Below are positions 1-64,000 of a stretch of DNA of 64,000 bases, piece after piece. Under the pieces are notes generated by a model that saw nothing but the letters and a program-made list of their open reading frames with translations, did no database searches and was not told the DNA's origin. Source of the stretch: Alishewanella agri BL06. Lineage in GTDB: Bacteria > Pseudomonadota > Gammaproteobacteria > Enterobacterales > Alteromonadaceae. Position numbers and translations under genes: made by a program. The stretch covers positions 186,001 through 250,000 of the forward strand of contig NZ_AKKU01000026.1 of the NCBI RefSeq assembly GCF_000272005.1, given 5' to 3'. The stretch's first letter is position 1, and every line of letters begins with the position of its first letter.

Positions 1-63
1 AATTCCAAAATATACCGTCAATATGGTTAGCGAAGGGCATTAGGTTTTTTTTCGATTTTAGCG

Positions 64-69
64 TATACT
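64..69 (+). promoter_or_regulatory. Possible -10 element for ndk
   Basis: TATACT lies about 45 bases before the ndk start, in an AT-rich leader. The -35 region (T-rich, around 40-50) is a poor match to TTGACA, so this is a weak call. A Shine-Dalgarno AGGAG lies just before the ATG at 114. Confidence 0.3.
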
Positions 70-113
70 TTGCCGCCCAAAATTTTAACCCTTTAGACTA
101 ACAGGAGCCTGAC

Positions 114-545
114 ATGGCCTTAGAACGTACTTTCTCTATCGTGAAGCCGGATGCCGTAGCGAAGAATCTGATCGGCGCAATTTACAGCCGCTTTGAAGCC
201 GCTGGCCTGCGCATTGTTGCTGCCAAGATGTTACACTTAAGCCGGGAACAGGCTGAAGGTTTCTACGCTGAGCACAAAGAGCGTCCATTCTTCAACGCGC
301 TGGTATCTTTTATGACGTCTGGCCCGGTAATGGTACAGGTATTAGAAGGTGAAGACGCTGTACGTAAGAACCGTGAAATCATGGGTGCCACTAACCCGAA
401 AGATGCTTTAGCCGGTACTTTACGTGCGGATTTCGCTGCCAGCATCGATGAGAATGCGGTACACGGTTCAGACGCTGCGGCTTCTGCAGCCCGTGAAATT
501 GCCTACTTCTTCACTGACGCTGAGCTGTGCAGCCGTACCCGTTAA
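114..545 (+). CDS. ndk: Nucleoside diphosphate kinase
   Basis: Cytosolic NDP kinase that moves the gamma phosphate of ATP to other (d)NDPs through a phosphohistidine, balancing the nucleotide pools. The 143-residue length is the family norm. The start matches the family ([15 protein letters not shown]), and the catalytic histidine is H117 in [17 protein letters not shown] precedes the ATG. It stands as a single gene, with two stem-loops (569-605) between it and rlmN. The ndk-rlmN order is conserved in gammaproteobacteria. Confidence 0.97.
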
Positions 546-568
546 TCCGGTAGCTGTCTGCAAAGAGA

Positions 569-605
569 CTAAGGGGGCAGCAGCCCCCTTAGTGCATTAA
601 GCACT
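569..605 (+). terminator. Double stem-loop after ndk
   Basis: A perfect 10-bp stem (CTAAGGGGGC / GCCCCCTTAG, loop AGCA, 569-592) is followed at once by a second 5-bp stem (AGTGC / GCACT, 591-605). A T-run appears only about 14 bases later, so it is a plausible but not canonical terminator or attenuator between ndk and rlmN. Confidence 0.5.
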
Positions 606-653
606 GCAGGAAGAAAGTTTTTTGTTGATATTGGTTAGCTGGAGTTTACTGGC

Positions 654-1781
654 ATGAGCAACACCCCCGAAGTCGTCAATTTGCTGGACCTGACCCGGTC
701 GCAAATGCAAGAGTTCTTTGTCAGTCTTGGCGAAAAGCCATTCCGCGCTGATCAGGTGATGAAGTGGATTTATCACTTCTGTGTCGATGATTTCGACAAA
801 ATGACCAATATCAACAAAAAACTCCGCGATCTGTTAAAGGCACGCTGCGTGATTAAAGCGCCGGTCGTGGCCACCCGTCAGGACAGTGCTGATGGCACCA
901 TCAAGTTTGTGATGGCGCTGGAAGGCGGTCAGGAGGTGGAAACCGTCTGGATCCCGGAAAAAGATCGTCGTACCCTTTGTGTGTCGTCGCAGGTGGGTTG
1001 TGCGCTGGACTGTTCCTTCTGCTCCACGGCGCAGCAAGGCTTTAACCGTAACCTCAGTGTTTCAGAAATCATTGGTCAGGTGTGGCGGGTATCACAGATT
1101 ATCGGCAGTTTTGGTGATACCGGTGAAAAACCGGTCACTAACGTGGTGATGATGGGCATGGGTGAACCTCTGCTCAATCTGAACAACGTGGTGCCGGCGA
1201 TGGAACTGATGATGGAAGACTTCGGCTTTGGCTTATCCAAGCGTCGGGTCACGCTCAGTACCTCAGGTGTAGTACCTGCCCTGGATTTACTGCGTGAAAA
1301 GATTGATGTGGCCTTAGCGATCTCGTTGCACGCGCCGAATAATGCGCTGCGCGACGAGCTGGTGCCGGTAAACAAAAAATACCCAATGGAAGAATTTCTG
1401 GCGGCCTCGCGGCGTTATATTGAGCATTCTAAGGCCAATGATAAGGTCACGGTGGAATATGTGATGCTGGAAGGCATCAATGACAGCACTGATCAGGCGC
1501 ATGAACTCGCTAAAGCATTGAAAGATACGCCATCTAAGATTAATCTTATTCCATTCAATCCGTATCCGGGTTCGCCGTATAAGCGCTCCAGCAATTCACG
1601 GATTGATCGCTTTAACAAGGTCTTACAAGAACACGGTTTTACTGTTATGGTACGTAAAACCCGCGGTGATGATATCGACGCCGCCTGCGGACAGCTGGTG
1701 GGCGATGTGATCGACCGGACGAAACGTTTACTGAAAAAGCAGCAAAAAGGCGAGAACATAGCGGTAAAAGTGCTGCAATAA
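654..1781 (+). CDS. rlmN: Dual-specificity 23S rRNA A2503 / tRNA A37 C2-methyltransferase
   Basis: Radical-SAM enzyme that methylates C2 of adenine 2503 in 23S rRNA and A37 of a tRNA subset. The [4Fe-4S] motif CxxxCxxC is at C116, C120 and C123. The methyl-carrying and resolving cysteines are visible at C109 and about C345 (DDIDAACGQ). The SAM-binding MGMGEPLLN stretch is present. The 375-residue length is normal. It is first in the rlmN-pilW-rodZ-ispG run, as in many gammaproteobacteria. Confidence 0.97.
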
Positions 1782-1804
1782 CAACAAATGGATGGCCAGT
1801 GGTA

Positions 1805-3469
1805 ATGCAGAAACTTCCTGTGGTAACCGCGCTGACGGCATTGTGTTTACTCTCGGCCTGTGTGTCAGAGAGCACTTATGTGGCGAATGACCGCCAGGTC
1901 ACGCAGCGCAATGTGGATAACACTGAAGCGGCTAAAACCCGTATTTCACTGGGCTTAAACTATTTGCGTCGCGGTGATAGCACCCAGGCACTGTTCAATC
2001 TGGAGCGTGCCCGGACTATGGCCCCTAATTTGCCAGAGGTGTATAACGCTCTGGCTTTTTATTATCAAACGGTAGGTGAGCATGTGCAGGCAGAAAATGC
2101 CTACAAGCAAGCCATTGCCCGTGATGCCAATAATGCTGACGCCTACAACAACTATGGTGCCTTCTTATGTCAGATTGGCAAGTTCGAAGACGCCGAACGT
2201 TTGCTGCTGACGGCTATCGCTAAACCCGGGTATATCCGTGTCGCCGAAAGTTACGAAAACCTGGCCTTATGTCAGTTAGAACAAGATGGTTTTGAACGCG
2301 CCCGTAACTTCCTGGCGTCGTCGCTAAGTCATAATGGTACCCGTATCACAGCGCTGATTAACAGTGCCTCGGTCAATTACGCGATGGGGAATTTGCAGGA
2401 TGCGAAAGCCGATTTGCAACGGATCCAGCGCTTAGGGCGGGTATCGGCGCGCAGCACCTTGCTGAACTATCTGGTGTCAGAGAAACAGGGCGATCTGTCG
2501 ACGATGAAACACGCCGAGCAGTTGTTGCTGACGTTGTATATTGATAGCAACGAAGCGCGGCTGTTACTGCAACAACGCTTGCTTGAAAGCGAGTTTGAAC
2601 AGTTACGTGAGCGTTATAAGCAACATCTGCTGGCGGATTTTCTACCGGCAGTGCAGTCGGATAACGCTAAAGCGGCGGGGAATCAACCGGTCGCCAATCC
2701 ACAACTGCGGATCCGACGCAAAGTCGCTGAACCCGCTACTGTAGTGGCGAAGGAGCAACAGGTAGCCGAGCCAAATCAGAACCGCCGGCCAGAACCAAGC
2801 GTCCAGGCCGGGCCAGCCCCGGCAACTTTTACTGAGCAGCAACAAGTACAAGCCTTGGCCCAACCTGCTGCTTTGCCGGAAGAACGTGAACTCGTTCAGC
2901 CAGAGCCGGAGGTGCCTGCTACACCGCCTGCCACTAACCCTGCTAATGTAGAGACGACAACACAACTTACCTTAGCGGAACCTGCTGCCAGCAATGCCGT
3001 CCCTGAGTCTGAAGCCGCAGTCGCGGCGCCAGCATATAGCAGCAGCGGTCTGCAGTATGCCGATACCAATGCTGAAGCTGCTGCGGAGGTGCCGGTGCAT
3101 TTGGTCACCGAGGGCGAATCGTTACATAGTATCTCGGTACAATATAATATTGTGTTAGCCCGGCTGTTAGAATGGAACCATCTGACTGAGCAATCACGGC
3201 TTAGAGTCGGACAAAAAATTTATCTGGGGCCCAATGATGCGCCGCCAGAACCCAGTGCACCGCCGGTTCGTTTGGCCGCAGCACAACCCGTTGATAATTA
3301 TTTTCATCAGGTAGCAGAGGGCGATACCATGTTTGCCATCTCATACCGTTATAATATTCGTCTCGAACGTTTTATGGCCTGGAATAATCTGACAGAAGAA
3401 AGTCGCCTGTCGATCGGCCAACGTTTATATATCGTGGATCCGGCAACTATTAATAATGAATCAGAATGA
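1805..3469 (+). CDS. pilW: Type IV pilus biogenesis/stability lipoprotein PilW (PilF) with C-terminal LysM domains
   Basis: Outer-membrane TPR lipoprotein of the PilW/PilF family that assists PilQ secretin assembly. The lipobox is LLSAC. TPR-like repeats fill residues ~35-270 (LNYLRRGDSTQALFNLERA and following). A Pro/Ala/Glu-rich linker spans ~280-430, then come two LysM-like peptidoglycan-binding modules (HLVTEGESLHSISVQYNI and HQVAEGDTMFAISYRYNI). PilW is usually about 250 residues, so the linker and LysM tail are extra. The ATG at 1805 is preferred over a GTG at 1799 because of its distance from GGATGG. It overlaps rodZ by 14 bases. Confidence 0.85.
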   Translation: MQKLPVVTALTALCLLSACVSESTYVANDRQVTQRNVDNTEAAKTRISLGLNYLRRGDSTQALFNLERARTMAPNLPEVYNALAFYYQTVGEHVQAENAYKQAIARDANNADAYNNYGAFLCQIGKFEDAERLLLTAIAKPGYIRVAESYENLALCQLEQDGFERARNFLASSLSHNGTRITALINSASVNYAMGNLQDAKADLQRIQRLGRVSARSTLLNYLVSEKQGDLSTMKHAEQLLLTLYIDSNEARLLLQQRLLESEFEQLRERYKQHLLADFLPAVQSDNAKAAGNQPVANPQLRIRRKVAEPATVVAKEQQVAEPNQNRRPEPSVQAGPAPATFTEQQQVQALAQPAALPEERELVQPEPEVPATPPATNPANVETTTQLTLAEPAASNAVPESEAAVAAPAYSSSGLQYADTNAEAAAEVPVHLVTEGESLHSISVQYNIVLARLLEWNHLTEQSRLRVGQKIYLGPNDAPPEPSAPPVRLAAAQPVDNYFHQVAEGDTMFAISYRYNIRLERFMAWNNLTEESRLSIGQRLYIVDPATINNESE

Positions 3470-4409
3470 TGTCACTCCGGCACAGGAATTAAGTGTTGGT
3501 CAAATTTTACGCCAGGAACGCGAACAGCGGCAGCTCAGTCTGGAGCAAGCTGCGCAGCAACTGAATCTTCGGGTTGAAGTGCTGCGTAGCCTGGAAGATG
3601 ATCAGCCAGACAGCAGCATTTTACCGACTTTTATGCGCGGCTATTTAAAAGCCTATGCCCGGTTTTTAAAACTGCCAGCGCAGCCGCTATTGCAGCAGTT
3701 TGAGCAACAGCATCAGGTAAAAAGCGCGCCGGTAAAGCAGATGCGTACTTTCTCCAACCGCTCAGCACGACAACGCACAGAAAAACGCTTTATGTGGCTA
3801 ACCTGGCTCATTGTCTCGATCATTATGTTGTCATTGGCGCTGTGGTTTTGGCAGAGTGCCCGCGACAGCGGTCTGAGTGTCGCAGACGCCTTGAATAGTC
3901 AGGCAGCCAGTAACCCGTCGGATCCGGCCGCAGTCGTCACAGTACCTACCGAGATGGTTGTGCCGACGTCGGAGCCGACAACTGAGCTTAGTAATGAACC
4001 TGTACCAGAACAAGATAGCGGCAATGTCAGCAGTGAACAGTTAGTGGCTGATCTGGCGCAACTGCCGGTAGCGACGCAGCAACAACTACTGGCATTGTCT
4101 CAGCCAGCGGTAGAGGAGCCGGCGGCGACGGAAAGCTTTGGCGATAGCCGCAATGCCGGTTTAGATGTATTGAAGATGACCTTTACTGACAACTGCTGGA
4201 TTGATGTGGTCGATGCCAATGGCGAGCGCATCGCTTACGGCACCAAACAAGCCGGCTACGTAATGGAACTGAATGCTAAAGCGCCATTCGTGATTACGCT
4301 GGGCAATCCGGGGGTGGTGAGTATTGAGTTAAATCAGCAGCCCTATGATATGTCCCGCTTTCCCGGGAATCGCGTCGCCAAGTTCACTTTGCCAGGACAA
4401 CCTGATTAA
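3456..4409 (+). CDS. rodZ: Cytoskeletal protein RodZ
   Basis: Bitopic inner-membrane protein that couples MreB to the Rod cell-wall elongation complex. Residues ~12-75 form an Xre-like helix-turn-helix ([20 protein letters not shown]). One transmembrane segment lies at ~113-133, followed by a Pro/Thr/Glu-rich periplasmic linker and a DUF4115-type beta domain ([16 protein letters not shown]). The 317-residue length is typical. It overlaps pilW, and its stop overlaps the ispG start (TAATG), suggesting coupled translation. Confidence 0.93.
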
Positions 4410-5509
4410 TGTTTGCAGAAAATCCAATTAAACGCCGGCCCAGCACGCAGATTAAGGTCGGCAATGTATTGATCGGTGGCGATGCGCCTATCGCCGTACA
4501 ATCAATGACCAATACCCGTACTACCGATGTTGACGCGACCGTGGCGCAGATCCGTGCTATTGCTGCGGCCGGCGCCGATCTGGTGCGGGTATCAGTGCCA
4601 ACTATGGAAGCGGCTGAGGCCTTCAAGCTGATCAAACAGCAATCGCCGATCCCATTGGTAGCAGATATTCATTTTGATTACCGCATCGCTTTGAAAGTTG
4701 CTGAATACGGTGTCGACTGCTTACGGATTAACCCCGGCAATATCGGTCGTGAAGATCGGATCCGCGCTGTGGTCGATGCGGCGCGTGATCACAATATCCC
4801 GATCCGCATCGGCGTCAACGGCGGTTCGCTGGAAGCCGATATTCAGGAGAAGTACCGCGAGCCAACACCGGAAGCCCTGGTGGATTCGGCAATGCGGCAT
4901 GTTGATATTCTCGATCGGCTGAACTTTGATCAGTTTAAAGTCAGTGTTAAAGCGTCAGATGTGTTTTTAGCAGTAGGTGCTTATCGTTTGCTGGCGCAGC
5001 AAATTAAACAACCACTGCATTTAGGGATTACGGAAGCGGGTGGCGCCCGTGCTGGTGCGGTGAAGTCAGCCATTGGCTTAGGTATGCTGCTGGCGGAAGG
5101 CATTGGCGATACGCTGCGCATTTCGCTGGCTGCTGATCCGGTGGAAGAAGTCAAAGTGGCCTTTGATATTCTGAAGTCGCTGCGTATCCGCTCGCGCGGC
5201 ATAAACTTTATTGCCTGCCCCAGTTGTTCGCGGCAGGAGTTTGATGTGATTAAAACCATGAACGAGCTGGAGCAGCGGCTGGAAGATGTGGTGGAGCCAC
5301 TGACCGTCTCGGTAATTGGCTGTGTGGTCAATGGTCCGGGTGAAGCCTTGGTGTCGGATTTAGGTGTGGCCGGTGCCAGTAAAAAAAGCGGCTTTTACCT
5401 CAATGGCGAGCGCCAGAAACTGCGACTTGATAACGACAATATCGCTGAACAACTCGAGCAGCAGGTGCGGCAGTATTTGCAGCAGCGGATCGCGGTAAAG
5501 CAAGTCTAG
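4409..5509 (+). CDS. ispG: 4-hydroxy-3-methylbut-2-enyl diphosphate synthase (flavodoxin)
   Basis: Iron-sulfur enzyme of the MEP isoprenoid pathway that reductively opens MEcPP to HMBPP. The [4Fe-4S] ligands C270, C273 and C305 and the glutamate E312 are visible ([20 protein letters not shown]). The 366-residue two-domain form is the usual bacterial one. Translation starts inside the rodZ stop (TAATG). The genome also has a flavodoxin (fldB, 41185-41697), a possible electron donor, but no link is shown here. Confidence 0.97.
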
Positions 5510-5602
5510 GGCGACATTTCAGCCACTACCGATTATAATCACGCTTTTTTATTAACCTATTGCATCTGGGCGCTGCGGCGCCCCCCTAATGGAAGCAAAA
5601 TT

Positions 5603-6868
5603 TTGTCAAAGCAAATTCAGGCAATTCGCGGCATGAATGACTGCCTGCCGCAGGACAGTGCCCTCTGGCAATATGTAGAAACGACCTTGCGCGACACGGC
5701 TGCCAGTTATGGTTACAGCGAAATCCGTTTCCCGATCGTCGAAATGACCGAGCTGTTTAAACGTTCAATTGGTGAAGTCACCGATATCGTTGAAAAAGAA
5801 ATGTATACCTTTACTGATCGCAATGGTGACAGCCTAACCTTGCGCCCAGAAGGTACCGCTTGCTGTGTCCGCGCCGGCAACGAACATGGTTTACTGTACA
5901 ATCAGGAACAACGGCTGTGGTATACCGGCCCGATGTTCCGCCACGAACGGCCGCAAAAAGGTCGTTACCGCCAGTTTCATCAGTTTGGGCTGGAAGCCTT
6001 TGGTATTGCCACCCCGGATATTGACGCTGAAGTAATTATCCTGACGGCGCGGATTTGGCAAAAACTGGGTTTAACGCCGTATGTGAAACTGGAACTAAAC
6101 TCACTCGGCTCCAACGAGGCCCGTGCCGCCTATCGCGATAAGTTAGTAGCTTACCTGGAACAACATAAAGATTTGCTGGATGAAGACAGCTTGCGCCGGC
6201 TGTATAGCAACCCACTGCGGGTGCTGGATAGCAAGAATCCGGCGCTGGCGGAGGTGTTAGCCAAGGCACCAAAACTGGCAGAGCACCTGGACGAAGAATC
6301 CGCAGCGCATTTTGCCTCCTTGCAGCAGCGTTTAACGGCGGCAGGTATTGAGTTTGTGATTAACCCACGCTTAGTGCGCGGCCTGGATTATTACAACAGA
6401 ACGGTATTTGAATGGGTCACTACTGAGCTGGGCGCTCAGGGTACCGTCTGTGCCGGTGGTCGTTATGACGGTCTGGTTGAGCAACTGGGTGGCAAAGCGA
6501 CCCCTGCGGTGGGCTTTGCGATGGGGCTGGAGCGGTTAATCCTGTTACTGCAAAGCCTGAACCTGGCCCCGGATTTACCGGCGCAAGCGGATATTTATCT
6601 GCTGGCAATGGGTGAAACTGCGGAACTTGCCGCCATAAGTGTTGCCGAAAGGCTGCGTAGCGAGTTACCGGCAAAACGTGTTATCTTGCACTGCGGTGGC
6701 GGTAACCTGAAAAAACAATTTAAGAAAGCAGACAAGTCAGGCGCAGCCATAGCCCTGATTTTAGGTGATGAAGAACTGGCGCGGCAGGAAATTACCGTTA
6801 AATGGCTGCGCGAAGACAAGCCACAACAAACGCTTAAGCTGAGTGAACTGGCTCAGCAGCTGGCCTGA
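5603..6868 (+). CDS. hisS: Histidine-tRNA ligase
   Basis: Class II aminoacyl-tRNA synthetase that charges tRNA-His. Motif 2 ([18 protein letters not shown]) and the histidine-binding signature [13 protein letters not shown] are intact, with a C-terminal anticodon-binding domain; the length is 421 residues. The start is a TTG: it sits 8 bases after GGAAG and directly before the conserved [11 protein letters not shown], and the nearby ATG at 5589 is out of frame. A GC-rich repeat (GGGCGC..GGCGCCC) lies just upstream. Confidence 0.96.
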
Positions 6869-6887
6869 AAGTATACGGAGTAGTTAG

Positions 6888-7517
6888 GTGGAAATTTATA
6901 ATAGCGAAGAACAACAGGTTGAGGCCATTAAACGCTTTTGGAACGAATACGGCAAAGCCATAGTCGGTGGTGTGGTTATTGGTTTGGCGACACTCTACGG
7001 CTGGCGTTACTATCAGGCAGAGCAGCGCGCCAGTGCCGAAGCCTTATCCAGCAGCTACAGCCAGTTATTGCAACAACAAAGCAGTGACGATGCCTGGTTA
7101 ACTCAGGCGCAAAGCTTTATCAGCGCTCAGGGCACCAACAATTATGCCATTTTTGCTGCCCTGCTCACTGCAAAAGAAGCTGTTGCTAAAGGTGATCTGG
7201 CGTTGGCCAGCCAGCAGCTAAGCTGGGTAGTACAGAACAGCAAAGACAGTAGCGTCAAGGCCATCGCTCAGTTACGTTTGGCGCGTATTCAGCGCGAAAC
7301 TGGTGATCTGACCGCGGCACTGGCGACTGTCAATCAGGCGATGCCTGCCAGCTTTGCTGCGGCGCAAGCAGAACTTAAAGGCGATATTTTGCAGCAAAGC
7401 GGTGATTTAGTGGCGGCGAAAGCAGCCTATCAGCTGGCGTTTGATAATGCCGGTCAGAATACCCAGCTGTTACAAATTAAACTGGATGAGCTGGCGCACA
7501 TCTCTGCAGCGAATTAA
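6888..7517 (+). CDS. yfgM: YfgM family periplasmic chaperone/ancillary SecYEG translocon subunit
   Basis: Inner-membrane protein that associates with SecYEG and PpiD and hands exported proteins to periplasmic chaperones. A short cytosolic N-terminus is followed by one transmembrane helix (~24-38, AIVGGVVIGLATLYGW) and a TPR-like periplasmic domain rich in Ala and Gln. The start is GTG after ACGGAG, and the length is 209 residues. It lies between hisS and bamB, its conserved place. Confidence 0.92.
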   Translation: MEIYNSEEQQVEAIKRFWNEYGKAIVGGVVIGLATLYGWRYYQAEQRASAEALSSSYSQLLQQQSSDDAWLTQAQSFISAQGTNNYAIFAALLTAKEAVAKGDLALASQQLSWVVQNSKDSSVKAIAQLRLARIQRETGDLTAALATVNQAMPASFAAAQAELKGDILQQSGDLVAAKAAYQLAFDNAGQNTQLLQIKLDELAHISAAN

Positions 7518-7526
7518 GGGGCAGGC

Positions 7527-8714
7527 ATGAGATTTTCGGTAAAACAGGCGGCAGTTGTCCTGTTCAGCTTCAGTTTGCTGGCGTGTTCAAGTAAAGAGAA
7601 GCTGGTACTGCCTGAAGTAGAGAACCAGATCAAACCGCGTGAGGTCTGGAGTGCTCAGGTCGGTAACGGCGTTGCGCATTATGAGTCAGGGTTAAAACCA
7701 CTGATCCTGAATGACAAAGTCTACATGGCCAGTCGTGAAGGTCTGGTTGTGGCCTTTGAGCTGAGTTCCGGTAAAAGATTATGGACCTTCGACCTGCGTA
7801 AGGACGATACCTTATCGACGTTACAGAAACTAAGACAGCGCTTCAGTGCTGATAATGCACGGATTGCGGGTGGTATTAGTCACGGCTTCGGTAATATTTA
7901 TCTGGGTACCGAAAATGGTGATCTGGTGGCCTTGAATGCCGAAACCGGTGCCTTAGCCTGGCGGGTACAGGTTCCGGGCGAAGTGCTGGTCAGTCCGGCT
8001 GTCGGTGATGGTTTTGTAGTTGTTAAGCTGGGTACCGGCTCGCTGATTGGTTTAAGCCCTGACAATGGTGAGCAGCGCTGGATTTTTGAAAACGAGCAAC
8101 CGCCGCTGACTATCCGTGGTGTTAGCGAACCAGTCATCGATAGCGGTGGTGTGGTTTATGGCACTGCTAATGGCCGGGTTGGCGTACTGGTAGTCGATCG
8201 TGGTTTCCAGGCGTGGGAAGAAAACATTGCTACGCCAAAAGGCAGCACAGATTTATCCCGTCTGGTCGATGTTGATGCCAAGCCGATCGTCATCGCCGGA
8301 ACCATCTATACTATAGCCTTTAATGGTGAACTATTTGCATTGGATCTGCGCAGTGGTCAGCAGCTATGGAAGCGCGATTATGCCAGTTTCCGCAATATGA
8401 CAGTACAGGGTACGGTGTTGTATCTGGTGGATTCTGAAGGCCGGATTTATGCCATCGATCGGCGCAATGGTACTGAACTGTGGAGCCAAACCGGTTTACA
8501 CCGTCATTTCCTGACCGGGCCAGCGGTCTATAAAGACTACCTGGTGGTGGGTGATAATAAAGGCAATCTCCACTGGTTAGATCGTAACAGTGGTGATTTT
8601 GTCGCCCGGCAGAGTTTTGACAGCTCCGGCTTTTTCCGTGAGCCGGTCAGCAACAATGAGGTACTGGTGATCAGTACCCGCGATGGCGAGCTGACCGTTC
8701 TGCAAACGCCTTAA
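7527..8714 (+). CDS. bamB: Outer-membrane protein assembly factor BamB
   Basis: Lipoprotein of the BAM complex that inserts beta-barrel proteins into the outer membrane. Signal peptide with lipobox LLAC (C20), followed by an eight-bladed PQQ-type beta-propeller with repeated LxALDxxTGxxLW-like blades (VALNAETGALAWRV, FALDLRSGQQLWKR). The 395-residue length is standard. It begins 9 bases after yfgM, and a strong terminator hairpin follows its stop. Confidence 0.95.
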   Translation: MRFSVKQAAVVLFSFSLLACSSKEKLVLPEVENQIKPREVWSAQVGNGVAHYESGLKPLILNDKVYMASREGLVVAFELSSGKRLWTFDLRKDDTLSTLQKLRQRFSADNARIAGGISHGFGNIYLGTENGDLVALNAETGALAWRVQVPGEVLVSPAVGDGFVVVKLGTGSLIGLSPDNGEQRWIFENEQPPLTIRGVSEPVIDSGGVVYGTANGRVGVLVVDRGFQAWEENIATPKGSTDLSRLVDVDAKPIVIAGTIYTIAFNGELFALDLRSGQQLWKRDYASFRNMTVQGTVLYLVDSEGRIYAIDRRNGTELWSQTGLHRHFLTGPAVYKDYLVVGDNKGNLHWLDRNSGDFVARQSFDSSGFFREPVSNNEVLVISTRDGELTVLQTP

Positions 8715-8740
8715 TACAGGCGGGTTGCGTATTTAAACTG

Positions 8741-8777
8741 AAAACAGGCCTGAGTCAGGCCTGTTTTGTTATTTTTT
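8741..8777 (+). terminator. Intrinsic terminator after bamB
   Basis: Perfect 12-bp stem AAAACAGGCCTG / CAGGCCTGTTTT with a 3-base loop (8741-8767), followed by GTTATTTTTT. It ends the rlmN-to-bamB run and lies just before der, which probably has its own promoter or uses read-through. Confidence 0.8.
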
Positions 8778-8789
8778 GAGGTTGACACC

Positions 8790-10286
8790 ATGTTACCTGT
8801 TGTGGCCCTGGTAGGGCGCGCCAATGTTGGCAAATCGACGTTATTTAATCGCTTAACCCGCAGCCGTGATGCCTTAGTGGCAGACTTTCCTGGCTTAACC
8901 CGTGACCGCAAATATGGCACGGTAAAGTTTGAAGGCATGGAGTTTATTGTGGTGGATACCGGTGGTATCGATGGCAATGAACAAGGCATTGAAGTGGAAA
9001 TGGCGGAGCAGTCATTAAAGGCCATTGCTGAAGCGGATGTGGTGCTGTTTATGGTCGATGCCCGTGCCGGTGCCACTGTGGGTGATACGGCTATTGCGGC
9101 GCATATCCGTAAAGTCGAAAAGCCGGTGTTCTTGGTGGCGAATAAAACTGACGGGCTGGATGCCGATACTGCAGTCGCGGATTTCTATAGTTTGGGTTTG
9201 GGTGAGGTCTATCCGATTGCTGCGGCGCATGGTCGCGGTGTCACCTCATTACTGCAACTGGCATTATTGCCGTTTTTACAGCAGCAGCTGCCCTCCGCAG
9301 TGGATGGCGAAGCCCAGGAAGACGCTGAGTTTGCCGAATCGGCCGATTTTAAAGAAATGACAGAGGAAGAAGCCGAGGCTGAAGCCGCGCGCTTACGTTC
9401 CGAGCATATTAAACTGGCGATTGTTGGCCGGCCGAATGTCGGTAAATCGACGCTGACCAACCGCATCCTCGGTGAAGAGCGGGTGGTAGTTTATGACATG
9501 CCGGGCACCACCCGCGATTCGATTTATATCCCTATGCAGCGCAATGGCCGTGACTATACGCTGATCGATACCGCTGGCGTGCGTCGTCGTGGCAAGATTG
9601 ACGATATGGTAGAAAAATTCTCCGTGGTGAAAACCCTGCAGGCGATTGAAGATGCCAACGTGGTGGTGTTGGTGTTGGATGCGCGCCAGGGCATTTCTGA
9701 TCAGGACTTAAGTATCCTCGGTTTTGTGCTTAATGCCGGTCGCTCACTGGTATTGGCAGTGAATAAATGGGATGGCCTGAACGACAATGTCAAAGACGAA
9801 ATAAAACGTGAGCTGGACCGGCGCTTAGGTTTTATCGACTTTGCCCGGCTGCACTTTATTTCGGCCTTGCATGGCTCTGGCGTCGGCAATCTGTTTGAGT
9901 CGGTGGAAGAAGCCTTTGATTCTGCTACCAAGCGGGTCAGTACCTCGCTGCTGACGCGGATTATGAAAATGGCGCAGGAAGATCACCAGCCGCCAATGGT
10001 TGCCGGACGGCGGGTGAAGTTAAAATATGCCCACGCCGGTGGTTACAATCCGCCTATTGTGGTGATTCATGGTAACCAGGTAAAAGATCTGCCGGATTCC
10101 TACAAGCGCTATCTGATGAATTATTATCGCAAGGCGCTGCAAATGATGGGCACGCCAATCCGCATTGAATTCCGTGAAGGTGAAAACCCCTTTACCCCGA
10201 CCAAAAAGAACACTGAAACCGCGTTGCAGAAATATAAGCGCGAGCGGCTGTTAAAAGCGCGGCAAAAACTGGCGCAGAAGAACTAA
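8790..10286 (+). CDS. der: GTPase Der (EngA), ribosome biogenesis
   Basis: Essential GTPase with two tandem G domains and a KH-like tail that acts in 50S subunit maturation. P-loops are GRANVGKST (~9-17) and GRPNVGKST (~212-220); the switch sequences DTGG and DTAG and the specificity motifs NKTD and NKWD are present. The ATG at 8790 is chosen because MLPVVALVG matches the family N-terminus and GAGG sits 8 bases upstream. Longer frames start inside the bamB terminator. Length 498 residues. Confidence 0.96.
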
Positions 10287-10296
10287 GGATTAACTG

Positions 10297-12552
10297 ATGA
10301 AATTTCGTTTTCCGGTCATTGTAATAGATGAAGATTTTCGCTCTGAGAATATCTCAGGCTCAGGGATCCGTGATCTGGCTGAAGCTATCGGCAGCCATGG
10401 TTTTGAAGTCATTGGCTATACCAGCTATGTCGATCTGACCGCCTTTGCCCAGCAAGCCAGCCGCGCCTCCTGTTTTATTTTGTCGATTGATGATGAAGAG
10501 TTTGGCAGTGGCAGCGAGCAGGAAGTCAGCACGGCGCTGACCGAGCTGCGCGCCTTTATCAAAGAAGTGCGCAAACGTAACGCCGATATTCCGATTTTTC
10601 TGTATGGCGAAACCCGCACCAGCCGGCATATCCCGAATGATATTCTGCGCGAGCTGCATGGCTTTATTCATATGTTTGAAGACACGCCGGAGTTTGTGGC
10701 GCGGCATATTATCCGAGAAGCACGTAAATATCTGGATGCATTAGCGCCACCGTTTTTTACTGCCTTAATGGATTACGCTGAAGACAGCTCATACTCCTGG
10801 CACTGTCCGGGTCACTCTGGCGGTGTCGCCTTTTTAAAGAGTCCGGTGGGGCAGATGTTCCATCAGTTCTTTGGTGAGAATATGCTGCGTGCCGATGTCT
10901 GTAACTCGGTGGATGAGTTAGGTCAGCTGTTAGACCACACTGGCCCGGTAGCAGAGAGCGAAGCCAATGCGGCGCGGATCTTTAATGCTGACCATTTATT
11001 CTTTGTCACCAACGGTACTTCAACCTCGAATAAAATGGTCTGGCACTCAGTGGTCGCGCCGGGTGATATCGTCGTGGTGGATCGTAACTGTCATAAATCC
11101 ATTCTGCACTCGATAATTATGACCGGTGCCATTCCGGTATTTTTAATGCCAACCCGTAACCATTACGGCATTATCGGCCCGATCCCGAAAAGCGAGTTTT
11201 CACCTGAAGCCATTGCGAAAAAGATTGAGGCTAATCCCTTTGCCCGCAATGCGAAAAATAAAAAGCCACGTATCCTGACCATTACCCAGAGTACCTATGA
11301 CGGTATTTTGTATAACGTGGAAGAAATTAAGCAGGAGCTGGGTTCGACTATCGATACGCTGCACTTTGATGAAGCCTGGCTGCCGCATGCCAGCTTCCAT
11401 GAGTTCTACCATAATATGCATGCCATTGGTAAAGATCGGCCGCGCTCAGAAGACACCCTGGTGTTCTCGACCCAGTCGACGCATAAACTGTTAGCCGGTT
11501 TATCGCAGGCGTCGCAAATCCTGGTGCAAAATGCCGAAAAGCGCAGCCTGGACACCCACCGGTTTAATGAATCCTACCTGATGCACAGCTCGACCAGCCC
11601 GCAATATGCCATTATTGCCAGCTGTGACGTCGCGGCCGCAATGATGGAGCCACCAGGCGGTACAGCCTTGGTTGAAGAAAGCCTACTGGAAGCGATCGAT
11701 TTTCGCCGTGCCATGCGCAAGGTTGATGCCGAGTTTGGTGACGATGACTGGTGGTTTAAAGTCTGGGGTCCGGATCGTTTGCCGGAGGAGGGCATTGGTA
11801 ACCGCGAGAAGTGGGTACTGCACGCGCAGGACAGCTGGCACGGTTTTGGTGAAATTGAATCCGGCTTTAATATGCTGGATCCGATTAAGGCCACTATCAT
11901 TACACCGGGCATGAACCTGCAAGGCCAGTTTGATGATACCGGTATTCCGGCGGCCATCGTTAGTAAGTATCTGGCTGAACACGGTATTATTATCGAGAAG
12001 ACCGGTCTGTATTCGTTCTTTATTATGTTTACTATCGGTATTACCAAAGGGCGCTGGAACTCGATGGTGACCGAACTGCAGCAATTTAAAGACGACTATG
12101 ACCAAAACCTGCCAATGTGGCGGGTCATGCCGGAGTTTGCTGCCAAGAACCCGCGCTACGAGAAAGTTGGCCTGCGTGATCTGTGTCAGCGCATCCACAA
12201 TATGTATCGCAAGTATGACGTAGCCAAGGTCACAACGGAGATGTACCTGTCGCAAATTGATACCGCTATGACCCCGGCAGATGCCTGGGCCAAGATGGCG
12301 CACCGCGAAATTGAGCGGGTATCGATTGATGATATTGAAGGCCGCGTGACTGCCATGCTGGTGACGCCTTATCCACCGGGAATTCCACTGATGGTACCGG
12401 GCGAGCGCTTTAATAAAACCATTATCAACTATCTGAAATTCACCCGCGCCTTTAACAGCGAGTTCCCGGGCTTTGAAACCGACGTGCACGGTTTAGTACG
12501 GGAAACCATCGATGGTGAAGTGAAGTACTTTATTGATGTGGTAAAAGAGTAA
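10297..12552 (+). CDS. Orn/Lys/Arg family PLP-dependent decarboxylase
   Basis: Fold-type I basic amino-acid decarboxylase of about 750 residues, with an N-terminal wing (receiver-like) domain (~1-130), a PLP domain and a C-terminal domain. The PLP lysine is K397 in STHKLLAGLSQAS, and the cofactor aspartate lies in HFDEAW (~358). The product would be cadaverine, agmatine or putrescine. The length (751) matches the AdiA and pseudomonad LdcA branch, but the sequence alone does not fix the substrate. No antiporter lies beside it, so a role in polyamine supply is as likely as acid resistance. It starts 10 bases after der. Confidence 0.85.
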   Translation: MKFRFPVIVIDEDFRSENISGSGIRDLAEAIGSHGFEVIGYTSYVDLTAFAQQASRASCFILSIDDEEFGSGSEQEVSTALTELRAFIKEVRKRNADIPIFLYGETRTSRHIPNDILRELHGFIHMFEDTPEFVARHIIREARKYLDALAPPFFTALMDYAEDSSYSWHCPGHSGGVAFLKSPVGQMFHQFFGENMLRADVCNSVDELGQLLDHTGPVAESEANAARIFNADHLFFVTNGTSTSNKMVWHSVVAPGDIVVVDRNCHKSILHSIIMTGAIPVFLMPTRNHYGIIGPIPKSEFSPEAIAKKIEANPFARNAKNKKPRILTITQSTYDGILYNVEEIKQELGSTIDTLHFDEAWLPHASFHEFYHNMHAIGKDRPRSEDTLVFSTQSTHKLLAGLSQASQILVQNAEKRSLDTHRFNESYLMHSSTSPQYAIIASCDVAAAMMEPPGGTALVEESLLEAIDFRRAMRKVDAEFGDDDWWFKVWGPDRLPEEGIGNREKWVLHAQDSWHGFGEIESGFNMLDPIKATIITPGMNLQGQFDDTGIPAAIVSKYLAEHGIIIEKTGLYSFFIMFTIGITKGRWNSMVTELQQFKDDYDQNLPMWRVMPEFAAKNPRYEKVGLRDLCQRIHNMYRKYDVAKVTTEMYLSQIDTAMTPADAWAKMAHREIERVSIDDIEGRVTAMLVTPYPPGIPLMVPGERFNKTIINYLKFTRAFNSEFPGFETDVHGLVRETIDGEVKYFIDVVKE

Positions 12553-12557
12553 AATGC

Positions 12558-12590
12558 AGGCGAACTGTTGCATCTGGCAACAGTTCGCCT
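12558..12590 (+). terminator. Long hairpin after the decarboxylase gene
   Basis: Perfect 14-bp stem (arms 12558-12571 and 12577-12590, loop ATCTG) starting 5 bases after the stop. There is no T-tract, so it may be a 3'-end stabiliser or a factor-assisted terminator rather than an intrinsic one. Confidence 0.55.
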
Positions 12591-12654
12591 ATGCTGCATG
12601 GAGGCAGGACGGTAACAAGAGTATTACCGTTGCGAACAGGGAACGGCCACTATC

Positions 12655-13752
12655 TTGGATACACATTCTTCAATAAATAAAACTCAGGCTCAGGCTCGCG
12701 TTAATCAAATCCGCGCCTTTCAGGCCGAGCAGCAGTTGTTGTCTGAACAAGGCATCCTCCAACTGGACGACAACGCCAGTCAGCAAATTCAGCGCTATCA
12801 CCAAGCAGTGTTACAGCAATTACAGCAGAGTCAGGATATTGATCTGAGCGCACAAGCCAGTCATTTATCTTTGGGCATGCAAATCGTCTCCTTTTTAGGT
12901 GCTGTGGCGCTGGCGGCGAGTTTATTCTTTTTGTTTTATCAGTATTGGGGCTACTTTGACACGCCACTGCAGGTTGGCATCCTAATCAGCGCGCCCTTAT
13001 TAAGTTTAGCGCTGGTCAGTTGGCTGCAACGGGTTGACCGCACCGGCTATTATGCCAAGTTAGCCGCGCTGGTGTCGTTTGCGGCCTGGGTGCTGAATAT
13101 TGTGATGCTGGGCAGTATTTTTAATTTACCGGCCTCGCCAAATGCTTTTGCCGTCTTTGCGCTCTATGCCTTTATGTTGGCTTACACCCTGCGGGTGCGT
13201 CTGCTGTTGGCGGCGGGCATGCTCTGCTGTTATTTGTTTATTGGCGCCCGCTTTGGCAGCTGGATGGGAAATTACTGGGTGTCGACCGGCGAATATCCGG
13301 AGCATTTTCTGCTAACCAGTCTGTTATTCTTTGTGTTGCCGCTTAAATTTAAGCAGCAGCGCTATGAGGGGTTTGCCGCGCTGTACCAGATTTTGGCGGC
13401 AGTCGTGTTTTTTATTGCGGTACTGATCCTGGCGAACTGGGGCAGTGTCAGTTATTTACCCTGGTCGCATGGCGTTATTGAGGGGCTGTATCAGGTGCTG
13501 GGTTTTGTTTGCAGTGCTTTGCTGGTGCTGTACGGTATCCGGCAACAGGCCGCAAAGTTAATGCTCACTGGTAATGTGTTCTTCGCGTTGTTCCTGTATA
13601 CCAAGTTTTTTGACTGGTGGTGGCACTGGTTACCGAAGTACCTGTTCTTTTTCCTGTTGGGGCTGACCGCCATTCTGGCACTGTTAATCTTTAACCGGTT
13701 ACGGCTGGTGGTACAAACCGCAGCCAAGCCAGATGAGGTGGCCAATGTCTAA
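12655..13752 (+). CDS. DUF2157-type polytopic membrane protein
   Basis: A soluble Gln-rich N-terminal part of about 75 residues precedes around ten hydrophobic segments (ALAASLFFLFYQYWGYFD and following), the layout of DUF2157 membrane proteins. Function unknown. The frame opens with a TTG (MDTHSSINK); no better ATG exists before the membrane part. It overlaps the next gene by 8 bases, so the two are likely co-expressed and may act together in the inner membrane. Confidence 0.7.
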   Translation: MDTHSSINKTQAQARVNQIRAFQAEQQLLSEQGILQLDDNASQQIQRYHQAVLQQLQQSQDIDLSAQASHLSLGMQIVSFLGAVALAASLFFLFYQYWGYFDTPLQVGILISAPLLSLALVSWLQRVDRTGYYAKLAALVSFAAWVLNIVMLGSIFNLPASPNAFAVFALYAFMLAYTLRVRLLLAAGMLCCYLFIGARFGSWMGNYWVSTGEYPEHFLLTSLLFFVLPLKFKQQRYEGFAALYQILAAVVFFIAVLILANWGSVSYLPWSHGVIEGLYQVLGFVCSALLVLYGIRQQAAKLMLTGNVFFALFLYTKFFDWWWHWLPKYLFFFLLGLTAILALLIFNRLRLVVQTAAKPDEVANV

Positions 13753-14647
13753 GCCAGAGGCAAAAAAGCTGCTACTGTTAGCGGTGATAACCGTACTGGG
13801 CGTCAACGCTTTTATCCTTGGCAAAGTCTGGCTAAACCGCAGTGTGGTTGTGGCTGAGCTGACGCTGAGTGAGCGGGAGCTTGACGTGCCATACCACTGG
13901 GGTATGGCCAAAGAAGATTCATCATTACGCCTTAATATCGCCTGGACCACGCCCTGGCTAACGCCAAACGAGGATGACTGGCAATATTTGTCTCGGCAGC
14001 AACAACGTATCCTAAGGTTGCAGCAGCCGCAGTTTGCCAGTTTTCGATTCGGTAGCTGCACAGATGGCTATCAGCGGCAACAGCGTTCAGGCTGGGTGTT
14101 GCTGGAGTTTAATGGTCAGAGTTATCAGGACTACCTGAAACAAGCGGAACAACATTATGCTGTGATACAACAACGGCTGGCAGCAGAAGCGGCTGCGGAG
14201 TTAAATACGGGCTTGGCACAGGACAGGCTGCAGGCAGCAGCAAAACGCCGGCAGGAGCAGCAGCAACGTGCCGAAGAGCAATGGCGGGTTGCCCGCGAGG
14301 AGGCAACCCGCCTCTTTGTGATTGATGCCGCCGCCGACCGCAACTTATTACAGCAAACACTGGCAAAACATAGTGGGCCGACAGCCGGTCAGCTATTGCT
14401 AGTGCCGGCAGATATCCAGCTTAGCTATACCTGGTGTCAGGACGATAAAGCAGAAAAACAGCCCGAAGTGCTGATAAACCGCTTGGCGGTGCAGTCGCTT
14501 TATGTGGCCAAGCCGTATGCGCAACGCTTGCCAATAGATACCGATCGTCAACAGAAAATTCGCTTTCAGGCTCAGGTGTACTATGGCCGTTTTGCAGAGC
14601 CCTGGATTGCGAATTTGGCGCTAGCATCAGGCGCTGTTTCAGATTAG
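13745..14647 (+). CDS. Membrane-anchored protein, probable partner of the DUF2157 protein (DUF4824-like)
   Basis: 300 residues: one N-terminal transmembrane segment (LLLLAVITVLGVNAFILGKVW), then a soluble domain with a charged, coiled-coil-like Gln/Arg/Glu-rich stretch in the middle. Proteins of this kind (DUF4824) are often found next to DUF2157 genes, which is the main reason for the label; the match is from memory. The ATG at 13745 has GAGG 6 bases upstream. An in-frame ATG at 13733 lacks one. Confidence 0.55.
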   Translation: MSKPEAKKLLLLAVITVLGVNAFILGKVWLNRSVVVAELTLSERELDVPYHWGMAKEDSSLRLNIAWTTPWLTPNEDDWQYLSRQQQRILRLQQPQFASFRFGSCTDGYQRQQRSGWVLLEFNGQSYQDYLKQAEQHYAVIQQRLAAEAAAELNTGLAQDRLQAAAKRRQEQQQRAEEQWRVAREEATRLFVIDAAADRNLLQQTLAKHSGPTAGQLLLVPADIQLSYTWCQDDKAEKQPEVLINRLAVQSLYVAKPYAQRLPIDTDRQQKIRFQAQVYYGRFAEPWIANLALASGAVSD

Positions 14648-14699
14648 CGATATTTCACTGCAAGGAAAGTGGCGCCGTCAGGTTAATCAAGAAGCAGTG

Positions 14700-16037
14700 T
14701 TATGGCATACTTTGTAAGTGTTTTTTAAGTTCATGCGCGGTCGGATAATCTTTGGCGATAGCCGCATCTAGGAGCTCGTGGCCGGCCTGATATTCGCCAT
14801 TTATAATAGTTCTGCCCGCAAACCATGCCATCGTCTCAGCATCTTGTTCAGCAATCAAAATTTGCGCCCAACGTTCATCATACACAGCGATAATTCGCTG
14901 TGCTGATTTGCTTCCGTTTCTTGCCGCTTTCTCCCACCAAAAACGAGACGTTAAACTGGCGGGAATTGTTACTATGGGTATGACATTTATTGGTCGCCGC
15001 GAACTTGTCGATGCTTTGCTGAGCCGATATCGATAAGTTGCATCAGGCTTGCCCGATAATTTCAGACCAATTAACGATTCCAGCGTATTTTCGGCAGCAA
15101 AATGGACATTGAATTGTTCGGTAATAGTACCATCAGCAGCCACCTGCACCTCAGCATGACCGACAAAGCCAGCAAAATTCGCCCTGACTTTAGCTTTCGG
15201 TGTGAAAACCGTTAGGTCTAGCTCCTTCTCAACCGGTAAAGTTGGATCAACAACAATTAGCAGATCTTTCTGCGTATCCAGCAGCTCTAACAAACTGGCG
15301 AGCAAAAATTGATGGTGCGAAGAGCCAAGCCAGGCACCCCGCCAGAGTTGATGTTGTTCGATTAGCGCAGCGACAGCATCGATATCTAAGGTCTCATTTA
15401 ACTTAAAGTCAAAACGCCAGAACCGAATATACTTTTCCCCGGTCGCTTCGAACTGCCAATCTTTAATCGCCCTCAGCGCGCTTTTGTTGAAGGTATGTTC
15501 CGGATAGGCATCCAGTACATCAGCGGTGGCAACCTTTCCCTGTTCATCTACTAAAAAGCGCACATTGACGTAACCTACCACCCCGGCTTTAAACGCATTT
15601 ATTGGATAAATCGGGTAATCCCCTTTGAGCCGGGCGGGCAGGTACACTGTTTTCGCCGGACCTTGCTCAGGCAACAACCACCACTTCGCATGCTGTGCTA
15701 AAGTCAGGAAATGTTGCTCCGCCAGGGCGAGTTGTTCAGCGCTTACTAACTGACGTAATTGAGCTAATCCCTCAGCCGTGCCGTGATGCCCCAATTTTTC
15801 CGCCAAAGTAAAGTAGGCAATAGCCATACTCTCATCAGCACTGACGCCCTCTCCCTGAAGATACATCAAAGCCAGGTTAAAGGCGGCGTCTGCATGACCA
15901 TAAGGGATTAGCTTTTGAAAATGCTCTTTAGCTGCTTGATAATTTTGAGTTTGATGAGCTTTTATTGCCTGCGCCCAGTCTGCTTGTATTGGACTGGCCA
16001 TTGCAACGGCCAGAGCAATAAAGAGTACCTTTTTCAT
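14700..16037 (-). CDS. Sel1-repeat protein with TonB C-terminal-type domain
   Basis: Secreted or periplasmic protein: signal peptide (MKKVLFIALAVAMASPIQA), Sel1-like repeats (~20-90, HADAAFNLALMYLQGEGVSADE), then a TonB-like C-terminal domain (~120-205; YPINAFKAGVVGYVNVRFLVDEQGKV) and a further beta-rich region of unknown type. TonB-like domains without a transmembrane anchor occur in Alteromonadales and are not proof of energy transduction. The ATG at 16037 is preferred over an in-frame TTG at 16058, with CGGA upstream. Function unknown. Confidence 0.65.
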   Translation of the reverse strand: MKKVLFIALAVAMASPIQADWAQAIKAHQTQNYQAAKEHFQKLIPYGHADAAFNLALMYLQGEGVSADESMAIAYFTLAEKLGHHGTAEGLAQLRQLVSAEQLALAEQHFLTLAQHAKWWLLPEQGPAKTVYLPARLKGDYPIYPINAFKAGVVGYVNVRFLVDEQGKVATADVLDAYPEHTFNKSALRAIKDWQFEATGEKYIRFWRFDFKLNETLDIDAVAALIEQHQLWRGAWLGSSHHQFLLASLLELLDTQKDLLIVVDPTLPVEKELDLTVFTPKAKVRANFAGFVGHAEVQVAADGTITEQFNVHFAAENTLESLIGLKLSGKPDATYRYRLSKASTSSRRPINVIPIVTIPASLTSRFWWEKAARNGSKSAQRIIAVYDERWAQILIAEQDAETMAWFAGRTIINGEYQAGHELLDAAIAKDYPTAHELKKHLQSMP

Positions 16038-16121
16038 TAAGAATGTCCGTTTCAGCAAACTGATGTTTTATCTTAATATAGGCCAAGCAATTGTTAAGTA
16101 CAAAAGTAATTTAATTGTAGT

Positions 16122-16724
16122 TTAATCGTGATTTTTTAACCCTAACAGCAGCTGCTCCAGCGTAAATACATGTTCATCCTGCTCATTAAGTTGGCGCAGT
16201 GCCTGCGCCAGTTGCAGCAAATACTCGCTATTGGCGCCGCTCGGGCCATGGCTTTTGGCAATCTGTCTGGCAATATCGGCTTCCGGTGCCGGCCCTAAAT
16301 AGGCGGCATTATCCGGATTGGCAATATAGACCACGCCTTGCTCGATGCCTGAGCTATCCGCTGTGGAGTGGGAACCTGCGTTATCCAGCCAGTGTAGTTC
16401 GGTAAAAAAGCGCAGATAGCCGTTTTTCTCCCGTTGATCTAAATGGGCAAAGGTATCCGGTGTTACCTGATACGCCATACCAACACAGCGCTTAGCGGCC
16501 GCTTCCACCAGGGTAACAACCCGGCCCGGTGCCTCTGGCGTACCACGGTGATCGTGCGAACCTTGCCAGAAGCGGCGCTGCCAGCCATAAATACAGGCCG
16601 GCCGGCAAGCGAGATAGGGAAAATCGGTTTTATAAATTAAAGACCCATAACCGAACAGCCATACCGTATTCAGATGATCTAAGGGTTGGCGTTGTTGGTT
16701 TAAGGCGATGGTATTAACAGGCAT
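16122..16724 (-). CDS. ChaC-like gamma-glutamylcyclotransferase
   Basis: Probably cleaves glutathione to 5-oxoproline and Cys-Gly in the cytosol. The family signature near the N-terminus is VWLFGYGSLIYK (glutamyl-binding YGSL loop), followed by RRFWQGSHDHRGTPEAPGRVV and a conserved acidic position in the middle (LDQREKNGY). The 200-residue length agrees with bacterial ChaC proteins. It lies alone on the minus strand between unrelated genes. Confidence 0.85.
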   Translation of the reverse strand: MPVNTIALNQQRQPLDHLNTVWLFGYGSLIYKTDFPYLACRPACIYGWQRRFWQGSHDHRGTPEAPGRVVTLVEAAAKRCVGMAYQVTPDTFAHLDQREKNGYLRFFTELHWLDNAGSHSTADSSGIEQGVVYIANPDNAAYLGPAPEADIARQIAKSHGPSGANSEYLLQLAQALRQLNEQDEHVFTLEQLLLGLKNHD

Positions 16725-16758
16725 AAAGTTTCTGCGTTATCCGCGTAGTAATCCGGGT

Positions 16759-17970
16759 TTATTTCATCGTATTTGAGTATGGCAATGGTTCGGGTATTGC
16801 TTGGTCGCCAGGCCTGTTGTCAGTTGAGAAGCTAGCCTGAGTAACGGTATTGCGGCCGGCCTGTTTGCTGGCATATAAAGCCTCATCAGCCCGCTTAACC
16901 GCCTCCATTGCCGGATGTTCTGTGGGGATAACATGCACCATACCAATACTGATGGTCAGGTTAACCTGATCCTCGTCAAGCCATACCAGCTGTTGTGCTA
17001 CCTGTTGGCATAAACGCTGCCCGACTTTTAACGCCGTTTGTTGGTCGATATCAATAAGTAGCGCGGCATATTCCTCACCGCCGATCCTGCCAATAATATC
17101 GTTGCTGCGTAATTGCTTTGACAGCAGCCTGGCAACTGCTGTTATGGCCTTGTCTCCCACCGCATGACCAAAAGTATCGTTAATACGCTTAAAAAAATCG
17201 ATATCGATCATCATAACGGCAGCGGGGGTTGTCGGATACTGTCGCCAGTAACGCTCAAGTTGATAGAAAAAATGCTCGCGGTTGGCCAGCCGGGTTAAAC
17301 CATCGCGTTGGGATTTTAGCGTCAGTTTGCGTTCCAACTTTAAAAAGCTTAACCAGGGCAGCAGTAAAGCAGTTAGCGTTGTCAGCAGAATATGGCTAAG
17401 TAAGGTGTAAATTGACGCCTCCGGCAAGCCATGCAGATTCAGTTGCTGCCAATTCATCAGCACCAGCGTCGCCTGGATAAACATCACAATCGCATGGCTA
17501 ATAAAGACGCCTTGCAGGGTACGGGTAAAAGTCGGCTCGGTGATCACCGATTTTTGCAGTAAACCCGCGCAAAGGCAGAATGTGATGCCGATCGAGATCG
17601 CGGCGACCAGGCTAAGCAAGCCGGGATGCTGATAACTGAGTAACATCAGTAACAGCGCCAGAGTAAGCAGCCAAATTGCTTGTTGGCGGCGCTTTCTGGT
17701 GTAGCGAAAACGGGAAAATTGTACTAAGCCGGCGAGTACATAAACCGGCGCCAACAATAACAGGCTATCGGCAATAAAGAAGCTGAGCCAGGGCGGTAGC
17801 GGGTAGGGCCGAAGCACCACCAACGCCGAGCCCAACACAAAACTGCCGCATGAATAGGCCCAAAGCTTAAAACAGCGATCCTTAGGTTTGCGGCGGTACA
17901 GCAAATAAAGATAAAGACCGACAGTTAAATTGGTGGTTAACGCCAGGGTGATAACTGTCGGCAGATGCAT
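16759..17970 (-). CDS. Membrane diguanylate cyclase (GGDEF domain)
   Basis: About seven N-terminal hydrophobic segments (~5-215) followed by a GGDEF domain (~230-395). The active-site signature reads GGEEY instead of GGDEF or GGEEF; the metal/substrate region MMIDIDFFKRINDTFGH is normal, and an RxxD inhibitory site (RSND) lies five residues before the signature. It probably makes c-di-GMP, with product inhibition, in response to a membrane-sensed cue. Its start lies 1 base after the frnE-like stop, so the two form an operon. Confidence 0.85.
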   Translation of the reverse strand: MHLPTVITLALTTNLTVGLYLYLLYRRKPKDRCFKLWAYSCGSFVLGSALVVLRPYPLPPWLSFFIADSLLLLAPVYVLAGLVQFSRFRYTRKRRQQAIWLLTLALLLMLLSYQHPGLLSLVAAISIGITFCLCAGLLQKSVITEPTFTRTLQGVFISHAIVMFIQATLVLMNWQQLNLHGLPEASIYTLLSHILLTTLTALLLPWLSFLKLERKLTLKSQRDGLTRLANREHFFYQLERYWRQYPTTPAAVMMIDIDFFKRINDTFGHAVGDKAITAVARLLSKQLRSNDIIGRIGGEEYAALLIDIDQQTALKVGQRLCQQVAQQLVWLDEDQVNLTISIGMVHVIPTEHPAMEAVKRADEALYASKQAGRNTVTQASFSTDNRPGDQAIPEPLPYSNTMK

Positions 17971-17971
17971 G

Positions 17972-18616
17972 CTAGCTGACCTGAGCGGCGATTTGCCGCA
18001 GCGCTGCCGCCAGTTGTTGCGGCTCCTGGGCGCCGGAAATCAGGTATTTATTATTGATAATAAAGGCCGGCACGGAAGAAATGCCAGCATGCTGATAGCG
18101 GGCGATATCCTGTTGTACCTGCTCGCTGTAGGCATCTGAGGCCAGAATTTGCGCTGCCGTTGTCACATCTAACCCCAGTTTAGCCACACAGTCGAGCAGC
18201 ACCTGATGCCTGGAGACATCGGCAGCCTCACCAAAATAGGCGTTAAATAATGCCATTTTCATTGCCGTCGCCTGGCCTTGCGTCTCTGCCCATTTCACCA
18301 GCCGGTGTGCATCAAAGGTATTGCAGGTAAAGCGCTGCTGCATCTTGCTGAAATTTAAGCCAAGCTCTGCCGCCACTTCCATAATGTAAGCCTGACTTTG
18401 CCGCATCTCGGCTTCGGATTTACCGTATTTACGGCTTAGCGCTGGCAGGATCGGCTCTTGCGGCGCGTTTTTATCCGGATTGAGCTCAAAGGCATGCCAT
18501 TCCAGTTCAATCTTAAGTTCAGGCAGACTGGCCAAAGCGCGCTCTAAGCGGGCATAACCCACAGCGCACCAGGGGCAGGCGATATCGGAGACAAGATCAA
18601 TTTTTAGATTAACCAT
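17972..18616 (-). CDS. FrnE-like DsbA family oxidoreductase
   Basis: DsbA-fold, 2-hydroxychromene-2-carboxylate isomerase-like protein of 214 residues. The CPWC redox motif lies near the N-terminus (DIACPWCAVGYARLERAL), and the cis-proline loop is SSVPAFIINNKYLISGAQ. There is no signal peptide, so it is cytosolic, as for FrnE proteins linked to oxidative-stress defence. First gene of a two-gene operon with the diguanylate cyclase. Confidence 0.85.
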   Translation of the reverse strand: MVNLKIDLVSDIACPWCAVGYARLERALASLPELKIELEWHAFELNPDKNAPQEPILPALSRKYGKSEAEMRQSQAYIMEVAAELGLNFSKMQQRFTCNTFDAHRLVKWAETQGQATAMKMALFNAYFGEAADVSRHQVLLDCVAKLGLDVTTAAQILASDAYSEQVQQDIARYQHAGISSVPAFIINNKYLISGAQEPQQLAAALRQIAAQVS

Positions 18617-18651
18617 TTTGGGGTTCTCTTATAGTCACTTAACAGGTTGGG

Positions 18652-18705
18652 GTGATACTCATTACCACCATTACCCTGAGGTTGAGCTGGCGCCCAGCTT
18701 TTTAA
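18652..18705 (+). other. Possible leader peptide with terminator-like hairpin (thr-leader-like)
   Basis: A GTG-initiated 17-codon frame reads MILITTITLRLSWRPAF and ends inside a small hairpin, AGCTGG-CGC-CCAGCT followed by TTTTT (18685-18704). The Ile/Thr run recalls threonine-operon leader peptides, but no threonine gene follows: the next gene on this strand is the alcohol dehydrogenase at 18898. It may be chance. Confidence 0.15.
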
Positions 18706-18897
18706 TAAACGCAGTATAACGTTAAAACCGTAGAGCGGGCATGCACATTCTGGGTCGTTATTTTAGTAACAGCGCCGCTGTTAGCTTGCTGTTTGATAGT
18801 ATGGCCTCTATTCTTCAACCTAACACCGCACTCGCGCGATGAGCAAAAGCAAAGTGCTAATGCTGCAGTATCTAAACTAATCTTTGGATGAAATCAC

Positions 18898-19947
18898 ATG
18901 AAAACAATTGGTTATGCAGCTTTTTCTACTGATGCAGTTATGGCCCCTTATCATTTTGAGCGGCGGGCCTTGCGGCCTAATGATGTCGCCATTGAGATTT
19001 TATTTTGTGGTGTCTGTCACTCAGATTTACATACTGTAAATGGCGATTGGGGGCCACAGCCGTATCCGTTAATCCCGGGACATGAGATTGTGGGCAGAGT
19101 GCAGGCTGTCGGATCTGCGGTAGTACATTATAAAGAGGGAGACCGGGTGGCGGTTGGCTGTTTGGTTGATAGCTGCCAGCAGTGTGATCAGTGCGAAAAG
19201 CATGCGGAACAATATTGTCGTACCGGTATCACCCCGACCTATGGCGCGCCGGATCGTGTTGATGGTGTTATTACTCAGGGTGGCTACTCTAAGCACATCG
19301 TCGTGCGGGAAGAGTTTGTGCTGCGAATTCCGGAAAACATGGATCTGGCAAAGGCCGCCCCTATTCTCTGTGCTGGTATCACCACCTATTCGCCACTTCG
19401 TACCTGGCAGGTCGGCCGCGGCAGCCGGGTTGGGGTAGTTGGGTTAGGGGGCCTGGGGCATATGGCGGTGAAATTGGCTCATGCGATGGGTGCTGAGGTA
19501 ACCGTCATTAGCCGCTCAGATCAGAAAAAAGCGCAAGCCATCGCTATGGGTGCGAAAGCCATGCTGATTTCATCTGATACTGCAGCGATGAACGCTGCCG
19601 CTAGCGCCTTTGATTTAATTATTGATACAGTACCAGTCAAACATGATGTAAGTATTTACACACCGCTGCTGGATGTTGATGGCACTCTGGTGATCGTCGG
19701 GCAGGTTGGTCCGCTAAATGAGCTGATGACCATTCCGTTAATTATGGGGCGGCGGCGAATTGCAGGATCATTAATTGGTGGTATTGCTGAAACACAGGAA
19801 GTTTTGAACTTCTGTGCCGAGCATGATGTTTATCCTGATTGCGAGATGATTCGCATGGACCAGATCAATGAGGCCTTTAGTCGATTAAAAGAAGGCGACT
19901 TAGCTCGTCGTTTTGTAATTGATATGGCCTCCCTCAACCCGAACTAA
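18898..19947 (+). CDS. Zinc-dependent alcohol dehydrogenase / aldehyde reductase (YahK-like)
   Basis: Medium-chain dehydrogenase of the cinnamyl-alcohol type. Catalytic zinc ligands are in GVCHSDLH (C40) and GHE (H62); structural zinc ligands are C93, C96, C99 and C107; the nucleotide-binding loop is GVVGLGGLGHMAV. It closely follows E. coli YahK (349 residues in both; LCAGITTYSPLR and IGGIAETQEVLNFCAEH conserved), a broad NADPH aldehyde reductase. Monocistronic, divergent from frnE, with a hairpin after its stop. Confidence 0.9.
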   Translation: MKTIGYAAFSTDAVMAPYHFERRALRPNDVAIEILFCGVCHSDLHTVNGDWGPQPYPLIPGHEIVGRVQAVGSAVVHYKEGDRVAVGCLVDSCQQCDQCEKHAEQYCRTGITPTYGAPDRVDGVITQGGYSKHIVVREEFVLRIPENMDLAKAAPILCAGITTYSPLRTWQVGRGSRVGVVGLGGLGHMAVKLAHAMGAEVTVISRSDQKKAQAIAMGAKAMLISSDTAAMNAAASAFDLIIDTVPVKHDVSIYTPLLDVDGTLVIVGQVGPLNELMTIPLIMGRRRIAGSLIGGIAETQEVLNFCAEHDVYPDCEMIRMDQINEAFSRLKEGDLARRFVIDMASLNPN

Positions 19948-19962
19948 GCAAATAAGCGCTGC

Positions 19963-19991
19963 GGACACAGGCTGCAAATGCAGCTGTGTCC
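19963..19991. terminator. Hairpin between convergent adh and xseA
   Basis: Stem GGACACAG-(G)-CTGCA / TGCAG-CTGTGTCC, 13 pairs with one bulged G and a 2-base loop, between two convergent genes. It probably ends transcription from both sides, although T-runs are weak. Confidence 0.5.
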
Positions 19992-20020
19992 AATGTTGCC
20001 AGCACTGTTATTAGCTGTGG

Positions 20021-21358
20021 TTATTGTGTGGTAAGTTTTTTCACCTCAGCTTCAAAGGCCCCTTCGGCCAGCTTAACCGTGACTTTATCACCAGGCGCTA
20101 ACTGCGAGTTACGAGTAACTACCTGTTGCTGAGCATCAAAGGCGATACTATAGCCCCGAGCTAAAGTAGCCAGAGGGCTGACCGTATGCAGTTGTTTACT
20201 CAGTTGTATTAAATTGAATTTATGCTGTTTTAGTTGCTGCAACTGCGCCTGCTGTAAACGCTTTGCCAGCTGCTGTAACTGCAGTTGTTGCTGCTTAATG
20301 GCCTTGGCCGGCGATAAATGCTGCAAGCTTTGTTGTAAATAACTGTGTTGCCGCCGCGCGGTTTGCAGTTGTTGCTGCATCCGCCGTTGCAAACGCAGCT
20401 GTAATTCATCCAGCCGCTGCTGCTGTTGCTCCAGCCGCCGCTGTGGATGCAGTTGCTGCAGCCGTTGTTGCAGTTGCATTAAACGTGGTTGCTGCTGCGC
20501 CAGTTGCCGGCGTACAGCACGGCTAAGGCGTTGCTGCAGCTGTGTTAACGCCGTCAGATACTGGCTTTGGTCCGGTGATACCAGCTCTGCCGCGGCCGAT
20601 GGCGTGGCGGCCCGCACATCGGCGACAAAATCGGTTAGCGCAAAATCAATTTCGTGGCCCACTGCACTGACAATCGGGATCGGACAGTCGGCCACAGCAC
20701 GGGCCAGGGCTTCATCATTAAAACACCAGAGATCTTCAATCGAGCCGCCGCCGCGGCCGATAATCAGCACATCGACTTCGTTGCGTCTTATCGCGGTACT
20801 GAGCATATTTCGAAGCTGGGCAGCGGCGGTTTCCCCCTGCACCTGACAAGGATAAATAATCAGCTCAATTCCCGGCGCCCGGCGCGCCAGCACGGTAATA
20901 ATATCGCGGACGGCGGCACCGGTAGGCGAGGTAATCACCCCCACACGCCGCGGATTGGCAGGTAACGGCCTTTTCCGTTCAGGGGCAAATAAGCCCTCGG
21001 CTGCCAGTTTGGCTTTAAGTTGTTCAAACTGTTGTTTTAACAGGCCAGCACCGGCCGGTTCAATAAATTCGGCCAGCAACTGATATTCACCACGCGGCTC
21101 ATAAACACTAATCCGGGCCCGGATCAGCACTTGCTGACCATTTTGCGGCCTGACAGTGGCATAGCGGTTGGCTTGCTTAAACATCGCTACCTTAACCTGT
21201 GCCGCCTGATCTTTGAGGCTGAAATACCAGTGGCCGGAGGCGGCCGCGACAAAGTTTGATACTTCGCCAACCAGCCATAGTTGCTGAAACTGCAACTCCA
21301 GCGTCAGTCGTACTTCAGAATTCAGGCGTGATACCGTATAAATATCCGGGTTTTGCAT
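20021..21358 (-). CDS. xseA: Exodeoxyribonuclease VII large subunit
   Basis: Large subunit of the single-strand-specific exonuclease VII. N-terminal OB fold (LWLVGEVSNFVAAASGHWYFSLKD), catalytic core with the conserved GRGGGSIEDLWCFNDE and SAVGHEIDFALTDFVAD stretches, then a long Gln/Leu/Arg-rich coiled coil (~265-395) and a C-terminal beta region (LARGYSIAFD). 445 residues. Divergent from guaB, as in E. coli. Confidence 0.95.
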   Translation of the reverse strand: MQNPDIYTVSRLNSEVRLTLELQFQQLWLVGEVSNFVAAASGHWYFSLKDQAAQVKVAMFKQANRYATVRPQNGQQVLIRARISVYEPRGEYQLLAEFIEPAGAGLLKQQFEQLKAKLAAEGLFAPERKRPLPANPRRVGVITSPTGAAVRDIITVLARRAPGIELIIYPCQVQGETAAAQLRNMLSTAIRRNEVDVLIIGRGGGSIEDLWCFNDEALARAVADCPIPIVSAVGHEIDFALTDFVADVRAATPSAAAELVSPDQSQYLTALTQLQQRLSRAVRRQLAQQQPRLMQLQQRLQQLHPQRRLEQQQQRLDELQLRLQRRMQQQLQTARRQHSYLQQSLQHLSPAKAIKQQQLQLQQLAKRLQQAQLQQLKQHKFNLIQLSKQLHTVSPLATLARGYSIAFDAQQQVVTRNSQLAPGDKVTVKLAEGAFEAEVKKLTTQ

Positions 21359-21441
21359 AGCGTCATTCAGTTAAGCAACCAGGCTACTAGTGTACCCAGA
21401 GTGGGGCTACCTGACAAAAAGAAAAAAAGCCTTTGTCCTAA

Positions 21442-22980
<1,539 letters not shown>

Positions 22981-23047
22981 GTTGGCGGTTAGGTAAATTT
23001 AGCGTTTAGGTTAGCTTGGCGTTTTCGCAAAGCCAATACCCGAATCC

Positions 23048-23065
23048 GGCTGGCGCAAGCCAGCC
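23048..23065 (+). other. Hairpin in the guaB-guaA spacer
   Basis: Seven-bp stem GGCTGGC / GCCAGCC closed by a GCAA (GNRA) tetraloop, 21 bases before the guaA start. It may be a processing or pausing element in the guaBA message. There is no T-tract, so it is not an intrinsic terminator. Confidence 0.35.
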
Positions 23066-23086
23066 GCCTGAGCATACAAGGTTACT

Positions 23087-24664
23087 ATGAACAAAAATAT
23101 TCATCATCATCGTATTCTGATCCTCGACTTTGGTTCGCAATATACCCAGCTGATTGCCCGCCGGGTGCGCGAAATCGGCGTTTACTGCGAGCTGTGGGCC
23201 TGGGATGTGACCGAAGCCCAAATCCGCGATTTTAATCCAACCGGTATTATCTTATCTGGCGGCCCGGAAAGCGTTACCGAAGCCGGCTCACCACGGGCAC
23301 CGGCTTATGTATTCGAAGCGGGCGTGCCGGTACTGGGCGTGTGCTATGGTATGCAAACCATGGCAGAGCAGCTGGGCGGTAAGGTGCAGGGCTCAGAGGA
23401 GCGTGAGTTTGGTTATGCCCAGGTCGAAGTGCTGGCGCCAAATGAACTGTTCGCCAAAATTGAAGACCATATCGGCGCTAACGGCAATGCCTTGTTAGAT
23501 GTGTGGATGAGCCACGGCGATAAAGTGGTACAGATCCCAGCCGGTTTTACCACTATTGCCCAAACCCCAACCTGCCCGCATGCCGCCATGGCGGACGAAG
23601 CGCGGCAGTTCTACGGTGTACAGTTCCACCCTGAAGTCACCCATACCCGCCAGGGCCTGCGGATGCTGGAGCATTTTGTGGTGGATATCTGTGGCTGTGA
23701 CAAGCTGTGGACGCCAGCCTCGATTATTGAAGATGCCATCGTACGCTTAAAACAGCAAATCGGTGATGATCAGGTGATCCTGGGCTTATCCGGTGGTGTC
23801 GACAGCTCCGTGGTTGCCATGCTGCTGCACCGTGCTATCGGCAAAAACCTGACCTGTGTCTTTGTTGATAACGGCCTGCTGCGCCTTAACGAAGGCAAGC
23901 AAGTCATGGATATGTTTGGCGATCACTTTGGTTTAAATATTATCAAAGTCGATGCCGAGCAGCGTTTCCTGTCGGCCTTAGCCGGCGTGGATGAGCCGGA
24001 AGCGAAGCGGAAAATTATCGGCCGCGTCTTTGTTGAAGTGTTCGACGAACAAGCGCAAAAGCTGAGCAATGCCAAATGGCTGGCACAGGGCACTATCTAT
24101 CCGGATGTGATTGAATCCGCCGGTTCCGCAACCGGTAAAGCCCATGTGATTAAATCGCACCATAACGTCGGCGGCTTGCCGGAGCATATGAAGCTGGGCT
24201 TAGTCGAGCCACTGCGCGAACTGTTTAAAGACGAAGTGCGCAAAGTCGGTTTAGAGCTGGGCTTACCGTACGATATGCTGTACCGTCACCCGTTCCCGGG
24301 ACCAGGTTTAGGGGTGCGGGTACTGGGCGAAATCAAAAAAGAATACTGCGACTTACTGCGCCGTGCCGATGCAATCTTTATCGAAGAGCTGCATAAAGCC
24401 GATCTGTACAATAAAGTGAGCCAGGCGTTCGCCGTGTTCCTGCCGGTTAAATCGGTAGGTGTAATGGGCGATGCCCGTAAGTACGACTGGGTAATTTCGC
24501 TACGCGCGGTAGAAACCATCGACTTTATGACCGCACACTGGGCACACCTGCCATATGAGTTACTGGGTAAGGTATCGAACCGGATTATTAACGAGATCAA
24601 TGGTATTAGCCGCGTAGTCTACGATATCTCAGGCAAGCCACCAGCAACCATCGAATGGGAATAA
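23087..24664 (+). CDS. guaA: GMP synthase (glutamine-hydrolysing)
   Basis: Converts XMP to GMP with ammonia channelled from glutamine. Class-I amidotransferase domain with nucleophile C86 (GVCYGMQTM) and H/E partners in [12 protein letters not shown]-pyrophosphatase P-loop [13 protein letters not shown]-terminal dimerisation domain ending PPATIEWE. 525 residues. A long palindrome array starts about 50 bases after the stop. The 3' end of guaA is a known insertion hot spot for genomic islands, in keeping with the accessory region that follows. Confidence 0.97.
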
Positions 24665-24715
24665 TTTTGGCGTTGTCAAAATCGTAACGCCATTCTAAAC
24701 ACTACCCCAAACCCA

Positions 24716-25064
24716 GGACTCCGGTACGCTAGCCGTACCGGAGTCCATCCTGCGATAGTGATAGCAGCACCAATCTTATCGTTACCCCGATCCAGGACTC
24801 CGGTACGCCCGCCGTACCGGAGTCCATCCTGCGATAGTGATAGCAGCACCAATCTTAACGCTACCTCAAATCCAGGACTCCGGTACGCGCGCTGTACCGC
24901 AGTCCATTCTGCGATAGTGATAGCAGCGCCAATCTCAACGCTACCCCAAACCCAGGACTCCGGTACGCTCGCCGTACCGGAGTCCATTCTGAGATAGTGA
25001 TAGCAGCACCAATCTCAACGCTACCCAAACCCAGGACTCCGGTACGCTTGTCGTACCGGAGTCC
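24716..25064 (+). repeat. Palindrome array A (five copies, period 79-80)
   Basis: Five tandem units, each with a 31-bp palindrome: 13-base arms GGACTCCGGTACG / CGTACCGGAGTCC around a 5-base loop. Copies are at 24716-24746, 24795-24825, 24875-24905, 24955-24985 and 25034-25064. The third has mismatches in its right arm. Spacers of about 48 bases are nearly the same between units and begin ATCCTGCGATAGTGATAGCA. The array is in the same orientation as array C and opposite to array B. It fills the 3' flank of guaA, and open frames through it are repeat artefacts. Confidence 0.95.
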
Positions 25065-25103
25065 ATCCTGCGATATTGGGATTGGAGCTTTAGTTGATGT
25101 AGT

Positions 25104-25160
25104 GGCTAGATTTTGAGCGCCGCTAGTACCGCAGGCCACGAATGGCGCTGATTGTTAGCT
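25104..25160 (-). other. attC-like site 1 (3' of parE)
   Basis: The right-hand box GTTAGCT (25154-25160) overlaps the parE stop codon. Inverted arms AGCGCC / GGCGCT lie at 25116-25121 and 25144-25149. The left box is poor (GGCTAGA, 25104-25110). The TTAGCT of the right box matches the inverse AGCTAA at the far end of the same cassette (25765). It is probably the degenerate last site of the cassette row. Confidence 0.55.
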
Positions 25161-25457
25161 GTGTTCCAGCATAAATGCACGAAGCTGTCGTTCCTCTCGC
25201 ATGACAAAGAGCACAAAAACCCGCTGCTCATCCTCACGATAAAAAATGCGACAAGGTGGAACCACTATCTCCCTGTATACCGAATCTGGTAGCTCAGGAG
25301 GAATCCGCCCGGATTTGGGGAAACTCGCCAAACGTTCTATCTTGTCGAAAATAGCCTTTACCAGATTGCTTGCGGCGGCAGGATTGTCCAACGCAATATA
25401 CTCAGCAATCGCATCCAGTTCCTGGAGTGCTGGCTCTGTCCAGATTATTTCAGCCAT
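25155..25457 (-). CDS. ParE/RelE-family toxin
   Basis: 100-residue toxin of the ParE/RelE fold, either a gyrase poison or an mRNA interferase by family. Typical features are WTEPALQELDAIAEYIALDNPAAA, the basic PPCRIFYRED strand and the end VMREERQL. It overlaps the upstream antitoxin frame by 13 bases. Cassette 1 of the row. Whether it acts on gyrase (ParE) or on ribosome-bound mRNA (RelE) cannot be read from the sequence; the length and central helix favour ParE. Confidence 0.85.
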   Translation of the reverse strand: MAEIIWTEPALQELDAIAEYIALDNPAAASNLVKAIFDKIERLASFPKSGRIPPELPDSVYREIVVPPCRIFYREDEQRVFVLFVMREERQLRAFMLEHS

Positions 25458-25702
25458 TTACTCATTTTCTGTTTGGCCTCACTTTGGCTAAGCGTTCTTC
25501 CTTCAAGTACCGCACGCTCACCCCGAGAAAGTCCCTCAAGCAGCTCAAGCCGACGCTGCATAAATTCATAATCCTGCACATCAACAAGGTATGCAGATGG
25601 CTGACCATGCTCCGTAATCAATACGGGCTCTTTCGACAGGTGCAGATCTGCCAGAATCTTGGTAGCTTGGCGCTTTAGATTCGTAACTAACTCGACTTTC
25701 AT
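25445..25702 (-). CDS. Phd/YefM-family antitoxin
   Basis: 85-residue antitoxin: an N-terminal DNA-binding Phd fold (VTNLKRQATKILADLHLSKEPVLITEHGQPSAYLVDVQDYE) and a C-terminal toxin-binding helix. It precedes and overlaps its toxin gene. A 28-base perfect palindrome just upstream (25723-25750) is a likely operator for autorepression. Confidence 0.88.
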   Translation of the reverse strand: MKVELVTNLKRQATKILADLHLSKEPVLITEHGQPSAYLVDVQDYEFMQRRLELLEGLSRGERAVLEGRTLSQSEAKQKMSKWLK

Positions 25703-25722
25703 AATTTCAACCTATGCTAAGT

Positions 25723-25750
25723 GAAAAGTGATACTATAGTATCACTTTTC
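25723..25750 (-). promoter_or_regulatory. Operator/promoter palindrome of the Phd-ParE module
   Basis: A perfect 28-base inverted repeat with half-site GAAAAGTGATACTA, centred about 35 bases before the antitoxin start. It holds TATAGT near its centre, suggesting that antitoxin binding covers the -10 element. Confidence 0.65.
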
Positions 25751-25764
25751 GAGTGGGCAATCCC

Positions 25765-25845
25765 AGCTAATGCCAGCCATAACCGGACGCAAAAAGCAGA
25801 GCAAAGCGGCGCTTTTTGCGGTCCGAGTTTATGGTATTGTTAGCC
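25765..25845 (-). other. attC-like site 2
   Basis: 81-base imperfect hairpin with boxes AGCTAAT (25765-25771) and GTTAGCC (25839-25845; includes the stop codon of the gene at 25840). Arms pair as CCATAA/TTATGG, CGGAC/GTCCG and GCAAAAAGC/GCTTTTTGC, with unpaired bases between them, which is the attC layout. It is the clearest folded site of the set. Confidence 0.75.
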
Positions 25846-26553
25846 ATTATTATAATCGGTAAAACCAATTTGCTTGAGTATCATTCGCCCAATTGGCGTC
25901 AAATCTCTATACGATACGGATGGCTTCCCGGAAAACTTGTCGAATTCTGGCATACCGGTATTCCTATCCATACGGTAATGAGGCCTAATAAGGCCAATGT
26001 GCTCCAGATGTCCTTTATAGCTATCTTGTAGAGAGGCCTTCTCTATTGTGCGCTCATCCGACCCGAGATGCGCAGGCACTGGCTCAAGGATATTTCTATG
26101 TTTTCCCCTAAACTCTTCGTCGCCACCAATTGTCGGAACCATGAAGAACCTTAGCCAAATAATCTCTTGTTCGTTCAGCTCTTGAAGTAACTTCAAGATG
26201 TATTTTGACTCTGAATATTCAATTGTCTCGTCATCCACCCCATTAGCTACAACGTTGGCAACATACTTTCTACGCTCATCTGTTAATGATCGAGATGCTT
26301 GAACAAAGCCTTCTTCAAATAGATCAATTCCTTCTTCACTTCTCAAGGCGTTGTCGATTTTTTCGCGATCTATACGGGAAAGCCGAGCCTCAAGCTCTTT
26401 AACGTAATTTGTTAATCTATCTACTCTCTGATTTGGTATTAAGTTACCAACTAATTCGGAAAGCAGTGGTCCGGCAAAAGGCACAGTACCCAAAACAGAT
26501 TTGACTGTTGCGACCAAAGCGTCTGTTTTGTCTTGTTTTAAATCATCCGCCAT
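25840..26553 (-). CDS. Helical protein of unknown function (cassette 2)
   Basis: 237 residues. A hydrophobic, Gly-rich N-terminal stretch (VKSVLGTVPFAGPLLSELVGNLIP) comes first, then a coiled coil (RLTNYVKELEARLSRIDREKID) and a helical/winged-helix-like C-terminal part (SYRDLTPIGRMILKQIGF). I recall similar frames as unknowns in integron cassettes and defence settings, but cannot name a family. The ATG at 26553 follows GAGAG; a TTG two codons earlier is possible. The stop codon lies inside attC-like site 2. AT-rich compared with the core genes. Confidence 0.7.
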   Translation of the reverse strand: MADDLKQDKTDALVATVKSVLGTVPFAGPLLSELVGNLIPNQRVDRLTNYVKELEARLSRIDREKIDNALRSEEGIDLFEEGFVQASRSLTDERRKYVANVVANGVDDETIEYSESKYILKLLQELNEQEIIWLRFFMVPTIGGDEEFRGKHRNILEPVPAHLGSDERTIEKASLQDSYKGHLEHIGLIRPHYRMDRNTGMPEFDKFSGKPSVSYRDLTPIGRMILKQIGFTDYNNG

Positions 26554-26582
26554 AGACAAATTGCTCTCGTTGACTACGCCTA

Positions 26583-26618
26583 GGTTAACCGGCGTCCGCG
26601 TTGAACCGACAGTTAGAC
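26583..26618 (-). other. attC-like site 3 (short)
   Basis: Right box GTTAGAC (26612-26618) agrees fully with GTTRRRY. Left box GGTTAAC (26583-26589), or alternatively GCCTAGG from 26578. Arms GGTTAA / TTGAACC can pair. At 36 bases (about 45 with the alternative left edge) it is shorter than usual attC sites, so it may have lost part of its stem. Confidence 0.55.
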
Positions 26619-26619
26619 G

Positions 26620-28458
26620 TCACGCTTTATTTTGCTCTTGCTTTAAATGATCTAGATGTGGTGAGCAGAGCTTGAGAAAGACCGACTTCCATGCTTCTGG
26701 CAGCAAATCAAAATTACCTCCCCAGTTTGCTTGAATGTGCTCGTGAGCCTTGTATGGTTTTTCTTTTTGTGGTGCAGGATATCCAAGGATATCTTCAATA
26801 CACTCCTCAATCATGATTCTTCGCTCATCACCTGTCTGCAAGCGTATTGGCTCATTCATCGCCTCAGCTTTCTCAGTTCCTTTGTCGCGGTCATGCATGA
26901 GTATGTAATTTATATCAAGCGCATTTAAGTATTTTGCTATGGATATCAATACGGCCTTGCCTCTTGCTCGGAGAAACTCGCAGTTGCCAACTACTCTGGC
27001 TTTATCTTCCTTCGATAATCTTTTAATGGTCTCTCTAATTACAACCTCTTCGGTGTCTCCCTCGACGAAAATGCATTTCTTTGCAAAGAACATTCTAGAG
27101 ATGTAGTCGTCTACCTTGAGTAGCATTTTCAGGTTTTGGCGCTCATCTTTTTGAAGACTCTCGAATGCTTTCTCCAAGTTGAAAGAGTGCGTCTTTGAGA
27201 ATTCATCCTCGTCGGAGGTGAATTTTGTGAGGCTAATGCTCTGCTCTGTTCCAAGATTCACCATGAATGGTGAATGTGTTGTGGCCACAATCTGGCAACC
27301 AGTCCCGGCTAGGTCATAGAGCGCATCTCTCATTTGATTCGCGGCCGCAGGGTGAAGGTATATTTCCGGCTCTTCGAAACAAAAAATTGTTGTTCGAGGC
27401 ACATCGGAGTTTTTGTTTACAAAATCATTGGTAAATCTCAAGAGCTGGAATGCGGTAGCTCTGATCATTCCGTGGCCCTGATAGGGCACCGCAGTCTTGA
27501 CGTTGCTTTCCATTTCCACATTGAATAGTGGCTTAATGGATTTTTCAGGTTGATCTAATGATGCACTAACGTGGATGGATGATTCCGGGAATAAGTTGTG
27601 AGTCATTCCGTTTAGATCCTGGATAAGTCTTCCAAAATCTGTATTTCCATCGCTGGGATTTAGTTCTTTGGCTAGTTCGTTAAGGAGTTTTTGCGCCTGC
27701 TCGTAGTTGTTTGATTTTTTCCTTACTTGGTCGAACAGTTCCGTAAGCAGGGAATAGAGGGCTCCATTATTACTGGTTAGCTCCGAAACGCAAGATTCTG
27801 CGGGTATAACTACTACTCGCGGGAGCTTGGAAAGGACATTGCCTGGTATTCCACCAGGGTTTTCAACCCAAGTCGCATCTTCGTCTGTCTTTATGTCCCA
27901 AAGTTGAGGCAAGTCTAGAATTTTTTGCTTCGCTGCGGCCGTAGTTAAGGATTTCTCCAGATCTTGCTCTTCGAAGTGTTCTTTTAAAAACTCCTCGGTG
28001 AAGTCATCCCCTTTGAGGTCATTAATCTTTTTGGCATTCGCGTACTTCTCACTGCGAGTTCTTTCATGCTCAAGCAAGTAGACTTTGGGTTTGGTTTGGC
28101 TTATTGACCAAATTTTTTTGTAAGTAATCGCGTAGCCAGTATCGCCAGGGGTTGGTGGTGCTTTCTTGGTTATCCGCCCACGAAATCCAATCCAATTGTT
28201 GGCATCTTCCGGAATATTGCGGTACTCGGCAATTATTTCAATTTCTTCTGCATATTTATAGGATTCGTCTTCCGGGATGAATGTCTTAGAGTAATCCTCC
28301 CGAGATACATTTGTATTTTTGTGGAGATTATTGAGCGCTGCAAAGACGCTAGATTTACCTGCATTGTTGGAGCCAATCAGGAATGTCGCATCTTTGAAAA
28401 TAATCTTGCAGTTCTTTAGTTTTCTAAAATTCTTGATTTCTACGGAGTGCAGTTTCAT
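26620..28458 (-). CDS. OLD-family ATP-dependent endonuclease (cassette 3)
   Basis: 612-residue ABC-type ATPase with a C-terminal TOPRIM nuclease. Walker A is GSNNAGKS (29-36), Walker B FCFEEPE (359-365), the H-loop ATTHSPF (392-398). TOPRIM residues are E466 (FVEGDTE) and D523/D525 (MHDRDK). Class 1 OLD layout: no UvrD-like helicase gene lies beside it. Relatives act in phage exclusion. GAGG precedes the ATG, and the message leader ends at attC-like site 4. No accessory gene is in its cassette. Confidence 0.87.
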   Translation of the reverse strand: MKLHSVEIKNFRKLKNCKIIFKDATFLIGSNNAGKSSVFAALNNLHKNTNVSREDYSKTFIPEDESYKYAEEIEIIAEYRNIPEDANNWIGFRGRITKKAPPTPGDTGYAITYKKIWSISQTKPKVYLLEHERTRSEKYANAKKINDLKGDDFTEEFLKEHFEEQDLEKSLTTAAAKQKILDLPQLWDIKTDEDATWVENPGGIPGNVLSKLPRVVVIPAESCVSELTSNNGALYSLLTELFDQVRKKSNNYEQAQKLLNELAKELNPSDGNTDFGRLIQDLNGMTHNLFPESSIHVSASLDQPEKSIKPLFNVEMESNVKTAVPYQGHGMIRATAFQLLRFTNDFVNKNSDVPRTTIFCFEEPEIYLHPAAANQMRDALYDLAGTGCQIVATTHSPFMVNLGTEQSISLTKFTSDEDEFSKTHSFNLEKAFESLQKDERQNLKMLLKVDDYISRMFFAKKCIFVEGDTEEVVIRETIKRLSKEDKARVVGNCEFLRARGKAVLISIAKYLNALDINYILMHDRDKGTEKAEAMNEPIRLQTGDERRIMIEECIEDILGYPAPQKEKPYKAHEHIQANWGGNFDLLPEAWKSVFLKLCSPHLDHLKQEQNKA

Positions 28459-28516
28459 TTTTTCCTCTTGGCTTTAAGATGTGTGCGCATGATTGTGCAA
28501 ATAACTTACCAATGAC

Positions 28517-28600
28517 GTCTAACGCCGCCAGCACGCGCGGCTTTGTAGTGAAGGCGAAGCCGCAACGGAAAATACGCCGCCGTGACTTGCTTTGTTAAGT
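28517..28600 (-). other. attC-like site 4
   Basis: Boxes GTCTAAC (28517-28523) and GTTAAGT (28594-28600) both fit the attC consensus RYYYAAC..GTTRRRY, with GC-rich inverted arms between (CGCCGCC..). GTCTAAC is the exact inverse of GTTAGAC at the 3' end of cassette 3, as expected for one cassette. The 84-base length is normal for attC. Confidence 0.8.
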
Positions 28601-28603
28601 CGC

Positions 28604-29488
28604 CTAAACACATATTTTCTGCAAAGCACTATCAATACCAACCACGAGGTTATACTTTGTGTTTAAGGTAAGAGAAAAAATCAAAGCAGGATGTAGTTCA
28701 GATTTCGTAAAGCCTTCTTTGAAATGTTCACCGTCCTCATGGTTTGCAAAAGCAGCTTTCATAATCATAGCTCCTTTCCCTTCGTGTCCCCCTTGTGCAT
28801 AAAGTAACAGGGCTCCCCGCGATTGGTCTGAGTGATAATGCCCTATGTAGGTAATAATGTCTTTTTGCAATTCTGGATGATGGTCCAACTCAAAATTGGA
28901 TAATAGAAACTTCAGTTCAGTTACGAAGGCATCTTCATTGGCATAAAAACACTCTATGGATGTATTAAAGCCATTTCGATACTTAAGTGATATGTCAAAC
29001 ATTCCCGATAGATCTTTCTCTCTATACTTCTCATCAAACTTCCAATGCTTTCCTTCTCTCATTGTTGCTGGAGTTGTTACTTCAAAGAATGAATTCTCCA
29101 AATTACTGAAAATCCAAGAAAGGGTGGTTCCGTATGATTTTAATTTTCTGTCATTTGTTAGTATTGACTGTTGTTTCAATGCTTCTTTAGTTTTACTTTC
29201 TATCTTCCTTGCGTGGCCTGTCCAAATCGCATTGATAAAAAGCCCCAGAATTGTTATCCCAAAGAGAGCCTGAAAAGATATCGCAATCTGAGCAACTGAT
29301 GATGTAGGAATAATGTCCCCATATCCGAGTGTAGTTATCGTCACTACACTGAAATATAGAGCATTAACAGGAGTTAGATCCTTATTTAATTGTCCGTGCG
29401 GTAGGAAGTAATAAAAAATGGCAAAGACGAGTATGCAAGCCACGTAGGAACAGAATAGCGCCTTAATAGATATTGAAACAAATCGCAT
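28604..29488 (-). CDS. Two-TM potassium-type ion channel with large cytosolic domain (cassette 4)
   Basis: 294 residues. TM1 ~6-29, pore helix, selectivity filter TLGYG (53-57, context VVTITTLGYGDI), TM2 ~65-88, then about 200 cytosolic residues that I do not recognise (ending VVGIDSALQKICV). The filter predicts K+ selectivity. A TrkA-N/RCK nucleotide fold is not obvious. Strong Shine-Dalgarno AGGAG. As a lone cassette among defence-like genes, it could be a membrane-depolarising effector or simply a stress channel; this is inference. Confidence 0.8.
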   Translation of the reverse strand: MRFVSISIKALFCSYVACILVFAIFYYFLPHGQLNKDLTPVNALYFSVVTITTLGYGDIIPTSSVAQIAISFQALFGITILGLFINAIWTGHARKIESKTKEALKQQSILTNDRKLKSYGTTLSWIFSNLENSFFEVTTPATMREGKHWKFDEKYREKDLSGMFDISLKYRNGFNTSIECFYANEDAFVTELKFLLSNFELDHHPELQKDIITYIGHYHSDQSRGALLLYAQGGHEGKGAMIMKAAFANHEDGEHFKEGFTKSELHPALIFSLTLNTKYNLVVGIDSALQKICV

Positions 29489-29502
29489 AACTCTCCTTTG
29501 TG

Positions 29503-29594
29503 ACTTAACGCCAGGCTTAAGGGCGGTTTTGTAGCCGCGAAGCGGCGGAAAGGCCGTCCCAGGCCCTAGGGGCGATAACAGCCGATTATTAACT
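29503..29594 (-). other. attC-like site 5
   Basis: Boxes ACTTAAC (29503-29509) and ATTAACT (29588-29594), with an internal CCGCGAAGCGG hairpin at the tip. ACTTAAC is the exact inverse of GTTAAGT at the 3' end of cassette 4. The right half (CCCAGGCCCTAGGGGCGATA..) closely resembles the sequence 3' of higA at 51640-51680. Confidence 0.75.
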
Positions 29595-29658
29595 GTATGT
29601 TTTAAAAAGGCTTGAATGCTTAAGATTCTTCAGCCTCTCTACCACTTGCAGCTTCATG

Positions 29659-31362
29659 CTATTTTTTTTGTTTGAAAATATCAATTATAAAATGCATTGG
29701 AACGGGTAGCCTGTAATGCCTACAGCCAGTTAAGATAATCGGCCAAAAAGAATATCTGAAAGCAGTCATATCATAAATTTTATCTGACTGATCACACTCA
29801 CTAACCAACTGCTGAATCAATTCATCTGGCGCTTCAGTCACGCAAACATTAGATAATGTTGCACCATGCATTTTATCGAATCGGTAAAAATGATTTTCAG
29901 AAGAATCATCAAGAAAATATACTTGAAAATTACAGTGTGATAGAAACTCTTCTTTAATTTTTTTAACCATCTCATATGGCTCCGGAAATCCCATAATCGC
30001 TGAAAAAGCAGATATATAGGGGTATAATATTGAGCCTTTAGTTACGCTTTTCTTATAATCTTCAGTTTTATCAAGGGGGTGCTCTATTAATTCGGCGTAG
30101 CTTCTTATGGTTGTCGGGTATTTATCGCTGAACTTAAACATTTGATATATCTCCCGTGACATATTGCTCAACCAAGAGTTGATATCATTCCAATGTTTGT
30201 GATCAAGAGAAAGGAACCAAACGGCTAATACTAAATCTATTGCTTGTTCATCCTTGTATGGTGTAAACAAAATAGGGTTGTTTACGATTAACTGCTTGAT
30301 GCTGTCTTGATATTTAGTTACTGCTTCTGAAAAAAATATGCCAGCCTCTACATTTTCATCACTAACTTGGCCTAAATACCAATAAGACCAGCAACCTGTA
30401 AGGGCTAGCCGACCTAGAACATCAAATAACTTTAAGTTTACATCTGCGGCACAAGACGGTTTTACAGCATGTGATATAGCATAAAAATTATTGCAATGAG
30501 GTATGATTCTTTCTTCAATATATTGATTTGATACTTGCAGATTTAGCCTAAGAATTGAATCCAAAGTTATCAGTGTAGAAACTGCTACATTATTTTTTTT
30601 GCCGAAAGCAAATTTCGCAGCTTCCCAAGTATTTAGCATTGTAAATTCAGCTGATAGGAATGCGCTCTCTAGATTATCCCCATCTCTACACCATGAGTAT
30701 AATATCCAAAGACATAAATATAATTGGCGAATACCTGTTAAAACGTCTTTTGGTTTTTTGTCATCAGTGCAAGTGAGGCTAATGGCAAGCTGTCTAAAGT
30801 GTTTAAATGATACTTCGGGCTCGTCAATCATCGCCAGTGACTTGCGAAGTAGACTGCGACAATTATCGGGTAACAGTTCCTCTCGAAGCATGTGCTGCTC
30901 CACTAAATCAGCAAGCCTGTCGCCATTCCATTCAGAGAAGCTTAATTCATCTGTTTTTAATTTACCTAAAAACATACTTACGTTAGATCTTACCTCTTCT
31001 TTAACTTCACCACCAAAGCATAAACAAATCTCAACAGGTTTATCTTTGTATTCTGCTGGAATTCGAGTAGGAATAAATACATCGATTATTTCATTGATAG
31101 AAGGACGCAAATCCTGTGGATTACCGCTATCCCAATCCTTTCTGTCCAAATCCCCAGACTTTACTGAGAATAAGTAAACAGTGCTTTCAGATTCGCTAGT
31201 CAGTTTACCAAAAGCTGCAACATCTACTCCGAACTGTCTGCTGCCGACGCCAGGTTTTAAAAATACTTCCAACCCCATTTGCGACAGTAAGTCGGGCAAT
31301 AAGGCATCTAATTCACCTCGTTCTTTCAAGGATGCTAAGTATTGTCTAATCACTAATTTCAT
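29659..31362 (-). CDS. Nuclease-like protein of unknown family (cassette 5, second gene)
   Basis: 567 residues. The N-terminal ~100 residues resemble a PD-(D/E)XK fold: G-V-D-V with D47, then a strand YLFSVKSGD with K68, though the usual acidic or Gln residue before the lysine is a serine (S66). The remaining ~450 residues look all-helical, with no family I know. The ATG at 31362 overlaps the upstream stop as ATGA, with GAGGG before it, so translation is coupled to the helical-repeat gene. Likely a nuclease plus scaffold pair; the nuclease assignment is tentative. Confidence 0.65.
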   Translation of the reverse strand: MKLVIRQYLASLKERGELDALLPDLLSQMGLEVFLKPGVGSRQFGVDVAAFGKLTSESESTVYLFSVKSGDLDRKDWDSGNPQDLRPSINEIIDVFIPTRIPAEYKDKPVEICLCFGGEVKEEVRSNVSMFLGKLKTDELSFSEWNGDRLADLVEQHMLREELLPDNCRSLLRKSLAMIDEPEVSFKHFRQLAISLTCTDDKKPKDVLTGIRQLYLCLWILYSWCRDGDNLESAFLSAEFTMLNTWEAAKFAFGKKNNVAVSTLITLDSILRLNLQVSNQYIEERIIPHCNNFYAISHAVKPSCAADVNLKLFDVLGRLALTGCWSYWYLGQVSDENVEAGIFFSEAVTKYQDSIKQLIVNNPILFTPYKDEQAIDLVLAVWFLSLDHKHWNDINSWLSNMSREIYQMFKFSDKYPTTIRSYAELIEHPLDKTEDYKKSVTKGSILYPYISAFSAIMGFPEPYEMVKKIKEEFLSHCNFQVYFLDDSSENHFYRFDKMHGATLSNVCVTEAPDELIQQLVSECDQSDKIYDMTAFRYSFWPIILTGCRHYRLPVPMHFIIDIFKQKK

Positions 31363-32564
31363 GACGTACAACCCTCAGCTCTGAACTGCCAGATCATATT
31401 TTCTAGTCCGTGCGGGTCGAGGTTAAGCATTGATGCAAATTCAAATGATGTACTAATTTCACTAAGAGAGACTTCCTGGCGTGTCTTTTGTTCACCATGA
31501 TGTATATAGTGAATCGACTTATTTCCATAGAGTAATACGGATTCATTCCCACCAAATAAAGAAGTAAAAAGTGATTTTTTTCTGGCCTTCTTCATAGACT
31601 CGTTCATTAACTTATTGTGATGCCTCCAGTACGTATGTCTATCCTGCTCACTGGGGCTCAATTCATTTATTTTTAGAGCCACTTTCACTGATGCTTGATA
31701 TTTTTCGTATTCAGACAAAACATCAGATGCTATCTGTTTGCATCTTTCTTCTTTTGACTCGTTCATTGTTTCCAAGTGGTTACGAATACTTCCAGGGTAA
31801 CTCACACAAAGCGGGTGAAAAATGAGCTGCTGAATATCCTTTAATTCATCATTAGGAGCATCAAGGATCAAGGACTCAATTAAACTAATAGCTGTTTTAG
31901 GCTGATTAAAGAACCATCCACAAGCTTTTCTTGCTAAAAATAGGTGTACGCCTTTTTTTTCTTTAGTTACGTATGAATAGTCAAAACCAATAGAAATACA
32001 TTTATCTGAATCCCGAAGAAGATCAGAAGCATATTTTCCTAGCTTTACTTTTTTTGACAATAACCATCGTGTAATTAATGAGGATAGATGAGTATCTCTG
32101 TGATTATGCAGCTCCCGAACAAAACTATTGAAATGCCTTATAGATAGCTTGTATCTACTTAATTCAAATAATTTTTCCAGAAAAACAACGCAATCATCAA
32201 ATCTGTTTCTTTTTAATATTCTCCCCAGAGCGTAATCAATATTTTTAATGGTTCCTTGGTTTTCTGGTTTGGTATGGCTGCAAATATTCAACAACTCAGG
32301 TTCAATATTGTTGCTTACTTTCTTCTCGTCATAAAGTAATATTTCTGAAGCAGCATGAATATATCGATAATCTAAGTGGTCTGAATGCGTTTTTAGAAAA
32401 TCTAAGAACAAGCTCTCTAAATCATCAGATTGAGAAGTAATGTTAAACAACGCTCTAATTGATTCCGCTAAAATAACATCCGTTGGCGAAGACGCGGATG
32501 ATTTTTTGATGGCTATTGCAACTGGCTTTAATAGAATTTTTTCTTGGTAATTAATTCTACCCAA
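31359..32564 (-). CDS. Helical-repeat (HEAT-like) protein, C-terminal part after an in-frame stop (cassette 5)
   Basis: 401 residues from a TTG, but the frame is open back to 32660, directly after the stop of the 147-residue frame (32661-33104), and both are in the same frame. The readable upstream part (AGASNDEFQYVNQAIELL, then HESDLIIQRSIFALG) looks like the same helical-repeat protein. Intact, the product would be about 582 residues. Repeats of paired helices continue to ~residue 300. The end overlaps the nuclease-like gene (ATGA). As annotated, the start has no clear ribosome binding site, which supports a broken or read-through gene. Confidence 0.6.
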   Translation of the reverse strand: MGRINYQEKILLKPVAIAIKKSSASSPTDVILAESIRALFNITSQSDDLESLFLDFLKTHSDHLDYRYIHAASEILLYDEKKVSNNIEPELLNICSHTKPENQGTIKNIDYALGRILKRNRFDDCVVFLEKLFELSRYKLSIRHFNSFVRELHNHRDTHLSSLITRWLLSKKVKLGKYASDLLRDSDKCISIGFDYSYVTKEKKGVHLFLARKACGWFFNQPKTAISLIESLILDAPNDELKDIQQLIFHPLCVSYPGSIRNHLETMNESKEERCKQIASDVLSEYEKYQASVKVALKINELSPSEQDRHTYWRHHNKLMNESMKKARKKSLFTSLFGGNESVLLYGNKSIHYIHHGEQKTRQEVSLSEISTSFEFASMLNLDPHGLENMIWQFRAEGCTS

Positions 32565-32660
32565 TGCAAAAATGGATCTTTGTATAATTAAATCGCTCTC
32601 ATGAGCAAGTAGTTCAATCGCTTGATTAACGTATTGAAATTCATCATTGCTTGCGCCTGC

Positions 32661-33104
32661 TTAAATAGCAGTAGATAAATAGTCAAAATCTTTGTCAATA
32701 TTATTTAAAGCGATATAAAATAGCTCTTTTGCTCTATCTGTATGTTTTTTACAGAACTCTTTAAATGAGGGGGAAAGCATATGTGCGGCCATATTTTGGC
32801 CAGCTTCTAGCGTAAGATGCTTTACGCAATCAGCAACGTCTTTTACCGGAGCATTAATATTCGGTAAAACCTCTTCAAAAATATGTCGAACTGAGAAAAA
32901 ATCATAATTTTCAGTTTTATTTTTAAGACTAGCGAATAACTCTACAAGATCTAGCGGCCCTTCATTATGTAATTCAACCAAAAGGCTAGGCAGAAGATTT
33001 TGACCTCTTCGGTCTTCATAATAAACTTCTTGGATGAGCTCAAAAAAATTACCATCCATATTGGCTTTCAACAGTTTTTCTTTGAGTTCATCCACGACGC
33101 TCAT
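32661..33104 (-). pseudogene. N-terminal part of the split helical-repeat gene (cassette 5)
   Basis: 147 residues from MSVVDELKEKLLKANMDGNF to FDYLSTAI, then TAA (32661-32663). The frame goes on without another stop into the next coding region, so a single nonsense codon divides one gene. AGGA lies directly before the ATG; the GTG three codons later has better spacing. The longer frame to 33197 would run through the attC-like site and is not a real start. It could be a true pseudogene, a strain-specific stop, a sequencing error or read-through. Confidence 0.6.
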
Positions 33105-33134
33105 TCCTATAACTATAATCTGGGCACTCTTGAC

Positions 33135-33205
33135 AGTTAACGCTCGGCTCAGCGGGCAATTGGAGCGAAGCGGAAAATTTGTCCGACAGCAACGCATTGT
33201 TAAAG
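33135..33205 (-). other. attC-like site 6
   Basis: Boxes AGTTAAC (33135-33141) and GTTAAAG (33199-33205; includes the stop of the gene at 33200). Between them are GC-rich arms typical of attC (AACGCTCGGCTCAGCGGGC and TTTGTCCGACAGCAACGC). AGTTAA is the exact inverse of TTAACT at the 3' end of cassette 5. Confidence 0.72.
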
Positions 33206-34282
33206 CTTTCTGACGCCAAGTACAATTCTATTTTTTGAATCGATGAGCGTTCTAATAGAATCATCTCGATAGATTGATTCGTTTGAATCATAGGAATCCT
33301 TCGTGGACCATATTGGCCCTGTTAAAGCGGATTTTACTTGCAGCGGAACTTGATCAATTACATCAACCACTTTATTGATGTAATGCTCTATACGGTCATT
33401 GAATTTTGGCAGCACTGCATATTGACTATTTGCTAGAGCAAGTGCGCTCGCACATTGAAGTTCTTTTGATGCATTAGGATCATTTGCATAGGCATCGCTC
33501 ACGGCCATTACTGCTGTTTGCAGTAAATTTACAGGGTCATCTTCTCTCGCCAAACCTGAGATGAGATTTACATCTTTGAGATACTTTGATAAACAAATGA
33601 TTAAAGAACTGTATTCACCTTCGAACACAAATGGTGTTAGACAATCACCTTCAGACAGCCAAAATTTGACTTGCCCCTCCGGTATAAGCCCATCATGAGG
33701 ATGTACAGTTCCGAAATTGGGCAGATCAGCTTTGAAATCATCCCATTTCAATCCATGAATGCTTACATGATCTACAGAGTGGGCACCAAGAAAACCATCA
33801 TATTCACTGGGCAGGAAGACAGTAACCTCTGTTTCGCCCCCGGTATAATGATCCCATGCGCAAATCCAAAACACTCTGGTAGTAGCCGTTCGAACGGAAG
33901 AACCAACTCGGCCAATAGAACGAGTTACAATATCGTTAACAGCCAATTTCAGATTTTCTTGTAGCTCCTTAACCTGGAGTATGCTTATGACACTATTTGG
34001 ATCATGTTTGGCATCATTATATGCAAGCCTGAGATTGTGAATGAAATCGACTTTAGATTGGCTTATAGCGTGCGATTTTAATTCTTCAATAAATGAGTAG
34101 AAATTATCCCTGTTGTTTTTCGAAGGGAACACATCACGTTTAAGAAATAGCTCTGTAGCTGAAGCGATCTTTGATAGTAGATTTTTAATATCTGATCCAT
34201 CATAGCCCTCGATCATGTATTGATTCAGTAACCGCAATGCCTCATCTATTTCAGAGACCATTGCTCGTCCATAAGTACTCAA
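33200..34282 (-). CDS. Protein of unknown function (cassette 6)
   Basis: 360 residues. The N-terminal ~120 residues are helical (EIDEALRLLNQYM, then FIHNLRLAYNDAKHDPNSV) and recall the N-terminal helical domain of some abortive-infection proteins. The middle is beta-rich (TRVFWICAWDHYTGGETEVTVFLP). No known catalytic motif was found; an RxxxxxxxH stretch (RLAYNDAKH) has the wrong spacing for a HEPN nuclease. It is the promoter-proximal cassette of the row. Its 5' boundary CTTTAGC (34308-34314) is one base from the inverse of its 3' box. Confidence 0.6.
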   Translation of the reverse strand: MSTYGRAMVSEIDEALRLLNQYMIEGYDGSDIKNLLSKIASATELFLKRDVFPSKNNRDNFYSFIEELKSHAISQSKVDFIHNLRLAYNDAKHDPNSVISILQVKELQENLKLAVNDIVTRSIGRVGSSVRTATTRVFWICAWDHYTGGETEVTVFLPSEYDGFLGAHSVDHVSIHGLKWDDFKADLPNFGTVHPHDGLIPEGQVKFWLSEGDCLTPFVFEGEYSSLIICLSKYLKDVNLISGLAREDDPVNLLQTAVMAVSDAYANDPNASKELQCASALALANSQYAVLPKFNDRIEHYINKVVDVIDQVPLQVKSALTGPIWSTKDSYDSNESIYRDDSIRTLIDSKNRIVLGVRKL

Positions 34283-34557
34283 TTTTTGAACTCCTGGTGC
34301 TTTTGAGCTTTAGCTTATTCGACGGAAAGCCCCGTATTTAAAAACAGATGTTTCCGCTTTTGTAAATTTAATGTTTGGAACATTACATCGGTTTTTTATT
34401 GCGCACAATAGGTTATAGGTACAGCTGGTATTTGTATTTGCTGCAAATACGGACTAATCCGTCTAAGAGCATTGGCTATGCCTAGAACAGGATATTTTTA
34501 CAGCTCCAACATTCGCTTTTACGACTACAACATGTTTCTACTCCATATCGCAGATTG

Positions 34558-34888
34558 TGACTCCGGTACGTCAAGCATACCGGAGTCAGGTGGAGTAGCG
34601 AGGGCTGTTGCAAAGGCTTGGTGCCATCTCCCCTAAACCAAATCCGTGTTCCATACTGCGGCATCGGTAAAACGACGACATTGGTTTTCTGCTCTAGCTC
34701 GCAGATGTGACTCCGGTACGGCAAGCATACCGGAGTCAGGCGCAGTAGCGAGGGCTGTTGCAGAGGCTTGGGGCCATCTCCCCTAAATCAAATCCGTGTT
34801 CCATACAGCGGCACAGGCAAAACGACGACATTGGTTTTCTGCTCCAGATCGCAGGTGTGACTCCGGTACGACAAGCATACCGGAGTCA
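34558..34888 (-). repeat. Palindrome array B (three copies, period 150)
   Basis: Three copies of the 31-bp palindrome (arms TGACTCCGGTA / TACCGGAGTCA) at 34558-34588, 34708-34738 and 34858-34888, exactly 150 bases apart, in a nearly identical longer unit. A diverged fourth unit seems to lie to the left (34515-34557). The tag CTGCGA that follows the palindrome in arrays A and C lies on the other side here (reverse TCGCAG), so the array is inverted relative to them. It fills the 34283-35027 gap; the rest of that gap is AT-rich with no gene that I can support. Confidence 0.92.
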
Positions 34889-35027
34889 GGTGTAGTAGTG
34901 CAGGCTAAGATTCCCAAGTTGGCGCCACTGTGCTACTTTTATCTGGCTGACCAACTCCGGACGGGATCCGTAGCCGCGTGCACATACTCAACGCCGGCTT
35001 CGCATTGCATAATAAGAGGAAAAACCG

Positions 35028-35486
35028 ATGCGTAACGTCAAAGTCATCCAGCATAGTATTGTGATAAAGGCACCAGTCGAACATGTCTGGCAACGGATGT
35101 TTGACCCACAGGCTTACCGGCAGTGGACGGCGGCTTTTTGCGAAGGCTCTTATTATCAGGGCGAATGGCGGCAAGGTGAGACGATACGCTTTCTCGATCC
35201 CGACGGTAATGGCATGGTCGCGCATATCGCCGAGGTACGGCCGTTGGAGTTTATGTCAATCAGCCATCAGGGTTTTGTGTATGCCGGGCGTGATGATCTG
35301 GACAGCGAACAGGTAACAAGCTGGGCGCCAGCCTTCGAAAATTTCCGTTTTCTGCGCCATGGCGACATCACCGAGCTGCAGGTTGAGCAGGAAGTGGCTG
35401 CGGAGTACGAAAGCTTTATGCAGCAAGCCTGGCCCAAAGCACTGGAAAAACTCAAGGCCCTGTGTGAGTCATCCCAAGCGCTATGA
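35028..35486 (+). CDS. SRPBCC (START/Bet v1-like) domain protein
   Basis: 152-residue single-domain protein of the AHSA1/polyketide cyclase group: a hydrophobic-ligand cradle starting KVIQHSIVIKAPVEHVWQRMFDPQAYRQW and ending with a long C-terminal helix. Ligand unknown. AGAGGA lies before the ATG. It stands alone between array B and the GNAT gene. Confidence 0.82.
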   Translation: MRNVKVIQHSIVIKAPVEHVWQRMFDPQAYRQWTAAFCEGSYYQGEWRQGETIRFLDPDGNGMVAHIAEVRPLEFMSISHQGFVYAGRDDLDSEQVTSWAPAFENFRFLRHGDITELQVEQEVAAEYESFMQQAWPKALEKLKALCESSQAL

Positions 35487-35520
35487 CGCTGTCTTTTTTG
35501 CGTATTAATACCGGTATGCT

Positions 35521-36036
35521 ATGAGCAGTCCTGATCTGATCCTGCTTAAGTATTTGCCTGAGCTGATCCCTGAGCTGGCGCATTGGCATTATCTGGAGTG
35601 GGGCGCCCTGTTTCCGGAAAAAACCGAAGCCGACTTTGCCGCCGATCTGGCCGCCAGTTTAAATGAGCAGCAATTGCCGATCAGTTGGGTGGTGGTGTAT
35701 GAACATCAGGTGGTAGGCACCGCCTCGCTGTTACTGCACGATATGCAAACCAATCGTGAGTTATCACCCTGGCTGGCCAATATTTATCTCGCACCCTTGG
35801 TAAGAGGTAAAGGGCTTGGCAAATGGCTGGTGCAGCAAGTGATGACAGAAGCCCGGCAGCTGGGACTGACGCAACTGTATTTATTTACCGAAGATCAGGC
35901 GGCGTTTTATCAACGCCTGGGCTGGCAGGTACTCAAGCAGGAGCTGTATCAGGGCAAGGCAGTGACCATTATGAGCTGGTGCTGTAACGGAATGGCTAAT
36001 TGCTTGCCGTCTCCAATTCATGCCGCGCCGCTGTAG
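35521..36036 (+). CDS. GNAT family N-acetyltransferase
   Basis: 171 residues. Acetyl-CoA binding motif A is IYLAPLVRGKGLGKWLVQQVMTEA (R/Q-x-x-G-x-G/A pattern as VRGKGLG), then LTQLYLFTEDQAAFYQRLGWQ. The acceptor is unknown. It starts 35 bases after the SRPBCC gene and probably shares its message. The last 41 bases overlap the end of hicB on the other strand, so its tail (NGMANCLPSPIHAAPL) may be an extension fixed by a downstream insertion. Confidence 0.85.
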   Translation: MSSPDLILLKYLPELIPELAHWHYLEWGALFPEKTEADFAADLAASLNEQQLPISWVVVYEHQVVGTASLLLHDMQTNRELSPWLANIYLAPLVRGKGLGKWLVQQVMTEARQLGLTQLYLFTEDQAAFYQRLGWQVLKQELYQGKAVTIMSWCCNGMANCLPSPIHAAPL

Positions 36037-36436
36037 CCAAAAAGTGACTGCGATCACGATAGCGTTCCGGTGAGGTTTTAACTTTCTGGTCGATGCGGCT
36101 GATTAACGTATCGGGCATACTGACATTGATCCGCTTTGGTTTACCTTCATAAGCTGACAAATCAATGTAAAGTAATAGCCAACTATTGCAAAACGCATAC
36201 TCAGTTTGTTGTTGATAGTACAAAGGCCCCAGATCCTGAATATCACCTATTGCCCATCCTTGCTCCTGCCAAGTTTCTAACGCCATAGTGATAGCTTCTG
36301 TTACAGCTGGCGCAATTTCTGCCTGGCTGTCAGCAGCACTGATACAGCTAAAGTCGGCGGTACAAAGCGCAGGCACCACCAGACCATAAGCGGTTTTATC
36401 ATCTGTTGGTTGTTCAATACCCACCGAAAAATACAT
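35996..36436 (-). CDS. hicB: HicB-family antitoxin
   Basis: 146 residues. The N-terminal HicB fold is a degraded RNase H-like domain (MYFSVGIEQPTDDKTAYGLVVPAL). The C-terminal ribbon-helix-helix DNA-binding part is KRINVSMPDTLISRIDQKV. It neutralises HicA and represses the operon. It lies 11 bases after hicA in the usual toxin-first order, and its 3' end overlaps the convergent GNAT gene. Confidence 0.88.
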   Translation of the reverse strand: MYFSVGIEQPTDDKTAYGLVVPALCTADFSCISAADSQAEIAPAVTEAITMALETWQEQGWAIGDIQDLGPLYYQQQTEYAFCNSWLLLYIDLSAYEGKPKRINVSMPDTLISRIDQKVKTSPERYRDRSHFLATAARHELETASN

Positions 36437-36447
36437 AGTTTACCTCG

Positions 36448-36630
36448 TTATATACCAGCGGCTTTTCTGATCGCTTTTAATGTGCCAATAGGTAAGGCAC
36501 CTTTGGGATGGGGAACGACAAAGGTTTTACCAGTAAGTGGTGAATACCACAGTTGATGGCTGCCTTTGCCTTGCCGCTTTAGTTCGCAGCCTGCAGCTCT
36601 CAGTTCCCTGATCAGATCTATGGATTTCAT
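36448..36630 (-). CDS. hicA: HicA-family mRNA interferase toxin
   Basis: 60-residue double-stranded-RNA-binding-like toxin. MKSIDLIRELRAAGCELKRQ is the conserved start, and the catalytic histidine lies in GKGSHQLWYSP. ACGGAG stands before the ATG at 36630; longer in-frame starts add unrelated residues. Confidence 0.9.
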   Translation of the reverse strand: MKSIDLIRELRAAGCELKRQGKGSHQLWYSPLTGKTFVVPHPKGALPIGTLKAIRKAAGI

Positions 36631-36730
36631 TATAGCTCCGTTTCGCAAGCTTGCACACACCAATACACACACTCTGGTAAGCAGACTTACCAGAGCAGGC
36701 GGGTAACAAACGAAGTGTAACTTTAATGTA

Positions 36731-36760
36731 AAAAGCTTAGCAGGTTCTGGCTAAGCTTTT
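36731..36760 (-). terminator. Terminator of the LD-carboxypeptidase gene
   Basis: Stem AAAAGCTTAGC / GCTAAGCTTTT with an 8-base loop. Read on the minus strand, it follows the LD-carboxypeptidase stop and ends in TTTTT; it may work both ways. Confidence 0.65.
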
Positions 36761-36785
36761 ATCAGGCAGGAAAAGTTTATCGCGC

Positions 36786-37844
36786 TTAGTTCTGAAACAC
36801 CGGCTCCAGCAGGCGGAAGGTGCCGGCGTCGGCATCCATTTCTGCCATAGCGCCAACCGGCACAATAAACTGCTTTGGAATATGGCCAATCATGGCGCCG
36901 CGGTAAGCTGGAATACCAAGCGGTTTAATAAAGTCCGCAAAGATTTCATCTAAGGTTAAACTGCCCCAGCCGTTGCCCGGAGTACAGCGGTTACAGTCGC
37001 CAAAAATAAAGCCTTTAATTTTATCCAGCGCACCCATTAGCTTTAAGGTGCTCATCATGCGGTCGATTCGGTATGGCTGCTCTTCAATATCTTCGAGGAA
37101 TAAAATCTTATCCTGAAAATCCGGCAGGTAAGGCGTGCCTGCCAGTGCCGTTAATACCGTCAGATTGCCGCCGATCAGCTGGCCCTGTGCTTTGCCGCCG
37201 GTAATGACCCGGGTACGGTTTTCGCGCTGCACCAGCTCACCTTTCAGATCCTGCTCGTTCTGGTATTGCATCAGCTCTTGGTTAAAGAACAGCCGCTCAA
37301 ACTGATCGACATTAAAGGCATTCCAGCTGCCAATGCCATTCGGGCCATGAAAACTGACCAGACCGCACTGTGCCAGCAAGGCATTATGCAGGGCGGTGAT
37401 ATCGGAATACCCGAGCAGTGGCTTAGGATTACGGCGGATCATCTGATAATCCAGCAGCGGTAAAATTCGTGCTGCGCCAGAGCCACCCCGGGCACAGATC
37501 ACGGCTTTAACCTCCGGATCGGCAAACATCGCGTTCAGATCCGCGGCGCGATCTTCATCTCTGCCGGCTAAATGGCCACGGCGTTCGTTATAAAAGCGGC
37601 CGCTTTTTACGTTAAAACCCAGGGCTTGCAGGGTTTCGCGCGCGATGACCAGATCTTCAAGATCGGCGACGGCAGCCGATGAGGCGATTAAGCCCACGGT
37701 ATCGCCCCTGCGCAGCGGTTTTGGCAGAATGCGGCCAGTAGCTTGCGGCCTGGCCGTGGCTGCGCCAGCCGGTACAGCGCAGGCGGTAAGCGGAAGCAGG
37801 CTTAAGGCCAGCGCACTGTGTTTTAGAAATTGTCGTTTGTCCAT
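36786..37844 (-). CDS. LD-carboxypeptidase (S66 family), exported
   Basis: Removes the terminal D-Ala from tetrapeptide muropeptides (LdcA/MccF clan). The nucleophile serine lies in GYSDITALHNALL, with the E and H partners in FLEDIEEQPYRIDRM and GAMIGHIPKQF. An N-terminal signal (DKRQFLKHSALALSLLPLTAC) has a lipobox-like LTAC and one Arg of a Tat motif, so it is exported, unlike cytosolic LdcA. An alternative start is at 37856. Confidence 0.85.
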   Translation of the reverse strand: MDKRQFLKHSALALSLLPLTACAVPAGAATARPQATGRILPKPLRRGDTVGLIASSAAVADLEDLVIARETLQALGFNVKSGRFYNERRGHLAGRDEDRAADLNAMFADPEVKAVICARGGSGAARILPLLDYQMIRRNPKPLLGYSDITALHNALLAQCGLVSFHGPNGIGSWNAFNVDQFERLFFNQELMQYQNEQDLKGELVQRENRTRVITGGKAQGQLIGGNLTVLTALAGTPYLPDFQDKILFLEDIEEQPYRIDRMMSTLKLMGALDKIKGFIFGDCNRCTPGNGWGSLTLDEIFADFIKPLGIPAYRGAMIGHIPKQFIVPVGAMAEMDADAGTFRLLEPVFQN

Positions 37845-37995
37845 CAGCGGCACCATGCTTATTAGTAATAATTTATTCCTATTGGTAGCATAACTTTGGA
37901 ATAAATGCAGCAGCTATGGCGGAAAATCAGGCGTTTTTTCGAAGGGAAGCCCGGCGCAGAGCGCGGCCGGGCTGAATAATGGCAAGTGACAAAGC

Positions 37996-39216
37996 TTACT
38001 TTTTGGCTTTCGGTGCCAGCTTTTTCGCGGCAACCCGGCCCGGTTTTTTCTTTTTCTTGGTGACCTTGGCTTCTTTATGTTTTGGTCGCAGCTCGTCGAT
38101 AACCCGGCGCTTTAACGGCTGCTCGGTATAACGCTCAACCTTGCCAACCACCGCCATATCATGGGCTTCCACCAGCGAAATCGCGGTACCTTTTTTACCG
38201 GCGCGGCCGGTGCGGCCAATGCGGTGCACATACACATCGGCGCTACGCGGCATATCATAGTTAATCACATGGCTGATATCGTCGATATCCAGACCACGCG
38301 CGGCGACGTCGGTAGCCACCAAAATCCGTACCTGATTATTGGTAAAACGTGCCAGCGCCTGCAAGCGTTTATCCTGCGGCATTTCGCCCTGTAGCCAGCA
38401 GCATTTAATACCGGCGGTTTCCAGCTGACCGGTTAGCGTTGCCAGGCGCTCGCGGGTTTTGACAAACACTATGGCTTTACTGACGTCGGGCTGCTTCAGA
38501 ATATGGGTTAGCAGCGCCAGCTTATGGTTGGCATCATCGGCCAGATGGCACCACTGCAAAATTTTGGCTTTTTCTTTGCGCGATGGGTTGGCTTCGACAT
38601 GCTCCGGCTCTTTGAGTGCTTTTTCGGCAAAGCGCTCTAGCGAAGCGCCTTCCAGCGTGGCAGAGAACAGGAATGTCTGGCGGCGACGGCGCGCTTCCAG
38701 CACAATACGGTTCATCTCACCGATAAAGCCCATATCCAGCATGCGGTCAGCTTCATCGAGGATCAGCAGTTCTACTTCATCGGCCTGAAAGCTCTCGGCA
38801 TCCAGATATTCAATTAAGCGGCCCGGGGTGGCAACCAGAATATCGTTGTTCTTTTCCAGCGTATCTTTATGGCTGCCGTAATTGATACCGCCGGTGATCA
38901 AACCGACATTGAGCGTGGTGAACTGGCTGAATTGTTTAAAGGTATCGTAAACCTGATACGCCAGCTCGCGGGTCGGTGTCATCACCAGTACCCGGGCAAA
39001 GCCCGGATCGCGGCGCGGGAAATCCAGCAGATACTGAATCGCCGGTAACACAAAAGCCAGGGTTTTGCCGGTACCGGTGGGGGCACTGGCTAACAGATCA
39101 CGGCCTTCCAGCGCCGGCGGGATCGCCAGTTGCTGTATTTGGGTAGGCTGATCAAAACCGGCACTTTCCAGCGCCTGATTTAAGGCGTCATCCAGTTGGA
39201 ACTCGGCAAAACTCAT
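37996..39216 (-). CDS. srmB: ATP-dependent RNA helicase SrmB
   Basis: DEAD-box helicase of early 50S subunit assembly. Q motif (GFDQPTQIQ), APTGTGKT, PTRELA, DEAD, SAT and HRIGRTGRAG are all in order. The short Lys-rich tail (KKKKKPGRVAAKK) is typical. It closely follows E. coli SrmB (HLLDFPR-, SAPTGTGKT, VIDELRPK). Divergent from trmN6, as in E. coli. 406 residues. Confidence 0.95.
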   Translation of the reverse strand: MSFAEFQLDDALNQALESAGFDQPTQIQQLAIPPALEGRDLLASAPTGTGKTLAFVLPAIQYLLDFPRRDPGFARVLVMTPTRELAYQVYDTFKQFSQFTTLNVGLITGGINYGSHKDTLEKNNDILVATPGRLIEYLDAESFQADEVELLILDEADRMLDMGFIGEMNRIVLEARRRRQTFLFSATLEGASLERFAEKALKEPEHVEANPSRKEKAKILQWCHLADDANHKLALLTHILKQPDVSKAIVFVKTRERLATLTGQLETAGIKCCWLQGEMPQDKRLQALARFTNNQVRILVATDVAARGLDIDDISHVINYDMPRSADVYVHRIGRTGRAGKKGTAISLVEAHDMAVVGKVERYTEQPLKRRVIDELRPKHKEAKVTKKKKKPGRVAAKKLAPKAKK

Positions 39217-39284
39217 GTTATTTCCTTAAGCTGTTATATTGTGACATTAGCGGCTGGCGCGTTACACTCCGCGCCGGAGGGCTT

Positions 39285-40010
39285 ATGTCAGCAGGTTTTC
39301 AGTGTAAACAATTTTATATCGGCCATCAGCACTGTGCGATGAAAGTCGGCACCGATGCACTGTTATTGGGCGCCTGGGCGGCTTTGCCCACCGCGTTACA
39401 GGCGACACCCGCCATGCTGGATATTGGCTGTGGCAGTGGCATTTTAAGTTTAATGCTGGCACAGCGCACCGGGGGCCAAATTCCGATCACGGCAGTGGAG
39501 CTGGATACCAATGCTGCTACCCAGGCTGCCGCTAATGTGGCACTCAGCCCCTGGCCTGACGCTATTCGCGTGATAAAGGGCGATATTCTAACCTATAGCA
39601 CCGCCGAGCGTTACGCTTTAATTATTTCTAACCCGCCTTTTTTTCAGCATGCGCTGCCAAGTCAGGATGCCACGCGGCAACAGGCCAGGCATACTGATAG
39701 CTTGCCCTTTGCGGCCTTACTTGATAAAGCCGCCAGTTTATTAGCACCGGCAGGTGAGTTTAGTTTGGTATTGCCGGCCGCCAGCCAGCAGGCTTTTACC
39801 GCAGCGGCGACTGCGCGCGGTTGGCAGTGTCTGCGGCTTTGTCAGGTGCAAACCACGGCTGGCAAGCCGGTGAGTCGTTATCTGCAAAGTTGGAGCAGGT
39901 CAACCATAGCGACCTTCGCAGAGCCGGCAAGCTTACTGATCCAGGATGGCGCTGGCGTTTACTCGGCGCAATATCGTGACTTGCTACGGGATTTTTATCT
40001 CAAGTTTTGA
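39285..40010 (+). CDS. trmN6: tRNA1(Val) (adenine(37)-N6)-methyltransferase
   Basis: SAM-dependent methyltransferase (YfiC/TrmN6) of 241 residues. FKQF-like start (FQCKQFYIGHQHCAMKVGTDALLLGAW), SAM loop DIGCGSGILSLMLAQR and the N6-adenine motif NPPF (SNPPFF). Neighbour of srmB, as in other gammaproteobacteria. It overlaps the convergent hydrolase gene by 16 bases. Confidence 0.93.
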   Translation: MSAGFQCKQFYIGHQHCAMKVGTDALLLGAWAALPTALQATPAMLDIGCGSGILSLMLAQRTGGQIPITAVELDTNAATQAAANVALSPWPDAIRVIKGDILTYSTAERYALIISNPPFFQHALPSQDATRQQARHTDSLPFAALLDKAASLLAPAGEFSLVLPAASQQAFTAAATARGWQCLRLCQVQTTAGKPVSRYLQSWSRSTIATFAEPASLLIQDGAGVYSAQYRDLLRDFYLKF

Positions 40011-41092
40011 AGCGGTGCGGTGCGATGTTCATCCCGCTTAGCCACTAAATCTGAGTGGACAAAGTCAGCCAGTACCGCCTGATGTTGCTGTGCCCATAAC
40101 CGGATAGCCCGGTCATCACCGGTAATTAGGCGTTCGATAAAGGCGCTGGATAACGCCTGGGTCGCCGCCTTGATCACCTGTTGTTGTGCTGTACTATCTG
40201 AGTTGCGGCGCCAACCGGAAAAAATATTGTGGCTACCGGCACTGAATACCGCCAACACCTTATAGTTACTGGCCATGGCATTGAACAAGTCGAAGCGGTC
40301 TTGTGGTGACGAGTAGAAACCGGGCACCCGAATTTCGTCTTCCGTGGTGGTGATATGTAAGGTGGGGATCCTGACTTCGGCCAGTATGCTGTCTAGCGGT
40401 TGGTCGTTATAAAACGGCGGCGCGGAAATCAAAATGGCGGCTTTAATGCGCTCATCTCTTAAACTTACCAGCACACCGTCCTGTTCGACCTGAGCGCCGC
40501 TTAATAACATCGAGGTATTGGCACCGTAAGAATGGCCGGCCATCACAATCTGCTGTGCATCAAAAGCCAAGGCATACTCCGAGGCTAACAGCTGATCCAG
40601 CGCAAATTTCACATCCTGCACCCGGGCCAGCGCTTCACTGGCAGCAGCCGCGTCTTTTAGGCGAAACGGCAAGGTTAGCCGGCTACCGCGCCAGACTTTG
40701 CGGTCACTACCGTCATGTTGCAAATGCAGGCTGGCATAACCCTGGCTGGCCCAATACTGGCCAAGATAAGAGTACCGTTCTTTCGAGCCACCTAAGCCAT
40801 GGGAAAAAATAATCAGCGCTTTGGCGGGTTGCTGTGTTGCGGGTTTAAATAGCAGCGCCGGTACTATCCGCTCCCGGCTTTGATCCCACCAGTCGAAATT
40901 TACCACCTCAACCTGTTGTGACAGCTGCTTTACAACGTCAACTGAAGCTTGAACCGATGGCAAACTCAGTTGCTGTTGCCAGACACTATCGTCTGGCACG
41001 GGTGGTTTTTTTGCGCATCCGGCTAAAGCCAGCAGCAAGGTAAAGGCAATGGCGGCAACGCTTGCCGCTTTGAAAAGGCTAACAGCTTGCAT
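39995..41092 (-). CDS. Alpha/beta-hydrolase lipoprotein (PAF-acetylhydrolase-like)
   Basis: 365 residues. Lipobox LALAGC; oxyanion stretch FSHGLGGSKERY; nucleophile elbow GHSYG; and a C-terminal histidine in SAGSHNIFSGW. Probably an outer-membrane or periplasmic esterase/lipase of unknown substrate. The start is preceded by GAGGACC. No operon partner. Confidence 0.82.
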   Translation of the reverse strand: MQAVSLFKAASVAAIAFTLLLALAGCAKKPPVPDDSVWQQQLSLPSVQASVDVVKQLSQQVEVVNFDWWDQSRERIVPALLFKPATQQPAKALIIFSHGLGGSKERYSYLGQYWASQGYASLHLQHDGSDRKVWRGSRLTLPFRLKDAAAASEALARVQDVKFALDQLLASEYALAFDAQQIVMAGHSYGANTSMLLSGAQVEQDGVLVSLRDERIKAAILISAPPFYNDQPLDSILAEVRIPTLHITTTEDEIRVPGFYSSPQDRFDLFNAMASNYKVLAVFSAGSHNIFSGWRRNSDSTAQQQVIKAATQALSSAFIERLITGDDRAIRLWAQQHQAVLADFVHSDLVAKRDEHRTAPLQNLR

Positions 41093-41184
41093 TAAAGGTC
41101 CTCGTTACGACATCTTTGTCTGCTCTTGCTAGCTTATATGTCCGCGCGCGGCTTTGGGTTTAGTCTGCGCTCAATAAAGCCGCT

Positions 41185-41697
41185 TTATGCAGCGCACTCC
41201 AGCAAAATTTGCTCTACCCACTGCGCCAGCCGCGCATCGGTTTGCTCGTATTGGTTTTCATCATCCAATGCCAGGCCATAAAACCACTCGCCATCCGGTG
41301 TGACGGCTTTTGAGGCGATAAAGTCGTAGCCCTGATTTGGCCAAAAACCAACCCGTTTTACCTGCTGTTTCGCGATTTCATGATGCAGCATACCGAGCGC
41401 ATCCTGAAACCACTCAGCATAGCCCAGCTGATCGCCCATGCCATACAGCGCGATGGTTTTACCGCTCAGGTCCACCTGATTAATCTCGGGCCAGTGCGCT
41501 TCCCAGTCTTCCTGAATTTCACCAAAGTCCCAGGTCGACAAGCCGAGGATCAGAATGTCATAGTCGGCCATCGCAGTTAACGGCGTATCTTTTAAGTTAT
41601 GCAGCGCCACATATTCCGGGCCAATCAGGGCCTGAATTTTTTCTGCCACCATTTCGGTGTAACAGGTGGTTGAGCCGTAAAACAAGCCAATCTTCAT
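41185..41697 (-). CDS. fldB: Flavodoxin FldB
   Basis: 170-residue long-chain flavodoxin, an FMN electron carrier. Phosphate loop GSTTCYTE and FMN-binding stretches [15 protein letters not shown] and [14 protein letters not shown]. The ATG at 41697 gives the family N-terminus [10 protein letters not shown]; the extra 20 codons upstream are not conserved. Divergent from xerD, the order of E. coli. Confidence 0.95.
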
Positions 41698-41835
41698 CTG
41701 GCAGACCTTTTTATCGAGAGTGTTGTTGCATGCTAAAAACGGGCGGCAGTTTAGCATAGTGTGCGCCTTGCGCCCATCAGCAAGCTGGAGTAGTTGACGT
41801 CTGGCTGCAGATCAGCACCCTTGTTCCCCAAGGGG

Positions 41836-41858
41836 GGCCTCCGGTACACTAGTCGTAC
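41836..41858 (+). repeat. Degenerate copy of the GACTCCGG palindrome
   Basis: GGCCTCCGGTACACTAGTCGTACTC carries the CTCCGGTAC arm and a GTCGTAC-CTC remnant of the opposite arm, just before xerD. It is probably a decayed single member of the family of arrays A-C. Confidence 0.5.
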
Positions 41859-41878
41859 TCAGTTAAGAAAGAAGTGCC

Positions 41879-42790
41879 ATGCCAACACCACCGCTGTCCG
41901 CCGAAAATCTGCACCTGATCCAACAGTTTCAGGAACAACTGGAACTGGAGCAGGCCGCCAGCGTGCATACGCTAAGTGCTTATGGCACGGATCTGAAACA
42001 TTTCGCCCGTTTTTGCCAGCAACAGGGGCAACCGCATCTTACGGCAGTGAGCAGTGATCTGATTAACCGCTATCTGGCGAAACGCTATGACGAGGGTTTT
42101 AACCCGCGCAGCACTTCGCGGCTACTAAGCAGCCTGCGCCGTTTTTATCGTTATCTGGTGCAACAACAGCAGCTTGCGCAAGACCCAACCACTGAGCTGA
42201 TTAACCCCAAAATTGGTAGCAGCTTACCGAAAACGCTGTCGGAGCAGGATGTTGAAGCCCTGCTGGCCGCGCCGGATATCAGTGAACTGATCCAGTTTCG
42301 CGATAAAGCCATGTTGGAGTTGTTATATGCCACTGGCATCCGGGTAACTGAGCTGGTGACACTATCGATGCAACAACTGTATTTGCAGCAGGGCATAGTG
42401 CGGGTGCTCGGTAAAGGGCGCAAAGAGCGCTTAGTGCCCATGGGCGAAGAAGCGCAGTACTGGCTTAGCCGCTATTTAAAAGAAGCACGGCCGGCGCTAC
42501 AGAGTCAGCTTAGTGATGTGGTGTTTCCCAGTAGCCGGCAACAGCTGATGACACGGCAAACCTTCTGGCATCGGATTAAGTTTTATGCGAAAGTAGCCGG
42601 CATTCGGGCTACCTTGTCGCCCCATACGGTTCGGCATGCCTTTGCCACGCATTTGCTGAATCATGGTGCGGATTTACGGGTGGTGCAGATGTTGCTGGGG
42701 CACAGTGATCTCTCTACCACACAAATTTACACCCATGTCGCGCAGGCGCGCTTACAGCAATTGCATCAACAACATCATCCGCGCGGTTAG
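41879..42790 (+). CDS. xerD: Site-specific tyrosine recombinase XerD
   Basis: Resolves chromosome dimers with XerC at dif. 303 residues: SAM-like N-terminal domain, catalytic R154, K179, H249, R252, H275 and Y284 all present (HTVRHAFATHLL, LGHSDLSTTQIYTHV). First gene of xerD-dsbC-recJ. Its genomic setting marks it as the housekeeping enzyme, not an integron integrase. Confidence 0.96.
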   Translation: MPTPPLSAENLHLIQQFQEQLELEQAASVHTLSAYGTDLKHFARFCQQQGQPHLTAVSSDLINRYLAKRYDEGFNPRSTSRLLSSLRRFYRYLVQQQQLAQDPTTELINPKIGSSLPKTLSEQDVEALLAAPDISELIQFRDKAMLELLYATGIRVTELVTLSMQQLYLQQGIVRVLGKGRKERLVPMGEEAQYWLSRYLKEARPALQSQLSDVVFPSSRQQLMTRQTFWHRIKFYAKVAGIRATLSPHTVRHAFATHLLNHGADLRVVQMLLGHSDLSTTQIYTHVAQARLQQLHQQHHPRG

Positions 42791-42806
42791 CGGAGTGGGA
42801 AGCATT

Positions 42807-43538
42807 ATGAAAAAGTCAGTTAAAACCCTGTTATCGGTACTTGTTGCCAGCATGCTGCCACTAACGGCGGTGGCCAATGAAAAAATCAGCCAGGCGTTGT
42901 CAGAAGTTGGGCTAAATGTGCAGGAAGTCAAAGCGTCGCCGATGACCGGTGTCTCTCAGGTGATCACCGACCAGGGGCTGTTTTTTATGTCGGATGATGG
43001 CCGTTATCTGATTGCCGGTAATGTGCTGGATCTGCAGCAATGGCAAACCATTCGTGGCCAAAAAGTGCCGACCAATTTAAAAGATCAGCTGATGGCGCCG
43101 ATTATCGTGCAAAAACTGGCGGAGCAAAAAGATCAGGTTATCGAATACAAGTCGCCAAAAGAAAAGTATGTGGTGCATGTGTTTACTGACCCCAGTTGTG
43201 GCTATTGCCGCAAGTTACATCAGGAAATGAAAGATTATCTGAATGCGGGTATTACCGTGCGCTATCTGGCGTTTCCGCGGGCCGGTGTCGCATCGGAAAC
43301 CGGTTTACAAATGCAGCATATCTGGTGCGCCAAAGATAAAAATGGCGCTATGGATAATGCCAAGACTGATAAAACGGTAGCTAAAGCTATGTGTCAGAAT
43401 CCGGTCGCCAGTCAGTATGCATTGGCGCAGTTCTTTGGCATTAATGGTACCCCAGCGGTGATATTGCCAGATGGCAGCCTGATCCCGGGCTATATGCCGG
43501 TAGCGGCGATGCTGCAACAACTGAACACCGGAGAGTAA
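42807..43538 (+). CDS. dsbC: Thiol:disulfide interchange protein DsbC
   Basis: Periplasmic disulfide isomerase of 243 residues. Signal peptide cleaved near AVA-NEK (~23), N-terminal dimerisation domain, then a thioredoxin fold with CGYC (C131, C134) and the cis-proline at NGTPAVILPDG. The ATG at 42807 follows GGAAGC, 16 bases after xerD. Confidence 0.95.
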   Translation: MKKSVKTLLSVLVASMLPLTAVANEKISQALSEVGLNVQEVKASPMTGVSQVITDQGLFFMSDDGRYLIAGNVLDLQQWQTIRGQKVPTNLKDQLMAPIIVQKLAEQKDQVIEYKSPKEKYVVHVFTDPSCGYCRKLHQEMKDYLNAGITVRYLAFPRAGVASETGLQMQHIWCAKDKNGAMDNAKTDKTVAKAMCQNPVASQYALAQFFGINGTPAVILPDGSLIPGYMPVAAMLQQLNTGE

Positions 43539-43542
43539 CACC

Positions 43543-45276
43543 TTGCAGGTAAAACAGATCAGCCGCCGGACACTGCCGGCGCAATCTGCATCAATACTGG
43601 ATCCGGCACTGCACCCGGTGCTCAGTCGTCTGTATCTGAGCCGTGGCGTCAGCTGTGCCAGTGAGCTACAACGTCAGGCTTCAGCGTTACTGCCTTTTAC
43701 GCAACTAAAAGATATCGACCGCGCCAGCGCCCTGCTGGTGGCGGCGTTGACCAGCCAGCAACGTATTGTGATTGTTGGCGACTTTGATGCCGATGGTGCG
43801 ACCAGCACCGCTGTGCTGATGAGTGGTTTAAAGGCCTTTGGCTTTAAGTATCTGGAATATCTGGTACCGAACCGCTTTGAATACGGCTATGGCTTAACGC
43901 CGGAGCTGGCTGAAATTGTTGTAGCACAGGGCGCTGAGCTGATTATTACCGTTGATAACGGCATCTCGGCGATTGAAGGCGTGGCATTGGCAAAACGTGC
44001 CGGTGTCAAAGTGCTGGTCACTGACCATCACTTACCGGGCAATACGCTCCCGGATGCCGATGCTATCGTTAACCCGAATCAGCCTGGCTGTAACTTCCCA
44101 AGTAAGGCGCTGGCCGGTGTTGGTGTGGCGTTTTACTTATTGCTGGCATTACGTTCGACCTTACGTGACCAGGGCTATTTTGCCGCACAGGGGCTTACCG
44201 AGCCCAATGTCGCAGAATTACTGGACTTAGTGGCACTCGGTACTGTCGCCGATGTGGTGCCGCTGGATGCCAATAACCGCATTTTGGTATATCAGGGTTT
44301 GATGCGTATTCGCGCCGGTAAATGCCGGCCCGGTATTCAGGCGCTGATTGATGTCGCCAATCGTGATGCGGCCAAACTGACCGCCAGTGATTTTGGTTTT
44401 GCACTGGGGCCACGCCTGAATGCCGCTGGCCGGTTGGATGATATGTCGCTTGGCATCAGTTGTTTACTGGCGCCAAACTTAGGTTTAGCGCGCCAATATG
44501 CCGCCGAGCTGGATAACCTGAACGCCGAGCGGCGCAGTATCGAACAAAGTATGCAGCAGGAAGCGCAGGCACTGCTGAGCCAGCTCTCCTTTGATGGCAG
44601 CAACTTACCGGAAACCTTATGTTTATACCGGCACGACTGGCATCAGGGCGTAATTGGTATTCTGGCCGGTCGCATTAAAGAGCAGTTTCACCGGCCGACC
44701 ATCGCTTTTGCCAAGGGCGATAACGGCGAGTTAAAAGGCTCGGCGCGTTCAATTAATGGTTTTCATATTCGCGACGTACTGGATGAAATTGCGACCCAGT
44801 ATCCGGGGTTGATTAAAAAATTTGGCGGCCATGCGATGGCGGCCGGCTTAACCATTAGTGAAGACAAGCTCGAGACCTTTGCGCTGGCATTTAACCTGAC
44901 AGCAAAAAAATACCTGACAGCGGAGCAACTAACCGCCATGGTGTTAACCGACGGCGAGCTGGAAGCAGAGTGTTTTGAGCTCAGTTTTGCTCAGTTGCTG
45001 CAAAATGCCGGGCCCTGGGGGCAGGCCTTTCCGGAGCCGGTGTTTGATGGCGAGTTTCAGCTGTTAAGCCAGAAGATGCTGGCCGATCGGCATTTAAAAA
45101 TGCTGCTAAAAGGCCCCGGCGGCAAGCTGGTTGATGCGATCTGGTTTAATGCCGATAACAAAGCCTGGCCTAATGTGAATATTCAGCGGGTACGGCTGGC
45201 CTACCAGCTGGATATTAACGAATATCGCGAACAACAAAGCCTGCAGCTGATCGTGCGGTATATGGAAGGACTGTAA
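43543..45276 (+). CDS. recJ: Single-stranded-DNA-specific exonuclease RecJ
   Basis: 5'-3' ssDNA exonuclease of recombination and mismatch repair. DHH family: D80/D82/D84 in GDFDADGATST and D161-H162-H163 in TDHHLPG; DHHA1 domain with KFGGHAMAAGL; OB fold at the end. 577 residues. TTG start, 8 bases after GGAGAG and 4 bases after the dsbC stop, so co-transcribed. Confidence 0.95.
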   Translation: MQVKQISRRTLPAQSASILDPALHPVLSRLYLSRGVSCASELQRQASALLPFTQLKDIDRASALLVAALTSQQRIVIVGDFDADGATSTAVLMSGLKAFGFKYLEYLVPNRFEYGYGLTPELAEIVVAQGAELIITVDNGISAIEGVALAKRAGVKVLVTDHHLPGNTLPDADAIVNPNQPGCNFPSKALAGVGVAFYLLLALRSTLRDQGYFAAQGLTEPNVAELLDLVALGTVADVVPLDANNRILVYQGLMRIRAGKCRPGIQALIDVANRDAAKLTASDFGFALGPRLNAAGRLDDMSLGISCLLAPNLGLARQYAAELDNLNAERRSIEQSMQQEAQALLSQLSFDGSNLPETLCLYRHDWHQGVIGILAGRIKEQFHRPTIAFAKGDNGELKGSARSINGFHIRDVLDEIATQYPGLIKKFGGHAMAAGLTISEDKLETFALAFNLTAKKYLTAEQLTAMVLTDGELEAECFELSFAQLLQNAGPWGQAFPEPVFDGEFQLLSQKMLADRHLKMLLKGPGGKLVDAIWFNADNKAWPNVNIQRVRLAYQLDINEYREQQSLQLIVRYMEGL

Positions 45277-45312
45277 GCAAACCTCAACAAGCCCTGGTTG
45301 AAGATTGCTGTT

Positions 45313-45340
45313 AAAAACTGCCCGTAGCGGCAGTTTTTTT
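45313..45340 (+). terminator. Intrinsic terminator after recJ
   Basis: Stem AAAAACTGCC / GGCAGTTTTT with a 6-base loop and a run of seven T at its 3' side. It ends the xerD-dsbC-recJ message. Confidence 0.85.
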
Positions 45341-45342
45341 GT

Positions 45343-45348
45343 TATAAT
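45343..45348 (+). promoter_or_regulatory. -10 element for prfB-lysS
   Basis: A perfect TATAAT directly after the recJ terminator and 42 bases before the prfB ATG. No good -35 is visible, because the terminator T-run occupies that place. Confidence 0.45.
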
Positions 45349-45389
45349 CCGCGCCAATTTTTTTATCGTCCTACAGGTCGGTTTATCCC

Positions 45390-46488
45390 ATGTTTGAAGT
45401 GAATCCGGTATATAACAGCATCAAAGATCTGACTGAACGCACTAATGTGCTTCGGGGGTATCTTTGACTACGATGGCAAAAAAGAACGCTTAGAAGAAGT
45501 CTCGCGCGAGTTAGAAGACTCCGCTATCTGGAATACTCCTGACAAAGCCCAGGCGCTGGGCAAAGAGCGCTCGGCGCTGGAGCAGGTGGTGGGTACTATC
45601 GACAAGCTGGACCAGGGCCTGGAAGATGTGCAGGGCTTGCTGGAACTGGCGGTTGAAGCCGAAGATGAAGCGACCTTTGAAGAAGCCAAAGCTGAGCTGG
45701 CCGATCTGGAGAAACAACTGGCGCTGTTGGAATTCCGCCGTATGTTCTCTGGCAAACATGATCAGAACGACTGCTATCTGGATATTCAGGCTGGCTCCGG
45801 TGGTACCGAAGCGCAGGACTGGGCCAGTATGCTGATGCGGATGTATCTGCGTTGGGGTGAAGATAAAGGCTTTAAACCTGAGCTGTACGAAGTGACCGAC
45901 GGTGACGTCGCGGGCATTAAAGGCTGTACCATCAAGTTTACCGGTGAATACGCCTACGGTTGGCTACGTACCGAAACCGGCGTACACCGCCTGGTGCGTA
46001 AGAGCCCGTTTGACTCCGGTAACCGCCGCCATACGTCTTTTGCCTCGGTATTTGTGTCGCCGGAAATCGATGACGATATCGAAATCGAAATTAACCCGGC
46101 AGACTTACGTATTGATACCTATCGCGCCTCAGGTGCAGGTGGTCAGCACGTTAACCGGACCGATTCAGCGGTACGGATCACGCACTTACCGACCAATATT
46201 GTAGTGCAGTGTCAGAATGACCGCTCGCAGCATAAAAACCGCGACAATGCCTATAAGCAACTGCGCGCCAAGCTGTACGAGTTTGAGCTGCAAAAGCAAA
46301 ATGCCGAAAAGCAGGCGCTGGAAGATACCAAGTCGGATATCGGCTGGGGCAGCCAGATCCGCTCTTATGTACTGGACGACTCGCGCATTAAAGACTTGCG
46401 TACCGGGGTAGAAACCCGCAATACCCAGTCGGTGCTGGATGGCGATCTGGACAAATTTATCGAAGCCAGCTTAAAAGCCGGTTTGTAA
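45390..46488 (+). CDS. prfB: Peptide chain release factor 2 (programmed +1 frameshift)
   Basis: Reads UGA and UAA stops. The gene starts at ATG 45390, runs 25 codons to CTT-TGA-C (TGA 45465-45467), and goes on in the +1 frame (skipping T45465). The upstream internal Shine-Dalgarno-like GGGGG and the slippery CUU are the standard autoregulatory frameshift signal. The product has 365 residues with SPF ([14 protein letters not shown]) and GGQ ([13 protein letters not shown]). prfB-lysS is the usual order. Confidence 0.96.
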
Positions 46489-46515
46489 TTTTTTAACTCA
46501 CTCAGGAATCAACAA

Positions 46516-48036
46516 ATGTCTGAACAGCATAACCAACATGAAGAAATTCAGGATGTTAACAAACTGATTGCTGAGCGAAAACATAAGCTGGCGGCGATTC
46601 GCGAACAGGGCATTGCCTTCCCGAATGATTTTCGCCGGGCGCATATCTCTGATGAAATTCATGCCAAGTACGATGCGTTAAGCAAAGAAGAGCTGGAAGC
46701 CAACAAGGTAGAAGTGAGCCTGGGTGGCCGGATGATGACCCGCCGTATTATGGGTAAAGCCAGCTTCTGTACGCTGCAGGATATGGGCGGCAAGTTTCAG
46801 GTGTATGTGGCGCGCGACAGCCTGCCGGAAGGCCTGTATAACGACCAGTTTAAAAAATGGGACCTGGGCGATATCCTCGGCGTAAAAGGTTACTTATTTA
46901 AAACCCAAACTGGTGAGCTGACAGTATGGGCAACGGAAATCCGCTTATTAACCAAAGCACTGCGCCCACTGCCAGACAAATTCCACGGTTTAACTGATAA
47001 CGAAGCGCGTTACCGCCAGCGTTATCTGGATCTGATCTCAAACGAGCAATCTCGCAAAACCTTTTTGGTACGCAGCAAAACTGTGGCCTATATCCGCCGT
47101 TTCTTTAACGAGCATGGCTTTTTAGAAGTCGAAACGCCAATGCTGCAAGCCATTCCGGGCGGTGCCTCGGCACGGCCGTTTGAAACCCACCATAATGCGC
47201 TGGATATGCAAATGTTCCTGCGTATTGCCCCTGAGCTGTATTTAAAGCGGCTGGTGGTTGGCGGTTTTGAGAAGGTATTTGAGTTAAACCGTAACTTCCG
47301 TAACGAAGGCGTGTCGACCCGGCATAACCCGGAATTCACTATGCTGGAATTCTACTGGGCCTATGCCGACTATAACGACTTAATGGATTTAACTGAAAAG
47401 TTATTCCGTGGCTTAGCGCTGGACGTACTGGGCAGCACTGAAGTGCCGTATCAGGGCGAGGTGTTTGACTTTGGTAAGCCGTTTGCGCGGATGTCGGTGA
47501 CAGAGTCGATCCTGCATTACAACCCGTCAATTACCAAAGAGCAGTTGGCGACCCGTGAGTCGGTGGCTGAGCTGGCGAAATCGCTGGGCATTGAAGTAAA
47601 AGCCAACTATGGCCATGGTCGTATTTTAATGGAAGTGTTTGACGAGCTGGTAGAAACCAAGCTGCGCCATCCAACCTTTATTACCGAATACCCGGCTGAG
47701 GTATCACCGCTGGCGCGGCGTAACGACGATAACCCGGAGATCACCGACCGCTTTGAATTCTTTATCGGTGGTCGTGAGCTGGGCAACGGTTTTAGCGAGC
47801 TGAACGATGCTGAAGATCAGGCCGAGCGCTTCCGCGAGCAGGTCGCGCAAAAAGACGCTGGTGATGATGAAGCCATGTTCTACGATGAAGACTTTGTTAC
47901 CGCGCTGGAGCACGGTTTACCGCCAACAGCAGGTCAGGGTATCGGTATCGACCGCTTAGTGATGTTGCTGGCCGATGCCGCTTCAATCCGCGATGTGATC
48001 CTGTTCCCGCATATGCGTTTACATCACGATAAGTAA
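46516..48036 (+). CDS. lysS: Lysine-tRNA ligase (class II)
   Basis: 506 residues. OB-fold anticodon domain (~60-150), class II core with motif 2 ([18 protein letters not shown]) and motif 3 ([11 protein letters not shown]). The ATG follows AGGAA. Co-transcribed with prfB (27-base gap). Confidence 0.97.
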
Positions 48037-48061
48037 GCCTTAGGCGCCCAGGCGCGCTATC

Positions 48062-48092
48062 CGGTCTTCGGCACAGTGGCTGTCGAAGACCG
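48062..48092 (+). terminator. Hairpin after lysS
   Basis: Arms CGGTCTTCG / CGAAGACCG with an inner ACAG/CTGT stem and a TGG loop, followed by TTCTCCTTCCTT. A likely terminator with a weak pyrimidine tail. Confidence 0.5.
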
Positions 48093-48212
48093 TTCTCCTT
48101 CCTTGCAGCTTAGTTTTAATTAGTCTAATCTCAGTCAGTTAGCGTTCAGCAGCTTAGTGTAATGTTAGTTGTTGCTGTTGCAGATTCTGTTATTAACTAC
48201 AAGGATATCGAA

Positions 48213-48596
48213 ATGCAAAATAAGCTAATTACAGCGGCGTTACTCGCCAGCAGCCTGACGTTGGGTTTGGGTCAGGTATCGGCAGGTGTGGTCAGCTCTG
48301 AGCAAATGCTTGCCAGCCAGCAACACCACTACAACAAGCAGCAGGTATTGTCGTTTTTGGATACGGCCGAAGTGCAGCAAAAACTGGTGCAACTGGGTGT
48401 TAGCCAGCAAGACGCAGAGCAACGTATCGCCAATATGACCGATGCGGAGTTGGCAGCGCTGAATAGCCAGTTACATGAAATGCCGGCGGGTGGTGTCGTG
48501 GGTACTATCGTCACCGTGCTGGTGGTTGTGGCAGTGTTGGATCTTATGGGTCTGACCGACGTTTATCCCTTTATCCGTCCTATCCGCTCCAGGTAA
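48213..48596 (+). CDS. PA2779 family exported protein
   Basis: 127 residues with a signal peptide (LITAALLASSLTLGLGQVSA), a helical region (VLSFLDTAEVQQKLVQLGVSQQDAEQRI) and a C-terminal hydrophobic segment (GGVVGTIVTVLVVVAVLDLM). This matches the small proteins paired with PA2778-type cysteine peptidases. Start at 48213, after AAGGA. The stop overlaps the next start (TAATG). Function unknown; possibly a partner or substrate of the peptidase. Confidence 0.75.
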   Translation: MQNKLITAALLASSLTLGLGQVSAGVVSSEQMLASQQHHYNKQQVLSFLDTAEVQQKLVQLGVSQQDAEQRIANMTDAELAALNSQLHEMPAGGVVGTIVTVLVVVAVLDLMGLTDVYPFIRPIRSR

Positions 48597-49567
48597 TGTC
48601 GGCACAAATCGCAGCGGCCAGCCTAAAGGCTGGCCTCTTGCTATTACTGCTGCTGTTATCAGGGTGCCAAAGCCCACCGCAAAGCCGGCAACTGCTGGCA
48701 GAGCCACCGGCCATCAGCCGTCAGGCCTTGCTTAGCGCAGTGCCCTTTTATCCACAGCAAGACTATTTTTGTGGCCCAACCACGCTCTCAGAAGTGGCTG
48801 CTTACTATGGGGTAGAGCACAGCGCCGATAGTATCGCCGGTCTGACTTTTACGCCGGGACTGCAGGGCAGCCTGCAAATTGAAATGGCCGCTGCCAGCCG
48901 CCAACTGGGCTTTGTCGCTTATGAACAGCGCGGCAGTTTACGTCAGTTGCTACAGCTAATTGACGAGAAAATCCCGGTAATTGTGCTGCAAAACAATGGT
49001 CTTAGCTGGTTGCCACAATGGCACTACGCCGTTGTTATTGGCTATGATTTGGATCGGCGCGAGATGATTTTGCATAGCGGTCTCAGCGCCGAATACCGGC
49101 TTCCGCTGGCTACCTTTGAGCGCACCTGGCAAAGAGCTAACTATTGGCTACTGGCGATGTTGCCACCCGGGCGCACCAGCGCGCTGCTGGACCCCTTTCT
49201 TTATACCCGAGCCTGTCAGGATCTATTGCAAACCCGGCAAACTGCAGCTGGTGTTACGGCGCTCATCAGCGCTACCCAGCAGTGGCCGGATTACTGGCTG
49301 CCGTATTTTTTACTCGGTAATCACTTTTTAGCACCAGCACCGGCCGAGGCCGCCATTTGGTTTGCTAAGGGCCTGCCGCTGGCGAAACAGCAACCGGCCT
49401 ATTTAAATAATTACGCTTTGGTATTGAGTGAGCTGGGCTGCAAAGCGCAGGCGCTGAAACTGATCAAAGCTGCGCGGCAGCTGGCGCCTGACGATGCCAA
49501 TATTCAGGATAGTGAGCAACAAATTAACGCTCAGACGACAACAACGAGCTGTAGTGTGACTCACTAG
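48596..49567 (+). CDS. PA2778 family cysteine peptidase lipoprotein
   Basis: 323 residues. Lipobox LLSGC. Papain-like C39-type peptidase domain with the active cysteine in DYFCGPTTLSEVAAYYG and histidine in WHYAVVIGYD, then TPR-like helices (~210-310). Probably processes a protein at the cell envelope. Coupled to the PA2779-like gene; the pair is known from pseudomonads. Confidence 0.8.
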   Translation: MSAQIAAASLKAGLLLLLLLLSGCQSPPQSRQLLAEPPAISRQALLSAVPFYPQQDYFCGPTTLSEVAAYYGVEHSADSIAGLTFTPGLQGSLQIEMAAASRQLGFVAYEQRGSLRQLLQLIDEKIPVIVLQNNGLSWLPQWHYAVVIGYDLDRREMILHSGLSAEYRLPLATFERTWQRANYWLLAMLPPGRTSALLDPFLYTRACQDLLQTRQTAAGVTALISATQQWPDYWLPYFLLGNHFLAPAPAEAAIWFAKGLPLAKQQPAYLNNYALVLSELGCKAQALKLIKAARQLAPDDANIQDSEQQINAQTTTTSCSVTH

Positions 49568-49727
49568 CTACCACATCATCGCGGTCAATTGCCATCGACC
49601 GCCGCCTGCAGGCTACTGGTCGCAGTAGGGCAGAGCAGATTGAACCGGCAGGCACAGTACTGCGTTTATTGCGCTAATATTGCCTTACTATTGTGCACTA
49701 GCGAATAACCTATCCAGGGAGAGCTCT

Positions 49728-50618
49728 ATGCCACGTTTAACCGCCGCCGACTTTAGCCCGGAATTACTTGAGCTGTATGATTTTTATGTGCATGGCAAAT
49801 TAAGCCGGCGTGATTTTTTAGAGCGGGCGGCTAAATTTGCTGTTGGCTCCATGACGGCGGTTGCGCTTTTGTCCGCACTAACCCCGAATTATGCACTGGC
49901 ACAGCAGATCTCCTTTAACGATCCTGAGATTATTGCCAGCTATATCCGTTACCCATCACCCAATGGGCATGGTGAGGTGCGCGCCTACCTGGTGCGTCCT
50001 GCCAAGCTGGAGCAGCCTGCGCCAGCCGTGCTGGTGGTGCATGAAAACCGAGGTCTGAACCCTTATATCGAAGATGTGGCGCGGCGGGTAGCCAAAGCCG
50101 GCTATGTGGCGCTGGCGCCGGATGGTTTAAGCTCGGTCGGCGGTTATCCGGGCAATGATGACGAGGGCAGGGCCTTGCAGCGTCAGGTTGATCCACAAAA
50201 ACTGTTAAACGATTTCTTTGCTGCACTTGAGTTTTTACTGGCCAGCGAGCTGACCACCGATAAAGTCGGCATCACCGGTTTTTGTTATGGCGGCGGTGTC
50301 TGTAATGCGGCGGCTGTTGCTTATCCGGAACTGGCCTGTGCGGTACCTTTTTATGGCCGGCAGGCCGATCCGGCGGCGGTAGCGCCAATCAAGGCGCCGT
50401 TGCAGTATCATTTTGCGGAGAACGACCCCAGAGTCAACGAAACCTGGCCGGCGGTAGAAGCAGCACTTAAAGCCGCTAATAAAACCTTCGAAGCCCATTT
50501 CTATCCCGGCACTTATCATGGCTTTCATAACGACTCGACACCCCGTTACGATGAAGCCGCTGCTAAACTCGCCTGGCAACGCACCCTGGATTGGTTTGCC
50601 CGCTATCTAAAAACCTAG
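49728..50618 (+). CDS. Dienelactone hydrolase family protein, Tat-exported
   Basis: 296 residues. Twin-arginine signal SRRDFLERAAKFAVGSMTA (R27-R28), then an alpha/beta hydrolase with Cys nucleophile C186 (GFCYGGG) and H264 (YHGFHND), the dienelactone hydrolase triad. The ATG at 49728 follows GGGAGAG. Substrate unknown. Array C begins 10 bases after the stop. Confidence 0.87.
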   Translation: MPRLTAADFSPELLELYDFYVHGKLSRRDFLERAAKFAVGSMTAVALLSALTPNYALAQQISFNDPEIIASYIRYPSPNGHGEVRAYLVRPAKLEQPAPAVLVVHENRGLNPYIEDVARRVAKAGYVALAPDGLSSVGGYPGNDDEGRALQRQVDPQKLLNDFFAALEFLLASELTTDKVGITGFCYGGGVCNAAAVAYPELACAVPFYGRQADPAAVAPIKAPLQYHFAENDPRVNETWPAVEAALKAANKTFEAHFYPGTYHGFHNDSTPRYDEAAAKLAWQRTLDWFARYLKT

Positions 50619-50628
50619 CCCAGCACCA

Positions 50629-51055
50629 CGACTCCGGTACGCTTGCCGTACCGGAGTCGGTCCTGCGATGGTAAGAAAACCACCTAACCCAAAGTTACAC
50701 CACACCACGACTCCGGTATGCCTGTCGTACCGGAGTCGATCCTGCGATAGTAAGAAAACCCCCTAACCCAAAGCTACACCACACCACGACTCCGGTATGC
50801 CTGTCGTACCGGAGTCGGTCCTGCGATGGTAAGAAAACCCCCTAACCCAAAGCTACACCACACCACGACTCCGGTATGCTTGTCGTACCGGAGTCGCTCC
50901 TGCGATAGTAAGAAAAACACCAAACTCAAAACTACACCGCACCACGACTCCGGTATGCTTGTCGTACCGGAGTCGCTCCTGCGATAGCGAGAAAAACACT
51001 AAACGCAAGGCTACACCGCATCACGACTCCGGTATGCTTGTCGTACCGGAGTCGC
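50629..51055 (+). repeat. Palindrome array C (six copies, period 79-80)
   Basis: Six copies of the 31-bp palindrome (arms CGACTCCGGTAYG / CRTACCGGAGTCG) at 50629, 50708, 50787, 50866, 50945 and 51025. The spacers (about 48 bases, TCCTGCGATGGTAAGAAAAC onward) differ from those of array A but align with them (CCTGCGATAGT at the start, CTACxCC near the end), so A and C are diverged forms of one ~79-bp unit. The array fills the gap between the hydrolase and creA. Confidence 0.95.
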
Positions 51056-51083
51056 TCCTGCGATAGTGACAGGAACACCAAAC

Positions 51084-51554
51084 CTAAGGGGCAACACCCG
51101 AAGCGGTATAAGCCTCTGTCCCCCACAATGGCACTGTCGATAAGCCATGCTTAAAGCTGCCCGAGGTTTCCTTTGTCGAATAAGACAGATACATCAGGGT
51201 TTGATTCTGCGCATCGTAGATACGGCGGATTTTCATACTTTTAAAAAATACACTTTTCGATTTAGTGAACAGCACTTCACCGTTTTTGCTTTTATCGATT
51301 TTAGCAATCATCTCAGCGGTAATGGGGCCGGTTTGCCGGCAAGAGATGGCACTGTCAGAAGGATCCGAAAAATCCAGATTAGCCTCAATACTGGATACGT
51401 GGCAGGTTACGCCGCTAACGATAGGATCAGTAAACGCATCCAGTTTGATATCCTTGGTGGTAAAGAGCCCCAACGATACATCTCCCACTTCATTTCTGTT
51501 ACAACCCGTCAGGGTCAGTGTTAGTAGCAGTAAAACGCAACCTGATATGCGCAT
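51084..51554 (-). CDS. creA: CreA family protein
   Basis: 156-residue periplasmic protein of unknown function: lipobox-like LTGC, then the family core VGDVSLGLFTTKDIKLDAFTD, TCHVSSIEANLDFSDPSD and ISCRQTGPI. Array C reaches to within 30 bases of its stop. Confidence 0.88.
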   Translation of the reverse strand: MRISGCVLLLLTLTLTGCNRNEVGDVSLGLFTTKDIKLDAFTDPIVSGVTCHVSSIEANLDFSDPSDSAISCRQTGPITAEMIAKIDKSKNGEVLFTKSKSVFFKSMKIRRIYDAQNQTLMYLSYSTKETSGSFKHGLSTVPLWGTEAYTASGVAP

Positions 51555-51597
51555 TCCAGACTCCTTAGTTTGCTTTGCCGGCTGCTGCCAGCCCAGT

Positions 51598-51680
51598 GGT
51601 TAGTGGCAATAATAGCGCAATTGGTGGTTTTGCAGCAGAACGCCCAGGCCCCTAGTGGCGACAACAGCCGTTTGTTATAG
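51598..51680 (-). other. attC-like remnant 3' of higA
   Basis: The right box GTTATAG (51674-51680) includes the higA stop codon. Its inner sequence (GGTGGTTTTGCAGC..CCCAGGCCCCTAGTGGCGACA) parallels attC-like site 5 (GGCGGTTTTGTAGC..CCCAGGCCCTAGGGGCGATA). No good left box is seen, and the expected 5' partner right of higB is only weakly matched (AAATAAC, 52324-52330). Confidence 0.45.
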
Positions 51681-51989
51681 CTCGGCTATGTGTGACAACG
51701 TTTCTGGATGACGCTGTACTAACTTTAAAAGGGTAACAGCTTGACCATTTGGCACACTACGACCTTGTTCCCAGTTTTCTAATGTGCGCGAAGACGTATG
51801 AAGTAGCCTCGCGAAGACGCCACGGGACATATTAAACTGCTCTCGAATACTCACGATTTCATCTGGTGAGATATTCAACTCACCCGTAGCATTCACATGA
51901 TGTGTTTTTAGGGTCAACTTACCTTCTGAATGCTGTTTAGCCTCAACAAGAGCTGAGCTTAACTCTGCAAATAAATCACGAGTGCTCAT
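51675..51989 (-). CDS. higA: HigA-2-type antitoxin
   Basis: 104 residues: a disordered toxin-binding N-terminus, then an Xre helix-turn-helix (VSIREQFNMSRGVFARLLHTSSRTLENWEQG). As far as I remember, it is nearly identical to V. cholerae HigA2 of the superintegron. Encoded after, and overlapping, higB by 14 bases. Confidence 0.9.
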   Translation of the reverse strand: MSTRDLFAELSSALVEAKQHSEGKLTLKTHHVNATGELNISPDEIVSIREQFNMSRGVFARLLHTSSRTLENWEQGRSVPNGQAVTLLKLVQRHPETLSHIAEL

Positions 51990-52308
51990 TGCGCCACGCC
52001 TCCATAAAAGCCATTAATTGTTTTCTTTGAATTGCATTTAAATCGGACATTTCATTTTTGCCGTAAATGGTTAGCAAATAAAAACGCCTTTTTTCATCGA
52101 GAAAGTAATAAATAATCCGTGAACCACCGCGTTTTCCTTTACCTTTGCTGGCAACTCGAATTTTGCGCAAACCGCCAGTACCTTGAATCACATCACCCAA
52201 GTGTGGGTTTAACATTAATTCAGCTTGAAAGAGCCTATACTCATCATCACTGAGGTATTCATCTCGGTGCTTTTCAAAAATTGTTGATTCGATAAATACA
52301 CTTTTCAT
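51976..52308 (-). CDS. higB: HigB-2-type mRNA interferase toxin
   Basis: 110-residue RelE-fold ribosome-dependent RNase (MKSVFIESTIFEKHRDEYLS, RKIRVASKGKGKRGGSRIIYYF, YLLTIYGKNEMSDL). Toxin-first order. The ATG at 52308 gives the family start. From memory, the protein is almost the same as V. cholerae HigB2, which points to recent transfer. Confidence 0.9.
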   Translation of the reverse strand: MKSVFIESTIFEKHRDEYLSDDEYRLFQAELMLNPHLGDVIQGTGGLRKIRVASKGKGKRGGSRIIYYFLDEKRRFYLLTIYGKNEMSDLNAIQRKQLMAFMEAWRNEHS

Positions 52309-52354
52309 TAAAAAAGTGTACGCAAATAACGTACAGATGGCAAGTGTCAGGTTG

Positions 52355-52411
52355 CGACTCCGGTACGGCAAGCATACCGGAGTCGGGGGCCGAGCATAGC
52401 GGAGTCGGGGG
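52355..52411 (+). repeat. Single palindrome copy with partial duplication
   Basis: One 31-bp copy (CGACTCCGGTA, 9-base loop, TACCGGAGTCG; 52355-52385), then a partial repeat of its right half (GCATAGCGGAGTCGGGGGCC, about 52391-52411). It lies between higB and the RES toxin gene. Confidence 0.85.
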
Positions 52412-52442
52412 CCGGGAGCTGCATTGGGTCTGGCGTATTAAG

Positions 52443-52913
52443 CTATCTGAAGATCCGTGCATCAAAACTAAATTCAAGTTTTTCGGCTTTGGCGAGGATA
52501 GCAGGTAGCAGCGGATGCCGTGGATTGATCAGGTAGTTACGATCTCGCGGCGAAATACTTGAGGGGACCTGGAGTGCGGCGAACTCGGGGTTTTCGGCGT
52601 TAAGAAATTGATCGCCAATCAGTTGCGTCTGTTCCGGCGCCGGTATTGCCCGCCAGTTAGGTGGCAGAACTGAATTGTCCAACGGGATAATCAGCTCGTC
52701 GGGTAACTCAATGCGGTAAAGATCGTATTGCTGAATCACCTCAGGGTCGTGATTAAGGTGTACAAAAACTTCCAGGATACAAAGCGATTCAGATGCAGCG
52801 AAATACAGCGCCGCTGTGCCTTTTGAGTTCCAGCGCCCGCCAAATAATTTTGCGCCTTGCGGATTGAAGGGCGCCTCGGCGAACTTTTTTTGGGTCAGCC
52901 GGTACAGTTGCAT
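52443..52913 (-). CDS. RES-domain toxin
   Basis: 156 residues. RES family NAD-degrading or ADP-ribosylating toxin (MbcT/ParT/Xre-RES type). The R-E-S positions appear as LYRLT near the start, FGGRWNSKGTAALYFAASESLCILE and a later serine (ALQVPSSISPRDRNYLINP). The ATG at 52913 overlaps the antitoxin stop (TGATG). Confidence 0.87.
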   Translation of the reverse strand: MQLYRLTQKKFAEAPFNPQGAKLFGGRWNSKGTAALYFAASESLCILEVFVHLNHDPEVIQQYDLYRIELPDELIIPLDNSVLPPNWRAIPAPEQTQLIGDQFLNAENPEFAALQVPSSISPRDRNYLINPRHPLLPAILAKAEKLEFSFDARIFR

Positions 52914-53368
52914 CAAGAAAACACGCCGTGTTCGAGCCGGCCGATTAACTCTTTAACCGTTTCAAAATCGACAGTGGTCGCAATCATATCTAAGGGCCGC
53001 TTGCCATTCAGGCCATACACACTTTCACGTAACCAGGCGAGAGCGCGTTGTTCATTGCCAAAAAGCTCGGTCGCTAGTTTGATCAGCAGCGCCAGGCGGT
53101 ACATAACGTCACTTTCCTGAGTGTTGAAACGTTCTCCATTTTTCAGGCGGCGCTTAATCGTGCTGATTGGGATCAGGGTAACATGGTGAAACTCGGTTTG
53201 TGACAACCGGGCTTTCGCCAGAATGTTACGATAGACCTCTGGTTTAAAGCCTTGATGAATAGCGACATTTTTTGACGTTGCCTCATCTTCTATACCAAGG
53301 CTATACCAAAAATTCGGTTGGTACAGCGGTGTGGGTTTAAAGCTTTTCACTGCGCTGACAGTCATCAT
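52913..53368 (-). CDS. Xre/MbcA/ParS-type antitoxin (DUF2384)
   Basis: 151 residues: N-terminal HTH-like part (ILAKARLSQTEFHHVTLIPISTIKRRL), then the DUF2384 toxin-binding domain (ATELFGNEQRALAWLRESVYGLNGKRPLDMI). Forms the Xre-RES toxin-antitoxin pair with the next gene. An alternative start is one codon later. Confidence 0.87.
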   Translation of the reverse strand: MMTVSAVKSFKPTPLYQPNFWYSLGIEDEATSKNVAIHQGFKPEVYRNILAKARLSQTEFHHVTLIPISTIKRRLKNGERFNTQESDVMYRLALLIKLATELFGNEQRALAWLRESVYGLNGKRPLDMIATTVDFETVKELIGRLEHGVFS

Positions 53369-53404
53369 TGAGCCCTTTTTGGTTCATATGGCCTTTTAAA
53401 GATA

Positions 53405-53416
53405 GCCCATATGGGC
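53405..53416 (-). promoter_or_regulatory. Palindrome upstream of the Xre-RES module
   Basis: GCCCATATGGGC, a perfect 12-base palindrome about 40 bases before the antitoxin start. A partial second copy (TTCATATGGCC) lies nearer the gene. A likely operator for antitoxin autorepression. Confidence 0.45.
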
Positions 53417-53454
53417 CAGTAGTGCAATTTTTAATGATTATCCCCCTTGCTTTT

Positions 53455-53499
53455 ATACTGTGCGCCACCTAGTATAGGTAACTGTGTGGCGCACAGTAT
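53455..53499 (+). promoter_or_regulatory. Operator dyad upstream of padR
   Basis: Perfect 14-base inverted arms ATACTGTGCGCCAC (53455-53468) and GTGGCGCACAGTAT (53486-53499) with a 17-base spacer, ending 26 bases before the padR ATG. A good candidate for the PadR binding site and autorepression. Confidence 0.6.
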
Positions 53500-53525
53500 G
53501 CGATACACAGTATCAGGAGCAAAAG

Positions 53526-53873
53526 ATGACGCAATCGCAACTGGACAAAATTCGGCTGGAACTGCGCCGCGGGGTGCTGGTTTTGGCGGTGCTGGCGTCG
53601 CTGAAAGAGGCGCATTATGGCTATTCGCTGCGCAAACAACTTAACGACAACGGTATTGAGATTGATGAAGGCACCCTGTATCCGCTGATCCGCCGTCTGG
53701 CAGAGCAGGGGTTACTCGACAGTGAATGGCAGCAAGGCGAAGGGCGGGAGCGGCGTTATTACCAGCTGTCTGCCAGCGGCCACAGCTTGCTTGGGCAGTT
53801 AACCGATGAATGGCAACAGCTTAATGGCGCCCTGAGTAACTTACTGGGTGTAAAGCCAGAGGAGACAGCATAA
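53526..53873 (+). CDS. PadR family transcriptional regulator
   Basis: 115-residue winged-helix repressor of the short PadR type (RLELRRGVLVLAVLASLKEAHYGYSLRKQL, then DEGTLYPLIRRLAEQGLL). The ATG at 53526 follows GGAG; longer starts lie inside the operator. Co-transcribed with the next gene (TAATGG overlap). Confidence 0.9.
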   Translation: MTQSQLDKIRLELRRGVLVLAVLASLKEAHYGYSLRKQLNDNGIEIDEGTLYPLIRRLAEQGLLDSEWQQGEGRERRYYQLSASGHSLLGQLTDEWQQLNGALSNLLGVKPEETA

Positions 53874-54820
53874 TGGATTTAGTAACACGTTATATTGCTG
53901 CGGTGCAGCGCGAGTTACCCGAGGATAAACGCGATGAAATTGGCCGTGAACTGAATGCCAATATCCGCGATCAGCTGGATGCGCTGACGGAGCAAAAAGG
54001 TGAGCTTAGCGACGACGACAGTGCTGCCGTGCTGCTACAAATGGGGCATCCACGTGATGTAGCCCAGCAATTTGTGCCGCCGCAGCCGTTAATCAGCTTA
54101 AGTTATATGCCGGTGTACCGCTATACCCTGTATATGGTGCTGGGGATTTTGTTTGTCCTGCAAATTATCGCCAGTACCAGCGCCTGGTTGCACAGTCAGT
54201 TTGGTTTGCTGCTGTATCTGAAAAGCATTGCCAGTGGCTTTATCGGCGATGCCTGTCTGGCGTTTACTGCGATTACTGTGACCTATATGTTGTTATCGCG
54301 GGAGCCGACTGCAGCGGCTAAAGCAACACCGAACTGGCATCCGCGGCAGTTACCGGCGGTGGGGCCGGGCTGGCAGACGATTTCGCTGCAGAATATTTTT
54401 ACCGATCTTGGCACCTATGCCTTTTTGTTGGTGATGATCTGGTATCCGCTTTGGTTTACCCCTGAGCAGTTGGAGGCGCAGCGTATCAGTCTGGCTGAAC
54501 CGGCACGGCAGTTTCTCACCTGGTGTACACCGGTGTTGCTGGCCGGCATAGTGCTGAATATCGGGCAACTAAAACAACGCTTCTGGAATCGCCCGCTGCT
54601 GATCGCGAATGTGACGCTAAATAGCGCGCTGGTGCTGATTTTGCTGTATCTGGCTGTCAGTGGGCCGTTACTGGAGATCAACATGGCAGCCTTGCCCTAT
54701 GTTTTTGAATGGGATTCTCTGCAGCGCACCATAGTGGTAACGCTGTTGATTACTGCCTGTTTTCCGGGATATGAATTGGTACGGGATCTGCTGCGGTTAA
54801 AGCGTCTGGCCAGAGCCTAA
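53873..54820 (+). CDS. HAAS-domain membrane protein
   Basis: 315 residues: N-terminal HAAS/DUF1700-like signalling domain (YIAAVQRELPEDKRDEIGRELNANIRDQLD), then about six transmembrane segments. Such proteins are usual partners of PadR regulators and probably sense a membrane state. The start overlaps the padR stop. Confidence 0.8.
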   Translation: MDLVTRYIAAVQRELPEDKRDEIGRELNANIRDQLDALTEQKGELSDDDSAAVLLQMGHPRDVAQQFVPPQPLISLSYMPVYRYTLYMVLGILFVLQIIASTSAWLHSQFGLLLYLKSIASGFIGDACLAFTAITVTYMLLSREPTAAAKATPNWHPRQLPAVGPGWQTISLQNIFTDLGTYAFLLVMIWYPLWFTPEQLEAQRISLAEPARQFLTWCTPVLLAGIVLNIGQLKQRFWNRPLLIANVTLNSALVLILLYLAVSGPLLEINMAALPYVFEWDSLQRTIVVTLLITACFPGYELVRDLLRLKRLARA

Positions 54821-54835
54821 ATATCCTGCGAGGAG

Positions 54836-54863
54836 CAGAGGCTGAATGCAGGTTCAGCCTCTG
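54836..54863 (+). terminator. Hairpin after the padR operon
   Basis: Stem CAGAGGCTGAA / TTCAGCCTCTG with a 6-base loop, 16 bases after the stop. No long T-run follows. Confidence 0.55.
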
Positions 54864-54891
54864 GCTTGTTAGTTAGTGCTACCGGTGTTGC

Positions 54892-55113
54892 TTAATACTG
54901 CCGGCTACGTTTGTTATCACGCACCAGCCACCAAATCAGGTAACCCAGGATCACCAGGGGTAATACGGTGAATAACAAAGTCAGGCCGATACCAATGACC
55001 GCACCGACCAGACCAATTAATAAGCCAAAGATGGTCGCAGCAATAGCGATTAAGCTTGGTAAGCAGTAAATACCCACGGCGACTAATAAAATAATAACGA
55101 TTGTTCTGTTCAT
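54892..55113 (-). CDS. Small membrane protein of unknown function
   Basis: 73 residues with two hydrophobic helices (TIVIILLVAVGIYCLPSLIA, then LTLLFTVLPLVILGYLIWWLV) and a basic tail (RDNKRSRQY). AGGAT lies before the ATG. Family not recognised. Confidence 0.65.
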   Translation of the reverse strand: MNRTIVIILLVAVGIYCLPSLIAIAATIFGLLIGLVGAVIGIGLTLLFTVLPLVILGYLIWWLVRDNKRSRQY

Positions 55114-55368
55114 ACTAAGATCCTTTTGTTCGAGCTATTGATTCAGGTTAGCTTAAGGTAATCAAACAGTATGCCAATAATATAGTTGTTAAATATCAAT
55201 TGTTTAAGTTGTGCCATTTATCGCTGTAGAGATTTTAGACCACCTGCCTTAGCGAATTTAACCAATTAGTAGTGAAAATCTTTATCAGAGCAGGCAGTCA
55301 GTCAGCGGCAGGGCCAGCATCTGCGTTTGTGATGGCGGTAAAGTCTGGGCTGTTATGGTAAAAATAAA

Positions 55369-55393
55369 AACGGGCTGCAGTAAGCAGCCCGTT
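55369..55393 (-). terminator. Terminator of the 70-residue gene
   Basis: Stem AACGGGCTGC / GCAGCCCGTT followed on the minus strand by TTTTTATTTTTA: a good intrinsic terminator. The 55114-55416 gap holds only this and an AT-rich promoter-like stretch for the gene at 54892. Confidence 0.75.
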
Positions 55394-55416
55394 CCGGAGG
55401 TTGTAGGATGGTACTG

Positions 55417-55629
55417 TCAGAGCTTGTTAATCTGCTCTTTTAGCTGATAGGACTTGTCGGTAACAATACTCTCCAAAGTGCCCACCCGTTCCTTCAGTTT
55501 GGCAATTTCTGCCTGTAAGGCTTCGATATCAGCCTTGCCGGCTTTGCCTTTGGTTTTCATATGCGTTTCGTAGGCTGCGTAACCCAGGCCACCAATAATG
55601 GCGATAGCGGCAATTTCAAATGGACCCAT
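55417..55629 (-). CDS. Small membrane-anchored coiled-coil protein
   Basis: 70 residues: one N-terminal hydrophobic helix (GPFEIAAIAIIGGLGYAAYE), then a coiled coil (ADIEALQAEIAKLKERVGTLESIV). The layout recalls PspB-like proteins, but no psp gene is near. AAGGAG stands before the ATG at 55629. Function unknown. Confidence 0.7.
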   Translation of the reverse strand: MGPFEIAAIAIIGGLGYAAYETHMKTKGKAGKADIEALQAEIAKLKERVGTLESIVTDKSYQLKEQINKL

Positions 55630-55815
55630 TATTATCTCCTTGCTGTTTTTTTTGTAAGGAAAAGCAAGCACGATGCCATTATTTTAAGCTACTGATTAAT
55701 ATCAGATTGCTTTATATTCTGTGATAGTGCTTAGTGTAATATTCAAATATTTAGTCAGTTTAAACATAGTCTAGTGGTAAAATTGGCCAAAGAAAGTGAA
55801 TTTTTGTAAGGCTTT

Positions 55816-56349
55816 ATGACAGACGAACAGTGGATGCGCCATGCCATGCTACTGGCGCAGCGGGCGGAACAACTGGGTGAAGTGCCGGTTGGGGCGGTAT
55901 TGGTCAAAGATCAGCAGATCGTTGCTGAAGGTTGGAACCAGATGATTAGCCTGAATGATCCCTCAGCGCATGCTGAGATGCTGGCAATTCGTCAGGCCGG
56001 CCAGAAGTTAGCCAATTACCGGCTGTTAGACTGCACGCTCTATGTCACGCTGGAGCCCTGCAGTATGTGTGCCGGGGTATTAGTACATAGCCGGATCGCA
56101 CGCTTGGTATTCGGTGCCAGTGACTATAAGACGGGGGCGGCTGGCTCTGTACTGGATTTGGTGCGGTATCCGCAGTTTAATCATCAGCTTGAGGTCACGT
56201 CAGGGGTGTTAGCAGAGGAGTGTGCTACCATGCTGTCGGCGTTTTTTCAGCGCCGGCGGGCAGAGAAAAAACAGCTCAAACAGCAGGGGATTCAGCCAGA
56301 TGCCGAAAGTAAGTTAAAAAACACCGACGGCGGTGATGTACTTTTTTAA
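55816..56349 (+). CDS. tadA: tRNA-specific adenosine deaminase TadA
   Basis: Makes inosine at position 34 of tRNA-Arg(ACG). Zinc site H52-A-E54 and C82-x-x-C85 (HAEMLAIRQ, PCSMCAGVLVHSR). 177 residues with a Lys/Gln-rich tail. Convergent with mltF, a conserved neighbourhood. Confidence 0.95.
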   Translation: MTDEQWMRHAMLLAQRAEQLGEVPVGAVLVKDQQIVAEGWNQMISLNDPSAHAEMLAIRQAGQKLANYRLLDCTLYVTLEPCSMCAGVLVHSRIARLVFGASDYKTGAAGSVLDLVRYPQFNHQLEVTSGVLAEECATMLSAFFQRRRAEKKQLKQQGIQPDAESKLKNTDGGDVLF

Positions 56350-56514
56350 TCTGCAAATTACGCTTAATGCGGCGGCGGCTGGATGCCACATCCAACATCC
56401 GGCGGCGACGTTTTAACGCCGGCTTTTTCTTTTTTAGCATAGATTTATCCTGTTGTTTACCATGTTGTGAATAATATGGGCAGGGCCGGCGGGCTGCAAG
56501 CACCCCGGATGAAT

Positions 56515-57945
56515 TTATTGTGACAGGGGCGGCGCGTCAGCAACTTGCTCCGTCTGTTCGACCAGTCGTTGCCGTTGTTGTTCCAGCTTTTGTTCCAGTT
56601 GTTGCCGCTCGTCTACTCCTACCAGGGTATCGTAATAGCGACGGATATTTTCAACATAGAGCGCGGCTTCATCGCCACGGGCAAAACCAAAGCGGGTATG
56701 TTGATACACCGATTTTTTGCGTAGCAGCGGTAAGCGTTGTTTTACTTCCAGCCATTTATCCGGATCGGCACCATCACGCTGCGTCAGACGACGGGCATCT
56801 TCCAGATGGCCCCAGCCAATATTGTACGACGCCAGGGCAAACCAAAGCCGGTCCGGCATCGGGATCCGCTCCGGAATACGGGTTAACAGCATTTGCAGAT
56901 AACGGCTACCACCGTCGATACTCTGCTCAGGGTCAATACGGCTTTGTACGCCCATCTGCTGCGCGGTTGGCATGGTTAGCATCATCAGGCCACGCACCCC
57001 GGTGGGGCTGCGGGCTTTCGGATTCCAGTGCGATTCCTGATAACTCAAGGCGGCCAGTAAACGCCAATCCAGCTCACCGGCATACTCCATAAACCAGGAT
57101 TTAAATTTTGGCAGCGTATCGTCAATGGCGCGGATAAAACGGATGGTATCGACGTAATCGAACTGTTCTACATGGCCAAAATACCGATCTTCCAGCGTCA
57201 CCAAATCGCCGTTTTGATACACGTGGCCAAAGTATTCGATTAGCACGCTAAACAGGCTGTCGTCCAGGGTTTTGGGCAGTAACCAGCCCACCGGTAAGTT
57301 TTCGCTGACGGTAAAGCCAATCGTCAGCTGTGGGAATAAACGGCGGTTAACTGCCAGCTGATTAGAGTCTGTCAGCGTATAGTTGATACTGCCATCGACC
57401 ACTTTTTGCAGTAGCTCGTCGGCATCCAGCTCCGGATCTTCCTGATAGCTCAGCCCCGGAATCTCTGCACTGAGTCGTTTCAGGGTTTCCGCATGGCTAC
57501 TGTGAGCGGAGACAATCACTGGCTCAGTCAGGTCGGTTAATTGTTGCGGCCAGTTGTTGCCCTGGCGAAACACCAGCAGTTCGTTAATCCAGCGGTAGGC
57601 TGGCGCCGCCCGGAATTTTTGGGTGCGCTCCGGGGTGAGTGTCAGGCCGCCGGCAATAAAATCAACCTGACCATTTTTCAGCTTGGTTTGTAAATCATCT
57701 AAATCGAAGCTGGGGAACAGTTGCAGTTCAACGCCTAAGCGGTCGGCCAGCCCCTTAGCCAACTCATACTCAAAGCCGGTAGGGCCATCGACACCAATAT
57801 AGTAACTGGTCGGGCCATGCAGGATGCCAACCCGTAATTGACCGCGCTGATAAATGTCAGCCAGCTGATTTGTTTGCTCTGGCAATGGCTTAGAGCAGGC
57901 CAGTAACAGCAAGCTCAGGCAAAGCACAGACCATAATCGCAGCAT
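56515..57945 (-). CDS. mltF: Membrane-bound lytic murein transglycosylase F
   Basis: 476 residues. Lipobox LLLAC; a solute-binding-protein type 3 domain (~30-260; FEYELAKGLADRLGVEL); then a family 1E SLT domain with the catalytic Glu in ALSYQESHWNPKARSPTGVRGLMML. The ATG at 57945 begins the signal peptide. Divergent from purL, as in E. coli. Confidence 0.94.
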   Translation of the reverse strand: MLRLWSVLCLSLLLLACSKPLPEQTNQLADIYQRGQLRVGILHGPTSYYIGVDGPTGFEYELAKGLADRLGVELQLFPSFDLDDLQTKLKNGQVDFIAGGLTLTPERTQKFRAAPAYRWINELLVFRQGNNWPQQLTDLTEPVIVSAHSSHAETLKRLSAEIPGLSYQEDPELDADELLQKVVDGSINYTLTDSNQLAVNRRLFPQLTIGFTVSENLPVGWLLPKTLDDSLFSVLIEYFGHVYQNGDLVTLEDRYFGHVEQFDYVDTIRFIRAIDDTLPKFKSWFMEYAGELDWRLLAALSYQESHWNPKARSPTGVRGLMMLTMPTAQQMGVQSRIDPEQSIDGGSRYLQMLLTRIPERIPMPDRLWFALASYNIGWGHLEDARRLTQRDGADPDKWLEVKQRLPLLRKKSVYQHTRFGFARGDEAALYVENIRRYYDTLVGVDERQQLEQKLEQQRQRLVEQTEQVADAPPLSQ

Positions 57946-58037
57946 AATCAGTTCCGGTTGAGACGACTTTGCGATGTTACCGCAAACTTCTTGGCGGGAG
58001 CCAGACTTTTCACATATCACTTAGCGCGAATTTTCTT

Positions 58038-58043
58038 TATAAT
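58038..58043 (+). promoter_or_regulatory. -10 element for purL
   Basis: A perfect TATAAT 50 bases before the purL start, in the mltF-purL divergent gap. The -35 is unclear and no certain PurR box was found. Confidence 0.5.
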
Positions 58044-58092
58044 GTGGCGCCTTTTTAGGTTCCACTGTCGTTCAACCAACGGAAAATAGCCT

Positions 58093-61000
58093 ATGTTGAT
58101 CCTGCGTGGTGCACCTGCACTGTCCGAATTCCGAATTCAAAAGTTACTCGATCTTTGTGCCCAGCAAAATTTACCGGTTAACGGTATCTATGCCGAATAT
58201 ATGCATTTTGCTGATTTATCGGCACCACTTAGCAGCGAACAGCGCCAGGTGCTGGATCAACTGTTAACCTACGGCCCGAGCATTGCCAGCCACCAACCCA
58301 GCGGTTTGTTGCTGTTAGTGACACCACGCCCCGGCACTATTTCTCCCTGGTCTTCCAAAGCCACCGACATTGCCCGCAACTGTAACCTGCCAACGGTAAA
58401 ACGCTTAGAGCGTGGTATTGCCTATTATGTTGACGCCGTAGCCTTAACTGCGGCTCAGCAGCAACAACTGGCCAGCCTGTTACATGATCGGATGATGGAA
58501 GCGGTGTTTACCGAGTTGGAGCAGGCTGCCGCGCTGTTTGCGCAGGCCGAGCCGGGTACTTTAAGCTCGGTGGATATTCTAAGCGGTGGCCGTGCGGCGC
58601 TGGAACAGGCCAACCAGACGATGGGTCTGGCCTTAGCCGATGATGAAATTGATTATCTGGTCAGCAATTTTCAGCAGCTCGGTCGCAACCCGAACGACAT
58701 TGAACTCTATATGTTTGCGCAGGCCAACTCTGAGCACTGCCGGCACAAGATTTTTAACGCCGACTGGACCATCGATGGCGTAAAACAGCCTAAATCGCTG
58801 TTTAAAATGATTAAAAATACCTTCGAGCAAACACCGGATTATGTGTTATCAGCCTATAAAGATAATGCTGCGGTGATGGTTGGCTCTGAAGCCGGTCGTT
58901 TCTTCCCGACGCCGGATGGCCGCGAGTATCAGTATCATCATGAGCCAATCCATGTGCTGATGAAGGTCGAAACCCATAACCACCCCACGGCGATTTCGCC
59001 TTATCCGGGCGCGGCAACCGGCTCGGGCGGCGAAATCCGTGACGAGGGTGCCACCGGCGTGGGCTCTAAGCCCAAAGCGGGCTTAGTGGGTTTCTCGGTG
59101 TCTAACCTGCGTATTCCGGGCTTTGTCCAGCCATGGGAAAGTGATTTTGGTAAGCCGGAGCGCATTGTTACCGCACTGGACATTATGCTGGAAGGCCCAC
59201 TGGGTGGCGCCGCCTTTAACAACGAATTTGGTCGTCCGGCGATCAACGGTTATTTCCGTACCTACGAAGAAAAGGTGCACAGCCATAACGGCGAAGAAGT
59301 TCGTGGTTACCATAAGCCGATTATGATTGCCGGTGGTCTGGGTAATATCCGCGAAGAGCATGTCCAAAAAGGCGATTTGCCGGTGGGTGCCAAGCTGGTG
59401 GTATTAGGCGGCCCGGCGATGAATATCGGTCTTGGCGGTGGTGCGGCGTCTTCGATGGCGTCAGGCCAGTCGAATGAAGATCTGGACTTTGCTTCGGTAC
59501 AGCGCGATAACCCGGAAATTGAACGCCGTTGTCAGGAAGTGATTGACCGCTGCTGGCAGCTGGGCCAGGACAACCCTATCGTCTTTATTCATGACGTTGG
59601 TGCCGGCGGTTTATCGAATGCCTTCCCGGAGCTGGTAAACGACGGCGGTGTTGGTGGTAAGTTCGAGCTGCGTAATGTACCGAATGATGAGCCTGGCATG
59701 TCGCCGCTGCAAATCTGGTGTAACGAATCGCAGGAGCGTTATGTGATGGCGATCCCGGCCGACAAAATGCCGGTATTCGAAGCCATTTGTAAACGTGAAC
59801 GTGCCCCTTATGCGGTAGTGGGTGAAGCCACCGCCGAACAGCATTTAACGCTGAGCGACAGCTACTTTGGCAATACGCCGATTGATCTGCCGTTAAACGT
59901 GTTACTGGGCAAGGCGCCAAAAATGCACCGCGAAGTGCAAAGCTTAAAAGCGCCGGCTAAGCCTTTAGACCGCTCTGCTATTACGCTTGCCGATGCGGCT
60001 GAGCGTTTATTACGCTTGCCGACCATTGCCGAGAAAACCTTCCTGGTAACCATTGGTGATCGTACGGTAACGGGTTTGGTTGCGCGCGATCAGATGGTGG
60101 GCCCCTGGCAGGTGCCGGTGGCGAACTGTGGTGTTACTGCGGCCAGTTATGATACCTACCATGGCGAAGCGATGGCGATGGGTGAGCGGACGCCGGTTGC
60201 CTTGCTGGACTTTGCTGCCTCAGCCCGTCTGGCCGTAGCGGAAGCGATTACCAATATTGCTGCCACAGATATTGGCGACTTAAACCGGATTAAACTTTCT
60301 GCCAACTGGATGGCCGCCGCCGGTCACCCGGGCGAAGATGCCGGTTTATATGCGGCAGTAAAAGCGGTCGGCGAAGAGCTGTGTCCGGCACTAAAAGTGA
60401 CGATCCCGGTGGGCAAAGACTCGATGTCAATGAAAACCCGCTGGCAACAGGATGGTGAAGATAAGGCCGTTACCGCGCCTATGTCGCTGATTATCACCGC
60501 CTTTGCCCGGGTAGAAGATATCCGTAAAACCGTGACGCCACAGCTGCGCACGGATAAAGGTGCCAGCTCCCTGTTGTTAATTGATCTGGGGCAGGGCGCT
60601 AACCGCTTAGGCGGCTCGTGTTTAGCTCAGGTGTATAAGCAACTGGGCGATCAGCCTGCTGATCTGGATAGCCCACAGCTACTGATTAACTTCTTTAATG
60701 CCATGCAGCAGCTGACGCGCGAGCAGAAATTGCTGGCCTACCATGATCGCTCGGACGGTGGTTTATTTGTCACCCTGGCCGAGATGGCCTTTGCCGGTAA
60801 AGCCGGTATCGCCGCCGATATCAGCGCTCTGGGTAGCGATGCGCTGGCGGCGTTATTCAGCGAAGAGCTGGGTGCGGTGCTGCAGGTTGCCGACAGGGAA
60901 CTGGCTTATGTCCAGCAGGTGCTGGCAACACATAACCTGGCAGACTTAAGTCATGTTGTAGGTAAAGTTGAACAAAGCGATCGTTTTGTGATCAGCCAGC

Positions 61001-61983
61001 AGGGCACAGTGGTATTTAACGATAGCCGCAGCCGTCTGCGCACCGTCTGGGCCGAAACGACTTATCAGATGCAGAGCCTGCGCGATAACCCGGCGGGCGC
61101 CAAGCAGGAGTTTGACGCCAAGGCCGATCAGCTGGATCCGGGCTTGCACGCCAAACTGACCTTTGATCCGAATGCCGATATTGCCGCGCCGATGATTTTA
61201 AAAGGCGCTGCACCCAGGATCGCGATTCTGCGCGAGCAGGGCGTTAACTCGCAGCTGGAAATGGCCGCTGCCTTTAACCGTGCCGGCTTTAGCGCCGTTG
61301 ACGTGCATATGAGCGATATTCTGAGCGGTCAGGTGTCGTTAAAAGACTTTAACGGTTTAGCAGCCTGTGGTGGCTTCTCTTACGGTGACGTGTTAGGGGC
61401 CGGTGAAGGCTGGGCCAAGTCAGTGCTGTTTAACGAGCAGGCACGCAAAGAGTTCCAGACCTTCTTTGAACGGCAATCTACCTTTGCGCTGGGTGTTTGT
61501 AACGGTTGTCAGATGATGTCGAATCTGAAGAGTCTGATCCCGGGGGCTGATTTATGGCCACACTTTGTGCGCAATAAATCTGAGCGTTTTGAAGCCCGCT
61601 TCAGCCTGGTAGAAGTGCAGCAAAGCCCGTCGCTGTTCTTTAGCGGTATGGCTGGCTCGCGGATGCCGATTGCGGTATCGCACGGTGAAGGTCATGCCGA
61701 GTTTGCCTCTCAAGCTGCCTTTGCGGCTGCCAACCAAAGCGGCACTGTGGCACTGCGTTTTGTTGATAACTATGGTCAGGTTACCGAGCAGTATCCGGCA
61801 AACCCGAATGGTTCAGTGGCCGGTATTACCGCGCTGACTACTACCGATGGCCGGGTCACCATTATGATGCCACACCCGGAGCGGGTATTCCGCACCGTGG
61901 CCAATTCCTGGCATCCGGATGACTGGCAGGAAGACAGCCCCTGGATGCGGATGTTCCGCAATGCCCGGGTCTGGTTAGGTTAA
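58093..61983 (+). CDS. purL: Phosphoribosylformylglycinamidine synthase
   Basis: Large single-chain FGAR amidotransferase (1296 residues) of purine synthesis: N-terminal PurS-like part, two AIRS-like ATP domains ([20 protein letters not shown]), and a C-terminal glutaminase with cysteine in GVCNGCQMM and the H/E pair in [10 protein letters not shown]. Length and order match E. coli PurL. Confidence 0.97.
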
Positions 61984-61993
61984 TTCCTAACAC

Positions 61994-62035
61994 CACCCAA
62001 TAAAAAACCTGCTGCGGCAGGTTTTTTATTGGGTG
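61994..62035. terminator. Terminator after purL
   Basis: A 19-bp perfect stem (arms 61994-62012 and 62017-62035) holding an A6/T6 run, so it can act as an intrinsic terminator for purL and, in reverse, for the lipoprotein gene. Confidence 0.85.
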
Positions 62036-62072
62036 CTTTTCCCGTTGTCACGAACTAGCTATCACGGCATCA

Positions 62073-62333
62073 CTACTGGTTTTTTTCTTCCACGAACAAG
62101 GAGCGGATCCAACCAAAACCGATATTAACGAGCCCAGCCAGGGTGTCTGCCTTTGCCGAGGGTTCCGCCTGATTAATCGCAGTTGGCGACTGCGTCTGAG
62201 ATTGCTTGGCATTGTTGATCGCGCCGTCAAAGAAATCATCGGCGCCTTGTTGGGCGCTGTAAGTGCTACAGGCGCTAATCATTAAGCTAAAGGCAACGGC
62301 AGCTATAGTGGTGATTTTTTTGGTGTTGTGCAA
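62073..62333 (-). CDS. Small lipoprotein of unknown function
   Basis: 86 residues. The lipobox SACS lies in the signal MHNTKKITTIAAVAFSLMISAC; the rest is short and polar, ending near GLVNIGFGWIRSLFVEEKNQ. TTG start with AAGGA upstream. Family not recognised. Confidence 0.6.
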   Translation of the reverse strand: MHNTKKITTIAAVAFSLMISACSTYSAQQGADDFFDGAINNAKQSQTQSPTAINQAEPSAKADTLAGLVNIGFGWIRSLFVEEKNQ

Positions 62334-62374
62334 ACTTAATCCTTGTCAGTAAATAGTCGCGCATTGTTAAATTA

Positions 62375-62881
62375 TTAGGGCAATTTGTCCAGGGTGTTGA
62401 CTATCGTATCTGCTGCGACGTGCTCGCCCAGCAGCTCTGCCAGAAGGCGTAACTGCAGGTCGATGTCTCCATAATATAGAGTGGTGGTCCATTTATTCAG
62501 CTTAGGATCATGCGGTACGATGATGTATTCATATGGAAAGCGGTTCAACTCTCTACTGCTTGGGACTCGCTGAATGGTCAGTGGGCCAAGCTGCCGGCGT
62601 AGTTTGATCTTCTCCGCTACCAGCTCGGCTCTTTGTCGATCTGTTGTTTCTTGATTGAAATACTGTCTCGCCTGAGCAGCATTAAAAGCGCCAAGTTTGT
62701 GTATTTGGTCAAGCCCGGATAAATCACCGCTATGGTAGTCGATAATAAGTTGCAGCACGGGTTCACTGGCCGGGATAACTAACATTACCCTGCTATCGTT
62801 AAACGCCACCTCAGCTTGGGTGTTAGTGGTCATAATGTAACATACCAAAATGCAGGCAAAGGCTGTTGTTAGTTTTTTCAT
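62375..62881 (-). CDS. Exported protein of unknown function
   Basis: 168 residues with a signal peptide (MKKLTTAFACILVCYIMTTNTQA). The mature part is mixed alpha/beta (VMLVIPASEPVLQLIIDYHSG). The ATG at 62881 follows GCAGAG; the longer frame is not signal-like. It may share a message with the Sel1 protein gene, 127 bases upstream. Confidence 0.65.
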   Translation of the reverse strand: MKKLTTAFACILVCYIMTTNTQAEVAFNDSRVMLVIPASEPVLQLIIDYHSGDLSGLDQIHKLGAFNAAQARQYFNQETTDRQRAELVAEKIKLRRQLGPLTIQRVPSSRELNRFPYEYIIVPHDPKLNKWTTTLYYGDIDLQLRLLAELLGEHVAADTIVNTLDKLP

Positions 62882-63008
62882 TCTGAACTCTGCTAGTGAT
62901 AGATAAAAAACCCTAAAACCCGGGAAAACAGGTTTTAGTGCGTAATTAACGTCTATAAAGTGATGTGAATTTTTTTGGCAGATAACAAAACTCAGCCTTA
63001 ACACTCCG

Positions 63009-63908
63009 TTACAGGCTGTTTGTCAGCATCTGATTAAGATCCCGGTCACCCGCGCGCGGACTTATCGATACGCAGCCGGTTGATGCATTACACTGCTGAC
63101 CTCTAATCCTAAACATACTACCGTGCACATAGAGCCCGGTGCGTTTTAGTTGATGTACCATATTTGATAACATCGACTCGGTTTTGAAATCACGGCCAAT
63201 CACCTGAATCACTTCAATATCATAAGCCTCCTGCAATTCTGCGACTTGCTCAATGTTATCAGGTTGCTTTGATAGCAATGCGATGCTTTGCTGTAAATAC
63301 GGGCGGGACTCGTGATGGCCAACTCTTACCAGCTGTTTAAAGAGGTTAGCGGCGCCGCTGATGTCCTGATTTGCAATTTCTCCGGTCAGTTGCAAACGTG
63401 CCAGCAAAAATACCGCATCAAGCAGCTGCTTTTCACTGGCGGCTTGCAGTAATGTCAGCCCTTCTTGTTGAATAGCAGGATCCGGACTGGCGAGTTTCGG
63501 CAACGCGGTTTTATAAAGCGCCGGGGCATAACCGGCTTTCACCGCACTTTGTAACAATTCAGCGGCTTTGGCCGGGTCGGCTTCAACTACAAATCCCTGC
63601 CGATACCATTCTGACAGCAAAAATAATGCCGGCGGATGGCGCCGGTTAACGGCGCGGTTTAGCATCTGTAACGCCCGCTTTGGATCCGCTTCGCGGCCAT
63701 CACCGGTGGCATAGATCATACTGAGTAAGGTAGCAGCTTCCAGACTGCCGTAACGAGCCAGATAATGTAACTGCTTGATATCCTTTTCACAGCGTCCATC
63801 CAGGCATGCTAGTTTAACCGTATTGGCAGATTGAACATGGGCTTGCGCTGGTACCAAACTGATCCCGCTTAACAGTAAACTGCTCAGAAATAAAGTGGCC
63901 AGCTTCAT
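63009..63908 (-). CDS. Exported Sel1-repeat protein
   Basis: 299 residues: signal peptide (LATLFLSSLLLSGISLVPAQA), then four or five Sel1-like repeats (LEAATLLSMIYATGDGREAD, PPALFLLSEWYRQGFVVEAD). The C-terminal ~100 residues are of a different type and include two CxxxxxC-like cysteines (QQCNASTGC). Probably a periplasmic scaffold; partners unknown. Confidence 0.72.
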   Translation of the reverse strand: MKLATLFLSSLLLSGISLVPAQAHVQSANTVKLACLDGRCEKDIKQLHYLARYGSLEAATLLSMIYATGDGREADPKRALQMLNRAVNRRHPPALFLLSEWYRQGFVVEADPAKAAELLQSAVKAGYAPALYKTALPKLASPDPAIQQEGLTLLQAASEKQLLDAVFLLARLQLTGEIANQDISGAANLFKQLVRVGHHESRPYLQQSIALLSKQPDNIEQVAELQEAYDIEVIQVIGRDFKTESMLSNMVHQLKRTGLYVHGSMFRIRGQQCNASTGCVSISPRAGDRDLNQMLTNSL

Positions 63909-64000
63909 CGATTCATCCTGAAATATCGTGAGAGTACTTTCAGCCTAGTACCTGAAAATTAAACTTTAAATTATCATTTTGTTCACAAATTTTCACTTGT

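Follow-up and report, generated by a model that had tools for sequence, protein, structure and literature searches.

Layout of the guaA-side array

Arrays of attC sites without an adjacent intI (CALINs) are common, and most often they are regarded as degraded integrons or as stray insertions. An array of this kind lies downstream of guaA in Alishewanella agri BL06, of whose genome a 64,000-nucleotide stretch (the window) was analyzed here. The array has no neighboring intI and is located centrally in its contig, which is 473,841 bases long. It consists of six minus-strand cassettes with attC-like sites between them, which read in the order cassette 6 to cassette 1.

33141..34312, minus strand: cassette 6, first in reading order; 360-aa protein at 33200-34282, no family match
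29509..33140, minus strand: cassette 5, Olokun-type pair; OloB at 29659-31371, OloA from 31359 to about 33.1 kb
28523..29508, minus strand: cassette 4; 294-aa ion-channel protein at 28604-29488 (Pfam Ion_trans_2)
26589..28522, minus strand: cassette 3; 612-aa OLD-family ATPase/TOPRIM protein at 26620-28458, cassette boundary uncertain
25771..26588, minus strand: cassette 2; 239-aa protein at 25840-26559, no family match
25110..25770, minus strand: cassette 1, last; ParE-type toxin at 25155-25457 and Phd/YefM-type antitoxin at 25445-25702 (Pfam)

Inspection of the sequence located the palindromes and box pairs where a first-pass annotation of this DNA had put them. The nine minus-strand frames that it listed are likewise present but amount to eight genes, two of the frames being pieces of OloA, which an in-frame stop at 32661-32663 splits. 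Three stop codons had been described as lying within R″ boxes, and their coordinates assign them to cassettes 1, 2, and 6. The window was also said to lack an integrase gene, and tblastn yields a single match there (42035-42739), which is 30% identical and represents a more distant tyrosine recombinase. A full-length IntI is encoded on a separate contig of the same genome (C12). Both checks proposed earlier, matches to an attC model and a related genome with a break at a cassette boundary, came out in favor, and the earlier reading of the locus as a CALIN is supported; the IntI elsewhere in the genome and an attI at the head of the array add to that picture.

attC sites

25104..25160, minus strand: outermost attC (attC1), decayed, R′ core altered relative to the related genome G003
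25765-25845, minus strand: attC2, matched by models R1 and R2, folds better than shuffles
about 26583-26621, minus strand: attC between cassettes 3 and 2, atypical, R′ box uncertain
28517-28600, minus strand: attC4, best model match, 90% identical to an attC on C12
29503-29594, minus strand: attC5, matched by R1 and R2
33135-33205, minus strand: attC6, fourth-ranked R2 match

The pairing of cassette starts with R″ boxes had been judged hard to obtain by chance. Indeed, the true pairing agrees in 34 of 36 letters and is the sole one of 720 permutations to reach that value; an alternative start for cassette 2 gives a pairing score of 31, again reached by 1 of 720 permutations.

Because a home-made attC pattern scan returned the sites amid heavy noise, covariance models were used instead. 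Model R1 was trained solely on the C12 integron of the same genome, and its search of that genome scored 150 of 1168 first-look candidates. In a 10-kb stretch it gave eight matches with attC4, attC2, and attC5 as the top three (E 0.00028-0.016); attC1 overlaps the weak fourth match (E 0.6), and attC6 is the sixth (E 2.4). Model R2, built from 134 sites including one from the window (attC4), gave nine matches with attC4, attC5, attC2, and attC6 as the top four (E 2.6e-9 to 0.033), as compared with seven matches, none better than E 1.2, in an equally long control stretch. Four of the six proposed sites were thus recovered by R2 (E ≤ 0.033) and three by the independent R1, and the remaining two are decayed or atypical. 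The atypical attC of cassette 3 was matched by neither model in the 10-kb stretch, and G003 reads GTTAGCC where the outermost attC of the window has its altered core. Of the six sites, folded as single-stranded DNA, attC2 alone does better than its shuffles (z -4.65). A search of the array with Rfam gave no family at the gathering score and, at a lax threshold, chance-level matches alone.

An attI homologue heads the array

34313..34470, minus strand: orphan attI, type B; its 3′ end at 34313 adjoins the first cassette; no intI
34488..34503, minus strand: worn SOS-type box CTGT-N8-CCTG, offset -191 from the junction

The leader of the array (the pad) is ∼160 bp long and shows 81% identity over 157 bp to another orphan copy. 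It matches a site found beside intI elsewhere, and the same layout occurs next to a clade-B IntI. In an alignment of 58 rows (3 of them off-register palindrome matches), the attI consensus stops at the cassette junction. By homology, the leader is an attI; joining at G|TT is seen from the comparison of copies, and recombination by IntI is putative. Most orphan copies read AATAAGC|GTTA, whereas the window reads AATAAGC|TAAAG, so that two box bases seem to be missing. The box pair of cassette 6, described earlier as one base off, is real but sits at the array start, where the attI box seems short by these two bases.

No intI match was found within 1 kb of the window pad, and the layout is not that of a complete integron; in the pad, a simple scan detected no promoter. 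We do not regard the pad as a cassette in its own right, as by eye its 3′ end has no R″ matching its own start. A 9-bp sequence, CTAAAGCTC, occurs at both array ends and was rejected as a target duplication: at the right end it straddles the boundary between attI and cassette, and at the left end it falls beyond the attC.

The worn SOS-type box probably remains from an intI promoter. A CTGT-N8-ACAG box without mismatch stands at -197/-198 in all eight intI-adjacent type-B copies, a perfect box is present in 1 of the 51 others, and the best match to an SOS box falls at the common offset of -196 to -198 in 22 of those 51 non-adjacent copies. A box with two mismatches arises in a fraction of 0.33 of shuffles, so that it is the common offset that speaks for these boxes.

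Dispersal of the attI type in the genus

Searches for orphan sites covered attI types A and B. Type B gave 120 matches across all 31 genomes of the genus. An intI lies within 1 kb in 11 cases; 68 matches are full-length without a neighboring intI, and these are spread over 27 of the 31 genomes. Downstream of 31 of 41 pads examined, R2 found attC matches, and all 143 lie on the strand of the pad (∼1.5 kb upstream and up to 13 kb downstream were covered). Of the ten pads without an R2 match, four have <4 kb of downstream sequence. The set of 41 excludes matches that end before query position 99 or span <50 bases, and locus L125 is thus absent from it.

For the tree, an AATAA-like motif near the junction was required and identical sequences were collapsed (82 to 59 copies); the intI-linked loci L220 and L233 fall outside this set. 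A branch with support of 94/89 sets 49 of the 51 non-adjacent copies apart from the intI-adjacent ones, which suggests few losses of intI followed by spread. AAG/GTT stands at the junction in 51 of the 59 copies, a figure biased by the motif filter.

Type A gave 43 matches in 22 of the 31 genomes; intI is at most 1 kb away from 16 of these, and 8 are full-length and non-adjacent. This search missed two sites on contig C1 of the window genome, so that such searches under-count. The other three intI-less arrays found in the window genome also begin at an attI, and both of its type-B arrays lie amid CGTACCGGAGTC palindrome repeats.

Cassettes differ behind conserved flanks

A comparison with related genomes had been proposed as a check on the array, and its outcome was positive: G003 has cassette 1 at 91% identity, the match ending at the next attC. 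The guaA gap as such does not appear to be a fixed integron site: among the guaA loci of 32 relatives, some of them short or truncated at the end of a contig, R2 finds an attC in G003 alone.

At loci common to several species, the upstream flank is conserved and the first cassette is different. We compared orphan-pad pairs with homologous upstream flanks (similar over at least 200 bp; pairs from the same locus set are non-independent), and 17 of 19 share nothing in the next 700 bp. In 13 of the 19, homology stops at the G|TT core, at +2 to +7 relative to the AAGC junction; the exceptions are four pairs that lose homology within the pad and two in which it runs to +16 and +23. Two pairs of intI-linked sites behave alike. 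In the closest pair, on contig C20 of genome G000 and in G003, the flanks are 96.5-97.7% identical and the first cassettes are unrelated. Neither flank of this pair contains a match to intI even at E ≤ 1; most simply, the ancestor was already without intI at this place. A cassette that follows the G003 pad shares 82% identity over 415 bp with a cassette in G000 that follows a different intI-less attI.

Probable origin of the arrays and proposed service in trans

We consider it likely that the guaA locus is a cassette array on an orphan attI, one of several scattered intI-less attI platforms that would be served in trans by IntI. An ancestral platform, comprising attI and an SOS-controlled intI promoter, would have lost intI while attI and its array remained, and this intI-less attI type now stands at numerous chromosomal loci across the genus. 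IntI from elsewhere in the cell would insert and remove cassettes at the orphan attI, with the crossover at G|TT. We infer such trans catalysis of cassette exchange by IntI; counting against it, the sole full IntI of the window genome belongs to clade A and the window pad to type B. The guaA platform itself, with its worn attI box, worn last attC, and interrupted OloA, has begun to decay and may be frozen. More broadly, we are evenly divided on whether the integron of Alishewanella and Rheinheimera is a distributed system. Each genome would then hold several intI-less attI platforms, a scattered repeat family at fixed, inherited loci, at which one or a few IntI enzymes, perhaps across attI types, add and remove cassettes in trans, and the CALINs would be standing outposts and not dying remnants.

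Alternatively, each orphan could be a former complete integron that lost intI locally, with all exchange preceding the loss and the arrays now inert. The worn SOS box points to a former intI, locus L128 keeps a 43-residue intI remnant together with an intact SOS box, genome G016 has two intI copies with stop codons, and the window array is itself decaying. However, among the non-adjacent attI copies searched over ∼1.6 kb upstream, an IntI match (E ≤ 1) was found at L128 only, the supported branch suggests few losses and then spread, and the C20 flank is free of intI in both G000 and G003, yet the first cassettes differ. Local decay throughout appears rather unlikely.

It is improbable that an unrelated transposase has spread the leader as a repeat element, for instance in the way of the flanking palindrome repeats, with its attI sequence incidental and the arrays as passengers. 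The many loci with attI copies and the palindrome repeats around the two type-B arrays would fit such an element, but no terminal repeats or target duplication have been established, and conservation stops where the cassettes begin. As a route of dispersal, spread by a transposase is compatible with service in trans as well. Seeding of the array at an ordinary chromosomal attG, without any attI, would draw on the insertion by IntI at attG that is cited in PMC12444791; it is very improbable here, as the first cassette joins an attI homologue of a dispersed family and not unique chromosome. Chance palindromes among repeats would explain the missing Rfam match and the five of six sites that fold no better than shuffles, but are contradicted by the 1-of-720 box pairing, the R2 matches with their clean control, and the boundary-exact difference to G003, and have next to no probability.

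Comparison with known systems

According to PMC12444791, about half of Xanthomonas genomes contain CALINs at a distance from the complete integron that the genome also carries. The window array resembles these in its attC sites without an adjacent intI and differs in starting at an attI that is dispersed in the genus, whereas an attI at CALINs is not described in the passages cited here. The insertions at attG cited there are likewise made by IntI in trans and put cassettes outside the integron; the consensus of attG is loose, whereas the target here is a long, recognizable attI homologue. Delta-attI-type cassettes of mobile integrons are a further case of attI pieces apart from intI, which recombine with IntI1 (PMC12901181). 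In those cassettes, the attI piece follows the gene and replaces attC in a mobile integron, whereas here the attI is whole and stands at the head of a chromosomal array. Titles and abstracts listed by searches of an open-access library, a scope outside which most subscription papers lie, gave no intI-less attI heading chromosomal arrays.

If arrays in this group keep their own attI and still exchange cassettes via a distant IntI, platform and enzyme would evolve separately, a single genome could maintain several cassette stores at independent places, and many CALINs would be reclassified once searches take attI into account. The natural trans action of IntI would become directly testable at named loci of sister strains.

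Cassette-encoded proteins

Integrons as stores of anti-phage genes are cited in PMC12444791. The window array is similar in that OLD-family, Olokun-type, and toxin–antitoxin cassettes occur together in it; it differs in that a defense role is suggested here by the protein families alone and in that OloA is interrupted. The guaA platform carries a toxin–antitoxin pair and genes of putative defense type. The protein of cassette 3 matches AAA_15 and OLD-like_TOPRIM of Pfam and Old of PADLOC. In cassette 5, PADLOC recognizes OloB with 674.5 bits and the two OloA pieces with 289.9 and 85.8 bits; with oloA interrupted by its in-frame stop, the intactness of the Olokun pair is doubtful. Among 247 genomes of the order searched, the window genome included, the 360-aa protein occurs in one, the 239-aa protein in two, the channel protein in three, and OloB in nine.

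The cassette array at guaA

The window array consists of six minus-strand cassettes (numbered 1 to 6 from left to right) and lies between guaA and a gene at 35028-35486.

Features of the window array, in reading order from the right
35028-35486: right-hand neighbor gene, which we take to be an SRPBCC gene
Cassette 6, first, minus strand: 360-amino acid protein, no family
Cassette 5, second, minus strand: Olokun-type pair OloA/OloB, OloA being interrupted by an in-frame stop
Cassette 4, third, minus strand: ion-channel protein
Cassette 3, fourth, minus strand: OLD-family ATPase/TOPRIM protein
Cassette 2, fifth, minus strand: 239-amino acid protein, no family
Cassette 1, last, minus strand: ParE/Phd toxin-antitoxin pair
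23087-24664: guaA, left neighbor of the array

A remnant of an Olokun pair occurs in genus g33 (locus L087, 787-1642), where a piece of OloA (76%) is joined to the final portion of OloB (82%) and the middle is deleted.

In integron recombination, the first bases of a cassette are complementary to the R'' box of the same cassette's own attC. Across the six cassettes, the true pairing of starts and boxes scored 34/36, which only 1 of 720 permutations reached, and the first-pass annotation was right to call this pairing unlikely by chance. The cassette signature of the window array is real.

The covariance-model check that it had proposed was run with two attC models. R1, built from ten attC sites of the integron on contig C12 of the same genome, returned 8 matches over a 10-kb stretch, the top three being window sites. 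R2, built from 134 attC sites (one from the window), placed four window sites as the top four of 9 matches, with E-values of 2.6e-9, 0.00055, 0.00097, and 0.033 against a best value of 1.2 on a control stretch; all R1 and R2 E-values are rough, coming from short calibrations. Two window sites score weakly because the core of the outermost attC is changed (sister genome G003 reads GTTAGCC at the same place) and the attC-like site at ∼26.6 kb is atypical. Folding of each site, also proposed, lent little support: one of the six had a better folding energy than its own shuffles, and the other five did not.

Comparison with related genomes bore out a break at an attC. G003 and G016 encode GuaA proteins identical to that of the window. 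G003 matches the window at 91% over the left flank and cassette 1, then diverges at the attC that separates cassette 1 from cassette 2, where it carries another attC and another cassette; G016 carries unrelated DNA at the corresponding place. Three further relatives have guaA next to the SRPBCC gene, with 90-94 bases separating the matches. An R2 scan of the guaA loci of 32 relatives found attC in one, G003. Where G003 has lost the attI ("pad") end of the guaA array (locus L040, oriented ∼4080-4290), there is a truncated attC-like stretch, beside what is presumably the start of an IS66-type gene. Palindrome repeats, CGTACCGGAGTC, flank the window array on both sides (24700-25070 and 34555-34760), surround the array on contig C20, and stand behind intI on C12.

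An attI without intI at the array head

The 113 bp directly before the first cassette of the window match, at 74%, the sequence that heads the small array on C20, and the match stops at the cassette junction. A 135-base query from this pad gave 120 matches, spread over all 31 genomes searched in the genus. Eleven have an intI gene within 1 kb, and the sequence there is the attI of that integron; 68 full-length matches in 27 genomes do not adjoin intI. An alignment of 58 copies (three being off-register palindrome matches) has ∼160 conserved bases and a sharp end at CCGCCGAATAAGC, followed by GTTAG. Because the copies equal the attI beside intI and are conserved up to the cassette junction, the window array, judged by its sequence, begins at an attI without intI. 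A family-wide search matched 13 further genomes outside the genus (25 of 246 in all); most of these matches are short pieces, and those in G484 and G469 are full length.

As the first-pass annotation had stated, the window holds no IntI gene: the one full IntI of the 3.49-Mb draft genome (TIGR02249, 460.9 bits) is on C12, where a cassette array runs divergently from it. It belongs to clade A, and the window pad is of attI type B. A tyrosine recombinase gene on the plus strand of the window (42035-42739; 30% identity to IntI) is probably of the housekeeping XerC/XerD type.

R1 attC matches in the window's own genome (35, among the 150 of 1168 first-look candidates scored)
C12: 13
C1, 383.8-395.5 kb: 17
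C1, 405.0-406.8 kb: 3
C20: 1
Window: 1

An attI heads all five arrays found. That on C12 is accompanied by intI. On C1, the array at 383.8 kb has a type-A-like attI, with its CTGT-N8-ACAG box kept and no intI, and the array at 405 kb is headed by a 93-bp copy of that attI (90/93 identical) ending at the junction. The C20 and window arrays are both headed by type-B attI. The two C1 arrays, both intI-less (L072, 2000-15001, and L073, 8430-10760), stand after what we take to be uvrC-pgsA-like and thiamine genes; the 97% identity of their attI cores over 93 bp looks like the outcome of copying from one site to the other.

We surveyed the window, C20, and 40 further loci, and 41 pads passed the filter. 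R2 found attC downstream of 31 (within 1 kb in 24), on the pad's strand in 143 of 143 matches, and none upstream, where ∼1.5 kb was scanned, compared with as much as 13 kb on the downstream side. Of the 39 pads whose locus has no intI, 29 are followed by attC matches; four of the 10 pads with no match have <4 kb of downstream sequence.

CALINs, attC clusters lacking an integrase, are known away from complete integrons, for example in about half of Xanthomonas genomes according to PMC12444791. The arrays described here additionally have an attI at the head, and this attI is repeated; these are added features over known CALINs. In the open-access literature searched, which leaves out most subscription journals, we found no title or abstract on an intI-less attI heading chromosomal arrays.

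Probable exchange of first cassettes

We compared 19 pairs of pads not adjoining intI (seven sets), whose homologous upstream flanks lead us to treat each pair as one locus in different species. In 17 pairs, the next 700 bp show no similarity; the other two have short out-of-register pieces. Relative to the AAGC/G junction, homology ends at +2 to +7 in 13 pairs. In two it runs on to +16 and +23, and in four it stops before leaving the pad. Among intI-linked pairs, two end at +4 and +6, and a third has its first cassette in common. The closest pair, C20 and its G003 equivalent, has 96.5-97.7% flank identity and unrelated first cassettes; an IntI match was sought in both flanks and not found.

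Behind this G003 pad, the second cassette shares 82% identity over 415 bp with a cassette of the C1 array at 405 kb, and one window attC is 90% identical to an attC on C12. Judged by these likenesses, the arrays draw on one cassette pool. The window platform itself may now be frozen, since its attI box is two bases short and its last attC is worn.

Origin of the orphan attI

The genus has three IntI clades, grouped from identities and printed sequences rather than a tree, each with a distinct attI type. An SOS-type box is perfect in all 8 type-B copies examined next to intI and stands 197-198 bases ahead of the junction. It is perfect in 1 of 51 other copies, and the best box match falls at −196 to −198 in 22 of the 51. 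The perfect box near intI and the same-offset matches elsewhere argue that the orphan attI type descends from an intI-bearing platform. In a tree of 59 copies, one branch has 49 of the 51 non-adjacent copies on one side and the remaining two, with the 8 intI-adjacent copies, on the other (support 94/89, under the program's mark for strong support). This split favors, without proving, a history in which intI was lost a few times and the platform lacking it then spread. G016 carries a more distantly related intI (L216, contig C45), with 45% identity to the IntI of the window's genome; it presumably resembles that of a class 1 mobile integron.
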